From the NCBI GenBank assembly GCA_024707225.1, contig JANQAE010000004.1, forward strand, positions 496,001 through 560,000: DNA of 64,000 nucleotides, given 5' to 3'. The notes under the pieces were generated by a model. That model did no database searches. It saw only the letters and a list, made by a program, of their open reading frames with translations, and was not told the DNA's origin. This DNA comes from Dokdonella sp. Its GTDB lineage: Bacteria > Pseudomonadota > Gammaproteobacteria > Xanthomonadales > Rhodanobacteraceae. The first letter of the stretch is position 1. Each line of letters opens with the position of its first letter. The translations under genes were made by a program, and so were the position numbers. Of this stretch, positions 1-64,000 are shown piece by piece.

Positions 1-181
1 CCTGTGCGGGCGTACCGCCGAAGCTGGCCTGGGCGAGGAACCGCGCCGCATCGGCGCGGCCGGTCGGCAGATCGCCGGGCGGATCGAAACCGTCACCGAA
101 GACGCGGTCGGCCGTGCCGGCACGCAGCGGGCTTGCCGCCAGCCATACGATCGCGATCGCGACGCCCAGCCATCGCTTCAT
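1..181 (-). CDS. DUF1800-like secreted protein, N-terminal part only (runs off the window)
   Basis: Manual reverse translation: MKRWLGVAIAIVWLAASPLRAGTADRVFGDGFDPPGDLPTGRADAARFLAQASFGGTPAQ; signal peptide followed by an ARFLxQASFG motif as in DUF1800 proteins. Confidence 0.55.
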   Translation of the reverse strand, partial: MKRWLGVAIAIVWLAASPLRAGTADRVFGDGFDPPGDLPTGRADAARFLAQASFGGTPAQ

Positions 182-617
182 GAGACGCCCCCTGCCCTGT
201 CCTATCGTCCCGTGACGAAACGCGGTGCCGATTCCTATCAGCACCCGAACAACGAACCGTCTGACCACGGCGCTGCCGCGCGCAGCGCGGTGGTCGGAGA
301 TCTGAAACCCGGAATCGACCTGTCGCGCACGGCAGGTCCTCTGATGGTCGTGCCATGCGTACTCGCACGCCGAGGCGGCTGCGCGCCACATCGCGGCCGA
401 CGCGCGGCACTCGGTACGGTTGCCGATTCGATTCACCGGCGCGCTCGACGTCGCGACGTGCTGCCGCGCCGCGGCCGCGGCAGAGCTGTCACCTCATCTC
501 GGGCTCACGGCCGGCGGCGCTTCGAGGTCGGAAGCGCGTGGCTCTCTATTCGAACGGACTGGCCTGCACGCGCCCGGCATGGCGGCCTGGGCAGCCGTCA
601 TCAAAAATCCGTACGCC

Positions 618-659
618 GAAAAATAAAATGCCCCGAGGGCCAGGGGGAGCCCTCGGGGC
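618..659 (-). terminator. Rho-independent terminator downstream of the S41 peptidase gene
   Basis: Perfect 11-bp stem GCCCCGAGGGC/GCCCTCGGGGC (630-640 / 649-659), followed on the minus strand by ATTTTATTTTT. Confidence 0.8.
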
Positions 660-941
660 GGGGGAAGACCGGATTTGGGGAGAATCCGATCTTCACAGGA
701 TCCACCCAGGGAGGAGGGGATCCGGGGGCGCCGTTGCGTGCACCCGGTAACTAAGACAGAGGCGGCCGAGGAAAAGTTGCGGCGAGCGCCGGAACGGTTT
801 ATCGAACATTCAGACTACTACGAAAGATTTCGTAAGCACCTGTTTTCAAAAGCCCTGAACCGTGCACGCCGCGCGGCACCGACCCGGCTTCGCCGGAAAA
901 TCCGGCTCTTATGGCCGTTCCCGACCGCCTGCGAGGAAACC

Positions 942-2261
942 TCAGCCGCTCTTCTCGGCCGGTGCCGGGCGGCGCTGCAGCGCCAGGCCCTTGAGCACGT
1001 TCAGCGCCTCGTTGAGCGCGTAGTCGGACTGGACCTCCTCGTCCTGCTCGACCGCCGGCAGGTCGATCGCCTCGTCGACGCCCTGCAGATGGTTGCGCAG
1101 GTCGCGCTCGCTGAGCATCGGCGTCGGCGGCGCGTCGCGACGCGTCAGCGCCAGGTCCGACAGCGCGATGTCCGGCACGATGCCCTGGGCCTGGATCGAG
1201 ACGCCGCTCGGCGTGTAGTAGCGCGCGGTCGTCAGCTTGATCGCATGCTCGGCGTCGAGCGGCAGGATCGTCTGCACGGACCCCTTGCCGAACGTGCGCC
1301 GGCCCATCAGCAGTGCGCGGTGGTTGTCCTTGAGCGCGCCGGCGACGATCTCGGCTGCCGAGGCCGATCCGTTGTCGACCAGCACGACCAGCGGTGCGCC
1401 GCCGAGCTGATCGCCCGGCGTCGCGCTGAACGACAGTTCGGCCTCCTTGATGCGGCCTCGGGTCGTGACCACGACGCCGGCGTCGAGAAAGATGTCACTG
1501 ACGTCGACCGCCGCCGAGACCAGGCCGCCGGGATTGCTGCGCAGGTCGAGTACCGCGCCCTTGAGCGGCGCGCCGTTCTCGGTCTGCAGGCGGGTCAGGC
1601 GCTTGCGCAGGTCGTTGCCGGTCTCGGCCTGGAACTGGCTGATCCGCAGATACGCGTAACCGGGCTCGATCAGGCGACCGCGCACGCTGACGACCCGGAT
1701 GATCTCGCGCTGGAGCGTGACGTCGACCGGCACGCTGTGGCCCTCGTGCAGGATGCTCAGCGTGATCTCGCTGCCGGGCTTGCCGCGCAGGCGGTCGATC
1801 GCGCCGGCCAGGTCGTCCGGCGACAGCGGCTTGCCGTCGATGCGCAGGATCGTGTCGCCGGCCTTGATGCCGGCGCGCTCGGCCGGCGTGTCGTCGATCG
1901 GCGCGATCACGCGCAGTGCGCCGTCCATCGGCACGACCTCGATGCCGAGGCCGGCGTAGCTGCCGGTGGTGTCTTCGTTGAGCTCCTCGATCTGCGCGCC
2001 GTCCAGATATTCGCTGTGCGGGTCGAGATCGGCGAGCAGGCCGCGGATCGCCGCCTGCATCAGGCGCTGATCGGACACGTCCTCGACATAGCCCTGCTTG
2101 ACCAGGCTGAACACCGCCGTGAACGTGCGGATGTCCTCCAGGCTCAGCGTGCTCTTGGGCGCCGCAGGCTGAGGCGCGGTCGCCGGCGCCGGCTCGTCGG
2201 CACGCGCCATCGAGCAGGCGGCGATCAGGCCGGCGGCGAACAGCAGGGATGACGGGCGCAT
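942..2261 (-). CDS. S41 family C-terminal processing peptidase with PDZ domain
   Basis: PDZ region (GLGIEVV...IDDTPAERAGIKAGDTILRIDG), GSASAAEIVAGAL and GKGSVQTI catalytic motifs, signal peptide. Confidence 0.93.
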   Translation of the reverse strand: MRPSSLLFAAGLIAACSMARADEPAPATAPQPAAPKSTLSLEDIRTFTAVFSLVKQGYVEDVSDQRLMQAAIRGLLADLDPHSEYLDGAQIEELNEDTTGSYAGLGIEVVPMDGALRVIAPIDDTPAERAGIKAGDTILRIDGKPLSPDDLAGAIDRLRGKPGSEITLSILHEGHSVPVDVTLQREIIRVVSVRGRLIEPGYAYLRISQFQAETGNDLRKRLTRLQTENGAPLKGAVLDLRSNPGGLVSAAVDVSDIFLDAGVVVTTRGRIKEAELSFSATPGDQLGGAPLVVLVDNGSASAAEIVAGALKDNHRALLMGRRTFGKGSVQTILPLDAEHAIKLTTARYYTPSGVSIQAQGIVPDIALSDLALTRRDAPPTPMLSERDLRNHLQGVDEAIDLPAVEQDEEVQSDYALNEALNVLKGLALQRRPAPAEKSG

Positions 2262-2396
2262 GCGGCGGTCCTTGGAAATCGGTGACGGACGAGGATGGTA
2301 GCGCGTCCTTCGGCGGCACCCGCATCGGCGCGCTTCGGGACCCGCATCCGGTTCATGGACCGCGCGCGGCCGCCGCAGTTTCCGGCGCGGGCGCGC

Positions 2397-3549
2397 TCAC
2401 CGCTTGAGCCAGACCTTCGGATCGATCGGCTTGCCCTTGTGGCGCAGCTCGAAATAGAGGCTGTCGACCGATTGGCCGCCGCTGACGCCGCTGCGCGCGA
2501 CCGTCTCGCCGGCGGCGACCCAGTCGCCGACGTCCTTGAGCAGCGCCTCGTTGTAGCCGTAGAGGCTCAGATAGTCCTCGCCGTGATCGACGATCAGCAG
2601 CAGGCCGTAGCCCTTGAACCAGTCCGCGAAGACGACCCGGCCGTGCGCGATCGCCTGCACCGGCGTCGAGGCCGCCGCCGCGATGCGCCAGCCGGCGCTG
2701 GCGCGGCCGGATTCGTCGGCCGCGCCGAACCCGGTCAGCAGCTTGCCCTGCAACGGCCACGGCAGACGGCCGCGCAGCGACGCGAACGCATCGGCCACGC
2801 CGAGCTGACGCGGAATGTCGGCGAAGACGTCGCGCAGCTTCTCGATCAGGCCGAGCAGCGCGCCCTCGTCCTTGCCGAGCGCGGCCAGCCGCGCGGCCTG
2901 CGTCTTGAGCGTCGCCTCGAGCGTGCCGAGCAGCTCGGCGCGCGTCTCGCGCTCGCCGGCCAGGCGCCGGCTCTCGGCCTCCTGAGCGGCCTGCGTGGCG
3001 TCGAGCTCGGCCTGGCGCAGCTCGATCTGCCGCTGCACCTCGGCGAGCTGCTCCAGATCGGCGGTCAGCGCGTCGATCCGGCCGAGCCGCGCGCGCTGGA
3101 AATAACGGTGGTAGGCCAGCACGCGCGCGATCCCGGCGACGTCGTCCTGCTGCAGCAGCAGCTTGAGCTCCTCGTGGCGGCCCAGCGCATAGGCCGAGCG
3201 CAGCAGTGCGGCCAGCGCCTCGCGCTGGCGGCCGAGCGCGGCGGTCAGTTCGGCGCGGCGGCGGTTCAGCGCATCCAGCTCGCGCTGCTGCTCGGCTCGG
3301 CGCGTCTGGATCGCGACCAGCTCGCGCGCGACCGCGGCGATCGCCAGCTCCTGCTCGCGCAGCGCGCGTGGCGTCCTCGCGCTGGCCCTGGGTTGCACGC
3401 TGCGCGTCGGTCAGCGTGCGGATCTCGGCGCGCACCTGTTCGAGCTGGCGGCGCGCCCGGGCCTCTTCGGCCGCGCGCGTCGCCGCATCGTCCTGCGCCA
3501 GCGCATGCGCGCCGGCCAGCAGGGCGAGCAGCGCCAGCACCCGGCGCAT
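2397..3549 (-). CDS. envC: EnvC-like murein hydrolase activator, M23/LytM domain (frameshifted near 3362)
   Basis: Signal peptide and coiled-coil N-terminus in one frame, coiled-coil plus M23 C-terminus (HGRVVFADWFKGYGLLLIVDHGEDYLSLYG) in another; adjacent to gpmI and S41 peptidase as in related bacteria. Confidence 0.8.
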
Positions 3550-5078
3550 CAGGCCGCGAACGCGACCAGGCTGCGGCCGGTCATCTCGACCGGCTGCGGC
3601 AGTCCCATCAGCGCCAGCACGGTCGGCGCCAGGTCGGCCAGCGAGCCGGGTTCCAGCGTCGCCGGACGGCCGACGTAGACCAGCGGCACCGGACCGACCG
3701 TGTGCTGGGTATGCGGCACGCCGTCGGCGTCGACCATCTGCTCGAGATTGCCGTGGTCGGCGCTGATCAGCATCTCGCCGCCGGCGCCGCGGATCGCCGC
3801 GACGATGCGGCCGATCGCGGCATCGACGACCTCGGCGGCCTCGATCGCGGCAGCCTCGACGCCGGTGTGGCCGACCATGTCCGGATTGGCGATGTTGCAG
3901 ACGATGAAGTCGAAGCGGCCGCTGCCGATCGCCGCGACCAGGGCGTCGGTGACGGCCGGACAGCTCATCGCCGGCAGCAGGTCGTAGGTGGCGACCTTGG
4001 GGCTCGGCACCAGGATGCGCTCCTCACCGTCGAACGGCGCCTCGCGCCCGCCCGAGAAGAAGAACGTCACGTGCGCGTACTTCTCGGTCTCGGCGATGCG
4101 CAACTGGTGCAGGCCGAGCGCGGCCAGATATTCGCCGAGCGAGCGCTCGGTCGACTGCGGCGGCCACGCGACCGCGGTCACCGGCAGGTCCGCCGCATAC
4201 TGGGTCAGCGTGACGAATGCCGACAGGGCCGGCCGCCGCGCCCGCGCGAAGCCGTCGAAGCCCGGCGCGACGAAGACCTCGGTCAGCTGGCGTGCGCGGT
4301 CGGCGCGGAAATTCATGTAGACGATCGCGTCGCCGTCCTCGATCGGCACGCCGCCGTCGATCACGGTCGGCTGCACGAACTCGTCGCCCTCGCCGCGCGC
4401 ATAGGCCGCCTGCAGCGCCGACAGCGCGTCGGGCGCATGCTGCGTCGAGCGCGCGTCGGCGATCGCCGCATAGGCGCGCTCGACGCGGTCCCAGCGCTGG
4501 TCGCGGTCCATCGCGTAATAGCGTCCGCTGACCGAGGCGATCCGCGCCTGGCCGAGGCGGCGACAGATCTCCTCGAGCGCGCGCAGGCTCGGCTCGGCGC
4601 TCTGCGGCGGCATGTCGCGGCCGTCGAGGAACGCGTGCACGGCCACCCGGGCGACGCCCTGGCGCCGCGCCAGCTCGAGCAGCGCGAAGATGTGTTTCTC
4701 GTGGCTGTGCACGCCGCCCGGCGACAGCAGGCCGAACACGTGCAGCGTGCCGCCGCCGGCCTTGGCCGCCGCACAGGCGCCGACCAGGGCGGCGTTCTCG
4801 CCGAAGCTGCCGTCGGCGATCGCCGCGTCGATGCGGGTCAGGTCCTGGTAGAGCACGCGCCCGGCGCCGATCGTCATGTGGCCGACCTCGGAATTGCCCA
4901 TCTGCCCGTCCGGCAGGCCCACGTGCAGGCCGTGCGTGTCGACCAGGGTGTGCGGACACTCGGCCAGCAGCGCGCGCCAGTGCGGCAGGCGCGCCTGCGC
5001 GATCGCATTGTGTTCGGTCTCTTCGCGATGGCCCCAGCCATCGAGGATCAGCAGCAGCACGGGTTTGGGTCGGGACAC
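3549..5078 (-). CDS. gpmI: 2,3-bisphosphoglycerate-independent phosphoglycerate mutase
   Basis: PVLLLILDGWG, GLPDGQMGNSEVGHMTIGAGR, SADHGNLEQM motifs; GTG start proposed at 5078. Confidence 0.95.
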   Translation of the reverse strand: MSRPKPVLLLILDGWGHREETEHNAIAQARLPHWRALLAECPHTLVDTHGLHVGLPDGQMGNSEVGHMTIGAGRVLYQDLTRIDAAIADGSFGENAALVGACAAAKAGGGTLHVFGLLSPGGVHSHEKHIFALLELARRQGVARVAVHAFLDGRDMPPQSAEPSLRALEEICRRLGQARIASVSGRYYAMDRDQRWDRVERAYAAIADARSTQHAPDALSALQAAYARGEGDEFVQPTVIDGGVPIEDGDAIVYMNFRADRARQLTEVFVAPGFDGFARARRPALSAFVTLTQYAADLPVTAVAWPPQSTERSLGEYLAALGLHQLRIAETEKYAHVTFFFSGGREAPFDGEERILVPSPKVATYDLLPAMSCPAVTDALVAAIGSGRFDFIVCNIANPDMVGHTGVEAAAIEAAEVVDAAIGRIVAAIRGAGGEMLISADHGNLEQMVDADGVPHTQHTVGPVPLVYVGRPATLEPGSLADLAPTVLALMGLPQPVEMTGRSLVAFAA

Positions 5079-5212
5079 GGGCGTGGCGGAACCGGCGGGA
5101 GCAATCGCGTATGGTAGCGCGAACCCTGCGTGCCGGCCGGCGCCGCGGGCGCCGTTAAACCCGGCGCGGCCCGGCGGCATCCGATGCCTCCGAACCCCTC
5201 AGGAGTACGCCC

Positions 5213-5875
5213 ATGTTCCGCACGATTGCCGTCACGATCGCCTTGCTGCTGTCCGCTCCCGTGCTGGCCGCCGACGGCGGCGACATCAGCAAGGTCAACG
5301 GATCGGTGCGCGTGGAGGCGAACAAGACCGCCGGCGAGGTCAGCACCGTCAACGGCTCGATCCGCATCGAGGACGGCGCCCGGATCGAGTCGGCCGAGAC
5401 CGTCAACGGCTCGATCACGCTGACCGTCGACACCGTCGCCGGCTCGCTGAGCACGGTCAACGGCTCGATCCAGGTCGGCGAGCGCAGCCGGATCACCGAA
5501 TCGGTCGAGGCCGTCAACGGCCGCATCCACCTGGACCGGGGCGCCGACGTCGGCGGCGCGGTCTCCAACGTCAACGGCGAGATCCGTCTGGATGGTGCGC
5601 GCGTCGGCGGCGGCATCAAGACCGTCAGCGGCAACGTCGTGATCGGCGCCGACTCGCAGGTCAGCGGCGGCGTGCTGATCGAGAAGCCGAGCGGCAGCTG
5701 GTTCAAGCCCGACAACTCGCGCAAGCCGCGCGTCGTGATCGGCCCGCGCGCGGTCGTCGACGGCAAGCTCGAGTTCCGCCGCGAGGTCGACCTGTTCGTC
5801 AGCGACAGCGCCCGGATCGGTCCGGTCAGCGGTGCGACGCCGAAGACCTTCAGCGGCGACCAGCCGGCCGAGTGA
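5213..5875 (+). CDS. Exported repeat protein, predicted beta-solenoid with seven 18-19 aa VNGS-type repeats
   Basis: Signal peptide MFRTIAVTIALLLSAPVLAA; VNGSV/VNGSI/VNGRI/VNGEI/VSGNV at regular 18-19 residue spacing. Confidence 0.75.
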   Translation: MFRTIAVTIALLLSAPVLAADGGDISKVNGSVRVEANKTAGEVSTVNGSIRIEDGARIESAETVNGSITLTVDTVAGSLSTVNGSIQVGERSRITESVEAVNGRIHLDRGADVGGAVSNVNGEIRLDGARVGGGIKTVSGNVVIGADSQVSGGVLIEKPSGSWFKPDNSRKPRVVIGPRAVVDGKLEFRREVDLFVSDSARIGPVSGATPKTFSGDQPAE

Positions 5876-5994
5876 AGCCGCGGCCGAGGGCCCGTGCCGG
5901 CGATCGTGCCGCACGGGTCCGTTGATCGCAGCCGCCCGGCCCTCATGTTCCGACTCGCCGGCGTCCCGTGCCGGCCCTTGGAGAGAGATACGCG

Positions 5995-6192
5995 ATGTTG
6001 AGCTTTCTGGTCTGGTTGCTGCTGCTGGTGGTGTGCTGGCCGCTGGCCCTGCTCGCCCTGGTGCTCTACCCGCTGATCTGGCTGCTGCTGTTGCCGTTCC
6101 GGCTGATCGGCTTCGCGGTCAACGGCGTGTTCGAGTTCCTGCGCAGCGTGCTGTTGCTGCCGGCGCGAATCCTGCGCGGCCGGCCGGTCTGA
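5995..6192 (+). CDS. Small hydrophobic membrane protein
   Basis: MLSFLVWLLLLVVCWPLALLALVLYPLIWLLLLPFRLIGFAVNGVFEFLRSVLLLPARILRGRPV; RBS-like GGAGAGAG upstream. Confidence 0.6.
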   Translation: MLSFLVWLLLLVVCWPLALLALVLYPLIWLLLLPFRLIGFAVNGVFEFLRSVLLLPARILRGRPV

Positions 6193-6207
6193 GCGGCCCC
6201 GGCGCGC

Positions 6208-7437
6208 TCAGCCGAAGAACCAGTAGCACACCGCGATCGACGCCAGCACGCCGGCCAGATCGGCCAGCAGCGCACAGCCCACCGCGTGGCGCGCGCGGCG
6301 CACGCCGACCGCACCGAAATAGACCGCCAGCACGTAGAACGTGGTCTCGGTACTGCCCTGCATGGTCGCCGCCAGCAGGGCCGGGAAGCTGTCGACGCCG
6401 TGGTGCTGCATCGTCTCGATCAGCAGCGCGCGTGCCGCGCTGCCCGAGAACGGCTTGACCAGCGCGGTCGGCAGCGCGTCGACGAAGCGCGTATCGGCAC
6501 CGCTCGTCGTCGCGATCCAGCGGATGCCGTCGAGCACCCAATCGAGCATGCCCGAGGCGCGCAGCACGCCGACCGCGCAGAGCATCGCGACCAGGTACGG
6601 CAGCAGGTCGCGCGCGACCTCGAAGCCCTGACGGGCGCCCTCGACGAAACTCTCGTAGACCGGCACGCGGCGCCACGCGCCGACGAGCAGGAACGCCACG
6701 ATCACGCCGAACAGCACGAGATTGCCGAGCAGCGAGGACAGCCCCGCCAGCGCCGCGGCCGACAGCGTCGAGAGCGCCGCGATGAAGCCGCCGAGCAGCA
6801 GCGCGCCGGCGCCGAACCAGGCCAGCAGCAGCGGGTCCCAGAGCCGGAGCCGCTGCATCCAGGCGACGCCGAGCAGGCCGGCCAGGGTCGAGGCCGTGGT
6901 CGCCAGCAGGATCGGCAGGAACACCAGGGTCGGATCGGCCGCGCCCTGCTGCGCGCGGTACATGAAGATCGACACCGGCAGCAGCGTCAGCGACGAGGCG
7001 TTCAGCACCAGGAACAGGATCTGCGCATTGGTCGCCGTGTCCGGATGCGGATTGAGCGACTGCAGCTCGCGCATCGCGCGCAGACCGATCGGCGTGGCGG
7101 CATTGTCGAGGCCGAGCGCATTGGCGGCGAAATTGAGCGTGATCAGGCCGACCGCCGGATGATCGCGCGGCACCTCGGGCATCAGCCGTGCGAACAACGG
7201 TCCGAGCAGGCGCGCCAGCGCGGCGACCAGGCCGGCCTGCTCGGCGATGCGCAGAAAGCCCAGCCACAGCGTCAGCGTGCCGAACAGCAGCACCATGACC
7301 TCGACCGACAGCCGGGCCATGTCGAACAGGCTGGCCACCATCGCCGCGAACACGTCGGCCTCGCCGCCAATCAGCCAGCGTGCCAGCGCCGACAGCGCCG
7401 CCGCGAGGAAGAAGCCGAGCCAGAGCGTGTTGAGCAT
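6208..7437 (-). CDS. Nucleoside recognition domain membrane protein (fused SpmA/SpmB-like)
   Basis: LNFAANALGLDNAATPIGLRAM (SpmA-like) and a C-terminal half with STETTFYVLAVYFGAVGVRR (SpmB-like). Confidence 0.85.
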   Translation of the reverse strand: MLNTLWLGFFLAAALSALARWLIGGEADVFAAMVASLFDMARLSVEVMVLLFGTLTLWLGFLRIAEQAGLVAALARLLGPLFARLMPEVPRDHPAVGLITLNFAANALGLDNAATPIGLRAMRELQSLNPHPDTATNAQILFLVLNASSLTLLPVSIFMYRAQQGAADPTLVFLPILLATTASTLAGLLGVAWMQRLRLWDPLLLAWFGAGALLLGGFIAALSTLSAAALAGLSSLLGNLVLFGVIVAFLLVGAWRRVPVYESFVEGARQGFEVARDLLPYLVAMLCAVGVLRASGMLDWVLDGIRWIATTSGADTRFVDALPTALVKPFSGSAARALLIETMQHHGVDSFPALLAATMQGSTETTFYVLAVYFGAVGVRRARHAVGCALLADLAGVLASIAVCYWFFG

Positions 7438-7619
7438 GGAGTCGCCGACGGTCGCCAGCGGCCAGCATAGCCGCATCGCCGGCCGTGCCGCGACCGGGCG
7501 GCCGGCACGGCACCTGCCCGGATCACGCCGCCTCTGAGTGGATCGCCCGCCCGAATCCGTCTGCTCGTGTGCCGGCGCAGCACGTCCCGGCAACGCCCAT
7601 CCGTGTCGAGGAATCGAAG

Positions 7620-9050
7620 ATGAAAGCCCTGATCGCCGCCTGCCTGCTGGCCGGCCTGTCCGCTCCCTGTTCCGATGCTTGCGCCGGCCAGCCGCCGCTG
7701 TTCCACGATTCGGCCGCGCTGGCGCCGGGCGACTTCGACGTGCGCGTCGCCGGCGCGGCGCACCGCAGCGACGGCAGCTGGGTGACGTTCGGCTCGCGGA
7801 CCGACGCGCAGCTGACCGAGAGCCTCTACCTGATCGCACGCGACGCGGCCGGCGCGCGCCTGGCCGTGCACGCGCTGCCGAGCAGTGCCGGGCACCAGCA
7901 GATCGCGCAGTCGCTGGTCGCGCTCGACGGCGGCGACGTCGTCGCCGCGAGCCTGGAGTTCGACGATTTCGCCGGCCCGTACCGGCTGTTCCTGACGCGC
8001 CTGGACGGCAGTCTGAATCCGGTCTGGAACGTGCGCCTGAACCTGCCGCAGGCCTCGTTCGAATCGGCCCGGCTCAAGGCGCCGGAGAGCGCCGGCGGGC
8101 CGATCCGCGTGCTCGGCGAGGTGCAGTACGCGATCGACGGCGGCTTCGGCAACGGCGACGGCCTGCTCGCGACGGTCGACCCGGCCGACGGCAGCGTGCT
8201 GTCGGCGCGCACGATCGGCACCGCCGACCAGGAGCGCACGGTCGACTGGCAGCGCGCCGGCGACGGCAGCGAGGTGGTGCTGCTGGAGACCGCGCGCCGG
8301 ACCAGTCCGGTCAGCCTCGAGAGCGGCGACGCGCTGGTGCGGATCGACGCGTCCGGCACGATCGTCGCGTCGCGCCTGATCGGCCATCCGGCCAGCGCCG
8401 GCATTCGCGCCCGCGCGCTGAACCTGCTGCCGCATCCCGACGGCGGCTGGGTGATCGCCGGGCGGCGCACCGCGTTCGGCCCCAACTTCTTCTATCTGCA
8501 GCGCGTCGGCGCCGATCTCGCGCCGGCACCGACGCGAACGCTGGTGCCGTTCTTCAACGCGATCGCCAGCGCCGCCCACGAAGGCAGCGTCTGGCTGTAC
8601 GGCGAGGCCAACGGCGAGGCGATGCAGACCGGCACCGTGCTGATGCGGCTGGACGCCGATCTGACGCTGCGCAGCCAGCGCCGCTATGCGACCGACAACG
8701 CCAGCTTCCCGTCCGGCGCGCTGGCGCTCGACGGCGATCGCGCCCTGCTGGCGCTCGGCGGCAACCGCAGCGGCGATCAGATCCTCGTGTTCGAGACCGC
8801 GCATCTGGTCGATCTCGAGGCCGACGGCGCCGGCCTGGTCTGCGACGAGGCAGCCTATGCCGGTTTCGCGACCGCGACCGACGTGCCGGTCGAGATCGCC
8901 GGCTGGACGCCGGTGCTGGCAGCGCGGCCGGACCTGGCCGCCAATCCGCTGCCGTCGCTGGCCGAGCCGCTGAGCGCGGTCGCGGTGGGCCTGTGCCTGA
9001 TCGGCGAGGATGCGATCTTCGACGACGGCTTCGAGGCGCCGCTGCGCTGA
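7620..9050 (+). CDS. Secreted protein of unknown function with C-terminal IFDDGFE tail
   Basis: Signal peptide MKALIAACLLAGLSAPCSDACA; ORF to 9050 ending EDAIFDDGFEAPLR. Confidence 0.75.
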   Translation: MKALIAACLLAGLSAPCSDACAGQPPLFHDSAALAPGDFDVRVAGAAHRSDGSWVTFGSRTDAQLTESLYLIARDAAGARLAVHALPSSAGHQQIAQSLVALDGGDVVAASLEFDDFAGPYRLFLTRLDGSLNPVWNVRLNLPQASFESARLKAPESAGGPIRVLGEVQYAIDGGFGNGDGLLATVDPADGSVLSARTIGTADQERTVDWQRAGDGSEVVLLETARRTSPVSLESGDALVRIDASGTIVASRLIGHPASAGIRARALNLLPHPDGGWVIAGRRTAFGPNFFYLQRVGADLAPAPTRTLVPFFNAIASAAHEGSVWLYGEANGEAMQTGTVLMRLDADLTLRSQRRYATDNASFPSGALALDGDRALLALGGNRSGDQILVFETAHLVDLEADGAGLVCDEAAYAGFATATDVPVEIAGWTPVLAARPDLAANPLPSLAEPLSAVAVGLCLIGEDAIFDDGFEAPLR

Positions 9051-9111
9051 ATCGCGGCGGCGCCGGCCAGGCCGCGCCGCCTCTGGCCTTCCGCGAAAAG
9101 CAAGAGGTCCG

Positions 9112-9127
9112 GCACAAAATAATCGGT
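9112..9127 (+). promoter_or_regulatory. Putative upstream NrdR box (degenerate)
   Basis: gcacaaaataatcggt, about 11/16 match to consensus acaCwAtATaTwGtgt; exactly 32 bp upstream of a better box. Confidence 0.5.
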
Positions 9128-9155
9128 TGACACACCCAGGCGACCACAATAGCTT
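9127..9155 (+). promoter_or_regulatory. Putative sigma70 promoter for nrdAB
   Basis: Perfect -35 TTGACA (9127-9132), 17-nt spacer, weak -10 TAGCTT (9150-9155). Confidence 0.5.
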
Positions 9156-9159
9156 GTGG
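9144..9159 (+). promoter_or_regulatory. Putative NrdR box overlapping the -10
   Basis: CCACAATAGCTTGTGG within the perfect 8-nt-arm palindrome GACCACAA-tagc-TTGTGGTC (9142-9161). Confidence 0.65.
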
Positions 9160-9244
9160 TCGTCGGTGCCCGCTGGGCATGGCAGGGTGTCGGGGAACGC
9201 GCGTATGGCGTGCCTCGATCGGAGCGCGCGGCGCGGCCGCGCAG

Positions 9245-9440
9245 GCCGCGCGCAGGCGGTTCTCGACGCCCTTCCAGGTCCCGCCGGCTTAATAGGGAAT
9301 CCGGTGCCAAGCCGGAGCTGCCCCGCAGCGGTAGGTGGAAACGAAATCCGCGTTCTGCACTGGTCCGGTCGGACTGGGAAGCGGCGGAGACTAGGCGAGC
9401 CGCAAGGCTCCGGTCCACGAGCCCGAAGACCTGCCGACAC
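9245..9440 (+). ncRNA. Cobalamin (B12) riboswitch upstream of nrdA
   Basis: gggaatccggtgccaagccggagctgccccgcagcggtaggtgg ... actgggaagcggcg ... gagcccgaagacctgcc: conserved core elements in the correct order. Confidence 0.92.
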
Positions 9441-9653
9441 GTCGGGTCGCCGTCGACGTCGTCGCGTCCGCTGAGACGCCGTTCGCCGATCGTCGACGTC
9501 CCGACGCGGGTGACCACCTCCGCGGGGAGGCTGCGTCACGAGACGGCGCGCCCGACGGCGCGGCGTCGTCGTCGACGCCGTTCCTCCCCGGTGGTCGAAC
9601 CGACCGTGCCTGCGCGACGGAGCAGGTCGTCCGACAGATGACGGAGGAATTCC

Positions 9654-12141
9654 ATGCAGCCCCTCGATATGCGCGCCGCGTCCGCGGATGCCGATCCCTT
9701 TTCCGCGACGGCCCCCGCGCCGAAGACCGGCGGCAGCCGGCAGGATTTCGCACTGACGCCGCCGCACAGCCCCGCGCAGATGCGCGTGACCAAGCGCAAC
9801 GGCTCGACCGAAGCGGTCGACGTCAACAAGATCGTGCGCGCGGTGACGCGCACTGCCGAAGGCCTGCACGCGGTCGATCCGATGCGCGTGGCGCTCAAGA
9901 CGATCGGCGGCCTCTACGACGGCGCCAGCACGCGCGAGCTCGACGAACTGTCGATCCGCACCGCCGCCGCGTTGACCGCCGAGGAACCCGAGTACGGATT
10001 TCTCGCCGGCCGCCTGCTCGCCGGCTACATCGACAAGGAGGTCGCCGGCCAGGAGATCCAGTCGTTCTCGCAGTCGGTCGCGCGCGGCGCCGAGGTCGGC
10101 ATCATCGACGCGGCCCTGCGCGACTTCGTCGCGCTGAACGCGCGCAAGCTCAACGACGCGATCGACCCGGCCGCGACGCGCCGCTTCGAGTACTTCGGCC
10201 TGCGCACCGTCTACGACCGCTACCTGCTGCGCCATCCGCAGCTGCGCAAGGTGCTCGAGACGCCGCAGTACTTCTTCATGCGCATCGCCTGCGCGCTCGG
10301 CGGCGGCGACATCGGCGAGACGCTGGAGCTGTACCGGCTGATGTCCTCGCTCGAGTACATTCCAAGCTCGCCGACGCTGTTCAATGCCGGCACCGCGCAC
10401 CAGCAGCTGTCCTCGTGCTTCCTGCTCGACTCGCCGGACGATTCGCTCGAGGGCATCTACGGCAAGTACGCCGACGTCGCCAAGCTCAGCAAGTTCGCCG
10501 GCGGCATCGGCCTGTCGTACTCGCGCGTGCGCTCGCGCGGCTCGCTGATCCGCGGCACCAACGGCCATTCCAACGGGCTGGTGCCGTGGCTCAAGACGCT
10601 CGACGCCTCGGTGGCCGCGGTCAATCAGGGCGGCAAGCGCAAGGGCGCGGCCTGCGTGTACCTCGAAACCTGGCACGCCGACATCGAGGAGTTCCTCGAG
10701 CTGCGCGACAACACCGGCGACGAGGCGCGCCGCACGCACAATCTCAATCTCGCCAACTGGGTGCCCGACGAGTTCATGCGCCGCGTCGAGCGCGACGCGG
10801 ACTGGTCGCTGTTCGATCCGAAGATCGTCCCGCACTTCGTCGACAGCTGGGGCGAGGCGTTCGACCAGGCCTACCGCCAGGCCGAGGCCGACGGCCTGGC
10901 CGTCAAGACGATCAAGGCGCGCGAGCTCTACGCGCGCATGCTGCGCACGCTGGCGCAGACCGGCAACGGCTGGATGACGTTCAAGGACCGCAGCAACGCG
11001 ACCTGCAACCAGACCGCGCTGACGCAGAACGTGGTCCATCTGTCGAACCTGTGCACCGAGATCCTCGAGGTCACCTCCGGCGGCGAGACCGCGTGTGCAA
11101 CCTCGGCTCGATCAACCTGGCGCGGCACGTCGCCGACGGCGGCTTCGACTTCGACAAGCTCGCCGCGACCGTGCGCACCGCGGTGCGCCAGCTCGACCGC
11201 GTCATCGACATCAACTTCTACCCGATCGAGACCGCGCCACGGCCAACCGCAAGTGGCGACCGGTCGGCCTCGGCGTGATGGGCCTGCAGGACGTGTTCTT
11301 CCAGCTGCGCCTGCCGTTCGACTCGCCCGAGGCGCTCGCGCTGTCGTCGCGGATCGCCGAGGAGATCTACTACAACGCGCTGGCCAGCTCCTCGGAACTG
11401 GCCGCCGAACTCGGCCGCCATCCGGGCTTCGACGAGACCCGCGCGGCGCGCGGCGAGCTGCAGTTCGACTACTGGCCGCAGGCGCGGCCGACGATCCCGG
11501 CCGAGCGCTGGAACGATCTGCGCGAGCGGATCGGCACGCAGGGCCTGCGCAACTCGCTGCTGATCGCGATCGCGCCGACCGCGACGATCGCCTCGATCGC
11601 CGGCTGCTACGAGTGCATCGAGCCGCAGGTCTCGAACCTGTTCAAGCGCGAGACGCTGTCGGGCGACTTCCTCGTCGTCAACCGCTATCTGGTCGAGGAG
11701 CTCAAGTCGCTGGGCCTGTGGACCGACGCGATCCGCGACGCGATCAAGCTCGCCGAAGGCTCGATCCAGGGCATCGCGGCGATTCCCGAGCCGCTGCGGC
11801 AGATCTACCGCACGGTCTGGGAGCTGCCGCAGAAGGCCTTGATCGATCTGGCCGCCGCGCGCGGCGCCTACATCGACCAGAGTCAGTCGCTGAACCTGTT
11901 CCAGGAGAACCCGAACATCGGCCGCCTGTCGTCGATGTACATGTATGCGTGGAAGGCCGGCGTGAAGACCACCTACTACCTGCGCTCGCGCCCGGCGACG
12001 CGGATCGCCAAGACCACGGTCGGCGCCACGGCGGCCGAGCCGGTCGCGGCGCCGTTGCAGCCGGCCGCCGATCCGGCAGCGGCGACGCAGGCGGTGTTCT
12101 GCTCGCTCGAGAACCCCGAGTACTGCGAGGCCTGCCAGTAA
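9654..12141 (+). CDS. nrdA: Ribonucleoside-diphosphate reductase, class I alpha subunit (two frameshifts, near 11092 and 11238)
   Basis: [69 protein letters not shown]-terminal [13 protein letters not shown]; three consecutive reading frames together give the full protein. Confidence 0.93.
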
Positions 12142-12207
12142 CGCCTGCCCGCCCCGCGCCCGCTGCCTTCGCGGCGGGCGCGTTCCTCCTTCGACCTGCG
12201 AGCGCCC

Positions 12208-13239
12208 ATGTCCGCCCAGCCACCGCTACCCAAAACCCATCACCTGCTCGACCCCGGCTTCGAACTGACGCTGCGGCCGATGCGCTATCCCGAGTTCTAC
12301 GAGATGTACCGCGCGGCGATCCGCAACACCTGGACCGTCGAGGAGGTCGACTTCTCGATCGACGTGACCGATCTGCGCTCGCGCATGTCGGCCGCCGACC
12401 GCCATCTGATCCACCGCCTCGTCGCGTTCTTCGCGACCGGCGATTCGATCGTCTCCAACAACCTGGTCCTCAATCTCTACAAGCACCTCAACTCGCCCGA
12501 GGCGCGCATGTACCTGTCGCGGCAGCTCTACGAGGAAGCGCTGCACGTGCAGTTCTACCTGACCCTGCTCGACACCTACATGCCCGATCCGGACGCGCGC
12601 GTGCAGGCGTTCGCGGCGGTCGAGAACATCCCGTCGATCCGCAAGAAGGCCGAGTTCTGCTTCAAGTGGATCGACTCGATCCAGCACCTGGACCGCATCG
12701 AGACGCGCGAGCAGCGCCGCGAGTTCCTGCTCAACCAGATCTGCTTCGCGGCCTGCATCGAGGGCCTGTTCTTCTTCGCGGCGTTCGCCTACGTGTACTT
12801 CTTCCGCTCGCGCGGCCTGCTGCCGGGCCTGGCCTCGGGCACCAACTGGGTGTTCCGCGACGAGAGCTGCCACATGGCGTTCGCGTTCGAGGCGATCCGC
12901 ACCGTGCGCGCCGAGGAGCCGGAGCTGTTCGACGCGCAGATGCAGAGCCAGGTCTACGAGATGCTGGCCGAGGCGATCGACTGCGAGACGCAGTTCGCCG
13001 AGGACGTGCTGGCCGGCGGCGTCGCCGGCATCTCCACGCGCGACATGCGCCAGTACCTGGAATATTGCGCCGATCAGCACTTCGTGAAGCTCGGCATGGC
13101 CAAGCGCTACGGCGTCAAGAACCCGCTGCCGTTCATGGAGCTGCAGGACGTGCAGGAACTGACCAATTTCTTCGAGCGCCGCGTATCGGCCTACCAGGTC
13201 GGCGTACAGGGCGAGGTCGCATTCGACGAGGCGTTCTGA
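12208..13239 (+). CDS. nrdB: Ribonucleotide-diphosphate reductase beta subunit
   Basis: Ferritin-like R2 fold motifs EEALHVQFY, FRDESCHMAFAFE, downstream of nrdA. Confidence 0.95.
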   Translation: MSAQPPLPKTHHLLDPGFELTLRPMRYPEFYEMYRAAIRNTWTVEEVDFSIDVTDLRSRMSAADRHLIHRLVAFFATGDSIVSNNLVLNLYKHLNSPEARMYLSRQLYEEALHVQFYLTLLDTYMPDPDARVQAFAAVENIPSIRKKAEFCFKWIDSIQHLDRIETREQRREFLLNQICFAACIEGLFFFAAFAYVYFFRSRGLLPGLASGTNWVFRDESCHMAFAFEAIRTVRAEEPELFDAQMQSQVYEMLAEAIDCETQFAEDVLAGGVAGISTRDMRQYLEYCADQHFVKLGMAKRYGVKNPLPFMELQDVQELTNFFERRVSAYQVGVQGEVAFDEAF

Positions 13240-13763
13240 GCGCAGCGCCGCGCGTTGCCGGCGCTCGAGCACGGCGCGGACGGCTGGCTGCGATCGATGC
13301 CGCCGGCGCACGCGGCGGCACGTCGGAGCGCGGGTTCGTTTGCGGCGCGACGAGAATCGATGTCCCGATCTCGCGCATGTCGCTTCGCGACCGAATGCGG
13401 CGAGCGAATGGCGAGGCGCCGTCGACGACGCCTCGCGCATCGTCGGGCCGGTCGTCGCGATCCTTCGATTGCCGTGGCGGCCTCCAGCGGCGAGTCCATC
13501 ATCGCGCGGAACGCAAGATCATCGATCGATGCCAAGGAGCGGACGCAACGCGATGCGCCGCCGGCTAGGCCGTCGAGTCGTGCCTGGTGTACCGTGCGGC
13601 CGATGCACCGCTGCCGTCTCCTGCCCGTTCTCCTGGCGCCTCGATCCGCGGCCGTCATCGCGCCGTTGCGCGTCGTAACGGCGATCGTCTTGCGGTGTCC
13701 GTCAGCATGCGCGCGCGGGCACGACGCCCGCCTCGTGGGCCGGACCGCCGGTCCTGAGCTGTC

Positions 13764-14783
13764 ATGAAGACCCTGCGCAACCTGCTCGACGGCTTCACGC
13801 TGGCGCTGATCGGCACGGTCGTGCTGGCCTCGCTGTGGCCGTGCGAGGGCGCGGCCGGGGTGTTCTTCGACCGGCTGACGATCGTCGGCATCGCGGTCTT
13901 GTTCTTCCTGCACGGCGCGCGCCTCTCGCGCGAGGCGATCGTCGCCGGCCTGCTGCACTGGCGGTTGCATCTGGTCGTGCTCGCGACGACCTTCGTCGTG
14001 TTTCCACTGATCGGCCTCGCGTTCCGGCCGCTGAGCGGCGGCGTACTGCCGGCCGAGCTGGTGTTCGGCCTGATCTATCTGTGCTGCCTGCCCTCGACCG
14101 TGCAGTCCTCGATCGCGTTCACCGCGATCGCGCGCGGCAACGTGCCGGCCGCGGTCTGCAGCGCGTCGGCGTCGAACCTGCTCGGCGTGTTCGCGACGCC
14201 GCTGCTGGTCGCGCTGCTGCTCGGCACGCCCGGCGGCAGCGCCGGCTCGCCGCTCGAGGCGATCGGCGACATCGTCTTGCAGCTGCTGGTGCCGTTCGTC
14301 GCCGGCCATCTGCTGCGGCCGTGGGTCGGGCGCTTCGTCGAGCGGCATCGCCGCGTGCTCGGCTACACCGATCGCGGCACCGTGCTGCTGGTGGTCTACG
14401 TCGCCTTCAGCGAATCGGTCGTCGAGGGGCTCTGGCATCACGTGCCGCCGCCGGCCCTGGCGATCCTCGCGGCCTGCGTGCTCGCGCTGCTCGCGCTGAT
14501 GCTGATGCTGACCACGTTCGGCAGCCGCGCGCTCGGCTTCGCGAAGGAGGACGAGATCACGATCGTCTTCTGCGGCACCAAGAAGAGCCTCGCCACCGGC
14601 GTGCCGATGGCCAAGATCCTGTTCGCCGGCAATCCCGCGCTCGGCATGATCGTGCTGCCGATCATGCTGTTCCATCAGGTGCAGCTGATGGCCTGCGCCT
14701 GGCTGGCGCAGCGCTATGCGCGCCGGCCGTTGCCCGACGACGGTCGCGCCGATGCCGGCCGGGCGACGCGCGGACCGGCCTGA
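13764..14783 (+). CDS. Bile acid:sodium symporter family protein (YfeH-like)
   Basis: Multi-TM; LPSTVQSSIAFTAIARGNVPAAVCSASASNLLGVFATPLL, FCGTKKSLATGVPMAKILF. Confidence 0.88.
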   Translation: MKTLRNLLDGFTLALIGTVVLASLWPCEGAAGVFFDRLTIVGIAVLFFLHGARLSREAIVAGLLHWRLHLVVLATTFVVFPLIGLAFRPLSGGVLPAELVFGLIYLCCLPSTVQSSIAFTAIARGNVPAAVCSASASNLLGVFATPLLVALLLGTPGGSAGSPLEAIGDIVLQLLVPFVAGHLLRPWVGRFVERHRRVLGYTDRGTVLLVVYVAFSESVVEGLWHHVPPPALAILAACVLALLALMLMLTTFGSRALGFAKEDEITIVFCGTKKSLATGVPMAKILFAGNPALGMIVLPIMLFHQVQLMACAWLAQRYARRPLPDDGRADAGRATRGPA

Positions 14784-14880
14784 AGCGCCGACGCCTGGGC
14801 GGCCGCGCGCCGGCCCGGCGATGCGCGGCTAGAATCGGTCGGCGGCCGCGCCCGCTCAACCACCGATCCGAAGGTCCGCG

Positions 14881-15050
14881 ATGATCGCTGCGTCCCGCCG
14901 CCGTGTTCCGCTGCGATTCGTGTTCGCCGCCGTGCTGCTGGCCTGGGCCGTTTCGGCGACCTATCAGATCGCCAAGGCGCCGCCGCCGGGCGTATCGACG
15001 GCCGGCCCGTTGCGTGCAGCCTCCGGGATGCGCTTCCTCGCCGCGCCCGG
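14881..15050 (+). pseudogene. Truncated 5' end of a host exported/membrane protein gene, interrupted at the accessory-element boundary
   Basis: MIAASRRRVPLRFVFAAVLLAWAVSATYQIAKAPPPGVSTAGPLRAAS then loss of coherent coding; the sequence beyond has accessory-element genes. Confidence 0.45.
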
Positions 15051-15101
15051 ATCTTCGACCACCGGCCTCAAGGCGGAACGGCTTGGGGCCGGTGCTGCTC
15101 G

Positions 15102-15311
15102 TTACTCCTTGGTTTCGATGATCCACCACATGGCACGCGGCAAGGCGCGGCCCGTGATGGCATGCAAGTCGGTCAGGTCGGCGCAGGCCGTCCAGCCCGA
15201 GGGCGGGCGGTAGCCGCGCACGTCGTCTTCGCCGTGCCAGCGGCGGGCGCGCACCGTGCCAGGTGCATAGATCGCCGCCATGCGCGGGCGGCTGGTGGGG
15301 GTGCGGGTCAT
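15102..15311 (-). CDS. Small hypothetical protein of the integrative-element remnant
   Basis: MTRTPTSRPRMAAIYAPGTVRARRWHGEDDVRGYRPPSGWTACADLTDLHAITGRALPRAMWWIIETKE; RBS GAAGGAGAAG upstream. Confidence 0.5.
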   Translation of the reverse strand: MTRTPTSRPRMAAIYAPGTVRARRWHGEDDVRGYRPPSGWTACADLTDLHAITGRALPRAMWWIIETKE

Positions 15312-15331
15312 GGGGGCTTCTCCTTCAAGCG

Positions 15332-15359
15332 AAGCGCCCCGGTCGAGGCCGGGGCGCTT
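15332..15359. other. Perfect hairpin between the ParB-like chimera and the downstream small ORF
   Basis: AAGCGCCCCGG-tcgagg-CCGGGGCGCTT, 11-bp arms, no T-tract. Confidence 0.6.
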
Positions 15360-15373
15360 GCCTTCGGCGCGGG

Positions 15374-16102
15374 TCAAGCGGCCAGTGCCTCGGCGGGCTC
15401 ATCCGCCATTGCCTCGGCATCCTCCGGGGCGTCCTGCGCCTGCGTTTCCTCCGGCGCAGCTTCCGGGCCTTCGGCCTTGAAGATGGCGGGCATCCAGCCC
15501 GTGCCATCGGCCAGCCGTTCCGCCTCGCTGGCAATGTCGGCCTTCTTCAACTTCGCCAAGCAGGTAGCGTGCGACGGCGCGAACTCGCCCACGGCTTCCA
15601 GAATCACCGCCTTGGAAGCGTGCTCGAAGTAGCCGTCGGCGGTGGGCTGCCACCATGCGGCCATATCTAGCCCCACGGCCTGCGCCAGTTCCGCGCCCGG
15701 CTGCTGCGCCGTGGCGCTAGGCGTCACCGCGTCCACGGTCGCCGCCACGCATACCGCCAGCAGCCGCACCAGTTCGCCTTGCCCCATCGCCAGCAGCGCG
15801 GCGAACAGTTCGGCGCTGTCCTGCGGCAGCGCTTCGCCCGCGACCCGCTGAAATTCGTGCAGGGCCACGGCGGCGGGCGACTCGGTCCAGTCGGGGGCCA
15901 TGCCTTCCAGCCGGCCTTGCACTTTCAGGCTCACGCCTAGCGGCAAATGGCGGCCGTAATGGCTGTCGTACCGCTCGGAACGGCTTTCGTGCGGGGCGTC
16001 CGCGAAGATGGACGGGGCCACACGGCGGATTTGGTCATCGGACAGCGGGTAATCGCTGCGCAGCGACGGGGAACGGGAAGCGAATCGGGATGCGAGTTGC
16101 AT
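15374..16102 (-). CDS. Chimeric ORF: DUF932-type N-terminus (about 45 aa) joined in frame to a ParB/RepB/Spo0J-family C-terminal region
   Basis: MQLASRFASRSPSLRSDYPLSDDQIRRVAPSIFADAPHESRSERY resembles DUF932 protein N-termini of integrative elements; YGRHLPLGVSLKVQGRLEGMAPDWTESPAAVALHEFQRVAGEAL... resembles element-borne ParB C-termini. Confidence 0.6.
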   Translation of the reverse strand: MQLASRFASRSPSLRSDYPLSDDQIRRVAPSIFADAPHESRSERYDSHYGRHLPLGVSLKVQGRLEGMAPDWTESPAAVALHEFQRVAGEALPQDSAELFAALLAMGQGELVRLLAVCVAATVDAVTPSATAQQPGAELAQAVGLDMAAWWQPTADGYFEHASKAVILEAVGEFAPSHATCLAKLKKADIASEAERLADGTGWMPAIFKAEGPEAAPEETQAQDAPEDAEAMADEPAEALAA

Positions 16103-16279
16103 GGCATTTCTCCTGACGAAAAAGGTTTGCTGTTCAAACCGCACACCGGATTCCTAGATTCGGAGCCCAGCCTTTCGGCTGTTCGGTGCGGTCGGCACGA
16201 GGAACCCGGCTGGCCCTGTTGCCACCGTCTTTCCTGAGTTCATCGCCCGCGGCCAAAGGAGCGCGCGAACGGGGGCCGT

Positions 16280-16869
16280 CAAGGAGACAAGCGCAGCTTC
16301 AAGCCGCGCACCACCGACAGTCGGCACGGCCGGCCCGTGGCCGGCAATCACCTGGATCGGCAGTTCGCGGTGGCGCATCCGCTACCGGCCTGGGTCGGGG
16401 ACATCACCTACCTGCCGACCCGCGAGGGCTGGCTGTATCTAGCCGCGGTGATCGATCTGCGCACCCGGCAAGTCCTGGGCTACAGCCTGTCCGAACGGAT
16501 GCCCGAGGATCTGGTGCGTCAGGCGTTCCTCAATGCATGGTCGGCTTCGCCGGTACCGCCGGGTGTGATCTTCCACTCCGACCGCGCGGCAGCCAGTACG
16601 CCAGCGGTGAGTTCGCCAAAACGCTGGCCGCGCATGGCTTCGTGCCGAGCATGAGCCGCAAGGGCAACTGCTGGGACAATGCCGTCGTCGAGAGCTTCTT
16701 CGCTACGCTCAAGAACGAGGAAGCCACCGGCGTATACGCCAGCAAGGCCACAGCCCACGCTGCCATCGCCCGCTACATCCATGGCTTCTATAATCCCGCC
16801 CGTTTGCACTCTGCGCTCGGTTATCTGTCACCCAACGACTATGCCAAGAAGATGAAGCGGGCCACCTAG
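16280..16869 (+). mobile_element. IS3-family transposase OrfB fragment (5' truncated, internal frameshift near 16590)
   Basis: WVGDITYLPTREGWLYLAAVIDLRTRQVLGYSL, then frameshift, then SQYASGEFAKTLAAHGFVPSMSRKGNCWDNAVVESFFATLKNE...YNPARLHSALGYLSPNDY; DDE motifs present across frames, no OrfA. Confidence 0.88.
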
Positions 16870-17218
16870 AATCGCACTTCTTGGCGTCCGTTCTCAGGAG
16901 GCAGGTTCAACGGCACATCCCTTTGTGCTGACCGCACGCAAGCGAAGCGCGCAGGCCCGAAGCTGGAAGCCGGGCCGAAGGCGTCAGCGATGTGGAAGGC
17001 TGGCGAACGCCAGTCCCGTCAGGGATGAGCGAATAGCGAACCTGGAGCAGCGCGCTCCGCGAAGCGGAGACGTAAGGAGGTGTTTCGCTTACTATCCGTT
17101 TGTATGAACTAGCTGCTTTCGGCTACGCCTTGGTGTTGCCCCCGATAAGGAAGGAACACTTCGTCATCAATAGCGAATACAGCCTGCTAAAAATCATCAA
17201 AAGACAGCGGAGGGATTC

Positions 17219-19531
17219 GTGCATCTTCACTCGTATCGCCTAAGGAACTTTCGACGCCTGAAGGATGCTCATATTGAGCTAGCTGACGACATATCAATAT
17301 TTGTAGGATCGAATAACAGTGGAAAAACGTCAGCAACTCAGGCCATCCATGCGTTTGTCACGGGTGGAAGGGATCGTTTCAGCCTTTATGACTTCAGCTC
17401 TTCATGTTGGAAAACCTTCGATGAGGCCGGAAGCATCAACTTGGCCGAACCAGTTCCCGAGGGTTTCTCGCTCCCAAACATAGACCTTGATCTCTGGCTC
17501 GAGGTTGCAGCGCCGGATCTCTATCTAGTAATTCCCCTGCTTCCGAGCACCGCATGGGAGGGAACCAAGGTCGGAATACGGGTTTCCCTGGCTGCACGAA
17601 GCCCCTTAACCCTTATTCAAAATTACCAAGAAGCTAAGGCTAAAAGTACCGAGCAGGCCGCGGAGCTGCCGCCAGGGTCGCAATATGTTCCTTGGCCTCG
17701 CTCCATGACGGACTATCTTCAGCGCGAACTCAAGAACGAATATGAGCTGCGCTACTTCATCTTGGATCGCACGCAATTTGACGAGGACTTTCGCGAGATC
17801 GGGGACTATGTTCCAGAAGAGTTAGGTGGAGAGCCAGGTGGCGGAGCGATTCTGAAGTCGCTTATCCATATCGATAATTTAGGGGCTCAACGACACCTCG
17901 CTGACCCCAATCCGGAAGCCGGCGGAAGATCGGAAGACCTGTCAAAGCGTTTGAGCCGCTTCTACAAGCGCAACCTTAATCAAAGGCAAGACGATCACGC
18001 GGCCCTTAAGGCGCTGTTCGAATCCGAGCAAGCGCTCAACATTCACTTAGATGGGGTATTCAAGCCGATGCTTGATCGGCTCGCGAGGCTTGGTTATCCG
18101 GGCATTAATAACCCGCGACTGAAAATCATGTCAGCGCTAGACCCCGCCCACGTCATGAGTCAGGACGCGCGAGTCCACTATCAGATCGGAGATGGCGAAG
18201 ACACTGCCACCCTTCCTGATAGTTACAACGGGCTTGGATTCAAGAATTTGATCTACATGGTTGTGGAGATTCTAGACGCCCAAGCCAGGTGGGTGACGAT
18301 GGACAATCGGCCCCCATTGCATCTTATTTTCGTGGAGGAGCCAGAGGCCCATCTGCACGCCCAACTCCAGCAGGTCTTCATTCGCAATGTTCTTGAACTC
18401 CTGGACATAGAAGGCGACGACGGAAGTATTTTTGGCAGTCAAATGGTCATCACGACCCACTCGCCACACATCCTTTACGAACGAGGATTCAAGCCGATCC
18501 GCTACTTCCGACGAAAGAAAGTCGGCAAGGAACAGTTGACGGAAGTTCTAAATCTATCGGCGTTCTACCAAGCCCAACCAGATGATCGCGATTTTCTAGA
18601 AAGATATCTGAAACTAACGCACTGCGATCTCTTCTTCTCAGATGCCGCCATTCTTGTTGAAGGCAATGTTGAGAGATTGCTCCTGCCCGTCATGATTCGG
18701 AAGGTTGCGAAGACCCTGCGTTCAGCTTGCTTGTGTATTTTGGAGGTCGGTGGCGCCTTTGGGCATCGCTTCCAGTCTCTCATCGAGTTTCTCGGTCTAA
18801 CGACACTAATAATTACTGATATTGATAGTGTCGCCCTCGTGGCTCCCGCGGCCGGCGCTGCAATTGATGATGAGGAAGTCGAGGAGTTCGAGGTTCCTGC
18901 CGATGGGGAGGACGACGTCGCTATGCAGGTTCAGGATGACGGACAAAATCCGGCCGGCGAGCCGGCGGCGCCTCCACCCAAGAGGAAATACGGCAAGGCT
19001 TGTTTGCCCAATGAGCCAGGCGCTGCGACCTCGAATCAAACCCTTATAAAATGGCTTCCTGGCAAGCTAACAATCGAGGACTTGCGTAACGCCTCGGAAG
19101 CCGACAAAACTCACGAACTTGAAGACGACGCAAAGGTTCGGGTGGCCTATCAGACTGAACGGGCTATCACTTGGAACGGAGCCACTGAAACCCTCTGCGG
19201 GCGCACCCTTGAGGAAGACTTTGGCCTTGAGAACCCAGAATGGTCTCAAGCCGAGGATAGGAAGTCTCTTGGCCTGATTGTGAAGGGTGGAGCTGCCGAT
19301 CCCCGTGCTCTTGCCAAAGGTCTTCATGAGAGAGTTTCGCGGAAGAGTTTCGATAAGACGAAGTTCGCGCTCGCCGTACTCACTGAGAACGAGGATGTTT
19401 GGCATGTCCCGGCATACATCCGTGACGGGCTGGTTTGGCTAAAGGACGAAGTCCGGATCGAACTCGAAATCGTACTGCCCGACGCTGTTCCAATGGCTGA
19501 AGCTGGTGCGACAGGGGCTGAGCATGAGTAG
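17219..19531 (+). CDS. OLD-family ATP-dependent endonuclease (AAA ATPase + TOPRIM), class 2 / GajA-like
   Basis: Walker A FVGSNNSGKTSATQAI, signature NGLGFKNLIYM, Walker B IFVEEPEAHLHAQLQ, H-loop TTHSPHI, TOPRIM ILVEGNVERLLLP and ITDIDS; GTG start with RBS. Confidence 0.9.
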   Translation: MHLHSYRLRNFRRLKDAHIELADDISIFVGSNNSGKTSATQAIHAFVTGGRDRFSLYDFSSSCWKTFDEAGSINLAEPVPEGFSLPNIDLDLWLEVAAPDLYLVIPLLPSTAWEGTKVGIRVSLAARSPLTLIQNYQEAKAKSTEQAAELPPGSQYVPWPRSMTDYLQRELKNEYELRYFILDRTQFDEDFREIGDYVPEELGGEPGGGAILKSLIHIDNLGAQRHLADPNPEAGGRSEDLSKRLSRFYKRNLNQRQDDHAALKALFESEQALNIHLDGVFKPMLDRLARLGYPGINNPRLKIMSALDPAHVMSQDARVHYQIGDGEDTATLPDSYNGLGFKNLIYMVVEILDAQARWVTMDNRPPLHLIFVEEPEAHLHAQLQQVFIRNVLELLDIEGDDGSIFGSQMVITTHSPHILYERGFKPIRYFRRKKVGKEQLTEVLNLSAFYQAQPDDRDFLERYLKLTHCDLFFSDAAILVEGNVERLLLPVMIRKVAKTLRSACLCILEVGGAFGHRFQSLIEFLGLTTLIITDIDSVALVAPAAGAAIDDEEVEEFEVPADGEDDVAMQVQDDGQNPAGEPAAPPPKRKYGKACLPNEPGAATSNQTLIKWLPGKLTIEDLRNASEADKTHELEDDAKVRVAYQTERAITWNGATETLCGRTLEEDFGLENPEWSQAEDRKSLGLIVKGGAADPRALAKGLHERVSRKSFDKTKFALAVLTENEDVWHVPAYIRDGLVWLKDEVRIELEIVLPDAVPMAEAGATGAEHE

Positions 19532-21470
19532 CCGAGCGAATAAGCCAGACACCCAGGCAGACATCGACTTGCGAAACTGCCTTGGAGACGTTCCACCGCG
19601 TAGCTTCATAATGAAAGCTGGCGCAGGCTCCGGAAAAACTACTTCTCTGATTAAGGGGCTGTCGTCGGCCATCCGAATACACAGTGATAAGCTGAGAAAA
19701 TTCCGTCAGCGCATTGCCTGCATTACCTACACTGAGATCGCAGCCGGAGAGATATGGCGAGATGTCGGCAGTGATCCACTGGTTCACGTTTCAACGATCC
19801 ACAGCTTCATGTGGCTGCTAGCCAAACCGTTTCAGAACGACATTCGGATCTGGGTGTCCGGGCGCATCACGGAGAAAATTGAGGCGCTTGAACAGAAACA
19901 GGCAACCTATGGCCCCAGGGTTCAACAGCGTACAAAGGACAAAGACACCCGAGACCTAGAGCGCCTTCGCAGGCAGTCGGGGCGGATCGCCGCAGTCAAA
20001 GGCTTCCGATACGGAACAGGTAGCGACTATGTAAAGGGGATATTGGGGCACGACGACATTTTGAAGCTTGTTCCGTACCTTATCGCTGAGCGCCCTCTCT
20101 TTCGAACACTTCTCGCGCGCCAATTTCCTTTCGTATTTGTGGACGAGAGTCAGGATACGACCACCGAAGTCATAGAGGCGTTGAAGACCGTTGAGAGCGA
20201 GCCCGGCGTTACGCTTTGCCTCGGCTTCTTCGGCGACCCGATGCAGCGAATTTATGCCACAGGAACCGGATTGGTTGAAGCGGAACCGGGTTGGGCTGAC
20301 ATTCCGAAACCGGAGAATTTTCGGTGCTCCACTAAGGTGCTGAACCTCGCAAACGCCATCCGCCGTGATGGTGATGACCTCGTTCAGATTCCGGGCCAGC
20401 GCCTAGGCCCTGAAGGCATCGTTCCAACTCCTGAAGGTTCGGCTCATCTTTTCGTATTACCCGCAGACGATACGCGAGATGCCAATCTAGTTCGAGTGCG
20501 CGATTGGATGGCAGCGCGAACTGGTGATAATCGCTGGCGACTTGGTGATAGTGGCCAAGAGCAGGTAAAGCTTCTTGTCATAGTTCACCAGATGGCCGCA
20601 AAACGCTTAGGGTTCGGAGAGCTATACACGGCGCTTAATTCAAAAGCGCCGACAGCATTCAAAGACGGCTTTCTGGATGGCTCTGCATGGCCTCTTTCAC
20701 CGTGCGTGAAATTTCTGATTCCGATAGCGATTGCCCATGCAGAAGGCCGGCAGCTCGAAGTGATGCGACTGATCCGCGAATACTCACCCCTCATTGACAA
20801 AGGCAATCTCGCCGGAGCGAACGTAGCAGAGCGACTCAAAGCACTCAGAGAGCTTGTTGCCGAGATTGCAGCAGGGATAGCTGGGAATTCCAACGTAACG
20901 ATCGGCGACCTGTTGAAGCGGGTGTATTCCGCAGGATTATTAATATTCGATCCCCGGCTAGCCTCTTACTTGGATCCGGAAGCAGTTCCACCTGCCCAGC
21001 CCGCAGAAGGGCTGGACGATGACGACGATCAAGAAGACGATGAGTCCGATAAGGAGATGGCCTCAATGGATGCTTTTTTAGCGTGTCCTGCTAGACAGCT
21101 TCTGGCGTACCAAACCTACATTTCGGAACGCTCCCCTTTTTGGACTCAGCAAGGCATTAAAGGGGCTGAGTTTGATAGGGTGCTCGTCGTGCTAGACGAT
21201 GCGGAGAGTACCCATTTCCAGTTCTCCTACGAAAAATACCTGGGCCTCAAGGCGCTTTCGGATACCGACCGAAAACACATCGAGGCAGGCGAAGAAACGA
21301 CTGTGGGTCGAACACGCCGCCTTTTCTATGTGAGCTGCACAAGGGCACTAAAAGACTTAGCGGTCGTTCTCTTTACGGCTGACCCTGAACAGGCTGAGGC
21401 GCATATGCGCCAGCTTGGTCTTTTTGAAGGTGACTCCGTCCATACTCAGGCCGTCTTTCAGGCAGGATAA
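19524..21470 (+). CDS. UvrD/Rep-like superfamily 1 helicase, GajB-like partner
   Basis: KAGAGSGKTTSLI, ACITYTEIAAGEI, FVDESQDTT, GFFGDPMQRIY, NFRCSTKVLNLANAIR, KGAEFDRVLVVLDD, FYVSCTRALKDLAVVLFT; start overlaps the stop of the upstream gene (ATGAGTAG). Confidence 0.9.
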   Translation: MSSRANKPDTQADIDLRNCLGDVPPRSFIMKAGAGSGKTTSLIKGLSSAIRIHSDKLRKFRQRIACITYTEIAAGEIWRDVGSDPLVHVSTIHSFMWLLAKPFQNDIRIWVSGRITEKIEALEQKQATYGPRVQQRTKDKDTRDLERLRRQSGRIAAVKGFRYGTGSDYVKGILGHDDILKLVPYLIAERPLFRTLLARQFPFVFVDESQDTTTEVIEALKTVESEPGVTLCLGFFGDPMQRIYATGTGLVEAEPGWADIPKPENFRCSTKVLNLANAIRRDGDDLVQIPGQRLGPEGIVPTPEGSAHLFVLPADDTRDANLVRVRDWMAARTGDNRWRLGDSGQEQVKLLVIVHQMAAKRLGFGELYTALNSKAPTAFKDGFLDGSAWPLSPCVKFLIPIAIAHAEGRQLEVMRLIREYSPLIDKGNLAGANVAERLKALRELVAEIAAGIAGNSNVTIGDLLKRVYSAGLLIFDPRLASYLDPEAVPPAQPAEGLDDDDDQEDDESDKEMASMDAFLACPARQLLAYQTYISERSPFWTQQGIKGAEFDRVLVVLDDAESTHFQFSYEKYLGLKALSDTDRKHIEAGEETTVGRTRRLFYVSCTRALKDLAVVLFTADPEQAEAHMRQLGLFEGDSVHTQAVFQAG

Positions 21471-21476
21471 ATTGCC

Positions 21477-21634
21477 TATATCCCTGGATTCCCGTACTGG
21501 AGCATGAACACCCGGCGGCCCTTCGGGTAATCTTGCAGAGGAAACCCGGCACCACCGGTATCCCGTAGTTCGATGTCCTTGGCCTGGGGTTGCGCCGACT
21601 CTACGGCAGTCTTGGTGAGCTTGATCGTCGCCAT
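21477..21634 (-). pseudogene. Tyrosine-type (DUF4102/P4-like) integrase N-terminal remnant
   Basis: MATIKLTKTAVESAQPQAKDIELRDT... then GFLCKI / GRRVFMLQY pieces in different frames, typical integrase N-terminus. Confidence 0.75.
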
Positions 21635-21809
21635 GATGACTCCTTGGAACGACCCGAATCCAAGAGCCAGATAGGAGCGGCACGAGGAAAAGCCGGGTTA
21701 AGTTTCAGAAAGCACCGGTATATGATGGACGCGCGCAAGTTCTTGATAAACCTTCTGTATCGAGCTGCGGCGCAGTCCAGCGAAGTACCGGGCTGGAGTC
21801 ATCGTCAAA

Positions 21810-21841
21810 CAAAAAAACAGGCGCCCGTTGCCGGACGCCTG
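21810..21841 (-). terminator. Rho-independent terminator of the FG-GAP/ASPM-type secreted protein gene
   Basis: Minus strand: CAGGCGTCCG-GCAA-CGGGCGCCTG followed by TTTTTTTG. Confidence 0.85.
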
Positions 21842-21899
21842 CCGAGGATCGCCGCCGCCTGCCGCCGGGGTTGCGGCAGGCGGCGGACGGGCCCTGCGC

Positions 21900-24623
21900 T
21901 CAGTCGCGGGCGGCGCCGCACTGGCCGGTCTCGCCGGCCTCGAATCCGCTGCAGAACAGCGCATCGACGACGGCGCCCGGCTCGACGGTCAGGCTGACCG
22001 GCACCGGCACCAGCGGATTGGCCGGGTCGTTGCTCGACACGCAGACGCTGGCCGCGTACGCGCCGGGCGTCAGGCTGCTCGCATTCGCGGTGACGGTGAC
22101 CTGCGCGGTCGCGCCGGGCACGACGGTGCCGGAGGCCGGCGTCTGGCTCAGCCACGACACCTGGCCCGGCATCTGGCAGCCCGGCGGCGGCACGTCGCCG
22201 AGATTGACGATCATCGTCAGGTGGAAATCCGGCGCGCCGAGGTTGGCCGCGTCGATCGGCTCGTCGAACTCGCAGGCCACCGACGACATGAAGGTCGGAT
22301 GCGTCTCCGGCGTGGCATTGGCGCCCGGGAAGAACAGGCCGAGCCAGTCGCCGATGCCCGGCGTGTGGTACTCGACGACCAGATCGAGGCCGCGCGTGTC
22401 GTCGATCGTGCCGGTCACCGGGATCGTCATCGTGACCAGGCCGCTGTCGATCGTGCCGCTGGCGCTGCCGATCAGCGTCAGCGCACCGGTCGGAATCGTG
22501 TCGACGGCGACATCGTGCGCGATCGTGTAGAGATTGATCGTGATCGGCATGCCGGCCGGCCCCATGCCGCCGGAGGACACCGTGACGCTGCTGATGCCGG
22601 CGCGCGGGCCGACCTGCGGATGCTCGCCGAAGTAGAAGCGGCGCCACCAGCTGTTGTCGGCCGTGTTCTTGCCGACGACGCCGCAGGACAGACCGGTGTC
22701 GCCCGGACTGTTGTCGTCCATCTGCGAGATCGCCCAGTCGCCGAGCGTGGACGGAGCGGCCACGCCGGTCGGCGCGACGCGCGTGCCACGGTTCAGCGTC
22801 GGCCGCTCGCCGCCGGCAGCGGCCTGCGCGGCCGCGAGGCGCGCCGCGGCGAAGCTCGGCGGCAGGCGTTCGGCGATGTGCTCGACCACGCTGTAGGTGA
22901 GGTCCGCTTCGCCGCCGTTGTCGATCGCCAGCGTCAGACTGGCCGAGGCGCCGCTGGCGACCGTGAAGTCCAGGCGGCCCGGGCTGATGCCGATCACCGG
23001 TGCCGGCGCATCCGGCGGCGTCACCGTCAGGGCGACCGGCACGGCGATCGCCGGCTGTGCCGGATCGGTACTCGACACGCACAGTGCCGCAGTGTGCACG
23101 CCCTGGGTCAGCGCGCCGGCGTCCATCGTCACGCCGACCGCGTCGGCATGGCCCGGCGCAAGGCTGCCGGCGCTGCTGGCCAGCGTCAGCCAGGCGGTCT
23201 CGCCGGGGCGATCGCAGTCGCTCTCGCCGATCGTGTAGTCGAGCGTCGCGCTGCCGGTGTTGGTGACCGACAGTGCGACCACACGTGCGTCGCCTTCCTT
23301 CACGGTCGCGGTCAGCGGACTCGGCGTGACCGTGACGGCCGGCTGCGTCGTGCCGACCAGGTTCGTGAAGAAGTAGCCCGCGCCCTGCAGGAACTGGCCA
23401 CCCGGACTGGCGACGCCGGAGGCGAGCAGCACGGTGCGCGCGTCGATCGCCGCGGTGGTGCCGATCGAGTCGTTCGCGGCGGCGTCGCTGGCGACGAGCT
23501 TCTGCGCGTATTCCCAGCCGCTGCCCGATTCGGTGAACACGTAGCCGGCGCCGGCCCAGGACTGGCCGTCGACCGTCGCCGCGGTGGCGCCGGCGACGAT
23601 CGCGCTGTCGGTCATGCCGACCGAGTAGCCGAAGTTCGCGAACTTCTCCGACTCGGGCGAGACGATCGTATGGGTGCGGCGCCAGCTGCCGTCGATCTGC
23701 GTGTAGACGTAGATCACGCCCTCGGTACCGAGCGTCGGCGCGCCGGCGACCAGACGGTGGCCGCGCGCGGCCAGCGACAGGCCGAGGTTCGAATAGAACT
23801 CGCCGACCAGCTTCTGCTTCTGCGTCCAGACGCCGTCGACCGGCTTGAAGAAGTACAGCGAACCGGGGAAGTCCTGGTAGGCCAGCAGCGCGCTGACCAC
23901 GATCGTGTTCTCGGCGAACGCGACGCGCCAGCCGAATGCATCGCCGTCGCGCGTGTCGACGCCGCGAATCTTCTGCGTCTGCGTCCAGTTGCCGCCTGAA
24001 CCGGTGTAGAGGTACACCGCACCGCGCGGATTGCCGTTGACCTTGGCCTGCGAGGCGCCGACCAGGGCCGAGCCGCCCGACAGCGCCAGCGCGTTGCCGA
24101 AGCCGTCGCCGGCCTGACCGTCGGCCGCGGTCAGCTTGGCGACCTGGCTCCAGCTGCCGCCGCTGCGGCGGAACACGTAGACCGCGCCCTGCCCGTCGTT
24201 GGCGCCGACGCGCGCCGCATCCGAGCCGATCAGGGCGGTGTCGCCCTCGAGCGCGATCGATGCGCCGAAACGCGCATTGTCGCCGGGTGCGCCGTCGCCG
24301 GCCTGCAGCTTCTGCACCTGCTGCCAGGTGCCGCCGGACCGCGCGAACACGTAGACCGCGCTGCGTCCCGTCGTCGTGTCGTTGGTGCCGACCATCGCGG
24401 TGTCGCCGGCCAGCGCCACCGACTCGCCGAAGCGCTGCAGCTCGGTGCCATCGCTGGCGACGATCTTCTGGTCCTCGATCTGGGTGACCGCGGCCGGCAC
24501 CGATGCGCCGGAGGGCGTCGTCGCGGCCAGCACGGCGGCGGCCGGGATCAGCGCCAGGCTCGACCCGATCAGGAGGACCATGCCGCCGGCCGCACGCCGG
24601 AGGCTTCGTTGCATCGATGTCAT
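21900..24623 (-). CDS. Large secreted FG-GAP repeat protein with BACON/ASPM-like Ig-type repeats and C-terminal LFCSGFE tail
   Basis: Repeated FGxSVALxGDTAxVGxxxxxxGxGAVYVF units; PGAYAASVCVSSNDPANPLVPVPVSLTV-type repeats; signal peptide. Confidence 0.85.
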   Translation of the reverse strand: MTSMQRSLRRAAGGMVLLIGSSLALIPAAAVLAATTPSGASVPAAVTQIEDQKIVASDGTELQRFGESVALAGDTAMVGTNDTTTGRSAVYVFARSGGTWQQVQKLQAGDGAPGDNARFGASIALEGDTALIGSDAARVGANDGQGAVYVFRRSGGSWSQVAKLTAADGQAGDGFGNALALSGGSALVGASQAKVNGNPRGAVYLYTGSGGNWTQTQKIRGVDTRDGDAFGWRVAFAENTIVVSALLAYQDFPGSLYFFKPVDGVWTQKQKLVGEFYSNLGLSLAARGHRLVAGAPTLGTEGVIYVYTQIDGSWRRTHTIVSPESEKFANFGYSVGMTDSAIVAGATAATVDGQSWAGAGYVFTESGSGWEYAQKLVASDAAANDSIGTTAAIDARTVLLASGVASPGGQFLQGAGYFFTNLVGTTQPAVTVTPSPLTATVKEGDARVVALSVTNTGSATLDYTIGESDCDRPGETAWLTLASSAGSLAPGHADAVGVTMDAGALTQGVHTAALCVSSTDPAQPAIAVPVALTVTPPDAPAPVIGISPGRLDFTVASGASASLTLAIDNGGEADLTYSVVEHIAERLPPSFAAARLAAAQAAAGGERPTLNRGTRVAPTGVAAPSTLGDWAISQMDDNSPGDTGLSCGVVGKNTADNSWWRRFYFGEHPQVGPRAGISSVTVSSGGMGPAGMPITINLYTIAHDVAVDTIPTGALTLIGSASGTIDSGLVTMTIPVTGTIDDTRGLDLVVEYHTPGIGDWLGLFFPGANATPETHPTFMSSVACEFDEPIDAANLGAPDFHLTMIVNLGDVPPPGCQMPGQVSWLSQTPASGTVVPGATAQVTVTANASSLTPGAYAASVCVSSNDPANPLVPVPVSLTVEPGAVVDALFCSGFEAGETGQCGAARD

Positions 24624-25083
24624 GTCAATCGCCTTCTTTCAGTATGTCGTGGTGTCCGCCGTGCCGGTTCGCACGGCGACCGCGCCGGTCCGACGCGTCC
24701 GCGTCGATCCGCTCGCCTGCGCGGCTTCCCGGCCGTCGTCCTGCGGTCGTCTCCGTCGATCGTGTCCCTGCGGCCGGGCGTAGGCCCCGACCCTGCCGGT
24801 CGGCGCGCCCGGTCCGGTACTTCCGGCCGGGCCGATCGCCCGGAAACGGGCCGCCTCCTGCGCATGACCACACAATGGCAGGCTTGCGCCGTGCCGGGTT
24901 CGCCGGCCGTTTGCAGCATCTTTACGGCGCGTTTGAGAGGCGTTTTTCGGCTGCCCGTTCAAGCATATGCGGCCGTTCCGGGCGGTCCCGAAGCGCCCGC
25001 GGCGACGCGTCGCACCTCGACGCGGGACCACGCAGCGGATCACTCGCTGCGGCCGGCGAGGCCGGCCGCGCCGGCCGCAGCGC

Positions 25084-26484
25084 TCAGGCCGTGCCGGACC
25101 GGCGGCGGCGCACCAGCCCGTACACCGCGACCAGGGCGGCCAGCGCCAGTCCGATCGCCAGCCATTCGGCGCGCGTCAGCGTCGAGACGATCGCACCCAT
25201 CGCCAGCACGGCCAGCAGCGGAATCGCCGGTCCGCCGGGCAGCACGAACGGCGCGCCGCGGCCGCGCAGGTCCAGGCGCTGCGCGCGCCAGGCCGCCAGG
25301 CAGACGCCGACGTAGAGCAGGCAGTTGGCGCCGCCGGAGATCAGCGCCAGCGTCTCGAAGCTGCCGCCGATCGCCAGTACGCAGGCCAGGCCGCCGTGCA
25401 CGAGGATCGCCAGCAACGGCACGTGATGCGCGGCGCTGACGCGGCCGAACGCGTGCGGCAGATAGCCGTCGCGGCCGAGCGCGAACACCAGGCGCGAGGA
25501 GCCGAGCAGATTGCCCATCAGGAAGCCGGTCATCGACACGCAGGCGGTCGCCAGCAGCAGGCCGTAGCCGGGCGACCACAGCGCACCGGCCGTCGCCGCG
25601 ATCGGCGCGGCACTGCCCGGCAGCGCCGGCCCGAGCACGCCCTGGCAGACCACCTGGATGCCGACGTACAGCAGCACGACCAGCACGATCGCCGCCAGCG
25701 TCGCGCGCGGCACGTGGCGCGAAGGATCGCGCACCTCGCCGGACGGGATCAGCGCGGTCTCCATGCCCGAATACGCGAACATCACCAGGACCATCGCGGT
25801 GCCGAGCGCACTCCACGAGGGCACCTGGGTCCAGCTGATCTGGCCCCAGTCGACGAACAGCAGACCGATCCCGGCCAGCGCGATCAGCGGCGCGAGCTTG
25901 AGCGTCGCCAGCGCGAGGATCGCGCGTGCGCCCAGGCGCACGCCGAACGCATTGAGCGCGATCAGCGCCGTCTGCAGCACGATCAGCGCCGCCGCGCGTG
26001 CGACCGGTTCGGCCAGCGCCGGCACGAAGTGCGCGAGCTGGCCCATCAGCGCCGCGGCGACGCCGGCCGCCGATGCCAGATTGCAGATCCAGCCGAGCGC
26101 ACCGGCCAGAAAGCCCGCGAACGGACCGAAAGCGGCGCCGACGTAGGTGTACGCACCGCCGGTCGCGACCGCGCGGCTGCCGACCGCCGCGAAGCACAGC
26201 GCAATCGGCACGATCGCCAGCGCGCCGGCCAGGAACGCCAGCGGCGCCGCACCGCCCATCCGCGAGGCGAGCAGCGCAGGCAGCATGAAGATGCCGGCGC
26301 CGACGATGATGTTGACGATCGCCGCGGTCAGCGCGACCGGCCCGATCGCGCGGACAAGGGCGTTCTCGCCTTGCAGCGGACCGCCGGTTTCGGGTGCGGA
26401 TGCGGACATCGGCGGCGCGCTCGGGACGGGGCCGCTAGCCTCGCATGCGCGCAACCGGTTGGCGAGGTGTCCGTCCGTGCGCAT
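25084..26484 (-). CDS. APC-family amino acid permease
   Basis: IVNIIVGAGIFMLPALLASRMGGAAPLAFL, 12-TM hydrophobic pattern, FAYSGMETALIPSGEVRDPSRHVPRA. Confidence 0.9.
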   Translation of the reverse strand: MRTDGHLANRLRACEASGPVPSAPPMSASAPETGGPLQGENALVRAIGPVALTAAIVNIIVGAGIFMLPALLASRMGGAAPLAFLAGALAIVPIALCFAAVGSRAVATGGAYTYVGAAFGPFAGFLAGALGWICNLASAAGVAAALMGQLAHFVPALAEPVARAAALIVLQTALIALNAFGVRLGARAILALATLKLAPLIALAGIGLLFVDWGQISWTQVPSWSALGTAMVLVMFAYSGMETALIPSGEVRDPSRHVPRATLAAIVLVVLLYVGIQVVCQGVLGPALPGSAAPIAATAGALWSPGYGLLLATACVSMTGFLMGNLLGSSRLVFALGRDGYLPHAFGRVSAAHHVPLLAILVHGGLACVLAIGGSFETLALISGGANCLLYVGVCLAAWRAQRLDLRGRGAPFVLPGGPAIPLLAVLAMGAIVSTLTRAEWLAIGLALAALVAVYGLVRRRRSGTA

Positions 26485-26635
26485 GACACGACACGACGGC
26501 TTGCGGGACTTACCAAGCCGCCGGTCAGGCGCTAGAATCCCCGCCCCGTACGCGGCACGATTTTCGCGATCCTTCGCCGATCGCGCCCCGGCGGTACCTA
26601 GGACGTCTCGCTCTCCTTCTCCAGGGTCTGCCGCT

Positions 26636-26911
26636 TTGAATGCCGTTTCCCTCCTGCGTGTCGATACGACGCCGGGTTCCCTGCAGCCTGCGTTGCGCGA
26701 GTGCGTCGCGCGCGCGGTGCGCCGCTATCTGTCCGACGTCGACGCCCAGCCCAGCGAAGGGCTGCACGAACTGGTGCTGCGCGAAGTGGAGATCCCGCTG
26801 CTGCACGAGGTCATGAACTGCTACGGCGGCAACCAGAGCAAGGCCGCCGCCGCACTCGGCATCAACCGCGCGACGTTGCGCAAGAAGCTGCAGCAGTACG
26901 GCCTGGCCTGA
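26636..26911 (+). CDS. fis: Fis-family DNA-binding protein (TTG start proposed)
   Basis: PLLHEVMNCYGGNQSKAAAALGINRATLRKKLQQYGL; directly upstream of purH. Confidence 0.9.
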   Translation: MNAVSLLRVDTTPGSLQPALRECVARAVRRYLSDVDAQPSEGLHELVLREVEIPLLHEVMNCYGGNQSKAAAALGINRATLRKKLQQYGLA

Positions 26912-26981
26912 GCGGCCGGACCGCGCGCCGGCGCGGCGTCGCTATAATGCGCGGCCCTTTTTCGCTGCCCGGGATGTTGCC

Positions 26982-28555
26982 GTGTCCGATTCTTCCGCCG
27001 TGGCGATCCGCCGCGCGCTGCTCAGCGTCTCCGACAAGACCGGTCTGATCGACCTGGCCGCGGCCTGGCCGCGCGCGACGTCGAACTGCTCTCGACCGGC
27101 GGCACCGCGCGTGCGCTGCGCGAAGCCGGGCTGGCCGTGCGCGATGTCGGCGACCTGACCGGCTTTCCCGAGATCATGGACGGGCGCGTCAAGACGCTGC
27201 ACCCGAAAGTGCACGGCGGCCTGCTCGGCCGGCGCGGCACCGACGATGCGGTGATGGCCGAGCACGGCATCGCGCCGATCGATCTGCTGGTGCTGAACCT
27301 CTATCCGTTCGAGCGCGTCGCCGCCGACCCGTCGAGCACGTTCGACGAGGTCGTCGAGAACATCGACATCGGCGGCCCGGCGATGCTGCGCGCAGCCGCG
27401 AAGAACTTCGCGCACGTCGCGGTCGCGACCGATCCGGCGCAGTACGCAGCGCTGCTCGCCGAGCTGGACACAGGCGCCGGCGCACTGTCGGCGGCCACGC
27501 GCTTCGCGCTGGCCGTCGCCGCATTCAACCGCGTCGCGCGCTACGACGCGGCGATCGCCGATCACCTGTCCTCGATCGGCCCGGACGGCAGCCGCAGCGC
27601 GTTCCCGGCGCAGCGCCACGACATCTCGATCAAGCTGATGGACCTGCGCTACGGCGAGAACCCGCACCAGCAGGCCGCGTTCTACCGCGACGCCGAGCCG
27701 CTGCCCGGCACGCTGGCGACGCTGCGCGCGCTGCAGGGCAAGGAGCTCAGCTACAACAACCTCGCCGACGCCGATGCGGCCTGGGAATGCGTGCGCCAGT
27801 TCGACGCGCCGGCCTGCGTGGTCGTCAAGCACGCCAATCCCTGCGGCGTCGCGCAGGCCGCGACGATCGGCGCGGCCTACGAACTGGCATATGCCACCGA
27901 CCCGACCTCGGCCTTCGGCGGCATCATCGCGTTCAACCGCCCGCTCGACGCGGCCACCGCCAAGACGATCCTCGACCGCCAGTTCGTCGAGGTGCTGATC
28001 GCGCCGGCCGTCGACGCCGACGCGCGCGCGGTCTGCGCGAAGAAGCCCAACGTGCGCGTGATCGAGATTCCGCCCGGCGCGGGCCGCAACGCGTTCGAGC
28101 TCAAGCGCGTGGGCTCCGGCCTGCTCGTGCAGAGCGCCGACGTGCGCGAGGTGCGCCGCGACGAGCTGCGCGTCGTCACGCGGCAGGCGCCGACCGCGGC
28201 GCAGACCGACGATCTGCTGTTCGCCTGGCGCGTCGCCAAGTTCGTCAAGTCCAATGCGATCGTCTACGCGCGCGACCTGCGCACGGTCGGCATCGGCGCC
28301 GGCCAGATGAGCCGCGTCGTCAGCGCGAAGATCGCCGCACTCAAGGCCGAGGAGGCCGGCATCGCCGTGCCCGGCAGCGTGATGGCGAGCGATGCGTTCT
28401 TCCCGTTCCGCGACGGCATCGACGCGGCGGCCGCGGCCGGCATCGCCGCGGTGATCCAGCCCGGCGGCTCGATGCGCGACGAGGAAGTGATCGCCGCGGC
28501 CGACGAGGCCGGCATCGCGATGGTGTTCACCGGCGTGCGGCATTTCCGCCACTGA
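26982..28555 (+). CDS. purH: Bifunctional AICAR transformylase/IMP cyclohydrolase (frameshift near 27062)
   Basis: [11 protein letters not shown] + [17 protein letters not shown] in adjacent frames; [41 protein letters not shown]-terminal [10 protein letters not shown]. Confidence 0.95.
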
Positions 28556-28592
28556 CGGCGCGCCGCGCGTTCCGGGCGAGGCGAGCGACAAG

Positions 28593-28617
28593 AAAGGGGC
28601 CGCCCAGCGGCCCCTTT
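28593..28617. terminator. Probable bidirectional terminator between purH and the convergent lipoprotein gene
   Basis: AAAGGGGCCGC-cca-GCGGCCCCTTT perfect 11-bp stem. Confidence 0.75.
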
Positions 28618-28663
28618 CCAATCGTGCGTGCGGCGAGACACCCTCGCCGCGGACGAGGCGCGA

Positions 28664-29200
28664 TCAGTCGCGCTTGAGGTCCTTGGCGGCCGACTCGGCG
28701 TCGTCGAGCGTGCGCTTGGCGCGCGCCTTGGCGGCCTCGTGTGCGGCATCCGCCTGATCCTTGCATGCGCCCTGCTGGGCCGAGGCCAGCGTGTCGCAGC
28801 GCTCCTTGGCGACCTTCAGCGCGGCATCGGCCTCGGCGATCGCCAGATCGTAGTCGGCCTTGGCCTGGGTCTTGAGCGTATCGGACTGGACGTCGGCGAC
28901 GTCCTTGCCGGCGTCGCGCGCGACATCGGTCGCATCGCTCTGCGCCTCATTGATCTTCTCGTTGGCCTTGGTCTCGGCCTGGGCGACCTCGGCGCGCGCC
29001 TCGGCGGTCGCGGCGTCGAGCTTGCGCTGCGCCTCGGCGGCCTTCTCGTTGGCCTGCTGCTGCGCCTTGGCGACGTCTTCGGCCGCCTTCTGGCGTGCCT
29101 GCTCGACCTTGCGATCCGCCTCGGCGGCGGAATCCTGCTGGCTGCAGGCGGACAGACCCAGAACGGCCGCGATCGCGGCGACCAGCAACGTGTTCTTCAT
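28664..29200 (-). CDS. Ala/Lys-rich coiled-coil lipoprotein
   Basis: Lipobox LGLSAC; long heptad-like [26 protein letters not shown] region. Confidence 0.7.
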
Positions 29201-29353
29201 GATGGTTCTCCTGATGGGACGGCCCCCGCCGGATGCCCCTCTCGGGTCCTTCCGGGCGCGGCGTGCATTGGAGTGCCGCGTTCATGAACGCGCTGTGATC
29301 GGCCCGATCGCATGCAGCCTCGCCGTTCAGCAAACGGCCGCCGCAGCGGCGCC

Positions 29354-29893
29354 TCAACCGGCGAACCCGCCCTCGGCGAGAAACGCCGCTTCCTCGGCGC
29401 GGGTCTCGCGTCCGAGCATCGCGTTGCGATGCGGAAAACGGCCGAAGCGGCGCACGATCGCGCGATGGTCCTCGGCGTGGGCGAGCGGCTCCTCGCCGAG
29501 CGTGCGCATCAGCTGCACCGACCGGTCCTGATCGGCCGCATCTTCCGAATGCGCGAACGGCAGATAGCAGAACAGGCGCAGCTCCGGCTCGATCGCGCGG
29601 TCCAGGCCCAGCGCGAGCGCGTCGCGCGCGATCCGCCGCGCCAGCGGATCGGTCGCGTACATGTGCGCGCTGCCGCGGAAGGCGTTGCGCGGGAACTGGT
29701 CGAGCAGCAGCAACAGCGCGAGCACGCCCTCCGGCCGCGTCCGCCACGCGTCGAGCTCGCCGCGCGCGGCGGCGAAATGGGTGTCGAGGAAGCGCTCGCG
29801 GAAGCGTGCGTCGAAGGCCGGATCCTTGTCGAACCACTGCGCCGGTCCGGCTTCGCGCCAGAACGCGACGACGTCGGCGGCCGTATCGCGCAT
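29354..29893 (-). CDS. DUF924 family protein
   Basis: VVAFWREAGPAQWFDKDPAFDARFRERF, LLLLDQFPRNAFRG, FCYLPFAHSED motifs. Confidence 0.9.
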   Translation of the reverse strand: MRDTAADVVAFWREAGPAQWFDKDPAFDARFRERFLDTHFAAARGELDAWRTRPEGVLALLLLLDQFPRNAFRGSAHMYATDPLARRIARDALALGLDRAIEPELRLFCYLPFAHSEDAADQDRSVQLMRTLGEEPLAHAEDHRAIVRRFGRFPHRNAMLGRETRAEEAAFLAEGGFAG

Positions 29894-31731
29894 CAGGCTT
29901 CTTCGGCCGCTTCGCGCGTGACCGCGGCGGTCTCGGCGGTCAGCGGACGCGCCTCGCGGCGCGGCGTCGTGAACGGTGTCGGCACCGCACGCGGCGCATT
30001 GCCGAACGTCAGCGTGCGCCCGGCGCGCACGTCGCCGGCCGCGACCTCGAGCTCGAAGCGCTCGGCATCGCGGCGGCGTACCTGGTCGGCGGTATCGGCC
30101 GCCTCCTCGGCCTCGTGGCCGAGCACGCGCAGGGCCGTCTCGCCGAAGCGCAGCGCCGACTCGAAGGTCTCGCGGATCTGGAACTGGACGTTGCGCGCGA
30201 CCAGCTCGGCCGCGTGCTCGCGATCGTAGGCGCGCGCGATGACCTTGGCCTGCGGAAATTCCTCGTGCGCCAGCTCGCAGATCAGGTTGGCGGCCTGGCG
30301 GTCGTCGACGCAGACCGCGATCAGGCGCGCGGACTGCGCGCCCGACGCGCGCAGCACGTCCAGCCGCGTGCCGTCGCCGTAGTAGACGACGAAGCCGAAA
30401 TCGGCCGCGCTGCGGATCATCTCCACGTCGGTGTCGATGATCGTGACCTCGCAGCCGCGCGCGAGCAGGCACTGGCTCATGACCTGGCCGAACCGGCCGA
30501 AGCCGACGACCAGCACGGTGCCCGACAGGTCAGCGGCGACGTCGATGCCGTCCATCGACTCGACCTGCTTGGGAATCAGCGGCCGGACCAGGATCACGAA
30601 CAGCGGCGTCAGCGCCATCGACAGCACGACGATCGCGGTCAGGTTGGCGTTGACGGTCGCGTCGATGACCTGGACCGCCGACGCCGCCGCAAACAGCACG
30701 AACGCGAACTCGCCGCCCTGCGCCATCAGCACGGCACGGTCCATCGCTTCGGCGTGGCTGCTGCGCATCAGCCGCGCGACGGCGTAGATGCAGGCCGCCT
30801 TGGCCGCCATCATCGCCAGCACGCCCGAGACGATCAGCGGCCAGTTGCGCGCGACGACCGCCAGATCGAGCGACATGCCCACGGCCAGGAAGAACAGGCC
30901 GAGCAGGATGCCGCGGAACGGCTCGATGTCGGCCTCCAGCTGATGGCGGAACGTCGACTCGGACAGCAGCACGCCGGCCAGGAATGCGCCCATCGCCATC
31001 GACAGGCCGCCGACCTGCATCAGCAGCGCCGCGCCGAGCACGACCAGCAGCGCCGCCGCGGTCATGACCTCGCGCGCCTTGGCCGCGGCGAGAATCCGGA
31101 ACAGCGGATTGAGCAGCCAGATGCCGGCCGCGATCAGGCCGGCCAGCGCGGCGATGCCGATGCCGACACTGAGCCAGCGCGATTCGGCCCCGTGGTCGGT
31201 CATCGCCGGCGAGATGAACGCGACCAGCGCCAGCAGCGGCACGATCAGCAGATCCTCGAACAGCAGGATCGAGACGATCTTCTGCCCGCGCGGCAGTGCG
31301 ATGTCGCCGCGCTCGCCGAGCAGCTGCATCACGATCGCGGTCGAGGTCAGCACGAAGCCGGCCGCGCCGATGAAGGCCACCGGCAGCGTGAATCCGAATG
31401 CAAGGCCGACGCCGGTCAGCGCCGCCGTGCACAGCGCGATCTGCAGACTGCCCAGGCCGAAGATTTCCTGGCGCAGGCTCCACAGATGCGAGGGCCGCAT
31501 CTCCAGGCCGATCACGAACAGGAACATCACGACGCCGAGCTCGGCGACGTGCAGGATCGCCTGCGGATCGGAGAACCAGCCCAGGCCAAACGGGCCGATC
31601 AGCAGGCCGGCCGCGAGATAGCCGAGTACCGAGCCCAGGCCCAGCCGCCGGAAGATCGGCACCATGACCACGGCCGCGCCGAGCAGCGCCACCACGTTGA
31701 CCAGTTCGCTACCGCCCGCCTCTGCCGCCAT
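29893..31731 (-). CDS. CPA2-family cation:proton antiporter with TrkA-N domain (KefB/KefC-like)
   Basis: LGYLAAGLLIGPFGLG, FLFVIGLEMRPSHLW, TrkA-N VLVVGFGRFGQV. Confidence 0.93.
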   Translation of the reverse strand: MAAEAGGSELVNVVALLGAAVVMVPIFRRLGLGSVLGYLAAGLLIGPFGLGWFSDPQAILHVAELGVVMFLFVIGLEMRPSHLWSLRQEIFGLGSLQIALCTAALTGVGLAFGFTLPVAFIGAAGFVLTSTAIVMQLLGERGDIALPRGQKIVSILLFEDLLIVPLLALVAFISPAMTDHGAESRWLSVGIGIAALAGLIAAGIWLLNPLFRILAAAKAREVMTAAALLVVLGAALLMQVGGLSMAMGAFLAGVLLSESTFRHQLEADIEPFRGILLGLFFLAVGMSLDLAVVARNWPLIVSGVLAMMAAKAACIYAVARLMRSSHAEAMDRAVLMAQGGEFAFVLFAAASAVQVIDATVNANLTAIVVLSMALTPLFVILVRPLIPKQVESMDGIDVAADLSGTVLVVGFGRFGQVMSQCLLARGCEVTIIDTDVEMIRSAADFGFVVYYGDGTRLDVLRASGAQSARLIAVCVDDRQAANLICELAHEEFPQAKVIARAYDREHAAELVARNVQFQIRETFESALRFGETALRVLGHEAEEAADTADQVRRRDAERFELEVAAGDVRAGRTLTFGNAPRAVPTPFTTPRREARPLTAETAAVTREAAEEA

Positions 31732-31985
31732 CTCGCTGTGCCCGCCGATCCGCCGGCGCTCATCGTAGCAGGCCGTCGCGATGCCGCTGATCCCGCGATC
31801 GGGGGATCACGATCGCAGCGGGACGCGGCGGCGGCGCATCCGCACACCCGGCCGGCGAGCGCAGCCGACGCGTCGGCGAATCGTCCGGACGGCGGCGGCG
31901 TGAAGCCGCCGGGCGCGCTCGCCGCGGTCCGCCGCCCCCGGCGCGCGGCAGTGCTCGCACGCGGCGAAGCCGATCGCGCCGGCGC

Positions 31986-33095
31986 CTACTTCTCGAGCAG
32001 GATCGCGAAATCCTGCAGGCTCTCGACGCGACTGCAGACGATCTTGAAGCAGACCAGCATCGGCACCGCCAGCAGCAGGCCGAGGATGCCCCATAGCCAG
32101 CCCCAGATCAGCAACCAGACGATGATCGCCAGCGGATTGAGATTGACCGTGCGGCCGAGCACCAGCGGTGTGAATATCTGGCTTTCGAGCGTATGCAGGG
32201 CCAGGTAGCCGGCCGCCGGCAGCAACGCGGCGCCGAGCGTCGGGAACTGCGCGAGGCCGACCAGGGCCAGCAGGGCCGCCATCACCATCGGCCCGACGTA
32301 CGGCGTCAGGTTCAGCAGGGCCGCCAGTGCGCCCCACAGCAGCGGCGTATCGACGCCGATCAGCCAGAGCAGGGCCGCCGTCGCGACGCCGAGTCCGAAA
32401 CTGGTGCAGCACACGGTCAGGAAATAGCGCGAGACGTCGTTCTGGATCGCACGTACGATGTCGACGGTCAGCCGCTTGGCCGACCAGGTCGGCCGCAGCA
32501 TCAGGATGCGCCGCAGCAGCGTGTCGCCGTAGAGCAGGAAGAAATACGTCAGCAGCACCACCGCGAGCACGCCGGCCAGCGCACGCGGCGTCGCCGCCAG
32601 CAGGTTCGCGCGTGCCGGCGTCTGCAGGACGACGCGGGTGCGTCGTGCTTCCTCGTCGCCGGCGATCTCGCCGAGCGAGGCGGTGACCTTGCTCGCTTCC
32701 TGGAACGGCCGCGTCAGCGCCTTCAGGCGCGGCGTCGCCTCGCGCAGCACGGTCGGCGCCCGGCCGACCCACTCGGCCGCGGCCGGATACAGCGCATTGG
32801 CGATGCCGCCGATCAGGCCGAGCAGCAGCGTGATCATCGCCAGCGCGGCCAGCCAGCGCGGCAGCCAGCGCTGCGTCAGGCGCCGCATCAACGGACTCAG
32901 CAGCAGCGCAAGGAATGCCGCCAGCAGGATCGGCAGGATCAGTTCGGCCGCGAAATAGCAGGTGTAGAGCACGCCGCCGGCGACGACGACGCCGAGCAGG
33001 CGATGGATGCGCACGTTGAGCATCACCTGCGCGCGGCGCAGATCGCCGAGCGTGGCCGGCGCGGCGTCGGGCGCGCGCTCGCTGGTCGGATCCAT
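31986..33095 (-). CDS. AI-2E family transporter (PerM-like)
   Basis: ILPILLAAFLALLLSPL, LTPYVGPMVMAALLALV, NPLAIIVWLLIWGWLWGILGLLLAVPML. Confidence 0.9.
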   Translation of the reverse strand: MDPTSERAPDAAPATLGDLRRAQVMLNVRIHRLLGVVVAGGVLYTCYFAAELILPILLAAFLALLLSPLMRRLTQRWLPRWLAALAMITLLLGLIGGIANALYPAAAEWVGRAPTVLREATPRLKALTRPFQEASKVTASLGEIAGDEEARRTRVVLQTPARANLLAATPRALAGVLAVVLLTYFFLLYGDTLLRRILMLRPTWSAKRLTVDIVRAIQNDVSRYFLTVCCTSFGLGVATAALLWLIGVDTPLLWGALAALLNLTPYVGPMVMAALLALVGLAQFPTLGAALLPAAGYLALHTLESQIFTPLVLGRTVNLNPLAIIVWLLIWGWLWGILGLLLAVPMLVCFKIVCSRVESLQDFAILLEK

Positions 33096-33435
33096 GGTGT
33101 CTCCCCGGTATAGGACGCGCCATTGTGCGCCGCCACCGCCGCGGCGCGCGACGCCGCGACGCGCGCCCGATTCATCCGCGGTTGCCGGCGGCGGCAACCG
33201 CGCCCGAAGCTGCGCAATGGTCCGGACCGCTGCGATGCGCGCCCGGTGATCGATCGGCGAGCGCCCTTGTGCGCCGGCAGTCCCGGGCCCGATCGCGACG
33301 CGCGCTCCACCCAGCCCGCCGGCGGTAGCGAAACCGATTCATTCCGGGCGTCGATTCCGTCACCGCTCGCTCGTCATACCCGCCGAGCGGCTGCCGTGCA
33401 GCGCTCATTCCCTATGACACCGAAGGAAGAACCCC

Positions 33436-33843
33436 GTGTCCAAGACGATCTTCATCAGCCTGCCGGTGGCCGACCTGGCCGCCTCGAGGGCGTTTTACCA
33501 GGCCCTGGGTTTCGAACCGAATGCTGCGTTCGGCGACGAGACCGCGGCCGCCATGGCGTGGAGCGAGTCGATCCACGTCATGCTGCTGGCGCATGCGCGC
33601 TGGCGCACGTTCACGCAGCGGCCACTCCCGCCGGACGGCACGATCGGACTGATGCTGTCGCTGTCGATGGACAGCCGTGACGCGGTCGATGGGATGAACC
33701 GCGCCGCCGCCGCTCACGGCGGACGAGCCGACGCGAACCCGCCCGAAGACCTGGGCTTCATGTACAGCCGCGACCTCGCCGATCCCGACGGGCATCTGTG
33801 GGGGATCGTCTGGATGGACCCCGCGGCGACGCCGGCTGCCTGA
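33436..33843 (+). CDS. VOC (glyoxalase/bleomycin resistance) family protein
   Basis: MSKTIFISLPVADLAASRAFYQALGFEPN ... YSRDLADPDGHLWGIVWMDP. Confidence 0.9.
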   Translation: MSKTIFISLPVADLAASRAFYQALGFEPNAAFGDETAAAMAWSESIHVMLLAHARWRTFTQRPLPPDGTIGLMLSLSMDSRDAVDGMNRAAAAHGGRADANPPEDLGFMYSRDLADPDGHLWGIVWMDPAATPAA

Positions 33844-34087
33844 CGGCCGTGTGCCATGCGGACCGGCGCGGCGCAGCGACCGGTCCCGGGATGGGCCGTC
33901 CCGGCACAGCCGCCTGACGCCCGGCACGGCCGACACACCGTGGACCCGGCCGCCCGATCGGAACGGGCGCGGCAGGAGCCGTGCCTTCGCAGTCGCCGGC
34001 GCGGCGGCCGCGCGATCGGGGCGCTATTCGGCCGCGATTCGGGCGCGCCGTTATCTACTGGCCGCCCGACCGACCAGGAATGCCACC

Positions 34088-34378
34088 ATGCCGACCGTGT
34101 ACCTGCGCCTGACCGGCAGCGACGACGACGCCCGCACGCTGATCAATCTGATCTCCTCGCTCGACGGCATCGAACACGTCGAGGAGACCGACGATCTGAT
34201 GCCGCACATGGACGACGAGGACTCCAGTTCGGCCGGCCTGACCGACGACATCGGCCCGGGCTTCCACGCGATCGAAGTGCTGGCGCCGAACGACAACACG
34301 GCGCGGCGCGTGCGCGAGACCGCCGAGGCGCTCGCGCGCGAACTCGGCGCCGCGCTCGAGATCGTCGACGAGCCCTGA
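34088..34378 (+). CDS. Hypothetical small acidic protein
   Basis: Complete ORF MPTVYLRLTGSDDDARTLINLISSLDGIEHVEE... Confidence 0.6.
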   Translation: MPTVYLRLTGSDDDARTLINLISSLDGIEHVEETDDLMPHMDDEDSSSAGLTDDIGPGFHAIEVLAPNDNTARRVRETAEALARELGAALEIVDEP

Positions 34379-34396
34379 GTTCGCCGCGGCTCGCGC

Positions 34397-35135
34397 GTGA
34401 GCGTCGTGCCCGACCCGCCGCCGAAGTCCGCCACGCGGGTCCGGCGCCTCCTGCTTGGGCTGCTCGCACTCGGGCTGGCCGCGCTGACCTGGGCCCTGCA
34501 GCGCGGCCATTGGGTGACCGAAGACCGCTGGAAACCCTGGGCGCCGCTGCGCGTGGACGATGCGCCGAACCTGCTGACGCCGCTCAAGCTGCGCCGGCTC
34601 GCGCAGGACGCGCCGCTGTGCCGAGCGGTGCTCGCGACGACCGGCTTTCGCTACGACACCGTGCCGGACCGCGTGACCGGGCCGGGCTGCGGATTCGAGA
34701 ATGCGGTGCGGATCCGCGCGACCGGCGTCGCCGTCGGCGCGCCGTTCCCGTTGAGCTGCCGCGCGCGCGGTGTCGCTGGCGCTGTGGGAGCGCCACAGCC
34801 TGCAGCGCGAGGCGCGTGAGCGGCTCGGTCAGCCGGTGGTCCGCATCGAGCATGTCGGCAGCTACGCCTGCCGCAACGTCTACGGCCGGCCCGACGCACG
34901 GCGCAGCCGTCACGCGACCGCCGACGCGTTCGACGTCGCCGGCTTCGTGCTCGCCGACGGCCGCCGCATCCGCGTACGCGGCGGCTGGAACGGCGAATCG
35001 GCCGAGGCGCAGTTCCTGCACGCGGTCCACCGCGGCGCGTGCCGCTGGTTCGACACCGTGCTCGGCCCCGACTACAACGCCGCGCATGCCGACCACCTGC
35101 ATCTGGACCGCGGCAGTTTCGGGCTGTGCCGCTGA
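34397..35135 (+). CDS. Extensin-like family protein (frameshifted near 34766)
   Basis: LCRAVLATTGFRYDTVPDRVTGPGCGFENAVRI in one frame; RHATADAFDVAGFVLADGRRI...DTVLGPDYNAAHADHLHLD in the next. Confidence 0.8.
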
Positions 35136-35145
35136 GCGGCAGCGG

Positions 35146-37586
35146 TCAGTCGAAATCGTGACGGAACATCCGATCGGGCCGGAACAGGCGCACCGTGGTC
35201 TCGACCAGGCCGGCCGCGCCGTTGCCGACGCCGCCGCTGGTACGGCCCTGCACGCGCAGGAAGTACGGCTGCCCGACCGGCGCCCGGAACCCCGGCAGCG
35301 CCCAGCCGCCGGCGACGCGCTGCATCGGGCCGATCGCGCTGTAGCTGGCGCCGCTGGTCGAGATCGACAGCAGCGGCGGCCCGCTCAATTCCGGACTGGC
35401 GCCGCCGCGCGTCCAGCGCACGGCGCCGTTCTCGACCGTGAGCCGCTGCAGCGCCGCCGTGCGCTGGCCGGCGCGCGCGAGGCGCCGCGTGCCGTCGCCG
35501 CCGAAGACGTCGAACGCGAGCTTGCCATCGGCCTGGATCGCCACCGCGCTGGACTCGGCGGACGGCGTGCCGGCGCCGAAGCCCGGATCGACGCTGCCGT
35601 CGGCACGCAGTATCACGACGTCGATCGCGCGGCTCTGTCCGGCCAGCACGAGGCGTCCGGCGACCGCGAGCCGGCCGTCGGCGTGCAGCGCGACCGAGGT
35701 GACGTAGCCCTCGGTGATCGGCGGTACGAAACCCGAGTCCAGGCTGCCGTCGGCACGCAACCGAGCCAGCGTCGGCCGTGGCTGACCGTCGATGCGCAGG
35801 AAGTCGCCGGCCACGAACAGCGCGCCGTCGGGCGCCGCGACGACCGTGGTCACCGCGCCGCTGCTGACCTGCGGTGCGTACGCCGCGTCGAGCGTGCCGT
35901 CGGCCTGCACGCGTGCCAGTCCGTCGCGCGGCTGGCCGTCGATCGCATCGAAGAAACCGGCCACGACGAGCCGCCCGTCGGGCTGTTCGGCCGCCGTCAG
36001 CACCGTGCCGTCGGCCTGCGGTGCAAAACCGCCGATCAGGCCGCCGTTGGCCGCGAACCGCGCCAGGCCGCGGCGCGGATGGCCCGATGCCTCGGTGAAG
36101 CTGCCGCCGGCGAGTAGGCCGCCATCGGCGAGCGGCACGCCGATCGACACGTCGCCGCCGAGCGCGCAGCCGCTGAAGTTGATGTCGAGCGTGCCGTTGT
36201 CGCGCAGCCGCGCCAAGCGCCGGCAGTCCTGCCCGGCGATGACCTCGAAGCTGCCGAGGATGCGCGTCGCGGCGGCGTCGACGACCACACTGACCACGGC
36301 GTTCTCGATATTCGGCGCGTAGGCCAGATCGGGCGTACCGTCCACGCCGAGCCGCGCCGGCGAGCCGATCTGCTGGCCGGCGTAGCGGCGCGGGCCGCTG
36401 ATCAGCAGGCGGCGATCGGGCATCGGCGCGATCGCGAACACGCCCTGATCGATCGCGACCGTCAGGTCGTCGTCGAGCACGCCGGCCGGATACAGGCGCG
36501 CCAGCCGCGAGCGCGTCCACGGACCGAACTGCCCGAACGGCCCGCCGACGAGCAGCTGGCCGTCGGCGAGCTCGGCCAGCAGCGTCACGTTGTTGCCGGG
36601 CTGCGGCCGGAAGTCGGCATCGACGCTGCCGTCGACGGCGAGCCGCGCCACGCGCGTGCGCGCCTGGCCGTCGACGTGGTCGAAGCTGCCGCCGAGCAGC
36701 AGCCGGCCGTCGGCCTGCATCGCCAGTGCGAGCACGGCCGCATCGGTGTCGCGGCGGAACGCCGGATCGACCGATCCGTCGGCACGCAGTCGCGCCAGGG
36801 ATCGCCGCGCGACGCCGTCGATCGTCGTGAACACGCCGCCGGCGTAGATCAGGCCTTCGGCGGTGACCGCCAGCGCCTGCACGGTGCCGTCGGCCTGCGC
36901 GTCGAACGCCGCATCGCGGCGGCCGTCGGCGCGCAGCCGCGCCAGTGCGCGATGCGGCTGGCCGTCGATCGTCGTGAACGCGCCGCCGATCAGCAGGGCG
37001 CCGTCGGCCTGCGGCACGGCCGCGAAGACGAAGCCGTCGGCCGCGGTCGTGAATGTCGCGTCGCGCATGCCGGCCGCGGTCAGGCGCGCCAGGCGGCCCT
37101 GCGGTACACCGTCGATGCGCGTGAAATGGCCGCCGATCAGCAGCCGCCCGTCGGCCTGGCGATGGATCGTGCGGACCGTGTCGTCGGCCTGAGGCGCGAA
37201 CGCCGGATCGAGCGCGCCGTCGGCGCCCAGACGGGCGATGCGGCCGCGCGCCGTGCCGGCGATCGACGTGAAGCTGCCGCCGATCACGAGATGGCCGTCC
37301 GGCTCGACCGCGATCGCATGGACGCGTCCCGAATCGATGCCGGCCGAGAACGTCGTATCGATGCGGCCGTCGGCATGCAGACGCGCCAGGCCGACCGCGG
37401 CGACTCCGTCGACGACCGTGAAGTCGCCGCCGATCAGCACGCGGCCGTCGGCGAGCTGCACGCGGTGCGGACCTCGCCATTGGGGTCGGGCTTGAAGCCG
37501 ACGACCTGCGCGGCCGCCGGTGCGATCAGTGCGGCCGCCGCGATCAGGATCGTCAGCAGTCGGAGCAACAGGCATGTGACGTTCAT
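35146..37586 (-). CDS. Secreted delta-60 repeat protein (frameshift near 37472)
   Basis: Many repeats of QxDGxLLxGGxFxxxDGxxxxxLARLxxDGxxDxxF; signal peptide MNVTCLLLRLLTILIAAAALIAPAAA in the alternative frame; ends RMFRHDFD. Confidence 0.85.
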
Positions 37587-37826
37587 ACGGAAGAACCTCT
37601 CGGTAAATCTCAAGGGTGATGTGCCGATGCCGTGTGCTGCGCGAGGTCGCGGCACACCGCTCGAGAACCGGGATGCCGGCGGCCCATCGGAACAGCGGAC
37701 GTCCGGATCCGGTGATCCGTGTGAGCGCCCGCTCATCCTCGGAAACCCGCAATCGCGCGCGGTCCCGCCACGACGCGCAAAGCGACACGGCCCGCCTACA
37801 ATCAGGCGCTGCCCGGAGGCCCGCCG

Positions 37827-38378
37827 ATGTCCGACATCACGCTGCTGCTCGCCCAGGCCCGCGCCGGCGACGCCCAGGCCTGGGATCGCGCGGTCGGCCT
37901 GGTCTACGAGGACCTCAAGCGCATCGCGCGCGGCCTGCTCGGCGGCCGCGGCAGCGCCACGCTCGATGCGACCCAGCTCGTGCACGAGGGCTATCTGCGG
38001 CTCGCGCGCGGCGGCGCCGAGGGCATCGTCGACCGCGTGCATTTCCTCGCGCTGGCCGCGCGCGCGATGCGCCAGCTGATGCTCAATCACGCGCGCGACC
38101 GCCTCGCGCTCAAGCGCGGCGGCGGCATCTCGCACGTCGACGCCGACGCACACGCCGATACGATCGCCGAGGAAGCGCGCGGCCTGATCGAGCTCGATTC
38201 GGCACTGATGCGCCTGGAGGAGGAAGATCCGCGCTGCGTGCGCGTGGTCGAGTGCCGGATCTTCGCCGGCATGACCGAGCAGGAGACCGCCGATGCGCTC
38301 GACCTGACGCTGCGCACGAGTCAGCGGCTGTGGCTGGACGCGCGGCAGCGCCTGGCGGCCCTGCTCGATGACGCCTGA
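37827..38378 (+). CDS. ECF-type RNA polymerase sigma factor
   Basis: EDLKRIARGLLGGRGSATLDATQLVHEGYLRL ... ARAMRQLMLNHARDRLALKRGG: family associated with Ser/Thr kinases. Confidence 0.9.
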   Translation: MSDITLLLAQARAGDAQAWDRAVGLVYEDLKRIARGLLGGRGSATLDATQLVHEGYLRLARGGAEGIVDRVHFLALAARAMRQLMLNHARDRLALKRGGGISHVDADAHADTIAEEARGLIELDSALMRLEEEDPRCVRVVECRIFAGMTEQETADALDLTLRTSQRLWLDARQRLAALLDDA

Positions 38379-38450
38379 GCGGCGCATTGGCGGACCGGCC
38401 CGCCGGACCGGGTTAGCGTCGATGCCCCTGTCCCGGCCGGCCCTCCTGCG

Positions 38451-40868
38451 ATGACGCGACGCGCCCGCGACCTGCTCGAACCCGGCGCCCTGCTCGGCGG
38501 GGCGCTGCTGCGCGACCTGCTCGCCAGCGGCGGCGCCGACGCCTGGCCGCCCGGCACGCGCCTGGGTGCGTACCGCATCGTGCGCGAACTCGGCCGCGGC
38601 GGCATGGGCGTGGTGCACCTGGCCGAGCGTGCCGACGGCGAGTTCGCGCAGCAGGTCGCGCTCAAGTGCCTGGCCGAACGCGGCAGCGCGGCCAATACCG
38701 AGCTGTTCCGGCGCGAGCGGCAGATCCTGGCCGGCCTGCGCCATCCGAACATCGCGCGCCTGCTCGACGGCGGTAGCGACGAGGGTCTGCTCTGGTTCGC
38801 GATGGAATGGGTCGAGGGCGAGCGCATCGACCGCCATTGCCGCCGCCATGCCTTGCCGCTCGATGCGCGGCTGCGGCTGTGGCTCGGCGTCGCCGAGGCC
38901 GTGCAGTTCGCGCATGCGCGGCTGCTGATCCATCGCGACATCAAGCCCGGCAACGTGCTGGTCGACGCCGACGGCCGGCCGCGCCTGCTCGATTTCGGCA
39001 TCGCCACCCTGCTCGGCGACGGCGACAGCCCGCGTGCGTACTCGCCCGGCCATGCCAGCCCCGAACAGCTCGCCGGCGGCGAGGTCGGTACCGCCTCGGA
39101 CCAGTTCCAGCTCGGCCTGCTGCTGGCCGGCCTGCTCGCGCGCGACGGTGACGAGGAGGCGGCGCGTACCGGTGCCGACCGCGCCCCCGCGCAGCCGGAC
39201 CCGTCGCCGACGGCCACACGACGCGAGCGCTGGATCGCGATGCCGGCGGTGCGCCGGCGCGAGCTGGCCGCCGTGCTCGATCGCGCCTGCGCCGAGGATC
39301 CGGGCGCGCGCTACGGCTCGGTCGCGCAGCTGCGCGCCGAGATCGAGCGTCTGCTCGAGCGCCGCCCGGTCGAGGCGCTGCGCGGCCGCTGGCCTTATGC
39401 GCTCGCCTGTGCATGGCGGCGGCGTCCGATCACCGCTGCGGCGGTGACGCTGGCCAGCATCGCGGCGATCGCCGTGGTGCTCGCGTTCAACGCACGGCTC
39501 GCCCACGAGCGCGATCTCGCGCGCGCCGAAGCGGCCAAGGTGCGCGCGATCAATGCCTTCGTCAGCGACGACCTGCTGGCCGCCGCCGACCCGTTCACGG
39601 CCAGCCAGCCGGACCTGCGTGTACGCGAAGCGCTCGACCGCGCACTGGCACGCGTCGGCACGCGCTTCGCCGACCAGCCGGCGATCGAGTCCGAGCTGCG
39701 CCGCACGCTCGGCACGACCTATGCCGGCATCGGCGAGCTGGCGATCGCGGCCGAGCAGCTCGACCGTGCGTATGCGCTGCGCCGCCGGCTCGCGCCGGCC
39801 GACGATGCCGATGCAGTCGGCATCGTGCTGCAACAGGCACGCCGCGATCTGGCCGCCAGCGACTACGCGGCCGCGCAGCAGCGGCTGGAGGCGCTGATCG
39901 GTGTGCTCGAGACCAGCCACGACGGCGGCGGCGATGCACTGATCGCCGCGCGCATCACCCTGCTCGACACGCTGAGCCAGGCCGGCCGGCTCGACGAGGC
40001 CGAAGCACTCGATGCCGATCTGACGCGGTCGCTGCAGGCACGACGCGACGACGACGCGCTGAAGCTGGACCATGCCGATACGCGCGGCCATCTGTGGCTG
40101 CTGCAGGGGCATGCCGAGCGCGCCGCCGCGCTGTTCGATGCGACGGCCGCGCATCGCGCCGCGCGCGACGGCGACGACGACTACCGCCGCCTGCGCAGTC
40201 TCGAAGGCAAGGCGCGTGCATTACGCGACGGCGGCCGCCAGGCCGAGGCGGTCGAGGTCCTGCGTGATCTGCATGCACGGCGCCTGGCCATCTTCGGTCC
40301 CGAGCATCCCGAAACGCTGCGCAACCACAACGAACTCGCCGTCGCGCTGAGCCAGAGCGGCGATCGCGCCGCCGCGATCGCGATCTGGACCGGCGACCTG
40401 GCGATCAAGCAGCGCCGGCTCGGCCCCGGCCATGCGAGCACGCTGAGCACGCGCTACAACCTCGCCAACGAGCTGCTCGCGAGCCGCCGCTATGCCGACG
40501 CGGAGTCCGCGTTCCGCGCCCTGCTCGAAGCCGAACGCACGGCCCGCGGCGCCGGCGATCCCGGCGCCTGGATCACGCAGATGAGTCTGGCCAATGCGAT
40601 CGGCCGGCAGGACCGGCACGACGAAGCGCTCGGCCTGCTCGACGCGTTGCTAGACGATCCGGCCGCGCTGGCCGGCCGGCCCGAACGCGCGATCGCGCAG
40701 GTCTACCGCAGCCGCACGCTGGCCGCGCTCGGACGCCGTGATGCGGCGCTCGACGACGCGCGCGCCGCCGTCGCGTCATTCGAGGCGACCGTCGGGCCCG
40801 ACCACCGGCGCAGCGTGCAGGCGCGCGAGTGGCTGGCGTCGCTGGAAGCGCGTGCGAAGTCCGATTGA
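38451..40868 (+). CDS. Serine/threonine protein kinase with TPR C-terminal domain
   Basis: LGRGGMGVVHLAE, VALKCL, LIHRDIKPGNVLVD, LLDFGIA; TM segment ITAAAVTLASIAAIAVVLAF; TPR-like repeats. Confidence 0.93.
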   Translation: MTRRARDLLEPGALLGGALLRDLLASGGADAWPPGTRLGAYRIVRELGRGGMGVVHLAERADGEFAQQVALKCLAERGSAANTELFRRERQILAGLRHPNIARLLDGGSDEGLLWFAMEWVEGERIDRHCRRHALPLDARLRLWLGVAEAVQFAHARLLIHRDIKPGNVLVDADGRPRLLDFGIATLLGDGDSPRAYSPGHASPEQLAGGEVGTASDQFQLGLLLAGLLARDGDEEAARTGADRAPAQPDPSPTATRRERWIAMPAVRRRELAAVLDRACAEDPGARYGSVAQLRAEIERLLERRPVEALRGRWPYALACAWRRRPITAAAVTLASIAAIAVVLAFNARLAHERDLARAEAAKVRAINAFVSDDLLAAADPFTASQPDLRVREALDRALARVGTRFADQPAIESELRRTLGTTYAGIGELAIAAEQLDRAYALRRRLAPADDADAVGIVLQQARRDLAASDYAAAQQRLEALIGVLETSHDGGGDALIAARITLLDTLSQAGRLDEAEALDADLTRSLQARRDDDALKLDHADTRGHLWLLQGHAERAAALFDATAAHRAARDGDDDYRRLRSLEGKARALRDGGRQAEAVEVLRDLHARRLAIFGPEHPETLRNHNELAVALSQSGDRAAAIAIWTGDLAIKQRRLGPGHASTLSTRYNLANELLASRRYADAESAFRALLEAERTARGAGDPGAWITQMSLANAIGRQDRHDEALGLLDALLDDPAALAGRPERAIAQVYRSRTLAALGRRDAALDDARAAVASFEATVGPDHRRSVQAREWLASLEARAKSD

Positions 40869-41127
40869 GCGTGGCGGCCTCATCGGCACCCGCATGACGT
40901 TCCGATGCGCCGCGACCCTGCCCGACTGACCGATTTACTCGGGCGGCGTCGGCCCGGAAGAATGATCGGGCCGACCAACATGAAGCTGAAAGAAGAAGCT
41001 GAAACAGAATCACCAGCCTGTAAGACACCGGGTCCTCACAGCAGCTGGCCAGACTGTTCCGTCACTCCGAGCGCGGTAGCGGCGTATCGATCTGACCCAT
41101 CGCGCGAATCGAACGCCGGCGGATCAG

Positions 41128-41349
41128 TCACGCCGCCGCGGCCGGCACGCCGAACAGCACCAGGTGGATGCCGAGTTCCTCAGCCAGCGAATAGCCGTGC
41201 GAGAGGCCGATCGCGAGATTGACCGCGCAGGCCAGCAGCCAGACGCCGATGAAAACGAGCGCTACCTGCGGGCGGCGTGCCGGGCGGCTGAGCCCGGTCA
41301 TCAATGCGAGCATGACCAGACCGATCAGGATCAGTACGAGCGTACGCAT
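41128..41349 (-). CDS. Small membrane protein
   Basis: MRTLVLILIGLVMLALMTGLSRPARRPQVALVFIGVWLLACAVNLAIGLSHGYSLAEELGIHLVLFGVPAAAA, two predicted TM helices. Confidence 0.6.
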   Translation of the reverse strand: MRTLVLILIGLVMLALMTGLSRPARRPQVALVFIGVWLLACAVNLAIGLSHGYSLAEELGIHLVLFGVPAAAA

Positions 41350-41546
41350 GGCGATGCCTCCGTCGCGGACCATCGAATGCAGCCGAGCGGCGCACGCGGG
41401 CACCCGCCGTCGCTGGCCGATGCGTGCCGCGCGGCGCGGGTGTGCGATCGTCGAAGCCGGCACGATCCGCCGGGCCGACCCCGCGACTCTAGCGCACTGC
41501 GGCGCGGCGCCGGACCGGCCTGCACCGCGTCGCCGATGCCTGTGCG

Positions 41547-42320
41547 TCAGCGCGTCGTGTAGCCGCCGTTGGCGAAGATCGTCTGGCCGGTGATCCACCA
41601 GCCGTCGGTCACCAGGAAGCGCACGATCGGCGCGATGTCCTCGATGTCGGTCAGGCCCTTCTTCGAGTGCTTGCTGAGCGCCGCGGCCGAGCTGTGATAG
41701 GCCACCGCCTCGGCGCTCTCCTGGCCGTAGAAGAACGGCGTATCCATCGGACCCGGGCCGATCGCGTTGACCGAGATGCCGCGCTCGCCGAACTCCTTGG
41801 ACGCCGCGCGCGTGTAGTGCTCGACCGGCGCCTTGCTGCCCGGATAGACCGCGTAATAAGGCGTATAGGCGGCCAGCAGCGAGCTGACCAGCGTGACGAT
41901 GTTGCCGCCGTCGGCGAGCGTGCGGCCGGCCTGCTGGATGAAGAAGAACGCCGCCTTCGAGTTGGCCGCGAAGCTGCGCTCGTAGTCGTCCTCGGTGACT
42001 TCGAGGATCGGCTTCTTGATGACCACGCCCACGGTGTTGATCGCGATGTCGATGCGGCCGAAGCGGGCCTTGGTCTCGTCGAACAGACGCACGCAGTTGT
42101 CGACGACCGACAGGTCGCCCTGGATCGCGAACGCCTCGGCGCCGCGCTCCTTCAGTTCGGCGACGGTGCGCTCGGCGTCGCGACGCGAGGCATCGCCGTG
42201 ATAGTGGACGGCGATGCCGCGCGCGCCGCCGTCGACGAACTGCCGTGCGATCAGCGCGCCGAGGTTCTTGCCGCCGCCGGCGATGACGGCGATCTTGCCG
42301 TTGAGACTGTGGTCGGACAT
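41547..42320 (-). CDS. SDR-family oxidoreductase
   Basis: VIAGGGKNLGALIAR, NTVGVV, YYAVYPGSKAPVEHYTR. Confidence 0.92.
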   Translation of the reverse strand: MSDHSLNGKIAVIAGGGKNLGALIARQFVDGGARGIAVHYHGDASRRDAERTVAELKERGAEAFAIQGDLSVVDNCVRLFDETKARFGRIDIAINTVGVVIKKPILEVTEDDYERSFAANSKAAFFFIQQAGRTLADGGNIVTLVSSLLAAYTPYYAVYPGSKAPVEHYTRAASKEFGERGISVNAIGPGPMDTPFFYGQESAEAVAYHSSAAALSKHSKKGLTDIEDIAPIVRFLVTDGWWITGQTIFANGGYTTR

Positions 42321-42441
42321 GGGGGACTCCTTGCAGGGGAAGGGCTGCCGGGCCGCCGAATGTGTCATTTGGCAACACGCCCGCGGGGGCGCGGCAGATC
42401 GTCGCTAAGATGAGGCCAACCCGGCCTGGCCTGCTTTCATC

Positions 42442-43404
42442 GTGCCTGCACGACTGTCAAATTCTCCGCAATCGGATCCGGACGGCTGGCTCACCGCCCG
42501 CGCTCCGGAACCTGCGGTGGAGGCCGCTCCGGCGTTCAGCATCCTGGCCGAGCGCCACTGGCCCGGCATCGGCTTTCTGGTCTGCTGCGAGGACATCCGC
42601 CAGACCACGACCTGGTCGATCGGCCAGCCGCGCCATACGCTGATCGTCCACCTCGGCGGCGCGATGCGCACGTTGGACACACGGATCGAAGGCATCGGCG
42701 CCACGCGCGAACCGCCCTCGCCCGGCGACATCTGGCTGGTGCCGGCCGGCGGCCGCTACGTCGGCCAGGCGCGCGGCCAGGTCATCCGCTATGCCGAACT
42801 GCGCATCGATCCGGATGCCGTCGCCGAGCTGCCGGGCGAGCGCACCGGCACGCTCGACGCGCTGCGGCCGTGCATGGCCCATCGCGACGAGTTTCTTTAC
42901 TACACGGTCGCGCAGATGGCGCGCCTGGCGACCGCCGAGGACGACCTCGCCGCGATGATGGCCGAGCGGCTGCAGTGGCTGCTGCGCCAGCATCTGTTCC
43001 GCGACTACCGGCCCGGCGGTCACGCGCGCATCGAGCCCGCGCGGCGCGCCACGCTCGATGCGCGCACTGCGCAGCGCATCGCCGATCACATCGACGGCAT
43101 GCTGGACCGGCGCATCACGCTGGCCGAGCTGGCCGCGATCGCGCAGTTCAGCGTGCATCAGCTGCTGATCGCGTTCCGCGCGCATTTCGGCCTCACGCCG
43201 GCGCAGTACGTGCTGGCGCAGCGCCTGCGCCGCGCGCGCTGGCTGCTGCTCAACACCGCCCAGGAGATCGGCGAGATCGCGCTGGCGACCGGCTTTGCGA
43301 GCCACAGCCACCTCAGCGCCGCATTCAAGCGGCAGGCCGGCATCAGTCCGCGCCAGTTCCGGGAAGGCCTGCGCACGCTGCCGCTCGGCCGCAGCGGGGG
43401 CTGA
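42442..43404 (+). CDS. AraC-family transcriptional regulator
   Basis: C-terminal double HTH: ITLAELAAIAQFSVHQLLIAFRAHFGLTPAQYVLAQRLRRARWLL...IALATGFASHSHLSAAFKRQAGISPRQFR. Confidence 0.92.
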   Translation: MPARLSNSPQSDPDGWLTARAPEPAVEAAPAFSILAERHWPGIGFLVCCEDIRQTTTWSIGQPRHTLIVHLGGAMRTLDTRIEGIGATREPPSPGDIWLVPAGGRYVGQARGQVIRYAELRIDPDAVAELPGERTGTLDALRPCMAHRDEFLYYTVAQMARLATAEDDLAAMMAERLQWLLRQHLFRDYRPGGHARIEPARRATLDARTAQRIADHIDGMLDRRITLAELAAIAQFSVHQLLIAFRAHFGLTPAQYVLAQRLRRARWLLLNTAQEIGEIALATGFASHSHLSAAFKRQAGISPRQFREGLRTLPLGRSGG

Positions 43405-43460
43405 AAGCGCGCCGCCGCGGTTGGTACCATGCACGCCCTTTTTCCGGCGGGACGGCGACC

Positions 43461-44747
43461 ATGAAGGTACTGGTGATCGGTTCGGGCGGCCGCGAGCACG
43501 CGCTGGCCTGGCGGCTCGGGCAGTCGCCGCGCGTCAGCGAGGTGATCGTCGCCCCCGGCAATCCCGGCACCGCGCGCGAGCCCGGCATCCGCAACGCGGC
43601 CGTCGCCGCGACCGACCTGGACGGCCTGCTGCGGCTGGCCCAGGACGAGGCCGTCGCGCTGACCGTGGTCGGCCCCGAGGCGCCGCTGGTCGCCGGCATC
43701 GTCGACCGCTTCGAGAAGGCCGGCCTGCGCTGCTTCGGCCCCGGACGCATCGCCGCCCAGCTCGAGGGCTCCAAGGCGTTCACGAAGGACTTCCTGTTCC
43801 GCCACAACATCCCGACCGCACGCTACGCGGTCTTCACCGAGCTCGCCCCGGCGCTGACCTACGTGCGCCAGCACGGCGCGCCGATCGTCATCAAGGCCGA
43901 CGGCCTGGCCGCCGGCAAGGGCGTCGTCGTCGCGCTGACCCTCGGCGATGCCGAGCAGGCGCTGCACGACATGCTCGGCGCGCACGCGCTCGGCGAAGCG
44001 TCCGCGCGCGTCGTGATCGAGGAATTCCTGGAAGGCGAGGAAGCCAGCTACATCGTGATCGCCGACGGCCGGCATGCCTTGCCGATGGCGACCAGTCAGG
44101 ATCACAAGCGCGTCGGCGAGGCCGACACCGGCCCGAATACCGGCGGCATGGGCGCCTACTCGCCGGCGCCGGTGGTCACGCCCGAGGTCGAGCAGCGCAT
44201 CCTGGACGAGGTGATCGCCCCGACGCTGACCGGCATGGCCGCCGAAGGCGCGCCGTTCTCCGGCTTTCTCTATGCCGGCCTGATGATCGACCGCAGCGGC
44301 GCGCCGAAGGTCATCGAGTTCAACGTGCGCTTCGGCGATCCGGAAACCCAGCCGATCATGCTGCGCCTGAAGTCCGACCTCGTCGAGCTGATCGAGGCCG
44401 CGCTCGACGGCCGGCTCGACCAGACCCGGGCCGACTGGGATCCTCGCCCGGCGATCGGCGTGGTCTACGCCGCGCACGGCTATCCCGGCAAGGTCCGCAG
44501 CGGCGATCCGATCAAGGGCCTCGACGGCGACCTCGGTCCCGACGTCAAGGTCTTCCACGCCGGCACGCGCGAGGACGCCGGCCGCGTCGTCACCGCCGGC
44601 GGCCGCGTGCTGACGGTCTGCGCGATCGGCGAAGACATCGCCGCCGCCCGCACCCGCGCCTACGCGGCGATCGAGAAGATCGGCTTCGACGGCGGCTTCT
44701 ATCGGCGCGACATCGCGCATCGGGCGATCGGGCGCGGCGGCGGCTGA
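43461..44747 (+). CDS. purD: Phosphoribosylamine-glycine ligase
   Basis: MKVLVIGSGGREHALAWRLGQSP, IKADGLAAGKGVVVA, EFNVRFGDPETQP. Confidence 0.97.
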   Translation: MKVLVIGSGGREHALAWRLGQSPRVSEVIVAPGNPGTAREPGIRNAAVAATDLDGLLRLAQDEAVALTVVGPEAPLVAGIVDRFEKAGLRCFGPGRIAAQLEGSKAFTKDFLFRHNIPTARYAVFTELAPALTYVRQHGAPIVIKADGLAAGKGVVVALTLGDAEQALHDMLGAHALGEASARVVIEEFLEGEEASYIVIADGRHALPMATSQDHKRVGEADTGPNTGGMGAYSPAPVVTPEVEQRILDEVIAPTLTGMAAEGAPFSGFLYAGLMIDRSGAPKVIEFNVRFGDPETQPIMLRLKSDLVELIEAALDGRLDQTRADWDPRPAIGVVYAAHGYPGKVRSGDPIKGLDGDLGPDVKVFHAGTREDAGRVVTAGGRVLTVCAIGEDIAAARTRAYAAIEKIGFDGGFYRRDIAHRAIGRGGG

Positions 44748-45126
44748 TTGCCCGGCGGACTGCCGCGATCATCAAATGCTGGCCAGCCGGGCCAGAGGCT
44801 TTGCATTTCAAACGCTTACGGCGCAAGCCGAACTCGTCCGGAGGTAGAGTCGATCGCCAACTGACACGGTTTGGGGTTAGGCCGACCTCGACTGACAGCA
44901 TTTTCCACGAGTTCTGCGCCTCGCGAAGCGGTCGGTCCAGGAACAGGGAGACCGCTCTCCGCAAGAAGAAGGCTCCCTGAAGTAGCGGAGGCAGTTGTTG
45001 GGCTAAGTTGTTCGGACGTGGCATGTCCATCTCCCAGCAGGGGACGAACACCCACTAGTGCCCGCCGCCGATTTCGCATCGGCGGTGCAATCAAATCATC
45101 AGGGGCGCCGGACTTCCGACGGCAAC

Positions 45127-46005
45127 CTACTGCCGTTTTTTCGACTTACCGTCGAGACATCGGTGAACCTGCTCCTCTGTCCACGGATCCTCTTTCCACT
45201 CACCCAGCTCATTCAGAACCTGGACGAGCTCAGTTATCAGGCGTAGTCGAGCAGACCTGGGCATCGCACCGCCGAAGCGATCAAACGCATGGTCCAACCA
45301 CCGCGCTGCGTAACGCGGTTTGGCGCCGGGCTTGTTCGGTCGATCGATAAAGGATTTCGGCGGATCCCAGTCCGACAAGACTGAAACTGCCCGATCAAGT
45401 AACGAGTACTTGCCAGCAAACGGTACGCTGATTTGCTGGCGGGCTCCGGCAAGCATTACTTGAACGGCGATGTGTTTTTGGTCGGACGTGAATCGTTTGG
45501 CGCTGATCGGAAGAGTGATGCTGTTCTGGTAGTCGCTATCTCTGACGAGGTTGCCAAGGTTCAGAACGTCCCGAAAAGGCCAGCGAGCGAGCTCCTCGTT
45601 GAGTTTCGCCATCGCTTTCGCATGTCGTTTCGCTTCCTTTTTCAGCTCACCTGCTGTCCTTCGATCTGTATAGGGCAGTTTTGCTTGCTTGAGCAGTCCG
45701 TTGAAGCCTGCGTAGTCCAGCCACACGTATGCAAACTCGAACGGGCGATCTAGGTACCCGGCGATCGCCCACGTAGATTCTCGCAACGGATCACCCAAGA
45801 AGCCGCTTGAGGCCCAGGTATTGTTTCGCGCTCCCGCAATGCACCAAGGTGGCCGGGTCTCGAAACTTTTAGGGTCAAAGACGCGCGTGCTCTTGAACTC
45901 CATCCACAGTTCGTCTTCGTACTGGCCCCTGTGTTCAGGCTTCGAATCCAGGAACTCCCGCCAGCTTTGATGTTGATTTGAGCGTTGGCTCTTAGGGTAG
46001 ACCAT
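45127..46005 (-). CDS. Hypothetical protein, orphan in a low-GC accessory segment
   Basis: Complete 292-aa ORF with non-repetitive composition in lower-GC DNA; no family recognised. Confidence 0.65.
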   Translation of the reverse strand: MVYPKSQRSNQHQSWREFLDSKPEHRGQYEDELWMEFKSTRVFDPKSFETRPPWCIAGARNNTWASSGFLGDPLRESTWAIAGYLDRPFEFAYVWLDYAGFNGLLKQAKLPYTDRRTAGELKKEAKRHAKAMAKLNEELARWPFRDVLNLGNLVRDSDYQNSITLPISAKRFTSDQKHIAVQVMLAGARQQISVPFAGKYSLLDRAVSVLSDWDPPKSFIDRPNKPGAKPRYAARWLDHAFDRFGGAMPRSARLRLITELVQVLNELGEWKEDPWTEEQVHRCLDGKSKKRQ

Positions 46006-46177
46006 TGCGTCCCCTGTGAAGACTTATGCCGATCTGCGAGCAAACGACCTACGACCGAATCGACCACGCGCCTAGAACGGCGCTCGCTCTCCAAGCGAAG
46101 TTATGAACCTACCGGCGCTGGAGTTCCCTTTGGAACTCGACGCTTGCATAGATGGCAGATTGACACATAATCGGCTC

Positions 46178-46477
46178 ATGGCCAAAAACGTCCGTATCCC
46201 CGAAGCGCTCTACGCGTTGGCTCAACGAGAGGCCACACTGGAAGATTGCAGCATCGCCCAACAAATGGAGCACTGGGCCAAGTCCGACCTCGCAGCCGCG
46301 TCTCAGCGCACGCATATTGCCGTGACGTCATCGCAGGGCGCCGCGGCAATGACCCGTGAACTCGATACCCTGGACGTCCTCAGCGGCGAACGCAGCGCCG
46401 ACTATCTGCATTTCATCCCTCGCACCGTCGCCCGCCAGAGCAGGGCGGTTTTCCCTTCGCGCTATCGCAAGAGCTGA
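46178..46477 (+). CDS. ParD-like antitoxin family protein
   Basis: MAKNVRIPEALYALAQREATLEDCSIAQQMEHWAKSDLAA: RHH-type ParD_like N-terminus. Confidence 0.65.
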   Translation: MAKNVRIPEALYALAQREATLEDCSIAQQMEHWAKSDLAAASQRTHIAVTSSQGAAAMTRELDTLDVLSGERSADYLHFIPRTVARQSRAVFPSRYRKS

Positions 46478-46582
46478 CGCATGAGCCGGGAGCGCGAAGC
46501 CTACATGCCTCTCGAGAGAAACGGTGGCCCCACCTGCGCGGCCACACTTTGCGCCCTACCGCGGAGGTCAGACGTAGCTTGA

Positions 46583-47263
46583 TCAGCTCGCACCCATCCG
46601 AATTCTCTCGCCGCTTTCGTTGAGAAGTGCGGCGATATGGTTCAGGCGACGCTCGCCCTCGGCGTAGTCACCGTGGCGATTGGCTTCGCGACATATAACG
46701 GACCATCCAATTATCGCCAACAACGCGGCAAAAACCATCGCGCGGGCCAGATCTTCATCGGTATAGACAGGCCCAATCACATTACGCGCGATGCGGCGTC
46801 GCAATTGTTCAAACCCGCCATGAGTGAACCCATTGAGCATGCGCCAGAGGCCTAGCTCTGGGCTCATTACTCTCGACATAAAATTATCGTTACGCATCCC
46901 GACTGTTCGTTCAATACGATCAACGCGCTGTGCCATTGACCAATTGGGGATACGGCCTCCGTTAGCCAGTCTCTCCACTTGCGCCTCGTCGAGGACGAAG
47001 AAAATCAGCCACGCGTTAGCGAGAACCTCGAACATTGGGCGAAGCAGCGTCATTGCGGCGCCACACATAGCTTGCTGATCTCTCGGCGCATGGGCCAGAC
47101 GGAGTATCGCCGACGCGTACTCAATCGCGAGATCAGTAGAGGCCGCACCAAGAAGATTTCTATTGCTTCCGGGAAGTCCGAAAAATTGCTTATTTTCTTT
47201 GACGGAATCTATCCATCTAATGTTATCCAACAACAATCCCGCCGCGGCAGATGAGTCAATCAT
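46583..47263 (-). CDS. Hypothetical protein, possibly DUF6988/DUF5677-like
   Basis: MTLLRPMFEVLANAWLIFFV ... MLNGFTHGGFEQLRRR pattern; low-GC region. Confidence 0.45.
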   Translation of the reverse strand: MIDSSAAAGLLLDNIRWIDSVKENKQFFGLPGSNRNLLGAASTDLAIEYASAILRLAHAPRDQQAMCGAAMTLLRPMFEVLANAWLIFFVLDEAQVERLANGGRIPNWSMAQRVDRIERTVGMRNDNFMSRVMSPELGLWRMLNGFTHGGFEQLRRRIARNVIGPVYTDEDLARAMVFAALLAIIGWSVICREANRHGDYAEGERRLNHIAALLNESGERIRMGAS

Positions 47264-47579
47264 TTATGCTGATTTAGTAGTTTTGCCAGAAACCGAAATC
47301 AGTATTTGTTACGACTTTTTCCCGCCTACCGCTTCCCAGGAATCTAATCTTTTAGGGAAATTAAAACGATTCCGCCGAATGCGCTGCTAAATAGCATCGC
47401 GCCATTGTTCAGTTTGTGGAGACCCGCTACAAGCGCGCCAGATGCCCTACCGCAAGGCCGGCCGACATCCTGATAGCCTCCAATGAACGGCGTTCGCTCA
47501 GCTCAGCGTCAATTCCCTTAACGGTGAAAATTATCGAGGGCAGCGCTGCTTTTAATTGATATGAAAAGCTCGGAGCTCC

Positions 47580-48476
47580 TCACCCGCCACACTGAAAATA
47601 CAGCGTATCGGCCCAGGTCGGGTCGTGCGCCTGGCCCAGGCTGACCAGGCCGCTGCGGCGCAGGTGGACGTCTTCGCGGTGGACGTGCTGCTCGTCGTCC
47701 TCGCCGATGCGCAGCCAGCTGCCGTTGGTCGAACGGTCGGTCAGCACGAAGTGGCCGCGCTTCCATTCGATGACCGCGTGCATGCGCGAGACCCAGTCGG
47801 CCTCGATGATCAGGACGTTGGTCGGATCGCGGCCGATCGTGAACGCCTCGGAGGCCTCGTCGATCTCGAAGACCTGGCTGCGGTGGCGCAGCAGCAGCCG
47901 CGCGCGCGCGACCGGCTCGGGCGACTGCACCGTGCGCTGGACCGTGGTGACGTTGCCGAGGTCGTCGTGCCAGACCACTTCGGCGATGCCGACCGGCTGC
48001 GCCTTGCCGGCGACGCGCGCGCTGCCGAGCGAGCGGATGCGCAGGCCGGCGGCCTGGGTGACGCCGCTGGTCATCGCGGCGCTGGCGACGATCTGGTCGC
48101 GGCGCGCAATCGAGGCCATGCGCGCGGCGACGTTGACCGCGTCGCCGAAGACGTCGCCGTCCTCGAACAGCGCCTCGCCGTGATGCAGACCGATGCGGAT
48201 GCCGAGGTTGTCGCGCACGAACTGCGCATCGGACTTGATGCGGCGCTGCATGTCGCTGGCCGCGAACAGGCCCTGCACGGCGCCGGGGAACGTGCACATG
48301 ATCTCGTCGCCGATCGTCTTGACCAGGCTGCCGCCGTGGCGCTGCGCGATCTCGAGCAGGGTGCGCAGCACGCCGGCGATGATCGCGCGTGCGGTGACGT
48401 CCCCGCGCGTCTCGAACAGCTTGGTGCTGCCGGACACGTCCGCGAACAGAATGGTCGCTGCCTTGCGCTCGCTCAT
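47580..48476 (-). CDS. Class III adenylate/guanylate cyclase with C-terminal FHA domain
   Basis: ATILFADVSGSTKLFE, GSLVKTIGDEIMCTF, GDAVNVAARMAS; FHA: FTIGRDPTNVLIIEADWVSRMHAVIEW...LTDRSTNGSWL. Confidence 0.93.
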   Translation of the reverse strand: MSERKAATILFADVSGSTKLFETRGDVTARAIIAGVLRTLLEIAQRHGGSLVKTIGDEIMCTFPGAVQGLFAASDMQRRIKSDAQFVRDNLGIRIGLHHGEALFEDGDVFGDAVNVAARMASIARRDQIVASAAMTSGVTQAAGLRIRSLGSARVAGKAQPVGIAEVVWHDDLGNVTTVQRTVQSPEPVARARLLLRHRSQVFEIDEASEAFTIGRDPTNVLIIEADWVSRMHAVIEWKRGHFVLTDRSTNGSWLRIGEDDEQHVHREDVHLRRSGLVSLGQAHDPTWADTLYFQCGG

Positions 48477-48581
48477 GCCCGGGCGATCATACAGGAGCAC
48501 TCCGCGCCCCTGGGAGACGCAGGCCGGGTGTTTTCCCCGTCCACTTGTGCGCATGGCGGACTCCGCGCGGCGGCGGGCGAT

Positions 48582-51119
48582 TCAGGTACCGCGCGGCTTG
48601 GCGCGGTGGGTCGGCCGCGCGCTCCACGGATCGTCCGGCCAGGGGTGCTTGGGGTAGCGGCCCTTGAGCTCCCTGCGCACGTCCGGGTAGGTGCGCTCCC
48701 AGAAGCTCTTCAGATCGCCGGTGACCTGGATCGGCCGGCCGGCCGGCGACAGCAGGTGCAGCAGCAGCGGCACGCGGCCGCCGGCGATGCGCGGCGTCTC
48801 GGCCAGACCGAACAGCTCCTGCAGCTTGACCGCGAGCACCGGCGGCGCGTCGGCCGAATAGACGATCGTGCGCTCCATGCCGCTCGGCACGCGGATCGCC
48901 GGCGGCGCTTCCTCGTCGAGCGTCAGGCGCAGGCGATGGTCGAGCCGTGCGGCCAGCGCATCGGACAGCGTCGCGGCGGCGATCGCGTCGAGCCGGCGCA
49001 CGCCGGTCAGATACGGCGCCAGCCATTCCTCCAGCGTCGCCAGCAAGGCGGCATCGGAGAAGTCGGGCAGGTCGAGCTCCGGCCGCCATGCGCGCAAGGC
49101 CTCCACGCGCAGTCGCAGCGACTGCGCGGCGGCGCTCCACGGCAAGGCGTCCAGGCCGCGCGCGCGGACCGCCGCGAGCAGGGCCGGCACGCTGTCGGCG
49201 GCGGTGGCCGGCACGCTGCGCCGCTCGAGCACGATCGCGCCGAAGTGGCGCTCCTCGAACGCGGCGACGGCGGCGGCCGCCTCGTTCCATTCGACGACAC
49301 GGCGCTGGCCGAAGCTGCGCGGAAAGTCGCGCGCGAGGCGCTCCGGATCGAACGGCGCGGCGGCCAGGATCAGGCTGTCGCGCGCATCGCGGCGCAGATC
49401 GGCGACGACCAGCCAGGGCTCGCCGTAGAGCGCGCTGTTCTCGTGCAGGCGCGCACCGCGGCCGTTGGCGAGCTGATAGCGCAGCGGCTGCGCCGGGTCC
49501 TGCCGCGCGATGCGGTCCGGGAATGCGTGGATCAGCACGTCGCCGAGCGCAGTCGGACCGAGGTCGCGCGGCACGCGAGCGTCGCCGACACCTGCCCGGC
49601 GGCGCCAGGCGTCGGCGGCCTGCGCGATCGCGCCGAGCGCAGCCGCATCGGCGCCGGCCGCGCGCACGGCGCCGTGATCGCGCACGCGCCAGGCCGACAG
49701 CGCGGCCTGGCGCGGCCGCAGATCGTCGCTGCGCCCGGCCTCGCCGCGCAGCGGATTGCGCGCCTCGATCAGGGCCGCGACATCGCAGGCCAGGGCGCGT
49801 TCGGCGCCGGTCGCGCGCATCACCGCGGCCCCGAGCCGCGGCGAGGCACCGAGCCGCAGCAGATCGCGGCCGAGCGGTGCCAGCCGGCCGTCGCCGTCGA
49901 GCGCGCCGAGCGCGGCCAGCAGGTCGCGCGCCTGCGCCAGCGCGCCGGCCGGCGGGCGGTCCAGCCAGTCGAGCGCGTCCGATCCCCAGGCGGCCAGTTC
50001 GAGCGCGAGGCCGGACAGCTCCACCTGCGCGATCTCCGGCGTGCGCGCCGGCTCCAGGCGGCGGCTCTCGGGCCACAGCCGCAGGCACAGGCCCGGCCCG
50101 AGGCGGCCGGCACGGCCGGCGCGCTGATCGGCCGAGGCCTGCGAGATCGTCACGGTCTCCAGTCGCGTGAAGCCGGAGTTCGGGTCGAAGCGCGGCTCGC
50201 GCGCGAGGCCGCTGTCGACGACCGCGCGGATGCCCGGCAGCGTCACGCTCGATTCGGCGACGTTGGTGGCCAGCACGATGCGGCGACCGCCGCCGGCGGC
50301 CGGCTGCAGCGCGGCCTGCTGCGCGGCGAGACCAAGCTCACCGTGGAGCGGCACCACCTCGGCGCCGGCGGTCGCGGCGGCGTCGGCCGCGAGCGCCTGC
50401 GCAACGCGGTCGATCTCGCGCTTGCCGGGCACGAACACCAGCACGTCGCCATCGCTCTCGGCCAGCGCCTGCGCGATCGCACGGCGCACCTGGAACGGCC
50501 AGCCCGGCTCGCCGAACGCCTCACCGGTGCGTGCCGGCGGATGCGCGATGCGGACCGGAAAGCTGCGGCCGGCGCTGGTCAGCCGCGGCGCGTCGAGCCA
50601 GCGCGCGATGCGCTCGCCGTCGAGCGTCGCCGACATCACGACCAGGCGCAGATCGGGGCGCAGGTTGGCCTGCGCATCGAGCGCGAGCGCGAGGCCGAGA
50701 TCGCCCTGCAGATGGCGCTCGTGGAATTCATCGAAAACGATCGCGCCGATGCCGGCGAGCTCCGGATCGTCCTGGATCAGGCGCGTCAGGATGCCCTCGG
50801 TCACCACCTCGATCCGCGTCGCCGCCGAGACGCGCGACTCGAAGCGGATCCGATAGCCGACCGTGGCGCCGACCGGCTCGCCGTAGCGCGCGGCCATGAA
50901 ACCGGCGGCCGCGCGCGCGGCGATGCGGCGCGGCTCGAGCATCAGAATCCGGCGCTCGCCGAGCCAGGCCGCGCCGAGCAGCGCCGGCGGCACCTGGGTG
51001 GTCTTGCCGGCGCCGGGCGGCGCCTCGAGCACGAGGCGCGGATGCTCGGCGAGCCGGCCGAGGATCTCCGGCAGCAGCGCATCGATCGGAAAGCCGCCCG
51101 GCGCGGCCGCGTCGCTCAC
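48582..51119 (-). CDS. hrpB: ATP-dependent helicase HrpB
   Basis: APPGAGKTTQVPPALL, DEFHERHLQGDLGLAL, VLATNVAESSVTLPGIRAVVDSGLAR, QRAGRAGR. Confidence 0.95.
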   Translation of the reverse strand: MSDAAAPGGFPIDALLPEILGRLAEHPRLVLEAPPGAGKTTQVPPALLGAAWLGERRILMLEPRRIAARAAAGFMAARYGEPVGATVGYRIRFESRVSAATRIEVVTEGILTRLIQDDPELAGIGAIVFDEFHERHLQGDLGLALALDAQANLRPDLRLVVMSATLDGERIARWLDAPRLTSAGRSFPVRIAHPPARTGEAFGEPGWPFQVRRAIAQALAESDGDVLVFVPGKREIDRVAQALAADAAATAGAEVVPLHGELGLAAQQAALQPAAGGGRRIVLATNVAESSVTLPGIRAVVDSGLAREPRFDPNSGFTRLETVTISQASADQRAGRAGRLGPGLCLRLWPESRRLEPARTPEIAQVELSGLALELAAWGSDALDWLDRPPAGALAQARDLLAALGALDGDGRLAPLGRDLLRLGASPRLGAAVMRATGAERALACDVAALIEARNPLRGEAGRSDDLRPRQAALSAWRVRDHGAVRAAGADAAALGAIAQAADAWRRRAGVGDARVPRDLGPTALGDVLIHAFPDRIARQDPAQPLRYQLANGRGARLHENSALYGEPWLVVADLRRDARDSLILAAAPFDPERLARDFPRSFGQRRVVEWNEAAAAVAAFEERHFGAIVLERRSVPATAADSVPALLAAVRARGLDALPWSAAAQSLRLRVEALRAWRPELDLPDFSDAALLATLEEWLAPYLTGVRRLDAIAAATLSDALAARLDHRLRLTLDEEAPPAIRVPSGMERTIVYSADAPPVLAVKLQELFGLAETPRIAGGRVPLLLHLLSPAGRPIQVTGDLKSFWERTYPDVRRELKGRYPKHPWPDDPWSARPTHRAKPRGT

Positions 51120-51132
51120 CGCGCGAACGCCT

Positions 51133-51930
51133 TCAATCGAAGCGGAACTCGAACGCGACCGCGTCGCGTCCGGGATCGACCACCTCGAACACCAGCGCCG
51201 CGCTGGCGCCGGCGGCGAGGCCGGCCGCGAGCAGTTGCGGATCGGTGAGGTATTCGGCCGGCTGGAAGCGGCGCATCGCGACGCGCCGCTCGTCGAGGTC
51301 CGACAGCACGATCTCGACGACCGGAAACGCCTGCGCGAACGGCGCGTCGTTGCGCACGGTCGCCGAGATGATCAGCGCGCCGGCGACCGACGGATGCGGA
51401 CGGATGTCGCGCGAACTCAGCGCCAGGCGCGACAGGTCGCGCCGCGGCGGCAGCTGGCAGCCGAGCGCCGCCAGCCTCGCGCAGACCGCGTCGGCACGCG
51501 GCCGCCAGCTGTCACTCTCGAGCCAGCGCGCCCGCTCGACCCAGGCCGCCTGCCCCGCCAGCGCGATCGCCAGCAGCAGGCAGGCGAGGACCCACGGCCA
51601 GGTGCGATGGTGGCGTTGCGGCCGGCGCACGCGCGCGAACGCCGGCTTGCCGGGCCGCTCGGCCGCACGCGGGCGCTCGTCGGGATCGAAGAACAGGCTG
51701 GTCTGGCGGCTCTGCGGCCGGTACACCGGCATGCCGAGCTGCGGCGGCGCGGCGGCGACCGGATGCGCCGGCAAGCTGTCGATCGGCTCGGGCGGCAGGT
51801 GCTCGGCGAGCGTGCGCAGCGCATCGAAGACGGCATTGCAATGGCCGCAGCGCACGCTCGCGTTCGCGGCCGCGAGCTCGGCGGCGGCGAAGCGGAAGAT
51901 GGTCCGGCATTCCGGGCACTGGGCGTACAT
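51133..51930 (-). CDS. DUF3426 / zinc-ribbon (MJ0042) domain protein
   Basis: MYAQCPECRTIFRFAAAELAAANASVRCGHCNAVFDAL plus a TM segment. Confidence 0.9.
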   Translation of the reverse strand: MYAQCPECRTIFRFAAAELAAANASVRCGHCNAVFDALRTLAEHLPPEPIDSLPAHPVAAAPPQLGMPVYRPQSRQTSLFFDPDERPRAAERPGKPAFARVRRPQRHHRTWPWVLACLLLAIALAGQAAWVERARWLESDSWRPRADAVCARLAALGCQLPPRRDLSRLALSSRDIRPHPSVAGALIISATVRNDAPFAQAFPVVEIVLSDLDERRVAMRRFQPAEYLTDPQLLAAGLAAGASAALVFEVVDPGRDAVAFEFRFD

Positions 51931-52148
51931 GGGCGTGGGCGGCGGCGAGCGAGCCGGCCGATTGTACGTGCGCGGCGCCGGACGGACACGAGACGCCGGT
52001 CGCGGCGCAGCCAGGCGCACGACGTCCGATGCGACCGCGCGCCGCAGGCCGTGGCGCCGCGCGCATGACGCCGGTCAAAGCCGACCGGCATGCCGGCCGC
52101 GACACTGCGCCTTCCGAGCCGGCGCATCCGGCCGTAGCAGGAGTCGCC

Positions 52149-53336
52149 ATGCCCCTCGACATCGCCATCGTCGGCGCCGGACCGGCCGGCCTCACGCTGG
52201 CGCGCAGCCTGCGCGGCAGCGGCCTCGAGATCGCCCTGATCGACCCGCAGCCGCGCGAAGCGCTGGCCGAGCCGGCGTTCGACGGGCGCGAGATCGCCTT
52301 GACGCATCCCTCGCGCCGCCTGCTCGAGGCGGCCGGCATCTGGGCCCGGCTCGATGCGGAGGCGATCGCGCCGCTGCGTGAGGCGCGCATCGTCGACGGC
52401 CGCGGCACGACGCCGTTGACGATCGGCAGCGGCGGCCGCGCACCGCTCGGCTTCCTCGTCGCGAACCAGGCGATCCGCCGCGCAGCGTTCGACGCCGCGA
52501 TCGACGGCGACGGCGTGCGCCTGTTCGCCGGCTGCCGCGTCGTCGCGCTCGACACCTCGCGGCAGGACCGGACCGTGCTGCAGCTGTCGGACGGCCGCAC
52601 GCTCGCGGCACGGCTGGTCGTCGCGGCCGACGGCCGCTACTCGACGACGCGGCGCCTGCTCGGCATCGGCGCGCGGCAGCGCGATTTCGGCAAGACGATG
52701 CTGGTCTGCCGGATGACGCACGAACGCCCGCACGAGTCGATCGCGTTGGAATGGTTCGACCACGGCCAGACCGTCGCGCTGCTGCCGCTGGCCGGCCGCT
52801 GCTCGTCGCTGGTGCTGACGCTGCCGCCGCTTCAGATCGAGCGGCTGATCGCGCTGGACGATGCGGCATTCGGCGCCGAGATCACGCAGCGCCTGCGCGG
52901 CCGGCTCGGCGCGATGCGGCCGGCCGGCAGCCGCCACGCCTATCCGCTGGTCGCCAGCTTCGCCGATCGCTTCGCCGGGCCGCGCTGCGCCCTGGTCGGC
53001 GACGCCGCGGTCGGCATGCATCCGGTGACCGCGCACGGCTTCAACTTCGGCCTGCTCGGTCAGGCGCGTCTGGCCGCCGCGATCCGCGCCGGCGCGGCCT
53101 CGCCCGGCGGCGACGTCGCCGATCCGGTACGGCTGGCGCGCTATGCACGCGAACATCGCCGCGAGACCGAACCGCTGTACCGCGCGACCCAACTGATCGT
53201 CTCGCTGTACACCGACGAGCGCGCACCGGCGCGCTGGCTGCGCGGAGCCGTGCTCGGCGCGGCGGCGCGCCTGCCGCCGCTCCGGCGCGCGATCGCCGCA
53301 CGGCTGACCGGCCGCGTCGATCCGCTGCCGGGCTGA
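52149..53336 (+). CDS. UbiH/UbiF/VisC-family FAD-dependent monooxygenase
   Basis: DIAIVGAGPAGLTLARSL, GDAAVGMHPVTAHGFNFGL. Confidence 0.92.
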   Translation: MPLDIAIVGAGPAGLTLARSLRGSGLEIALIDPQPREALAEPAFDGREIALTHPSRRLLEAAGIWARLDAEAIAPLREARIVDGRGTTPLTIGSGGRAPLGFLVANQAIRRAAFDAAIDGDGVRLFAGCRVVALDTSRQDRTVLQLSDGRTLAARLVVAADGRYSTTRRLLGIGARQRDFGKTMLVCRMTHERPHESIALEWFDHGQTVALLPLAGRCSSLVLTLPPLQIERLIALDDAAFGAEITQRLRGRLGAMRPAGSRHAYPLVASFADRFAGPRCALVGDAAVGMHPVTAHGFNFGLLGQARLAAAIRAGAASPGGDVADPVRLARYAREHRRETEPLYRATQLIVSLYTDERAPARWLRGAVLGAAARLPPLRRAIAARLTGRVDPLPG

Positions 53337-53358
53337 AGGAAATGCCGCGTCGATCAAC

Positions 53359-53889
53359 TCAGAACAGACTGGCCTGCGCCTCGCCGTAGACCGGCACGTC
53401 GCCGTCGAGCCGGGCCGGCTCGCGGAACGCGTGCGGCGCGGTCGTGTCGGCGCCGAGGATGTGCTCGACCTGCCAGCCGTGCAGCATGAAATCGTCGGCG
53501 AGCATCGAGCGATGGCACTGCCACCACAGCCGCTCCGCGCACATCACCGCGCAGCGCCGCTCCGCGGCCAGCGCCGCGAGCTGCGCGAACGCATCGCGAT
53601 AGGCCGCGCTCGCCATGTGGTCGGCATAGCCGCGGAAGCCCTCGCTGCGCCACACGCCGTTGCGCGAATCGGGCAGAGGCCGGCGCCGGCCACCGAGCGC
53701 CTCGAAGTGCCGGTAGCCGATGCCGGCCTCGGCGAGCGCCGCCGGCAGCGTCGGCCCGAACTGCGGATGGCGGCGCGAGCCCGGAAAGCGGCGTACGTCG
53801 GCGACGACCTCGATCGCCTGCGCATGCAGGCGCTGCACGAAGGCATCGATCGTGTCGGTCGAGTGACCGATGGTCCAGAGCGTCGGCAT
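53359..53889 (-). CDS. DUF488 family protein
   Basis: LWTIGHSTDTIDAFVQRLHAQAIEVVADVRRFPGSRRHPQF, CAERLWWQCHRSMLADDF. Confidence 0.93.
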   Translation of the reverse strand: MPTLWTIGHSTDTIDAFVQRLHAQAIEVVADVRRFPGSRRHPQFGPTLPAALAEAGIGYRHFEALGGRRRPLPDSRNGVWRSEGFRGYADHMASAAYRDAFAQLAALAAERRCAVMCAERLWWQCHRSMLADDFMLHGWQVEHILGADTTAPHAFREPARLDGDVPVYGEAQASLF

Positions 53890-53984
53890 CGCGGGCGGGT
53901 TCTTCGGGCAGCGGCCGCCGAGGCGGCGGCGTCGTGGCCCGATGCTAGCGGCGCGCGATGAACGCCAGCGCGCCGCGCAACCGC

Positions 53985-54881
53985 CTAGCGGCGCCGGCCG
54001 CTGATGCGGACCCAGTCCTCGCGCACCGCGACGGTCAGATCGTCGAACCACTCGCCGTAGCGCACCAGCAGCTCCTCGTGCTGGCCGTGCAGGATGCCCG
54101 ACAGCGCGAGCGCGCCGCCCGGCACGACGCAGGCCGCGAAGCGCGGCGCGAGTTCGGCCAGCGGGCCGGCCAGGATATTGGCGACGAAGACCTCGGCCGG
54201 ACGGTCGTCGAAGGCCTCGGGCAGGCTCAGCGCGAGCCGCTCGGCGACGCCGTTGCGCTCGGCGTTGTCGCCGCTGGCGGTGATCGCCTGCGGATCGTTG
54301 TCGACGCCGGCGACCTCGGCGGCGCCGAGCTTGAGCGCGGCGATCGCCAGCACGCCCGAACCGCAGCCGAAGTCGATCACGCGGCGGCCGGCCAGATCGG
54401 CCGCGTCGAGCCATTCCAGGCACAGCGCGGTGGTCGGATGCGTGCCGGTGCCGAACGCCATGCCCGGATCGAGCCGCACGATCGCCAGCGCCGGGTCGGC
54501 CGGCGGCTCGACGTTCCACGGATAGATCCACAAGCGGCGCCCGAAACGCATCGGCTTGAACTGGTCCATCCAGGCGCGCGTCCAGTCCTGGTCGGCGACC
54601 TCGCGAAACGCGATCTGGTCCGGCGCGAGCGCCGGCAGCAGCTCACCGAGCACATGGACGAGGCCGTTGCGGTCGACGCCGGCGTCGAACAGCGCCGACA
54701 GCTCGATCGTCTCCCACAGCGGCGTCTCGCCGACGCCCGGCTCGAAGATCGCCTGCTCGTCGGGCGTCTCGGCGTCGGCGTCGCGCAGCGTGATCGCCAG
54801 TGCGCCGACGTCCTCGAGCGCGGCCTCGACGGCCGGCTGGTCGTCCAGGCGCACGGTCAGATTGAGTTCGAGCCAGGCCAT
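53985..54881 (-). CDS. prmA: Ribosomal protein L11 methyltransferase
   Basis: LDPGMAFGTGTHPTTALCLEWLD, VIDFGCGSGVLAIAALKLGA, NILAGPL. Confidence 0.97.
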   Translation of the reverse strand: MAWLELNLTVRLDDQPAVEAALEDVGALAITLRDADAETPDEQAIFEPGVGETPLWETIELSALFDAGVDRNGLVHVLGELLPALAPDQIAFREVADQDWTRAWMDQFKPMRFGRRLWIYPWNVEPPADPALAIVRLDPGMAFGTGTHPTTALCLEWLDAADLAGRRVIDFGCGSGVLAIAALKLGAAEVAGVDNDPQAITASGDNAERNGVAERLALSLPEAFDDRPAEVFVANILAGPLAELAPRFAACVVPGGALALSGILHGQHEELLVRYGEWFDDLTVAVREDWVRISGRRR

Positions 54882-54888
54882 GGGAGCG

Positions 54889-56256
54889 TCAACCGATGCC
54901 GATCGCTTTTTCCTTGGCCTCGGCGATGCGCTTCTCGAGGTAGTGGATGTTCTGGCCGCCGCTGCGGAAGCCGCCGTCGGCCATGATCCGCTGCTGCAGC
55001 GGCACATTGGTCTTGATGCCGTCGACGACCAGCTCCGACAGCGCGATGCGCATGCGCGCGATCGCGGTGTCGCGGTCGGCGCCGTGCGCGATCAGCTTGC
55101 CGATCATCGAATCGTAGTTCGGCGGAATGCGGTAGCCGTCGTAGAGGTGCGTGTCGACGCGGATGCCGGGACCGCCGGGCGCCTCGAAGGTCTTGATCGT
55201 GCCGGGACTCGGCATGAACGTGTCGGGATCCTCGGCGTTGATGCGGCACTCGATCGCATGACCGGTGAAGCGCACGTCCTCCTGGCGGATCGACAACTTG
55301 TGACCGGCCGCGATCAGCAGCTGCTCGCGGACCAAGTCGATGCCGGTGATCATCTCGGTGACCGGATGCTCGACCTGGATGCGCGTGTTCATCTCGATGA
55401 AGTAGAAGCGGCCGTTCTCGTACAGGAACTCGAACGTGCCGGCGCCGCGGTAACCGATGCGCAGGCAGGCGTCGACGCAGACCTTGCCGATCTCGGCGCG
55501 CTGCTCGGGCGTGATGCCGGGCGCCGGCGCCTCCTCGACGACCTTCTGGTGGCGGCGCTGCATCGAGCAGTCGCGCTCGCCGAGGTGGATCGCCTGGCCC
55601 TGCCCGTCGGCCAGCACCTGGATCTCGACGTGGCGCGGGTTCTCGAGGAATTTCTCCATGTAGACCTGATCGTTGCCGAACGCGGCACGCGCCTCGGTCT
55701 TGGTCATCGCGATCGCGTTGCCGAGATGGGCTTCGGTGAACACCACGCGCATGCCGCGTCCGCCGCCGCCGCCGGCGGCCTTGATGATGACCGGATAGCC
55801 GATCTCGCGCGCGATGCGCAGGTTCTCGGCGCTGTCCTCGCCGAGCGGCCCGCCCGAGCCCGGCACGCACGGCACGCCGGCGGCCTTCATCGCCTTGATC
55901 GCCTCGACCTTGTCGCCCATCAGGCGGATCACGCCGGCGGTCGGACCGATGAAGATGAAGCCGGACTGCTCGACGCGCTCGGCGAAGTCGGCGTTCTCGG
56001 ACAGGAAGCCGTAGCCGGGATGGATCGCCTGCGCGTCGGTGACCTCGGCCGCCGCGATCAGCGCCGGCACGTTGAGATAGCTCTCGGCCGCGGGACCCGG
56101 ACCGATGCAGATCGACTCGTCGGCCATGCCGACGTGCTTGAGGTTGCGGTCGACCGTCGAGTGCACGGCGACGGTGCGGATGCCCAATGCATGGCAGGCC
56201 CGCAGCACGCGCAGCGCGATCTCGCCGCGATTGGCGATCAGGACTTTCTCGAGCAT
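54889..56256 (-). CDS. accC: Acetyl-CoA carboxylase biotin carboxylase subunit
   Basis: [80 protein letters not shown]. Confidence 0.98.
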
Positions 56257-56269
56257 CGTGGGCTCCGTC

Positions 56270-56737
56270 TCAGCCGATCACGAACAGCGGCTCGTCGAAC
56301 TCGACCGGCTTGCCGTTCTCGACGAGGATCGCGGTGACCGTGCCGGCGACGTCGGCCTCGATCTGGTTGAACATCTTCATCGCCTCGATGATGCCGAGCG
56401 TGTCGCCGGCCTTGACCTTCTGGCCGACCGTGACGAACGCCGGCGCACCGGGGCTGGCCGAGGCGTAGTAGGTGCCGACCATCGGCGAATGCACGATATG
56501 GCCTTCCGGCAGGCCCGGCTTGGCGGCCGGCGCGGCGGCGCTCGCGGCGGCTGCGGGCGCGGCCGGTGCGGCGGCCGGCTGCTCGACCGCGACGGCCTGC
56601 AACGGCGCGGACACGGTCTGGATGCCCTTGGGGAATCGCGACAGGCGGACGATTTCCTCGCCCTCCTTGATCTCCAGCTCGGCCAGGTTCGATTCTTCGA
56701 GCAGATCGATCAGCTTCTTGATCTTGCGCAGATCCAT
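56270..56737 (-). CDS. accB: Acetyl-CoA carboxylase biotin carboxyl carrier protein
   Basis: [28 protein letters not shown]; biotinylation motif [14 protein letters not shown]. Confidence 0.97.
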
Positions 56738-56781
56738 GATGGGAACTCGTCTGGGTGGGGCCCGGCGGATGCCGCGGCCGG

Positions 56782-57230
56782 TCAGGATGGGATGGCCGCG
56801 AGCCGGGCGAGGATCGCCTGGAGCCCGAACCGGTAGCTGTCCACGCCGAGGCCGCCGATCACGCCGACGGCGAGCGCCGACAGGACCGATTGATGGCGGA
56901 ACGCCTCGCGTGCGTGGACGTTGGACAGATGTACCTCGATGAACGGGATCGCCCCGCGGCCAGCGCATCGCGCAGCGCGATGCTGGTATGGGTGAAGGCG
57001 GCCGGATTGATCAGGATCCAGGCCACGCCCTCCTCGCGCGCCGCGTGGATCCGGTCGATCAGCGCGTGCTCGGCATTGCTCTGGAAGCTCGCCAGCGCGT
57101 GCCCGGCCGCCGTCGCGGCGGCGGCCAGCTCCGCATCGATCGCGGCCAGCGTCGTCGAGCCGTAGACCTCGGGCTCGCGCGTGCCGAGCAGGTTGAGGTT
57201 GGGGCCGTGCAGGACCAGGATCTTCGCCAC
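56782..57230 (-). CDS. aroQ: Type II 3-dehydroquinate dehydratase (frameshift near 56955)
   Basis: [46 protein letters not shown]-terminus continues in another frame. Confidence 0.93.
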
Positions 57231-57332
57231 GGGGGCCTTAGCCGATCGAACAGGCGCGCAAGTGTCCTCGAAGTCGGCAATGCTGTCCAGTTCGGCGACG
57301 TTTGCCGAACTTTTGCCGCGCCCCGGCGCGGC

Positions 57333-59072
57333 TCAGCGTCCGCCGGCCGCCAGCAGGCTGCGCAGCTCGTCGTTTTCGGCGGGACTGAGCGCGGTTTCGT
57401 GCAGCTTGCGCTGCAGATCGTCGCGGCGCTGCAGGCGCGCCTGACGCTCCAATTGCGCGAGCGCGCCGGCGAACTCGGCCTGCAGGGCCTCGCCGTCGCC
57501 GGGGAACGCCATCACTGCGAGCTTCTGCAGCGCGGCGGCCTCCTCGCGCTCGCCGAAATGCTCGAGCAGGGCGCCGGTGGTCAGGCTCGGCCGGCTGCGC
57601 GTCAGCGCGATCAACTCGATCAGCAGCGCGACGCCGGGCTGGCGCAGCTCGGCGAACGTCCACGGCGGCTCGACCGTCGCGCCGAGCGCCGGGTTCTGCA
57701 CCAGCAGCGCGACCGCGGTGCGCACCAGCGAGCGCTGCGGCGGCCGCGAGGCCCGCGCCTCGGCCGAGGCGCGCGCGATCAGCGGCGCGCCGGCCGGGCC
57801 GGCCGCGCCGGGCATGCGCGTGCCGCTGGCGCGTTCGAGCTCGCCCTCCATGAGGTCGCGGAACGCGCCCTCGGGGATCTGAGCGATCAGCGGACGCGCC
57901 CGCGCGGCCAGCCGCGCCTTGCCTTCGAGGCTGCCGAGGTCCGACTCCTTGCCGACCTCGGCGAAGAAGAACGCGCTCAGCGGCGTGGCGGCCTTGAGGC
58001 GCTGCTCGAAGCCGGCCGCGCCCTCCTGGCGTACCAGCGAATCGGGGTCCTCGCCCTCGGGCAGGAACAGGAACCAGGCCTGGCGGCCGTCGCGCATGCG
58101 CGGCAGCACCGACTCGACCGCGCGCCAGGCGGCCTGGCGGCCGGCACGGTCGCCGTCGAAGCAGAAGTAGACGTCGGCGGCGTTGCGGAACAGCAGCTCG
58201 GCGTGCTCGCGCGTGGTCGCGGTGCCGAGCGTGGCGACCGCCTGCGTGATGCCGGCCTGATGCAGCGCGATCACGTCCATGTAGCCCTCGACGACCAGCA
58301 GGCGCGCGATCTTCTGGTTGGCCTCGCGCACCTGCCACAGACCGAACAGCTCGTGCCCCTTGTGGAACAGCGGCGTCTCGGGCGAGTTGAGGTACTTGGG
58401 TCCGTCCTCCTTGCCCATGACACGGCCGCCGAACGCGATCGTGCGGCCGCGCCGGTCGAGGATCGGGAACATCACCCGGTCGCGGAAACGGTCGTAGCGC
58501 TTGCCGCCCTCGCCGCCGGCCAGCATGCCGGCCTTGTCGAGCAGCGCGATCCGCTGCGGCGTGCGGCCCAGCGCCTGCAGCACGCCGTCCCAGCTGTCGG
58601 GCGCATAGCCCAGACCGAAGCGCGCACGCGTGGCCTCGTCGACACCGCGGCCGTCGAAGTACGCCTGGGCCCTGGGGCTGGCCGCCAGTGCGCGCCGGTA
58701 GAACGCCGCGGCGCCCTCGAGCAGCTCGAACAGCTCGGCGCTGTCCTCGCGGACCTCGCGCCGGCCGCCGCCCTCGTAGGGCACCTTGAGGCCGACGCGC
58801 GTGGCCAGTTCCTCGACCGCGTCGACGAACTCGAGCCGGTCGTAGTCCATCAGGAACTTGATCGCGCTGCCGTGCGCTCCGCAGCCGAAGCAGTGATAGA
58901 ACTGCTTGGCGGGCGACACCGTGAACGAGGGCGAGCGCTCGTCGTGGAACGGGCAGCGCGCGGTCCAGTCGCGGCCGGCCTTGCGCAAGGGCACGCGCTG
59001 CTCGATCACGTCGACGATGTCGACGCGGGTCAGCAGGTCGTCGATGAAGGTGTCGGGGATGCGGCCGCGCAT
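57333..59072 (-). CDS. dnaG: DNA primase
   Basis: GRDWTARCPFHDERSPSFTVSPAKQFYHCFGCGAHG (zinc finger), VEGYMDVIALHQAG, CFDGDRAGRQAAWRA TOPRIM. Confidence 0.97.
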   Translation of the reverse strand: MRGRIPDTFIDDLLTRVDIVDVIEQRVPLRKAGRDWTARCPFHDERSPSFTVSPAKQFYHCFGCGAHGSAIKFLMDYDRLEFVDAVEELATRVGLKVPYEGGGRREVREDSAELFELLEGAAAFYRRALAASPRAQAYFDGRGVDEATRARFGLGYAPDSWDGVLQALGRTPQRIALLDKAGMLAGGEGGKRYDRFRDRVMFPILDRRGRTIAFGGRVMGKEDGPKYLNSPETPLFHKGHELFGLWQVREANQKIARLLVVEGYMDVIALHQAGITQAVATLGTATTREHAELLFRNAADVYFCFDGDRAGRQAAWRAVESVLPRMRDGRQAWFLFLPEGEDPDSLVRQEGAAGFEQRLKAATPLSAFFFAEVGKESDLGSLEGKARLAARARPLIAQIPEGAFRDLMEGELERASGTRMPGAAGPAGAPLIARASAEARASRPPQRSLVRTAVALLVQNPALGATVEPPWTFAELRQPGVALLIELIALTRSRPSLTTGALLEHFGEREEAAALQKLAVMAFPGDGEALQAEFAGALAQLERQARLQRRDDLQRKLHETALSPAENDELRSLLAAGGR

Positions 59073-59163
59073 GAGACGCATAGGATATGCCACGCGGCCC
59101 GGCCGCCGGGGCCGGCGGCAGCGCGCCGCGACGTGTCCGCCGCGGCGCGCCGTACGTTCACGG

Positions 59164-59337
59164 CTATGTGAACAGGTTGATGCCGAGCACGATGCCGAGG
59201 ATCGCCAGCGCGACCAGGACGAGGAAGATGAAGAAGATGATCTTGGCGATGCCGGCCGATGCACCGGCGATGCCGGTGAAGCCGAGCGCGCCGGCGATCA
59301 GCGCGACCACGGCGAAGAAAATGGCCAACTTGAGCAT
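59164..59337 (-). CDS. DUF1328 (YtjA/UPF0391) small membrane protein, absent from the ORF track
   Basis: Manual reverse translation: [57 protein letters not shown]. Confidence 0.9.
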
Positions 59338-59461
59338 GGCGACTCTCCTGGGTTCTGGAAGGGTGGGATCCGATCGCGCAACGAAGCCCCCGCGATCGAG
59401 GCCGAAGCGTGACAGAAAGCGCCGCGCGCCGACCTGAACGCGATCGGTGCCGATTTAGCGC

Positions 59462-60073
59462 TCAGTCAGCGCTGCCCAGACCCAGCCACTGCGAGAGCAC
59501 CGCGCGCGCCTCGTCGACGCCGGTCTTGGACAGCGACGAGAACAGCTGCGCGGTCGCCTGCGGCGCCAGCGTCTCCAGTTCCTTGCGCACCGCCATCAGC
59601 GTGCGCATGCCCTCGCTGCGCGAGAGCTTGTCGGCCTTGGTCAGCAGGCAGTGCACGGCGCGACCGGTCGCGACCGCATATTCGAGCATCTGCTGGTCGA
59701 AGTCGCGCAGCGGATGGCGCACGTCCATGATCAGCACCAGGCCCTTGAGCGCGCCGCGCGTGCGCAGATAGGTGTCGATCAGGCCGCGCCAGTGCAGGCG
59801 CAGATTGGCCGGCACCTTCGCATAGCCGTAGCCGGGCAGGTCGATCAGCCGGTGCGCCGCATCGATCGGGAACACCACCAGCTGCTGCGTGCGCCCCGGC
59901 GTCTTGCTGGTGCGCGCCAGGCCCTGCTGGTCGCAGATCGCGTTGAGCGCGCTCGACTTGCCGGCGTTGGAGCGGCCGGCGAACGCCGCCTCGGCGCCGT
60001 CGTCGGGCGGCAGGTCGCGCAGGTGGTGCGCGCTGATCAGGTACTGGGCGGTGCGGAACGGATTCTTGGCCAT
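59462..60073 (-). CDS. engB: Ribosome biogenesis GTP-binding protein YihA/YsxC
   Basis: EAAFAGRSNAGKSSALNAI, KTPGRTQQLVVFPID, LIDLPGYGYAKVP, LLTKADKL. Confidence 0.97.
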   Translation of the reverse strand: MAKNPFRTAQYLISAHHLRDLPPDDGAEAAFAGRSNAGKSSALNAICDQQGLARTSKTPGRTQQLVVFPIDAAHRLIDLPGYGYAKVPANLRLHWRGLIDTYLRTRGALKGLVLIMDVRHPLRDFDQQMLEYAVATGRAVHCLLTKADKLSRSEGMRTLMAVRKELETLAPQATAQLFSSLSKTGVDEARAVLSQWLGLGSAD

Positions 60074-60246
60074 GTCGGTTCGGGTCGGGGGACGGTCCGC
60101 GCCGGCACGGCGGGGAAGCGGCGGCGCCCGGCGGCACCGGCGCCCATTCTCGCCGATGCGCGGCGCGGGCACATCCCGGGCGCGGCGATTGGGCTAGGCT
60201 CGCGCCTTTCGCCCTCGCCCATGCCACCCACGCCGGAGTGCCGTCC

Positions 60247-60585
60247 ATGTGGACCTATACCGCCCCGATCCTGCTGCTGATCGCCTCGAACGTGTTCATG
60301 ACGTTCGCCTGGTACGGGCACCTGAAATTCACCGATCGCCCCCTGTTCGCGGTGATCCTGGTCGCCTGGGGCATCGCGTTCTTCGAGTACTGCCTGCAGG
60401 TGCCGGCCAACCGCATGGGCTACCAGGTCTACAACCCGGCGCAGCTCAAGACGATCCAGGAGATCATCACCCTGGTCGTGTTCGTGGTGTTCTCGGTCAC
60501 CTATCTGGGCGCCGCGATCAAGTGGAACCATCTGGTCGGATTCGCGCTGATCGCGCTGGCGTCGTTCTTCATCTTTCTGGACTAG
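60247..60585 (+). CDS. DMT-type DUF486 family membrane protein
   Basis: LLLIASNVFMTFAWYGHLKF, FFEYCLQVPANRMGY. Confidence 0.93.
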   Translation: MWTYTAPILLLIASNVFMTFAWYGHLKFTDRPLFAVILVAWGIAFFEYCLQVPANRMGYQVYNPAQLKTIQEIITLVVFVVFSVTYLGAAIKWNHLVGFALIALASFFIFLD

Positions 60586-60717
60586 CACGCCGGCGGGCCC
60601 GGCCACGGTCTCTCGACCGCACGGCGTCCGATCGGGCCGGGCCCACCGCAGCGAGCGAGGCGGAGCTGCACCGGCGCGCGATGATGCACGCCGCGCCGGG
60701 CGCCGGCGAAGCGGGGA

Positions 60718-61323
60718 TCAGCCCTCGAGCGATGCGGCATCGCGCACGCTGCCGCGTCCGCGCGTCAGATCGCGCAGCCAGTCGGCGAACGCCGCCGCCC
60801 GCGCGCGCGGCAGCGCCACGCGCAGTACCGCACCGTCCGCGTCGAAGGTCTCCTCGAGCCGCTCGGCCGCGAACTCGGGCAGGCGTGCATGCAGGATCGG
60901 CAGCGTCGGAAAATCGCAGCGCACCTCCAGCGTGGTGCGCTCGACGATCGGCAGCCGCGCGGCCAAGCGCAGGCACTCGGCCGCGCAGCCGCCGTAGGCA
61001 CGCGCCAGGCCGCCGGCGCCGAGCTTGATGCCGCCGTACCAGCGCGTGACGACGACGACGACGCGATCGAGGCCTTGCCCGTCGATCGCCTGCAGGATCG
61101 GCCGGCCGGCGGTGCCGCCGGGCTCGCCGTCGTCGGAGAAGCGGTACTGCTGGCCATGCCGGTAGGCCCAGCAGTTGTGCGTGGCGGCCGGATCGGACAC
61201 GCGCGCGACGAAGCGCAGCGCGTCCTCGACCGCATCGAGCGGCGCGGCCCATGCCGCGAAGCGGCTCTTCTTGATGTCCTGCTGCAGGCGGCATTCGCCG
61301 GCCAGGGTCTCGCTGCTCGCCAT
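60718..61323 (-). CDS. YigZ/IMPACT family protein
   Basis: DIKKSRFAAWAAPL, ATHNCWAYRHGQQYRFSDDGEPGGTAGRPIL, VTRWYGGIKLGAGGLARAYGG. Confidence 0.95.
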   Translation of the reverse strand: MASSETLAGECRLQQDIKKSRFAAWAAPLDAVEDALRFVARVSDPAATHNCWAYRHGQQYRFSDDGEPGGTAGRPILQAIDGQGLDRVVVVVTRWYGGIKLGAGGLARAYGGCAAECLRLAARLPIVERTTLEVRCDFPTLPILHARLPEFAAERLEETFDADGAVLRVALPRARAAAFADWLRDLTRGRGSVRDAASLEG

Positions 61324-61548
61324 CGCCGCATTGTAGGCGGCGCGCCGGCGCGCTTCGCCCTCGGTACGCACCCGCGCCTCCCCGATCGTGCGGATCGAGC
61401 GCGCGTGAGGCCGCAGCGCATGACTTGCGATGCGACTGCGCAAAGGCGACACCGACCGCGCCGACGATGGCATGCGCCCGATCCGAGCGGGACCGGCCGC
61501 ACAGCGGGCCGGTCACGTCCTCGCTCGCAGCGCCGCGCGACGATCGCG

Positions 61549-62400
61549 TCAATCGTCGAGCAGCGGCTCCAGATCGGCCGGGATCGGGCGGCGCGAATGC
61601 ACGCGCCGGAACAGCCGCAGGTTCTCGCCGGCCCAGTGGTGCTGGCCTTCGCGCTGCAGGCGGCGGATCTCCTCGAGCCAGCGGTCCGGCGGCAGGCGCA
61701 TGTTGCGGCGCAGTTCGGTCGAGGTGATCGGCGCCGGGCTGGCGAGCGGGCCCTCGCGCATGCGCGCCGCGTTCTCGGCCGGCGCGGCCTCGCGAGCGGC
61801 CGGCGCCACGGCGCGCTGGGCAAGCGGTTTCGCGTCGGCGGCGGCATCGGCAGGCCCGCCCTTCGACGCCGTATCGGCCGGCGGCGGCGGTGCCGCAGCC
61901 GGCTCCGGCGCGATCTTGCGTTCGGCGCGCACCGTCACCGGGTCGGCCGCTGCGCGGCGCAACGGTTCCTCGCGTGCGGGCACAGCCGGCTTCGGCGGCG
62001 CCGCGGCGGACTGCGCCGAGGGTGCGGCCGGGGTGGGCGGCACCGGCGAGGGCACCGGCTCGGCCGGCGCCGGCACGATCGGATCGACCGCGATCACGCC
62101 GGCCGGCGCTGCCGGCTGCGCGACCGGCCCCGGAACGGGTCCGCTCTCGCGCTGCACCTGCCAGGCGATGCCGGCCGCGAGCACGACGCCGGCGACCGAT
62201 CCCAGGCCCAGCAGCCAGCGTTGCCGCGGCCGGCGCCGTGCGTCGGCGCCACGGACCGCGCGGGCCGCCTCGGCCAGGATCGCGCGATCGAGCCGGCGCG
62301 CCGGCTCGGCGCGCGGCAGCTTGCGATAGAGCCGGCCGAGCTCGCCGCCGTCCTCGCCGAGGAATGCCTCCAGGTCGCGCTCGCGCCGATCGCCGCTCAC
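61549..62400 (-). CDS. Pro/Ala-rich single-pass membrane protein, probable anti-sigma partner
   Basis: Start overlaps the stop of the sigma factor gene (62397-62400); TM WLLGLGSVAGVVLAAGIAWQV. Confidence 0.6.
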   Translation of the reverse strand: MSGDRRERDLEAFLGEDGGELGRLYRKLPRAEPARRLDRAILAEAARAVRGADARRRPRQRWLLGLGSVAGVVLAAGIAWQVQRESGPVPGPVAQPAAPAGVIAVDPIVPAPAEPVPSPVPPTPAAPSAQSAAAPPKPAVPAREEPLRRAAADPVTVRAERKIAPEPAAAPPPPADTASKGGPADAAADAKPLAQRAVAPAAREAAPAENAARMREGPLASPAPITSTELRRNMRLPPDRWLEEIRRLQREGQHHWAGENLRLFRRVHSRRPIPADLEPLLDD

Positions 62401-62948
62401 GACTGGAACCTCGCCCGGATGCGCGCCAGCGCGTAGCGCAGACGCGATTTGACGGTCTCGCGGCCGGCACCGGTCAGCTCGCCGATCTCCGCAAGCCCGA
62501 GGCCGCCCTCGATGCGCAGCAGGAACGCCAGGCGCTGCTCCTCGGGCATCTCCTCGAGCGCGAGCTGCAGCTTGCGGCGCTGCTCGAACTCGCTGAGCAC
62601 GCGGTCGGGCCGTTCGGCCTCGGGCGCGTCGAGCCGCCGGAACACCGCGTCGGCCTCCTCCTCGGAAACGGCCGGGCGCTGGCGCCGGAAACGGTCGACG
62701 ATCAGGTTGTGCGCGATCTGCAGCAGCCAGGTCGTGAACTTCGCCTCGGGCCGGTAGCGCTCGCGCGCGGCGATCAGCCGGCTCCAGGTCTCCTGGAACA
62801 CCTCGTCGGCATCGGCGCGGTTGTGCAGGCCGCGCAGTGCGAAGCGATAGACCGTACCGCGGTGGCGCCGGTAGAGGATTTCGAAGGCGACGGTATCGCC
62901 CCCGGCATAAGCCGACATCAGTTCTTCGTCCGTTCGTTCGACCCCCAT
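62397..62948 (-). CDS. RpoE-like ECF RNA polymerase sigma factor
   Basis: TDEELMSAYAGGDTVAFEILYRRHRGTVYRFA, ADEVFQETWSRL, LPEEQR-like EMPEEQRLAFLLRIEGGLGLAEIGELTGAGRETVKSRLRYA. Confidence 0.93.
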   Translation of the reverse strand: MGVERTDEELMSAYAGGDTVAFEILYRRHRGTVYRFALRGLHNRADADEVFQETWSRLIAARERYRPEAKFTTWLLQIAHNLIVDRFRRQRPAVSEEEADAVFRRLDAPEAERPDRVLSEFEQRRKLQLALEEMPEEQRLAFLLRIEGGLGLAEIGELTGAGRETVKSRLRYALARIRARFQS

Positions 62949-63100
62949 GCCGACGAGGTTATGACAATCAGCCGGAGACGTCATCGACATGGCCTGCTGC
63001 AACGCGCGCACGCGCGCGGCGGGGTTCGGACGCCCGCGGGCAGACGGCACGCCGCAGCTCGGCGATGATGGCCGCCCCTGTCCATCGGAAACCGATCGCG

Positions 63101-63454
63101 ATGAGTGCACACGGCCAGGACCGGCGCATCGACTACGTCGAGTTCGACGTCACCGACATCGAGCGCGCCAAAGCCTTCTACGGCGCGGCTTTCGGCTGGA
63201 CGTTCACCGACTACGGAGCGGCCTACTGCGAGTTCCGCGACGGCCGTCTCAGCGGCGGCTTCGCGGTCGGCCAGCCGCCGCGTCCGGGCGGCCCGCTGGT
63301 GATCGTCTACGCCGACGATCTGGAAGCCGCGCAGCGGCGGCTCGAACAGGCCGGCGCGCGGATCAGCCGGCCGATCTTCGCGTTCCCGGGCGGGCGGCGG
63401 TTCCACTTCGTCGATCCGGACGGCTACGAACTGGCCGTGTGGTCGGCGGCCTGA
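63101..63454 (+). CDS. VOC family protein
   Basis: RRIDYVEFDVTDIERAKAFYGAAFGWTFTDYG ... GGRRFHFVDPDGYELAVWS. Confidence 0.93.
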   Translation: MSAHGQDRRIDYVEFDVTDIERAKAFYGAAFGWTFTDYGAAYCEFRDGRLSGGFAVGQPPRPGGPLVIVYADDLEAAQRRLEQAGARISRPIFAFPGGRRFHFVDPDGYELAVWSAA

Positions 63455-63573
63455 GCGGCCTCGTGCGCGAGCTTGCGCGCGCGTGCAGCGGCGGGCCGGA
63501 CACCGAGCCGGCGGCCGGCGGCGGGGCTGCGGCGGCGGGCGTCGCCCACGCGCTGCTCAGACCGGGCAGCGCC

Positions 63574-63876
63574 TCAGCCGCGCGCCCCGATCAAGCGGCC
63601 CATCGCCGCGAGATAGGCCGCGAACGCACGCCGGCCCGCCGCTGTGATGCGGATGCGCGTCAGCGGCTTGCGCTCGACGAAGCTTTTCTCGATCGCCACG
63701 TAGCCGGCTTCCTCCAGCTTCTTCAGGTGCACCGACAGATTGCCCTGGGTGGCGTCGAGCGCGGTCTTCAGCTCGGTGAAGTCGGCGACCTCGGCATCGG
63801 CCAGATAGACCATCACGCCCAGGCGCAGACGGCCGTGGATGATCTCGTCGATACCGCCGAGGTCGGCCAGGCCCAT
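63574..63876 (-). CDS. Winged-helix transcriptional regulator (HTH_34-like)
   Basis: RLRLGVMVYLADAEVADFTELKTALDATQGNLSVHLKKLEEAGYVAIEKSFVERKPLTRIRITAAGRRAF. Confidence 0.9.
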   Translation of the reverse strand: MGLADLGGIDEIIHGRLRLGVMVYLADAEVADFTELKTALDATQGNLSVHLKKLEEAGYVAIEKSFVERKPLTRIRITAAGRRAFAAYLAAMGRLIGARG

Positions 63877-63883
63877 CGGTGCC

Positions 63884-64000
63884 TCAGGCCCCGGCCTGCG
63901 CCAGGCGCGCCTCGCGCAGCATGATCCAGCCCGGCAGCGCCATCAGTCCGAACAGCGACACGGTGCAGACCGCGAGGTAGTGCGCCGATCCGTTGGCGAG
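63884..64000 (-). CDS. Membrane protein, C-terminus only (runs off the window)
   Basis: Reverse translation LANGSAHYLAVCTVSLFGLMALPGWIMLREARLAQAGA*. Confidence 0.5.
   Translation of the reverse strand, partial: LANGSAHYLAVCTVSLFGLMALPGWIMLREARLAQAGA

Follow-up and report, generated by a model that had tools for sequence, protein, structure and literature searches.

The nrdAB operon of Dokdonella sp. (GCA_024707225.1) is very likely subject to double control, in which NrdR would act on transcription initiation, a B12 riboswitch would act on the message and the class II enzyme NrdJ would take over. It is located in a stretch of 64,000 nucleotides from contig JANQAE010000004.1 (positions 496,001 to 560,000), which is designated the window in the following. 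The original prediction of a B12-driven switch from class I to class II RNR with additional NrdR control is supported by our analysis, and homology and precedent suggest that NrdR binds here and that B12 lowers the expression of nrdAB.

All components of the operon reside on the plus strand. Downstream of the riboswitch, where a class I RNR had been anticipated, the class Ia gene nrdA for the alpha subunit (9654..12141; start codon ATG at 9654, Shine-Dalgarno sequence GGAGGAA at 9643..9649) is followed by nrdB for the beta subunit (12208..13239). The two genes are adjacent, and in NCBIfam their products match best to the alpha and beta subunit families of RNR. Neither the nrdA nor the nrdB pieces reach the curated cut-offs for whole proteins, in the case of NrdA because the gene is split over three frames in the assembly, with breaks near 11092 and 11234 that correspond to two one-base gaps in comparison with the intact equivalent of the nearest relative (G006). 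Taken literally, the breaks would make nrdA of this strain a pseudogene, and the operon would be decaying, with the riboswitch and the NrdR boxes left as relics. This scenario is very unlikely, because nrdJ is broken likewise by two one-base gaps relative to G006 within a single GC run, which would leave neither of the RNRs found in the genome intact, and because gaps of a single base in GC-rich stretches are a typical error of long-read assembly. Furthermore, nrdB has an uninterrupted frame, and NrdA shares 96% identity with its counterpart in the relative over the first 421 aligned residues. Given that both RNRs would otherwise be dead and that the gaps fall into GC-rich runs, the frame breaks of nrdA and nrdJ probably represent sequencing or assembly errors.

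The control region starts with a two-box NrdR operator, and both predicted boxes were recovered at the expected positions. Box 2 (CCACAATAGCTTGTGG, 9144..9159) forms the core of the perfect palindrome GACCACAATAGCTTGTGGTC (9142-9161), and the degenerate box 1 (GCACAAAATAATCGGT, 9112..9127) lies exactly 32 bp upstream from centre to centre, leaving a 16-bp spacer. NrdR operators were defined as two 16-bp boxes with a spacer of 14-17 bp at an RNR promoter, and the site agrees with this definition in its spacer, its score and its conservation, with the 32-bp distance being found in nearly all relatives. A two-box weight matrix that was established from 75 distinct sites upstream of the relatives' nrdA genes, excluding the window and G006, assigns 36.7 bits to positions 9112-9159 and 26.0 bits to the site in reverse reading, compared with -0.07 bits for the best other of about 128,000 placements on both strands of the 64-kb window. 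The motif scan hence places the box pair far above the background.

Among the most strongly conserved positions of the operator alignment are TTGAC, where box 1 ends, and TATSTT within box 2, separated by 17 bp. Their equivalents in the window are the -35 hexamer TTGACA (9127..9132) and the presumed -10 hexamer TAGCTT (9150..9155). The TTGACA that had been predicted between the boxes is indeed present, but it does not stand clear of them, as its first base is also the last one of box 1. A generic promoter scan of the leader reported no promoter, since the weakness of the -10 element caused the pair to be missed, and the promoter was called from conservation instead. The two-box NrdR footprint accordingly appears to bracket one putative sigma70-like promoter. 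The inclusion of both hexamers among the best conserved columns would also be expected if NrdR were inactive here and the boxes had been kept only through their overlap with the promoter. This alternative is hardly credible, because the CACA and TGTG arms outside the hexamers are conserved at the constant distance of 32 bp, even where the riboswitch has been lost, and because NrdR-like boxes also precede nrdJ. The pair upstream of nrdJ consists of one strong and one weak box in the genome investigated, and strong boxes are present in relatives. The nrdR gene itself, whose presence had been left to be looked up, is located at C2:269142-269582 and scores 200 bits, above the family cut-off. In the preferred reading of an active NrdR, a high level of dATP relative to ATP would promote the binding of an NrdR oligomer to both boxes and thereby exclude RNA polymerase.

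The second layer is a complete cobalamin riboswitch aptamer (9259..9451), close to the span of about 9245-9440 originally proposed. The covariance search returned a significant match to RF00174 (92 bits, E 1.6e-21) that covers the whole model from position 1 to 189 and exceeds the gathering score of 31.5 bits. The nrdA leader, which comprises about 490 nt from the putative start site, contains this aptamer, predicted to be of the Cbl-I type, and a putative expression platform. In comparison with G006 it carries approximately 93 bp of extra 5' sequence (9163..9255), and the distance from box to aptamer is 152 bp in the window versus 59 bp in this relative. A comparison of the extra segment with the rest of the genome yielded short partial matches only and no identification.

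The aptamer loop L5 (CCCCGC, 9321-9326) is complementary to GCGGGG (9522-9527) in the P13/L13 hairpin CCTCC-GCGG-GGAGG (9517..9530), and both loops are conserved in the relatives, in which L13 reads GCGGGG or GGGGGG and matches the conserved CCCC of L5. Its distance from the aptamer core amounts to about 80 nt in the window and to 35-90 nt in most relatives, as measured to the hairpin. A second conserved hairpin, CCTGC-GCGACGGA-GCAGG (9609..9626), follows in the leader and is found about 80-90 nt beyond the L13 hairpin in most relatives; in some of them its loop is nearly identical to the L13 motif (CCGAGGGG). Both stems covary in sequence sets that are small, were collected by hand in a motif search and are biased towards the hairpins found: the P13/L13 stem is paired in 95.8% of the cells versus 87.6% in shuffles, with 20 cells showing two-sided changes versus 8.5 in shuffles, and the second stem exhibits 14 two-sided changes in 15 distinct sequences. 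The second hairpin might serve as another kissing partner of L5 or as an alternative partner of the 5' strand of L13, which would amount to a two-hairpin expression platform; we regard this idea as speculative and rather doubtful, and we know of no description of such a platform for B12 riboswitches. The energy folding of the leader downstream of the aptamer alone revealed no excess stability (z -0.37). G006 lacks the anti-Shine-Dalgarno candidate TTCCTCC (9581-9587), which was therefore dismissed as a general mechanism.

The composition of the leader suggests the following course of events. Binding of adenosylcobalamin would allow L5 to kiss L13, lock P13 and turn nrdAB off, with the response to the ligand and its sign being deduced from related riboswitches. 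The off state could consist of premature termination, possibly Rho-dependent, or of a translation block; both are retained since the terminator scan of the leader detected neither an intrinsic nor a U-tract terminator. B12 imported by a BtuB-like receptor would then enable NrdJ to take over dNTP synthesis.

The genome provides the predicted counterparts of this scheme. The class II gene nrdJ is present, though frame-broken, at C4:281307-283209, where its C-terminal part scores 454 bits, and no RF00174 match was detected near it. A look-up of btuB and cob genes had also been proposed. The gene for a BtuB-like TonB-dependent receptor, whose translation was inspected by eye, is preceded by a B12 riboswitch of its own, the second in this genome. 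The gene cbiC was not found in the genome. Judged by this single marker, a weak indicator, the cell probably takes up B12 from outside instead of synthesizing it. The window also harbors the Xanthomonadaceae sRNA sX13 (RF02232, 57 bits) at position 624-735 on the minus strand.

The conservation of the arrangement was investigated in 61 genomes, i.e., the window's own and those of 60 relatives, 36 of which possess an nrdA of this type (at least 65% identity). According to a comparison by hand, RF00174 is located directly upstream of nrdA and on the same strand in 34 of these 36 genomes. G015 and G057 have kept the NrdR pair (at -282/-250 and -323/-291, counted from the aligned portion of NrdA) and have lost the aptamer together with L13 and the second hairpin. 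The two-box operator, spaced by 31-33 bp, also occurs in those named public genomes that carry nrdA, namely in Dyella, Rhodanobacter, Luteibacter, Pseudoxanthomonas, Stenotrophomonas, Lysobacter and others, so that the spacing of the pair is conserved over Lysobacterales. The riboswitch is found in most genera with the two-box operator and is absent from most of the listed Stenotrophomonas. The persistence of the NrdR operator in genomes without riboswitch indicates that both layers are separable modules.

Several observations in the relatives are worth recording. Eleven aptamer-less nrdA leaders of the Stenotrophomonas type (L134, L135, L136, L140, L189, L198, L205, L208, L210, L212 and L215) contain an L13-like hairpin (TCTCCGGGGGGAGA or close), which is probably a riboswitch remnant. 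Two divergent cobalamin riboswitches are located back to back upstream of nrdA in G021 (G021:C1:333028-333721). In-frame insertions of about 1 kb, probably inteins, split the matches of nrdA in G016 and of nrdJ in G002, G020, G024, G027, G032, G059 and G233. Finally, the genomes G003, G004, G008, G011, G032, G033, G035 and G036 from the same family harbor nrdJ without an nrdA match of this type and apparently rely on class II RNR.

The distribution of riboswitch and nrdJ bears on the proposed switch between both enzymes. Among 49 species from the genus that includes G057, their occurrence agrees in 46 cases (12 with both, 34 with neither), and the riboswitch adjoins nrdA in 12 of the 14 species with nrdJ versus one of the 35 without it. 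On the nrdA tree of this genus, nrdJ changes four times and the riboswitch only once. The correlation largely reflects one shared riboswitch event and consequently does not represent independent support; a Fisher test of the association (p ~1e-8) was set aside for the same reason. Moreover, nrdJ was not found in the riboswitch carriers G005, G009 and G230, and it is present without the riboswitch in G015, G262 and G233. The reading as a switch to class II RNR is therefore not universal, given the few relatives (G005, G009 and G230) in which a riboswitch is present but nrdJ is not detectable. These exceptions and the single riboswitch change would be compatible with a general B12 sensor on nrdAB that is not linked to a change of the RNR class and whose association with nrdJ reflects shared history. 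We consider such a sensor decidedly unlikely, because most riboswitch-bearing relatives possess nrdJ, the large riboswitch-less clade in the genus of G057 mostly lacks nrdJ as well, and it would be hard to see why B12 should repress a sole RNR. Two of the exceptions, G005 and G009 from the window's own genus, are fragmented assemblies. The class I to class II switch thus remains the preferred reading, and layered control of nrdAB by NrdR and B12 would represent a standing arrangement in Rhodanobacteraceae and their relatives, comprising dozens of species. The genomes with riboswitch, with a platform remnant only and with NrdR only constitute a natural series for testing the cost and benefit of the switch.

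Like the genome investigated here, that of Streptomyces coelicolor, a member of a distant phylum, is known to harbor both a class II nrdJ and NrdR. The control of a class I RNR by a B12 riboswitch has been described for its nrdABS operon, which resembles ours in the riboswitch upstream of a class Ia RNR (Borovok 2006, as cited in PMC5962746). Spacers of 15-16 bp are the usual form in NrdR operators (PMC12051234), and the operator in the window shares with those sites the two 16-bp boxes, the 16-bp spacer and the overlap with the RNA polymerase site, but differs in its degenerate box 1. In cobalamin riboswitches the L5-L13 kissing loop carries the regulation by corrinoids (PMC10653944). The riboswitch of the window has an equivalent aptamer, a CCCG-type L5 and a complementary L13 loop; unlike in those riboswitches, L13 is separated from the aptamer core by about 80 nt and is followed by a second conserved hairpin. 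The closest parallel is nrdAB of Cutibacterium (Propionibacterium) acnes, whose nrd-box and cobalamin riboswitch have been described as multiple regulation layers (PMC3848588). There as well an nrd-box lies over the nrdAB promoter, a cobalamin riboswitch in the 5' UTR and nrdJ elsewhere in the genome, and its authors propose the same two layers as we do here. The differences are the single nrd-box of C. acnes versus the box pair in the window, and the apparent premature termination documented by RNA-seq in C. acnes (PMC3848588) versus a predicted off state in the window. The combination of NrdR and B12 control and its mechanism are thus already known, and the operon described here is a well conserved example in Lysobacterales.
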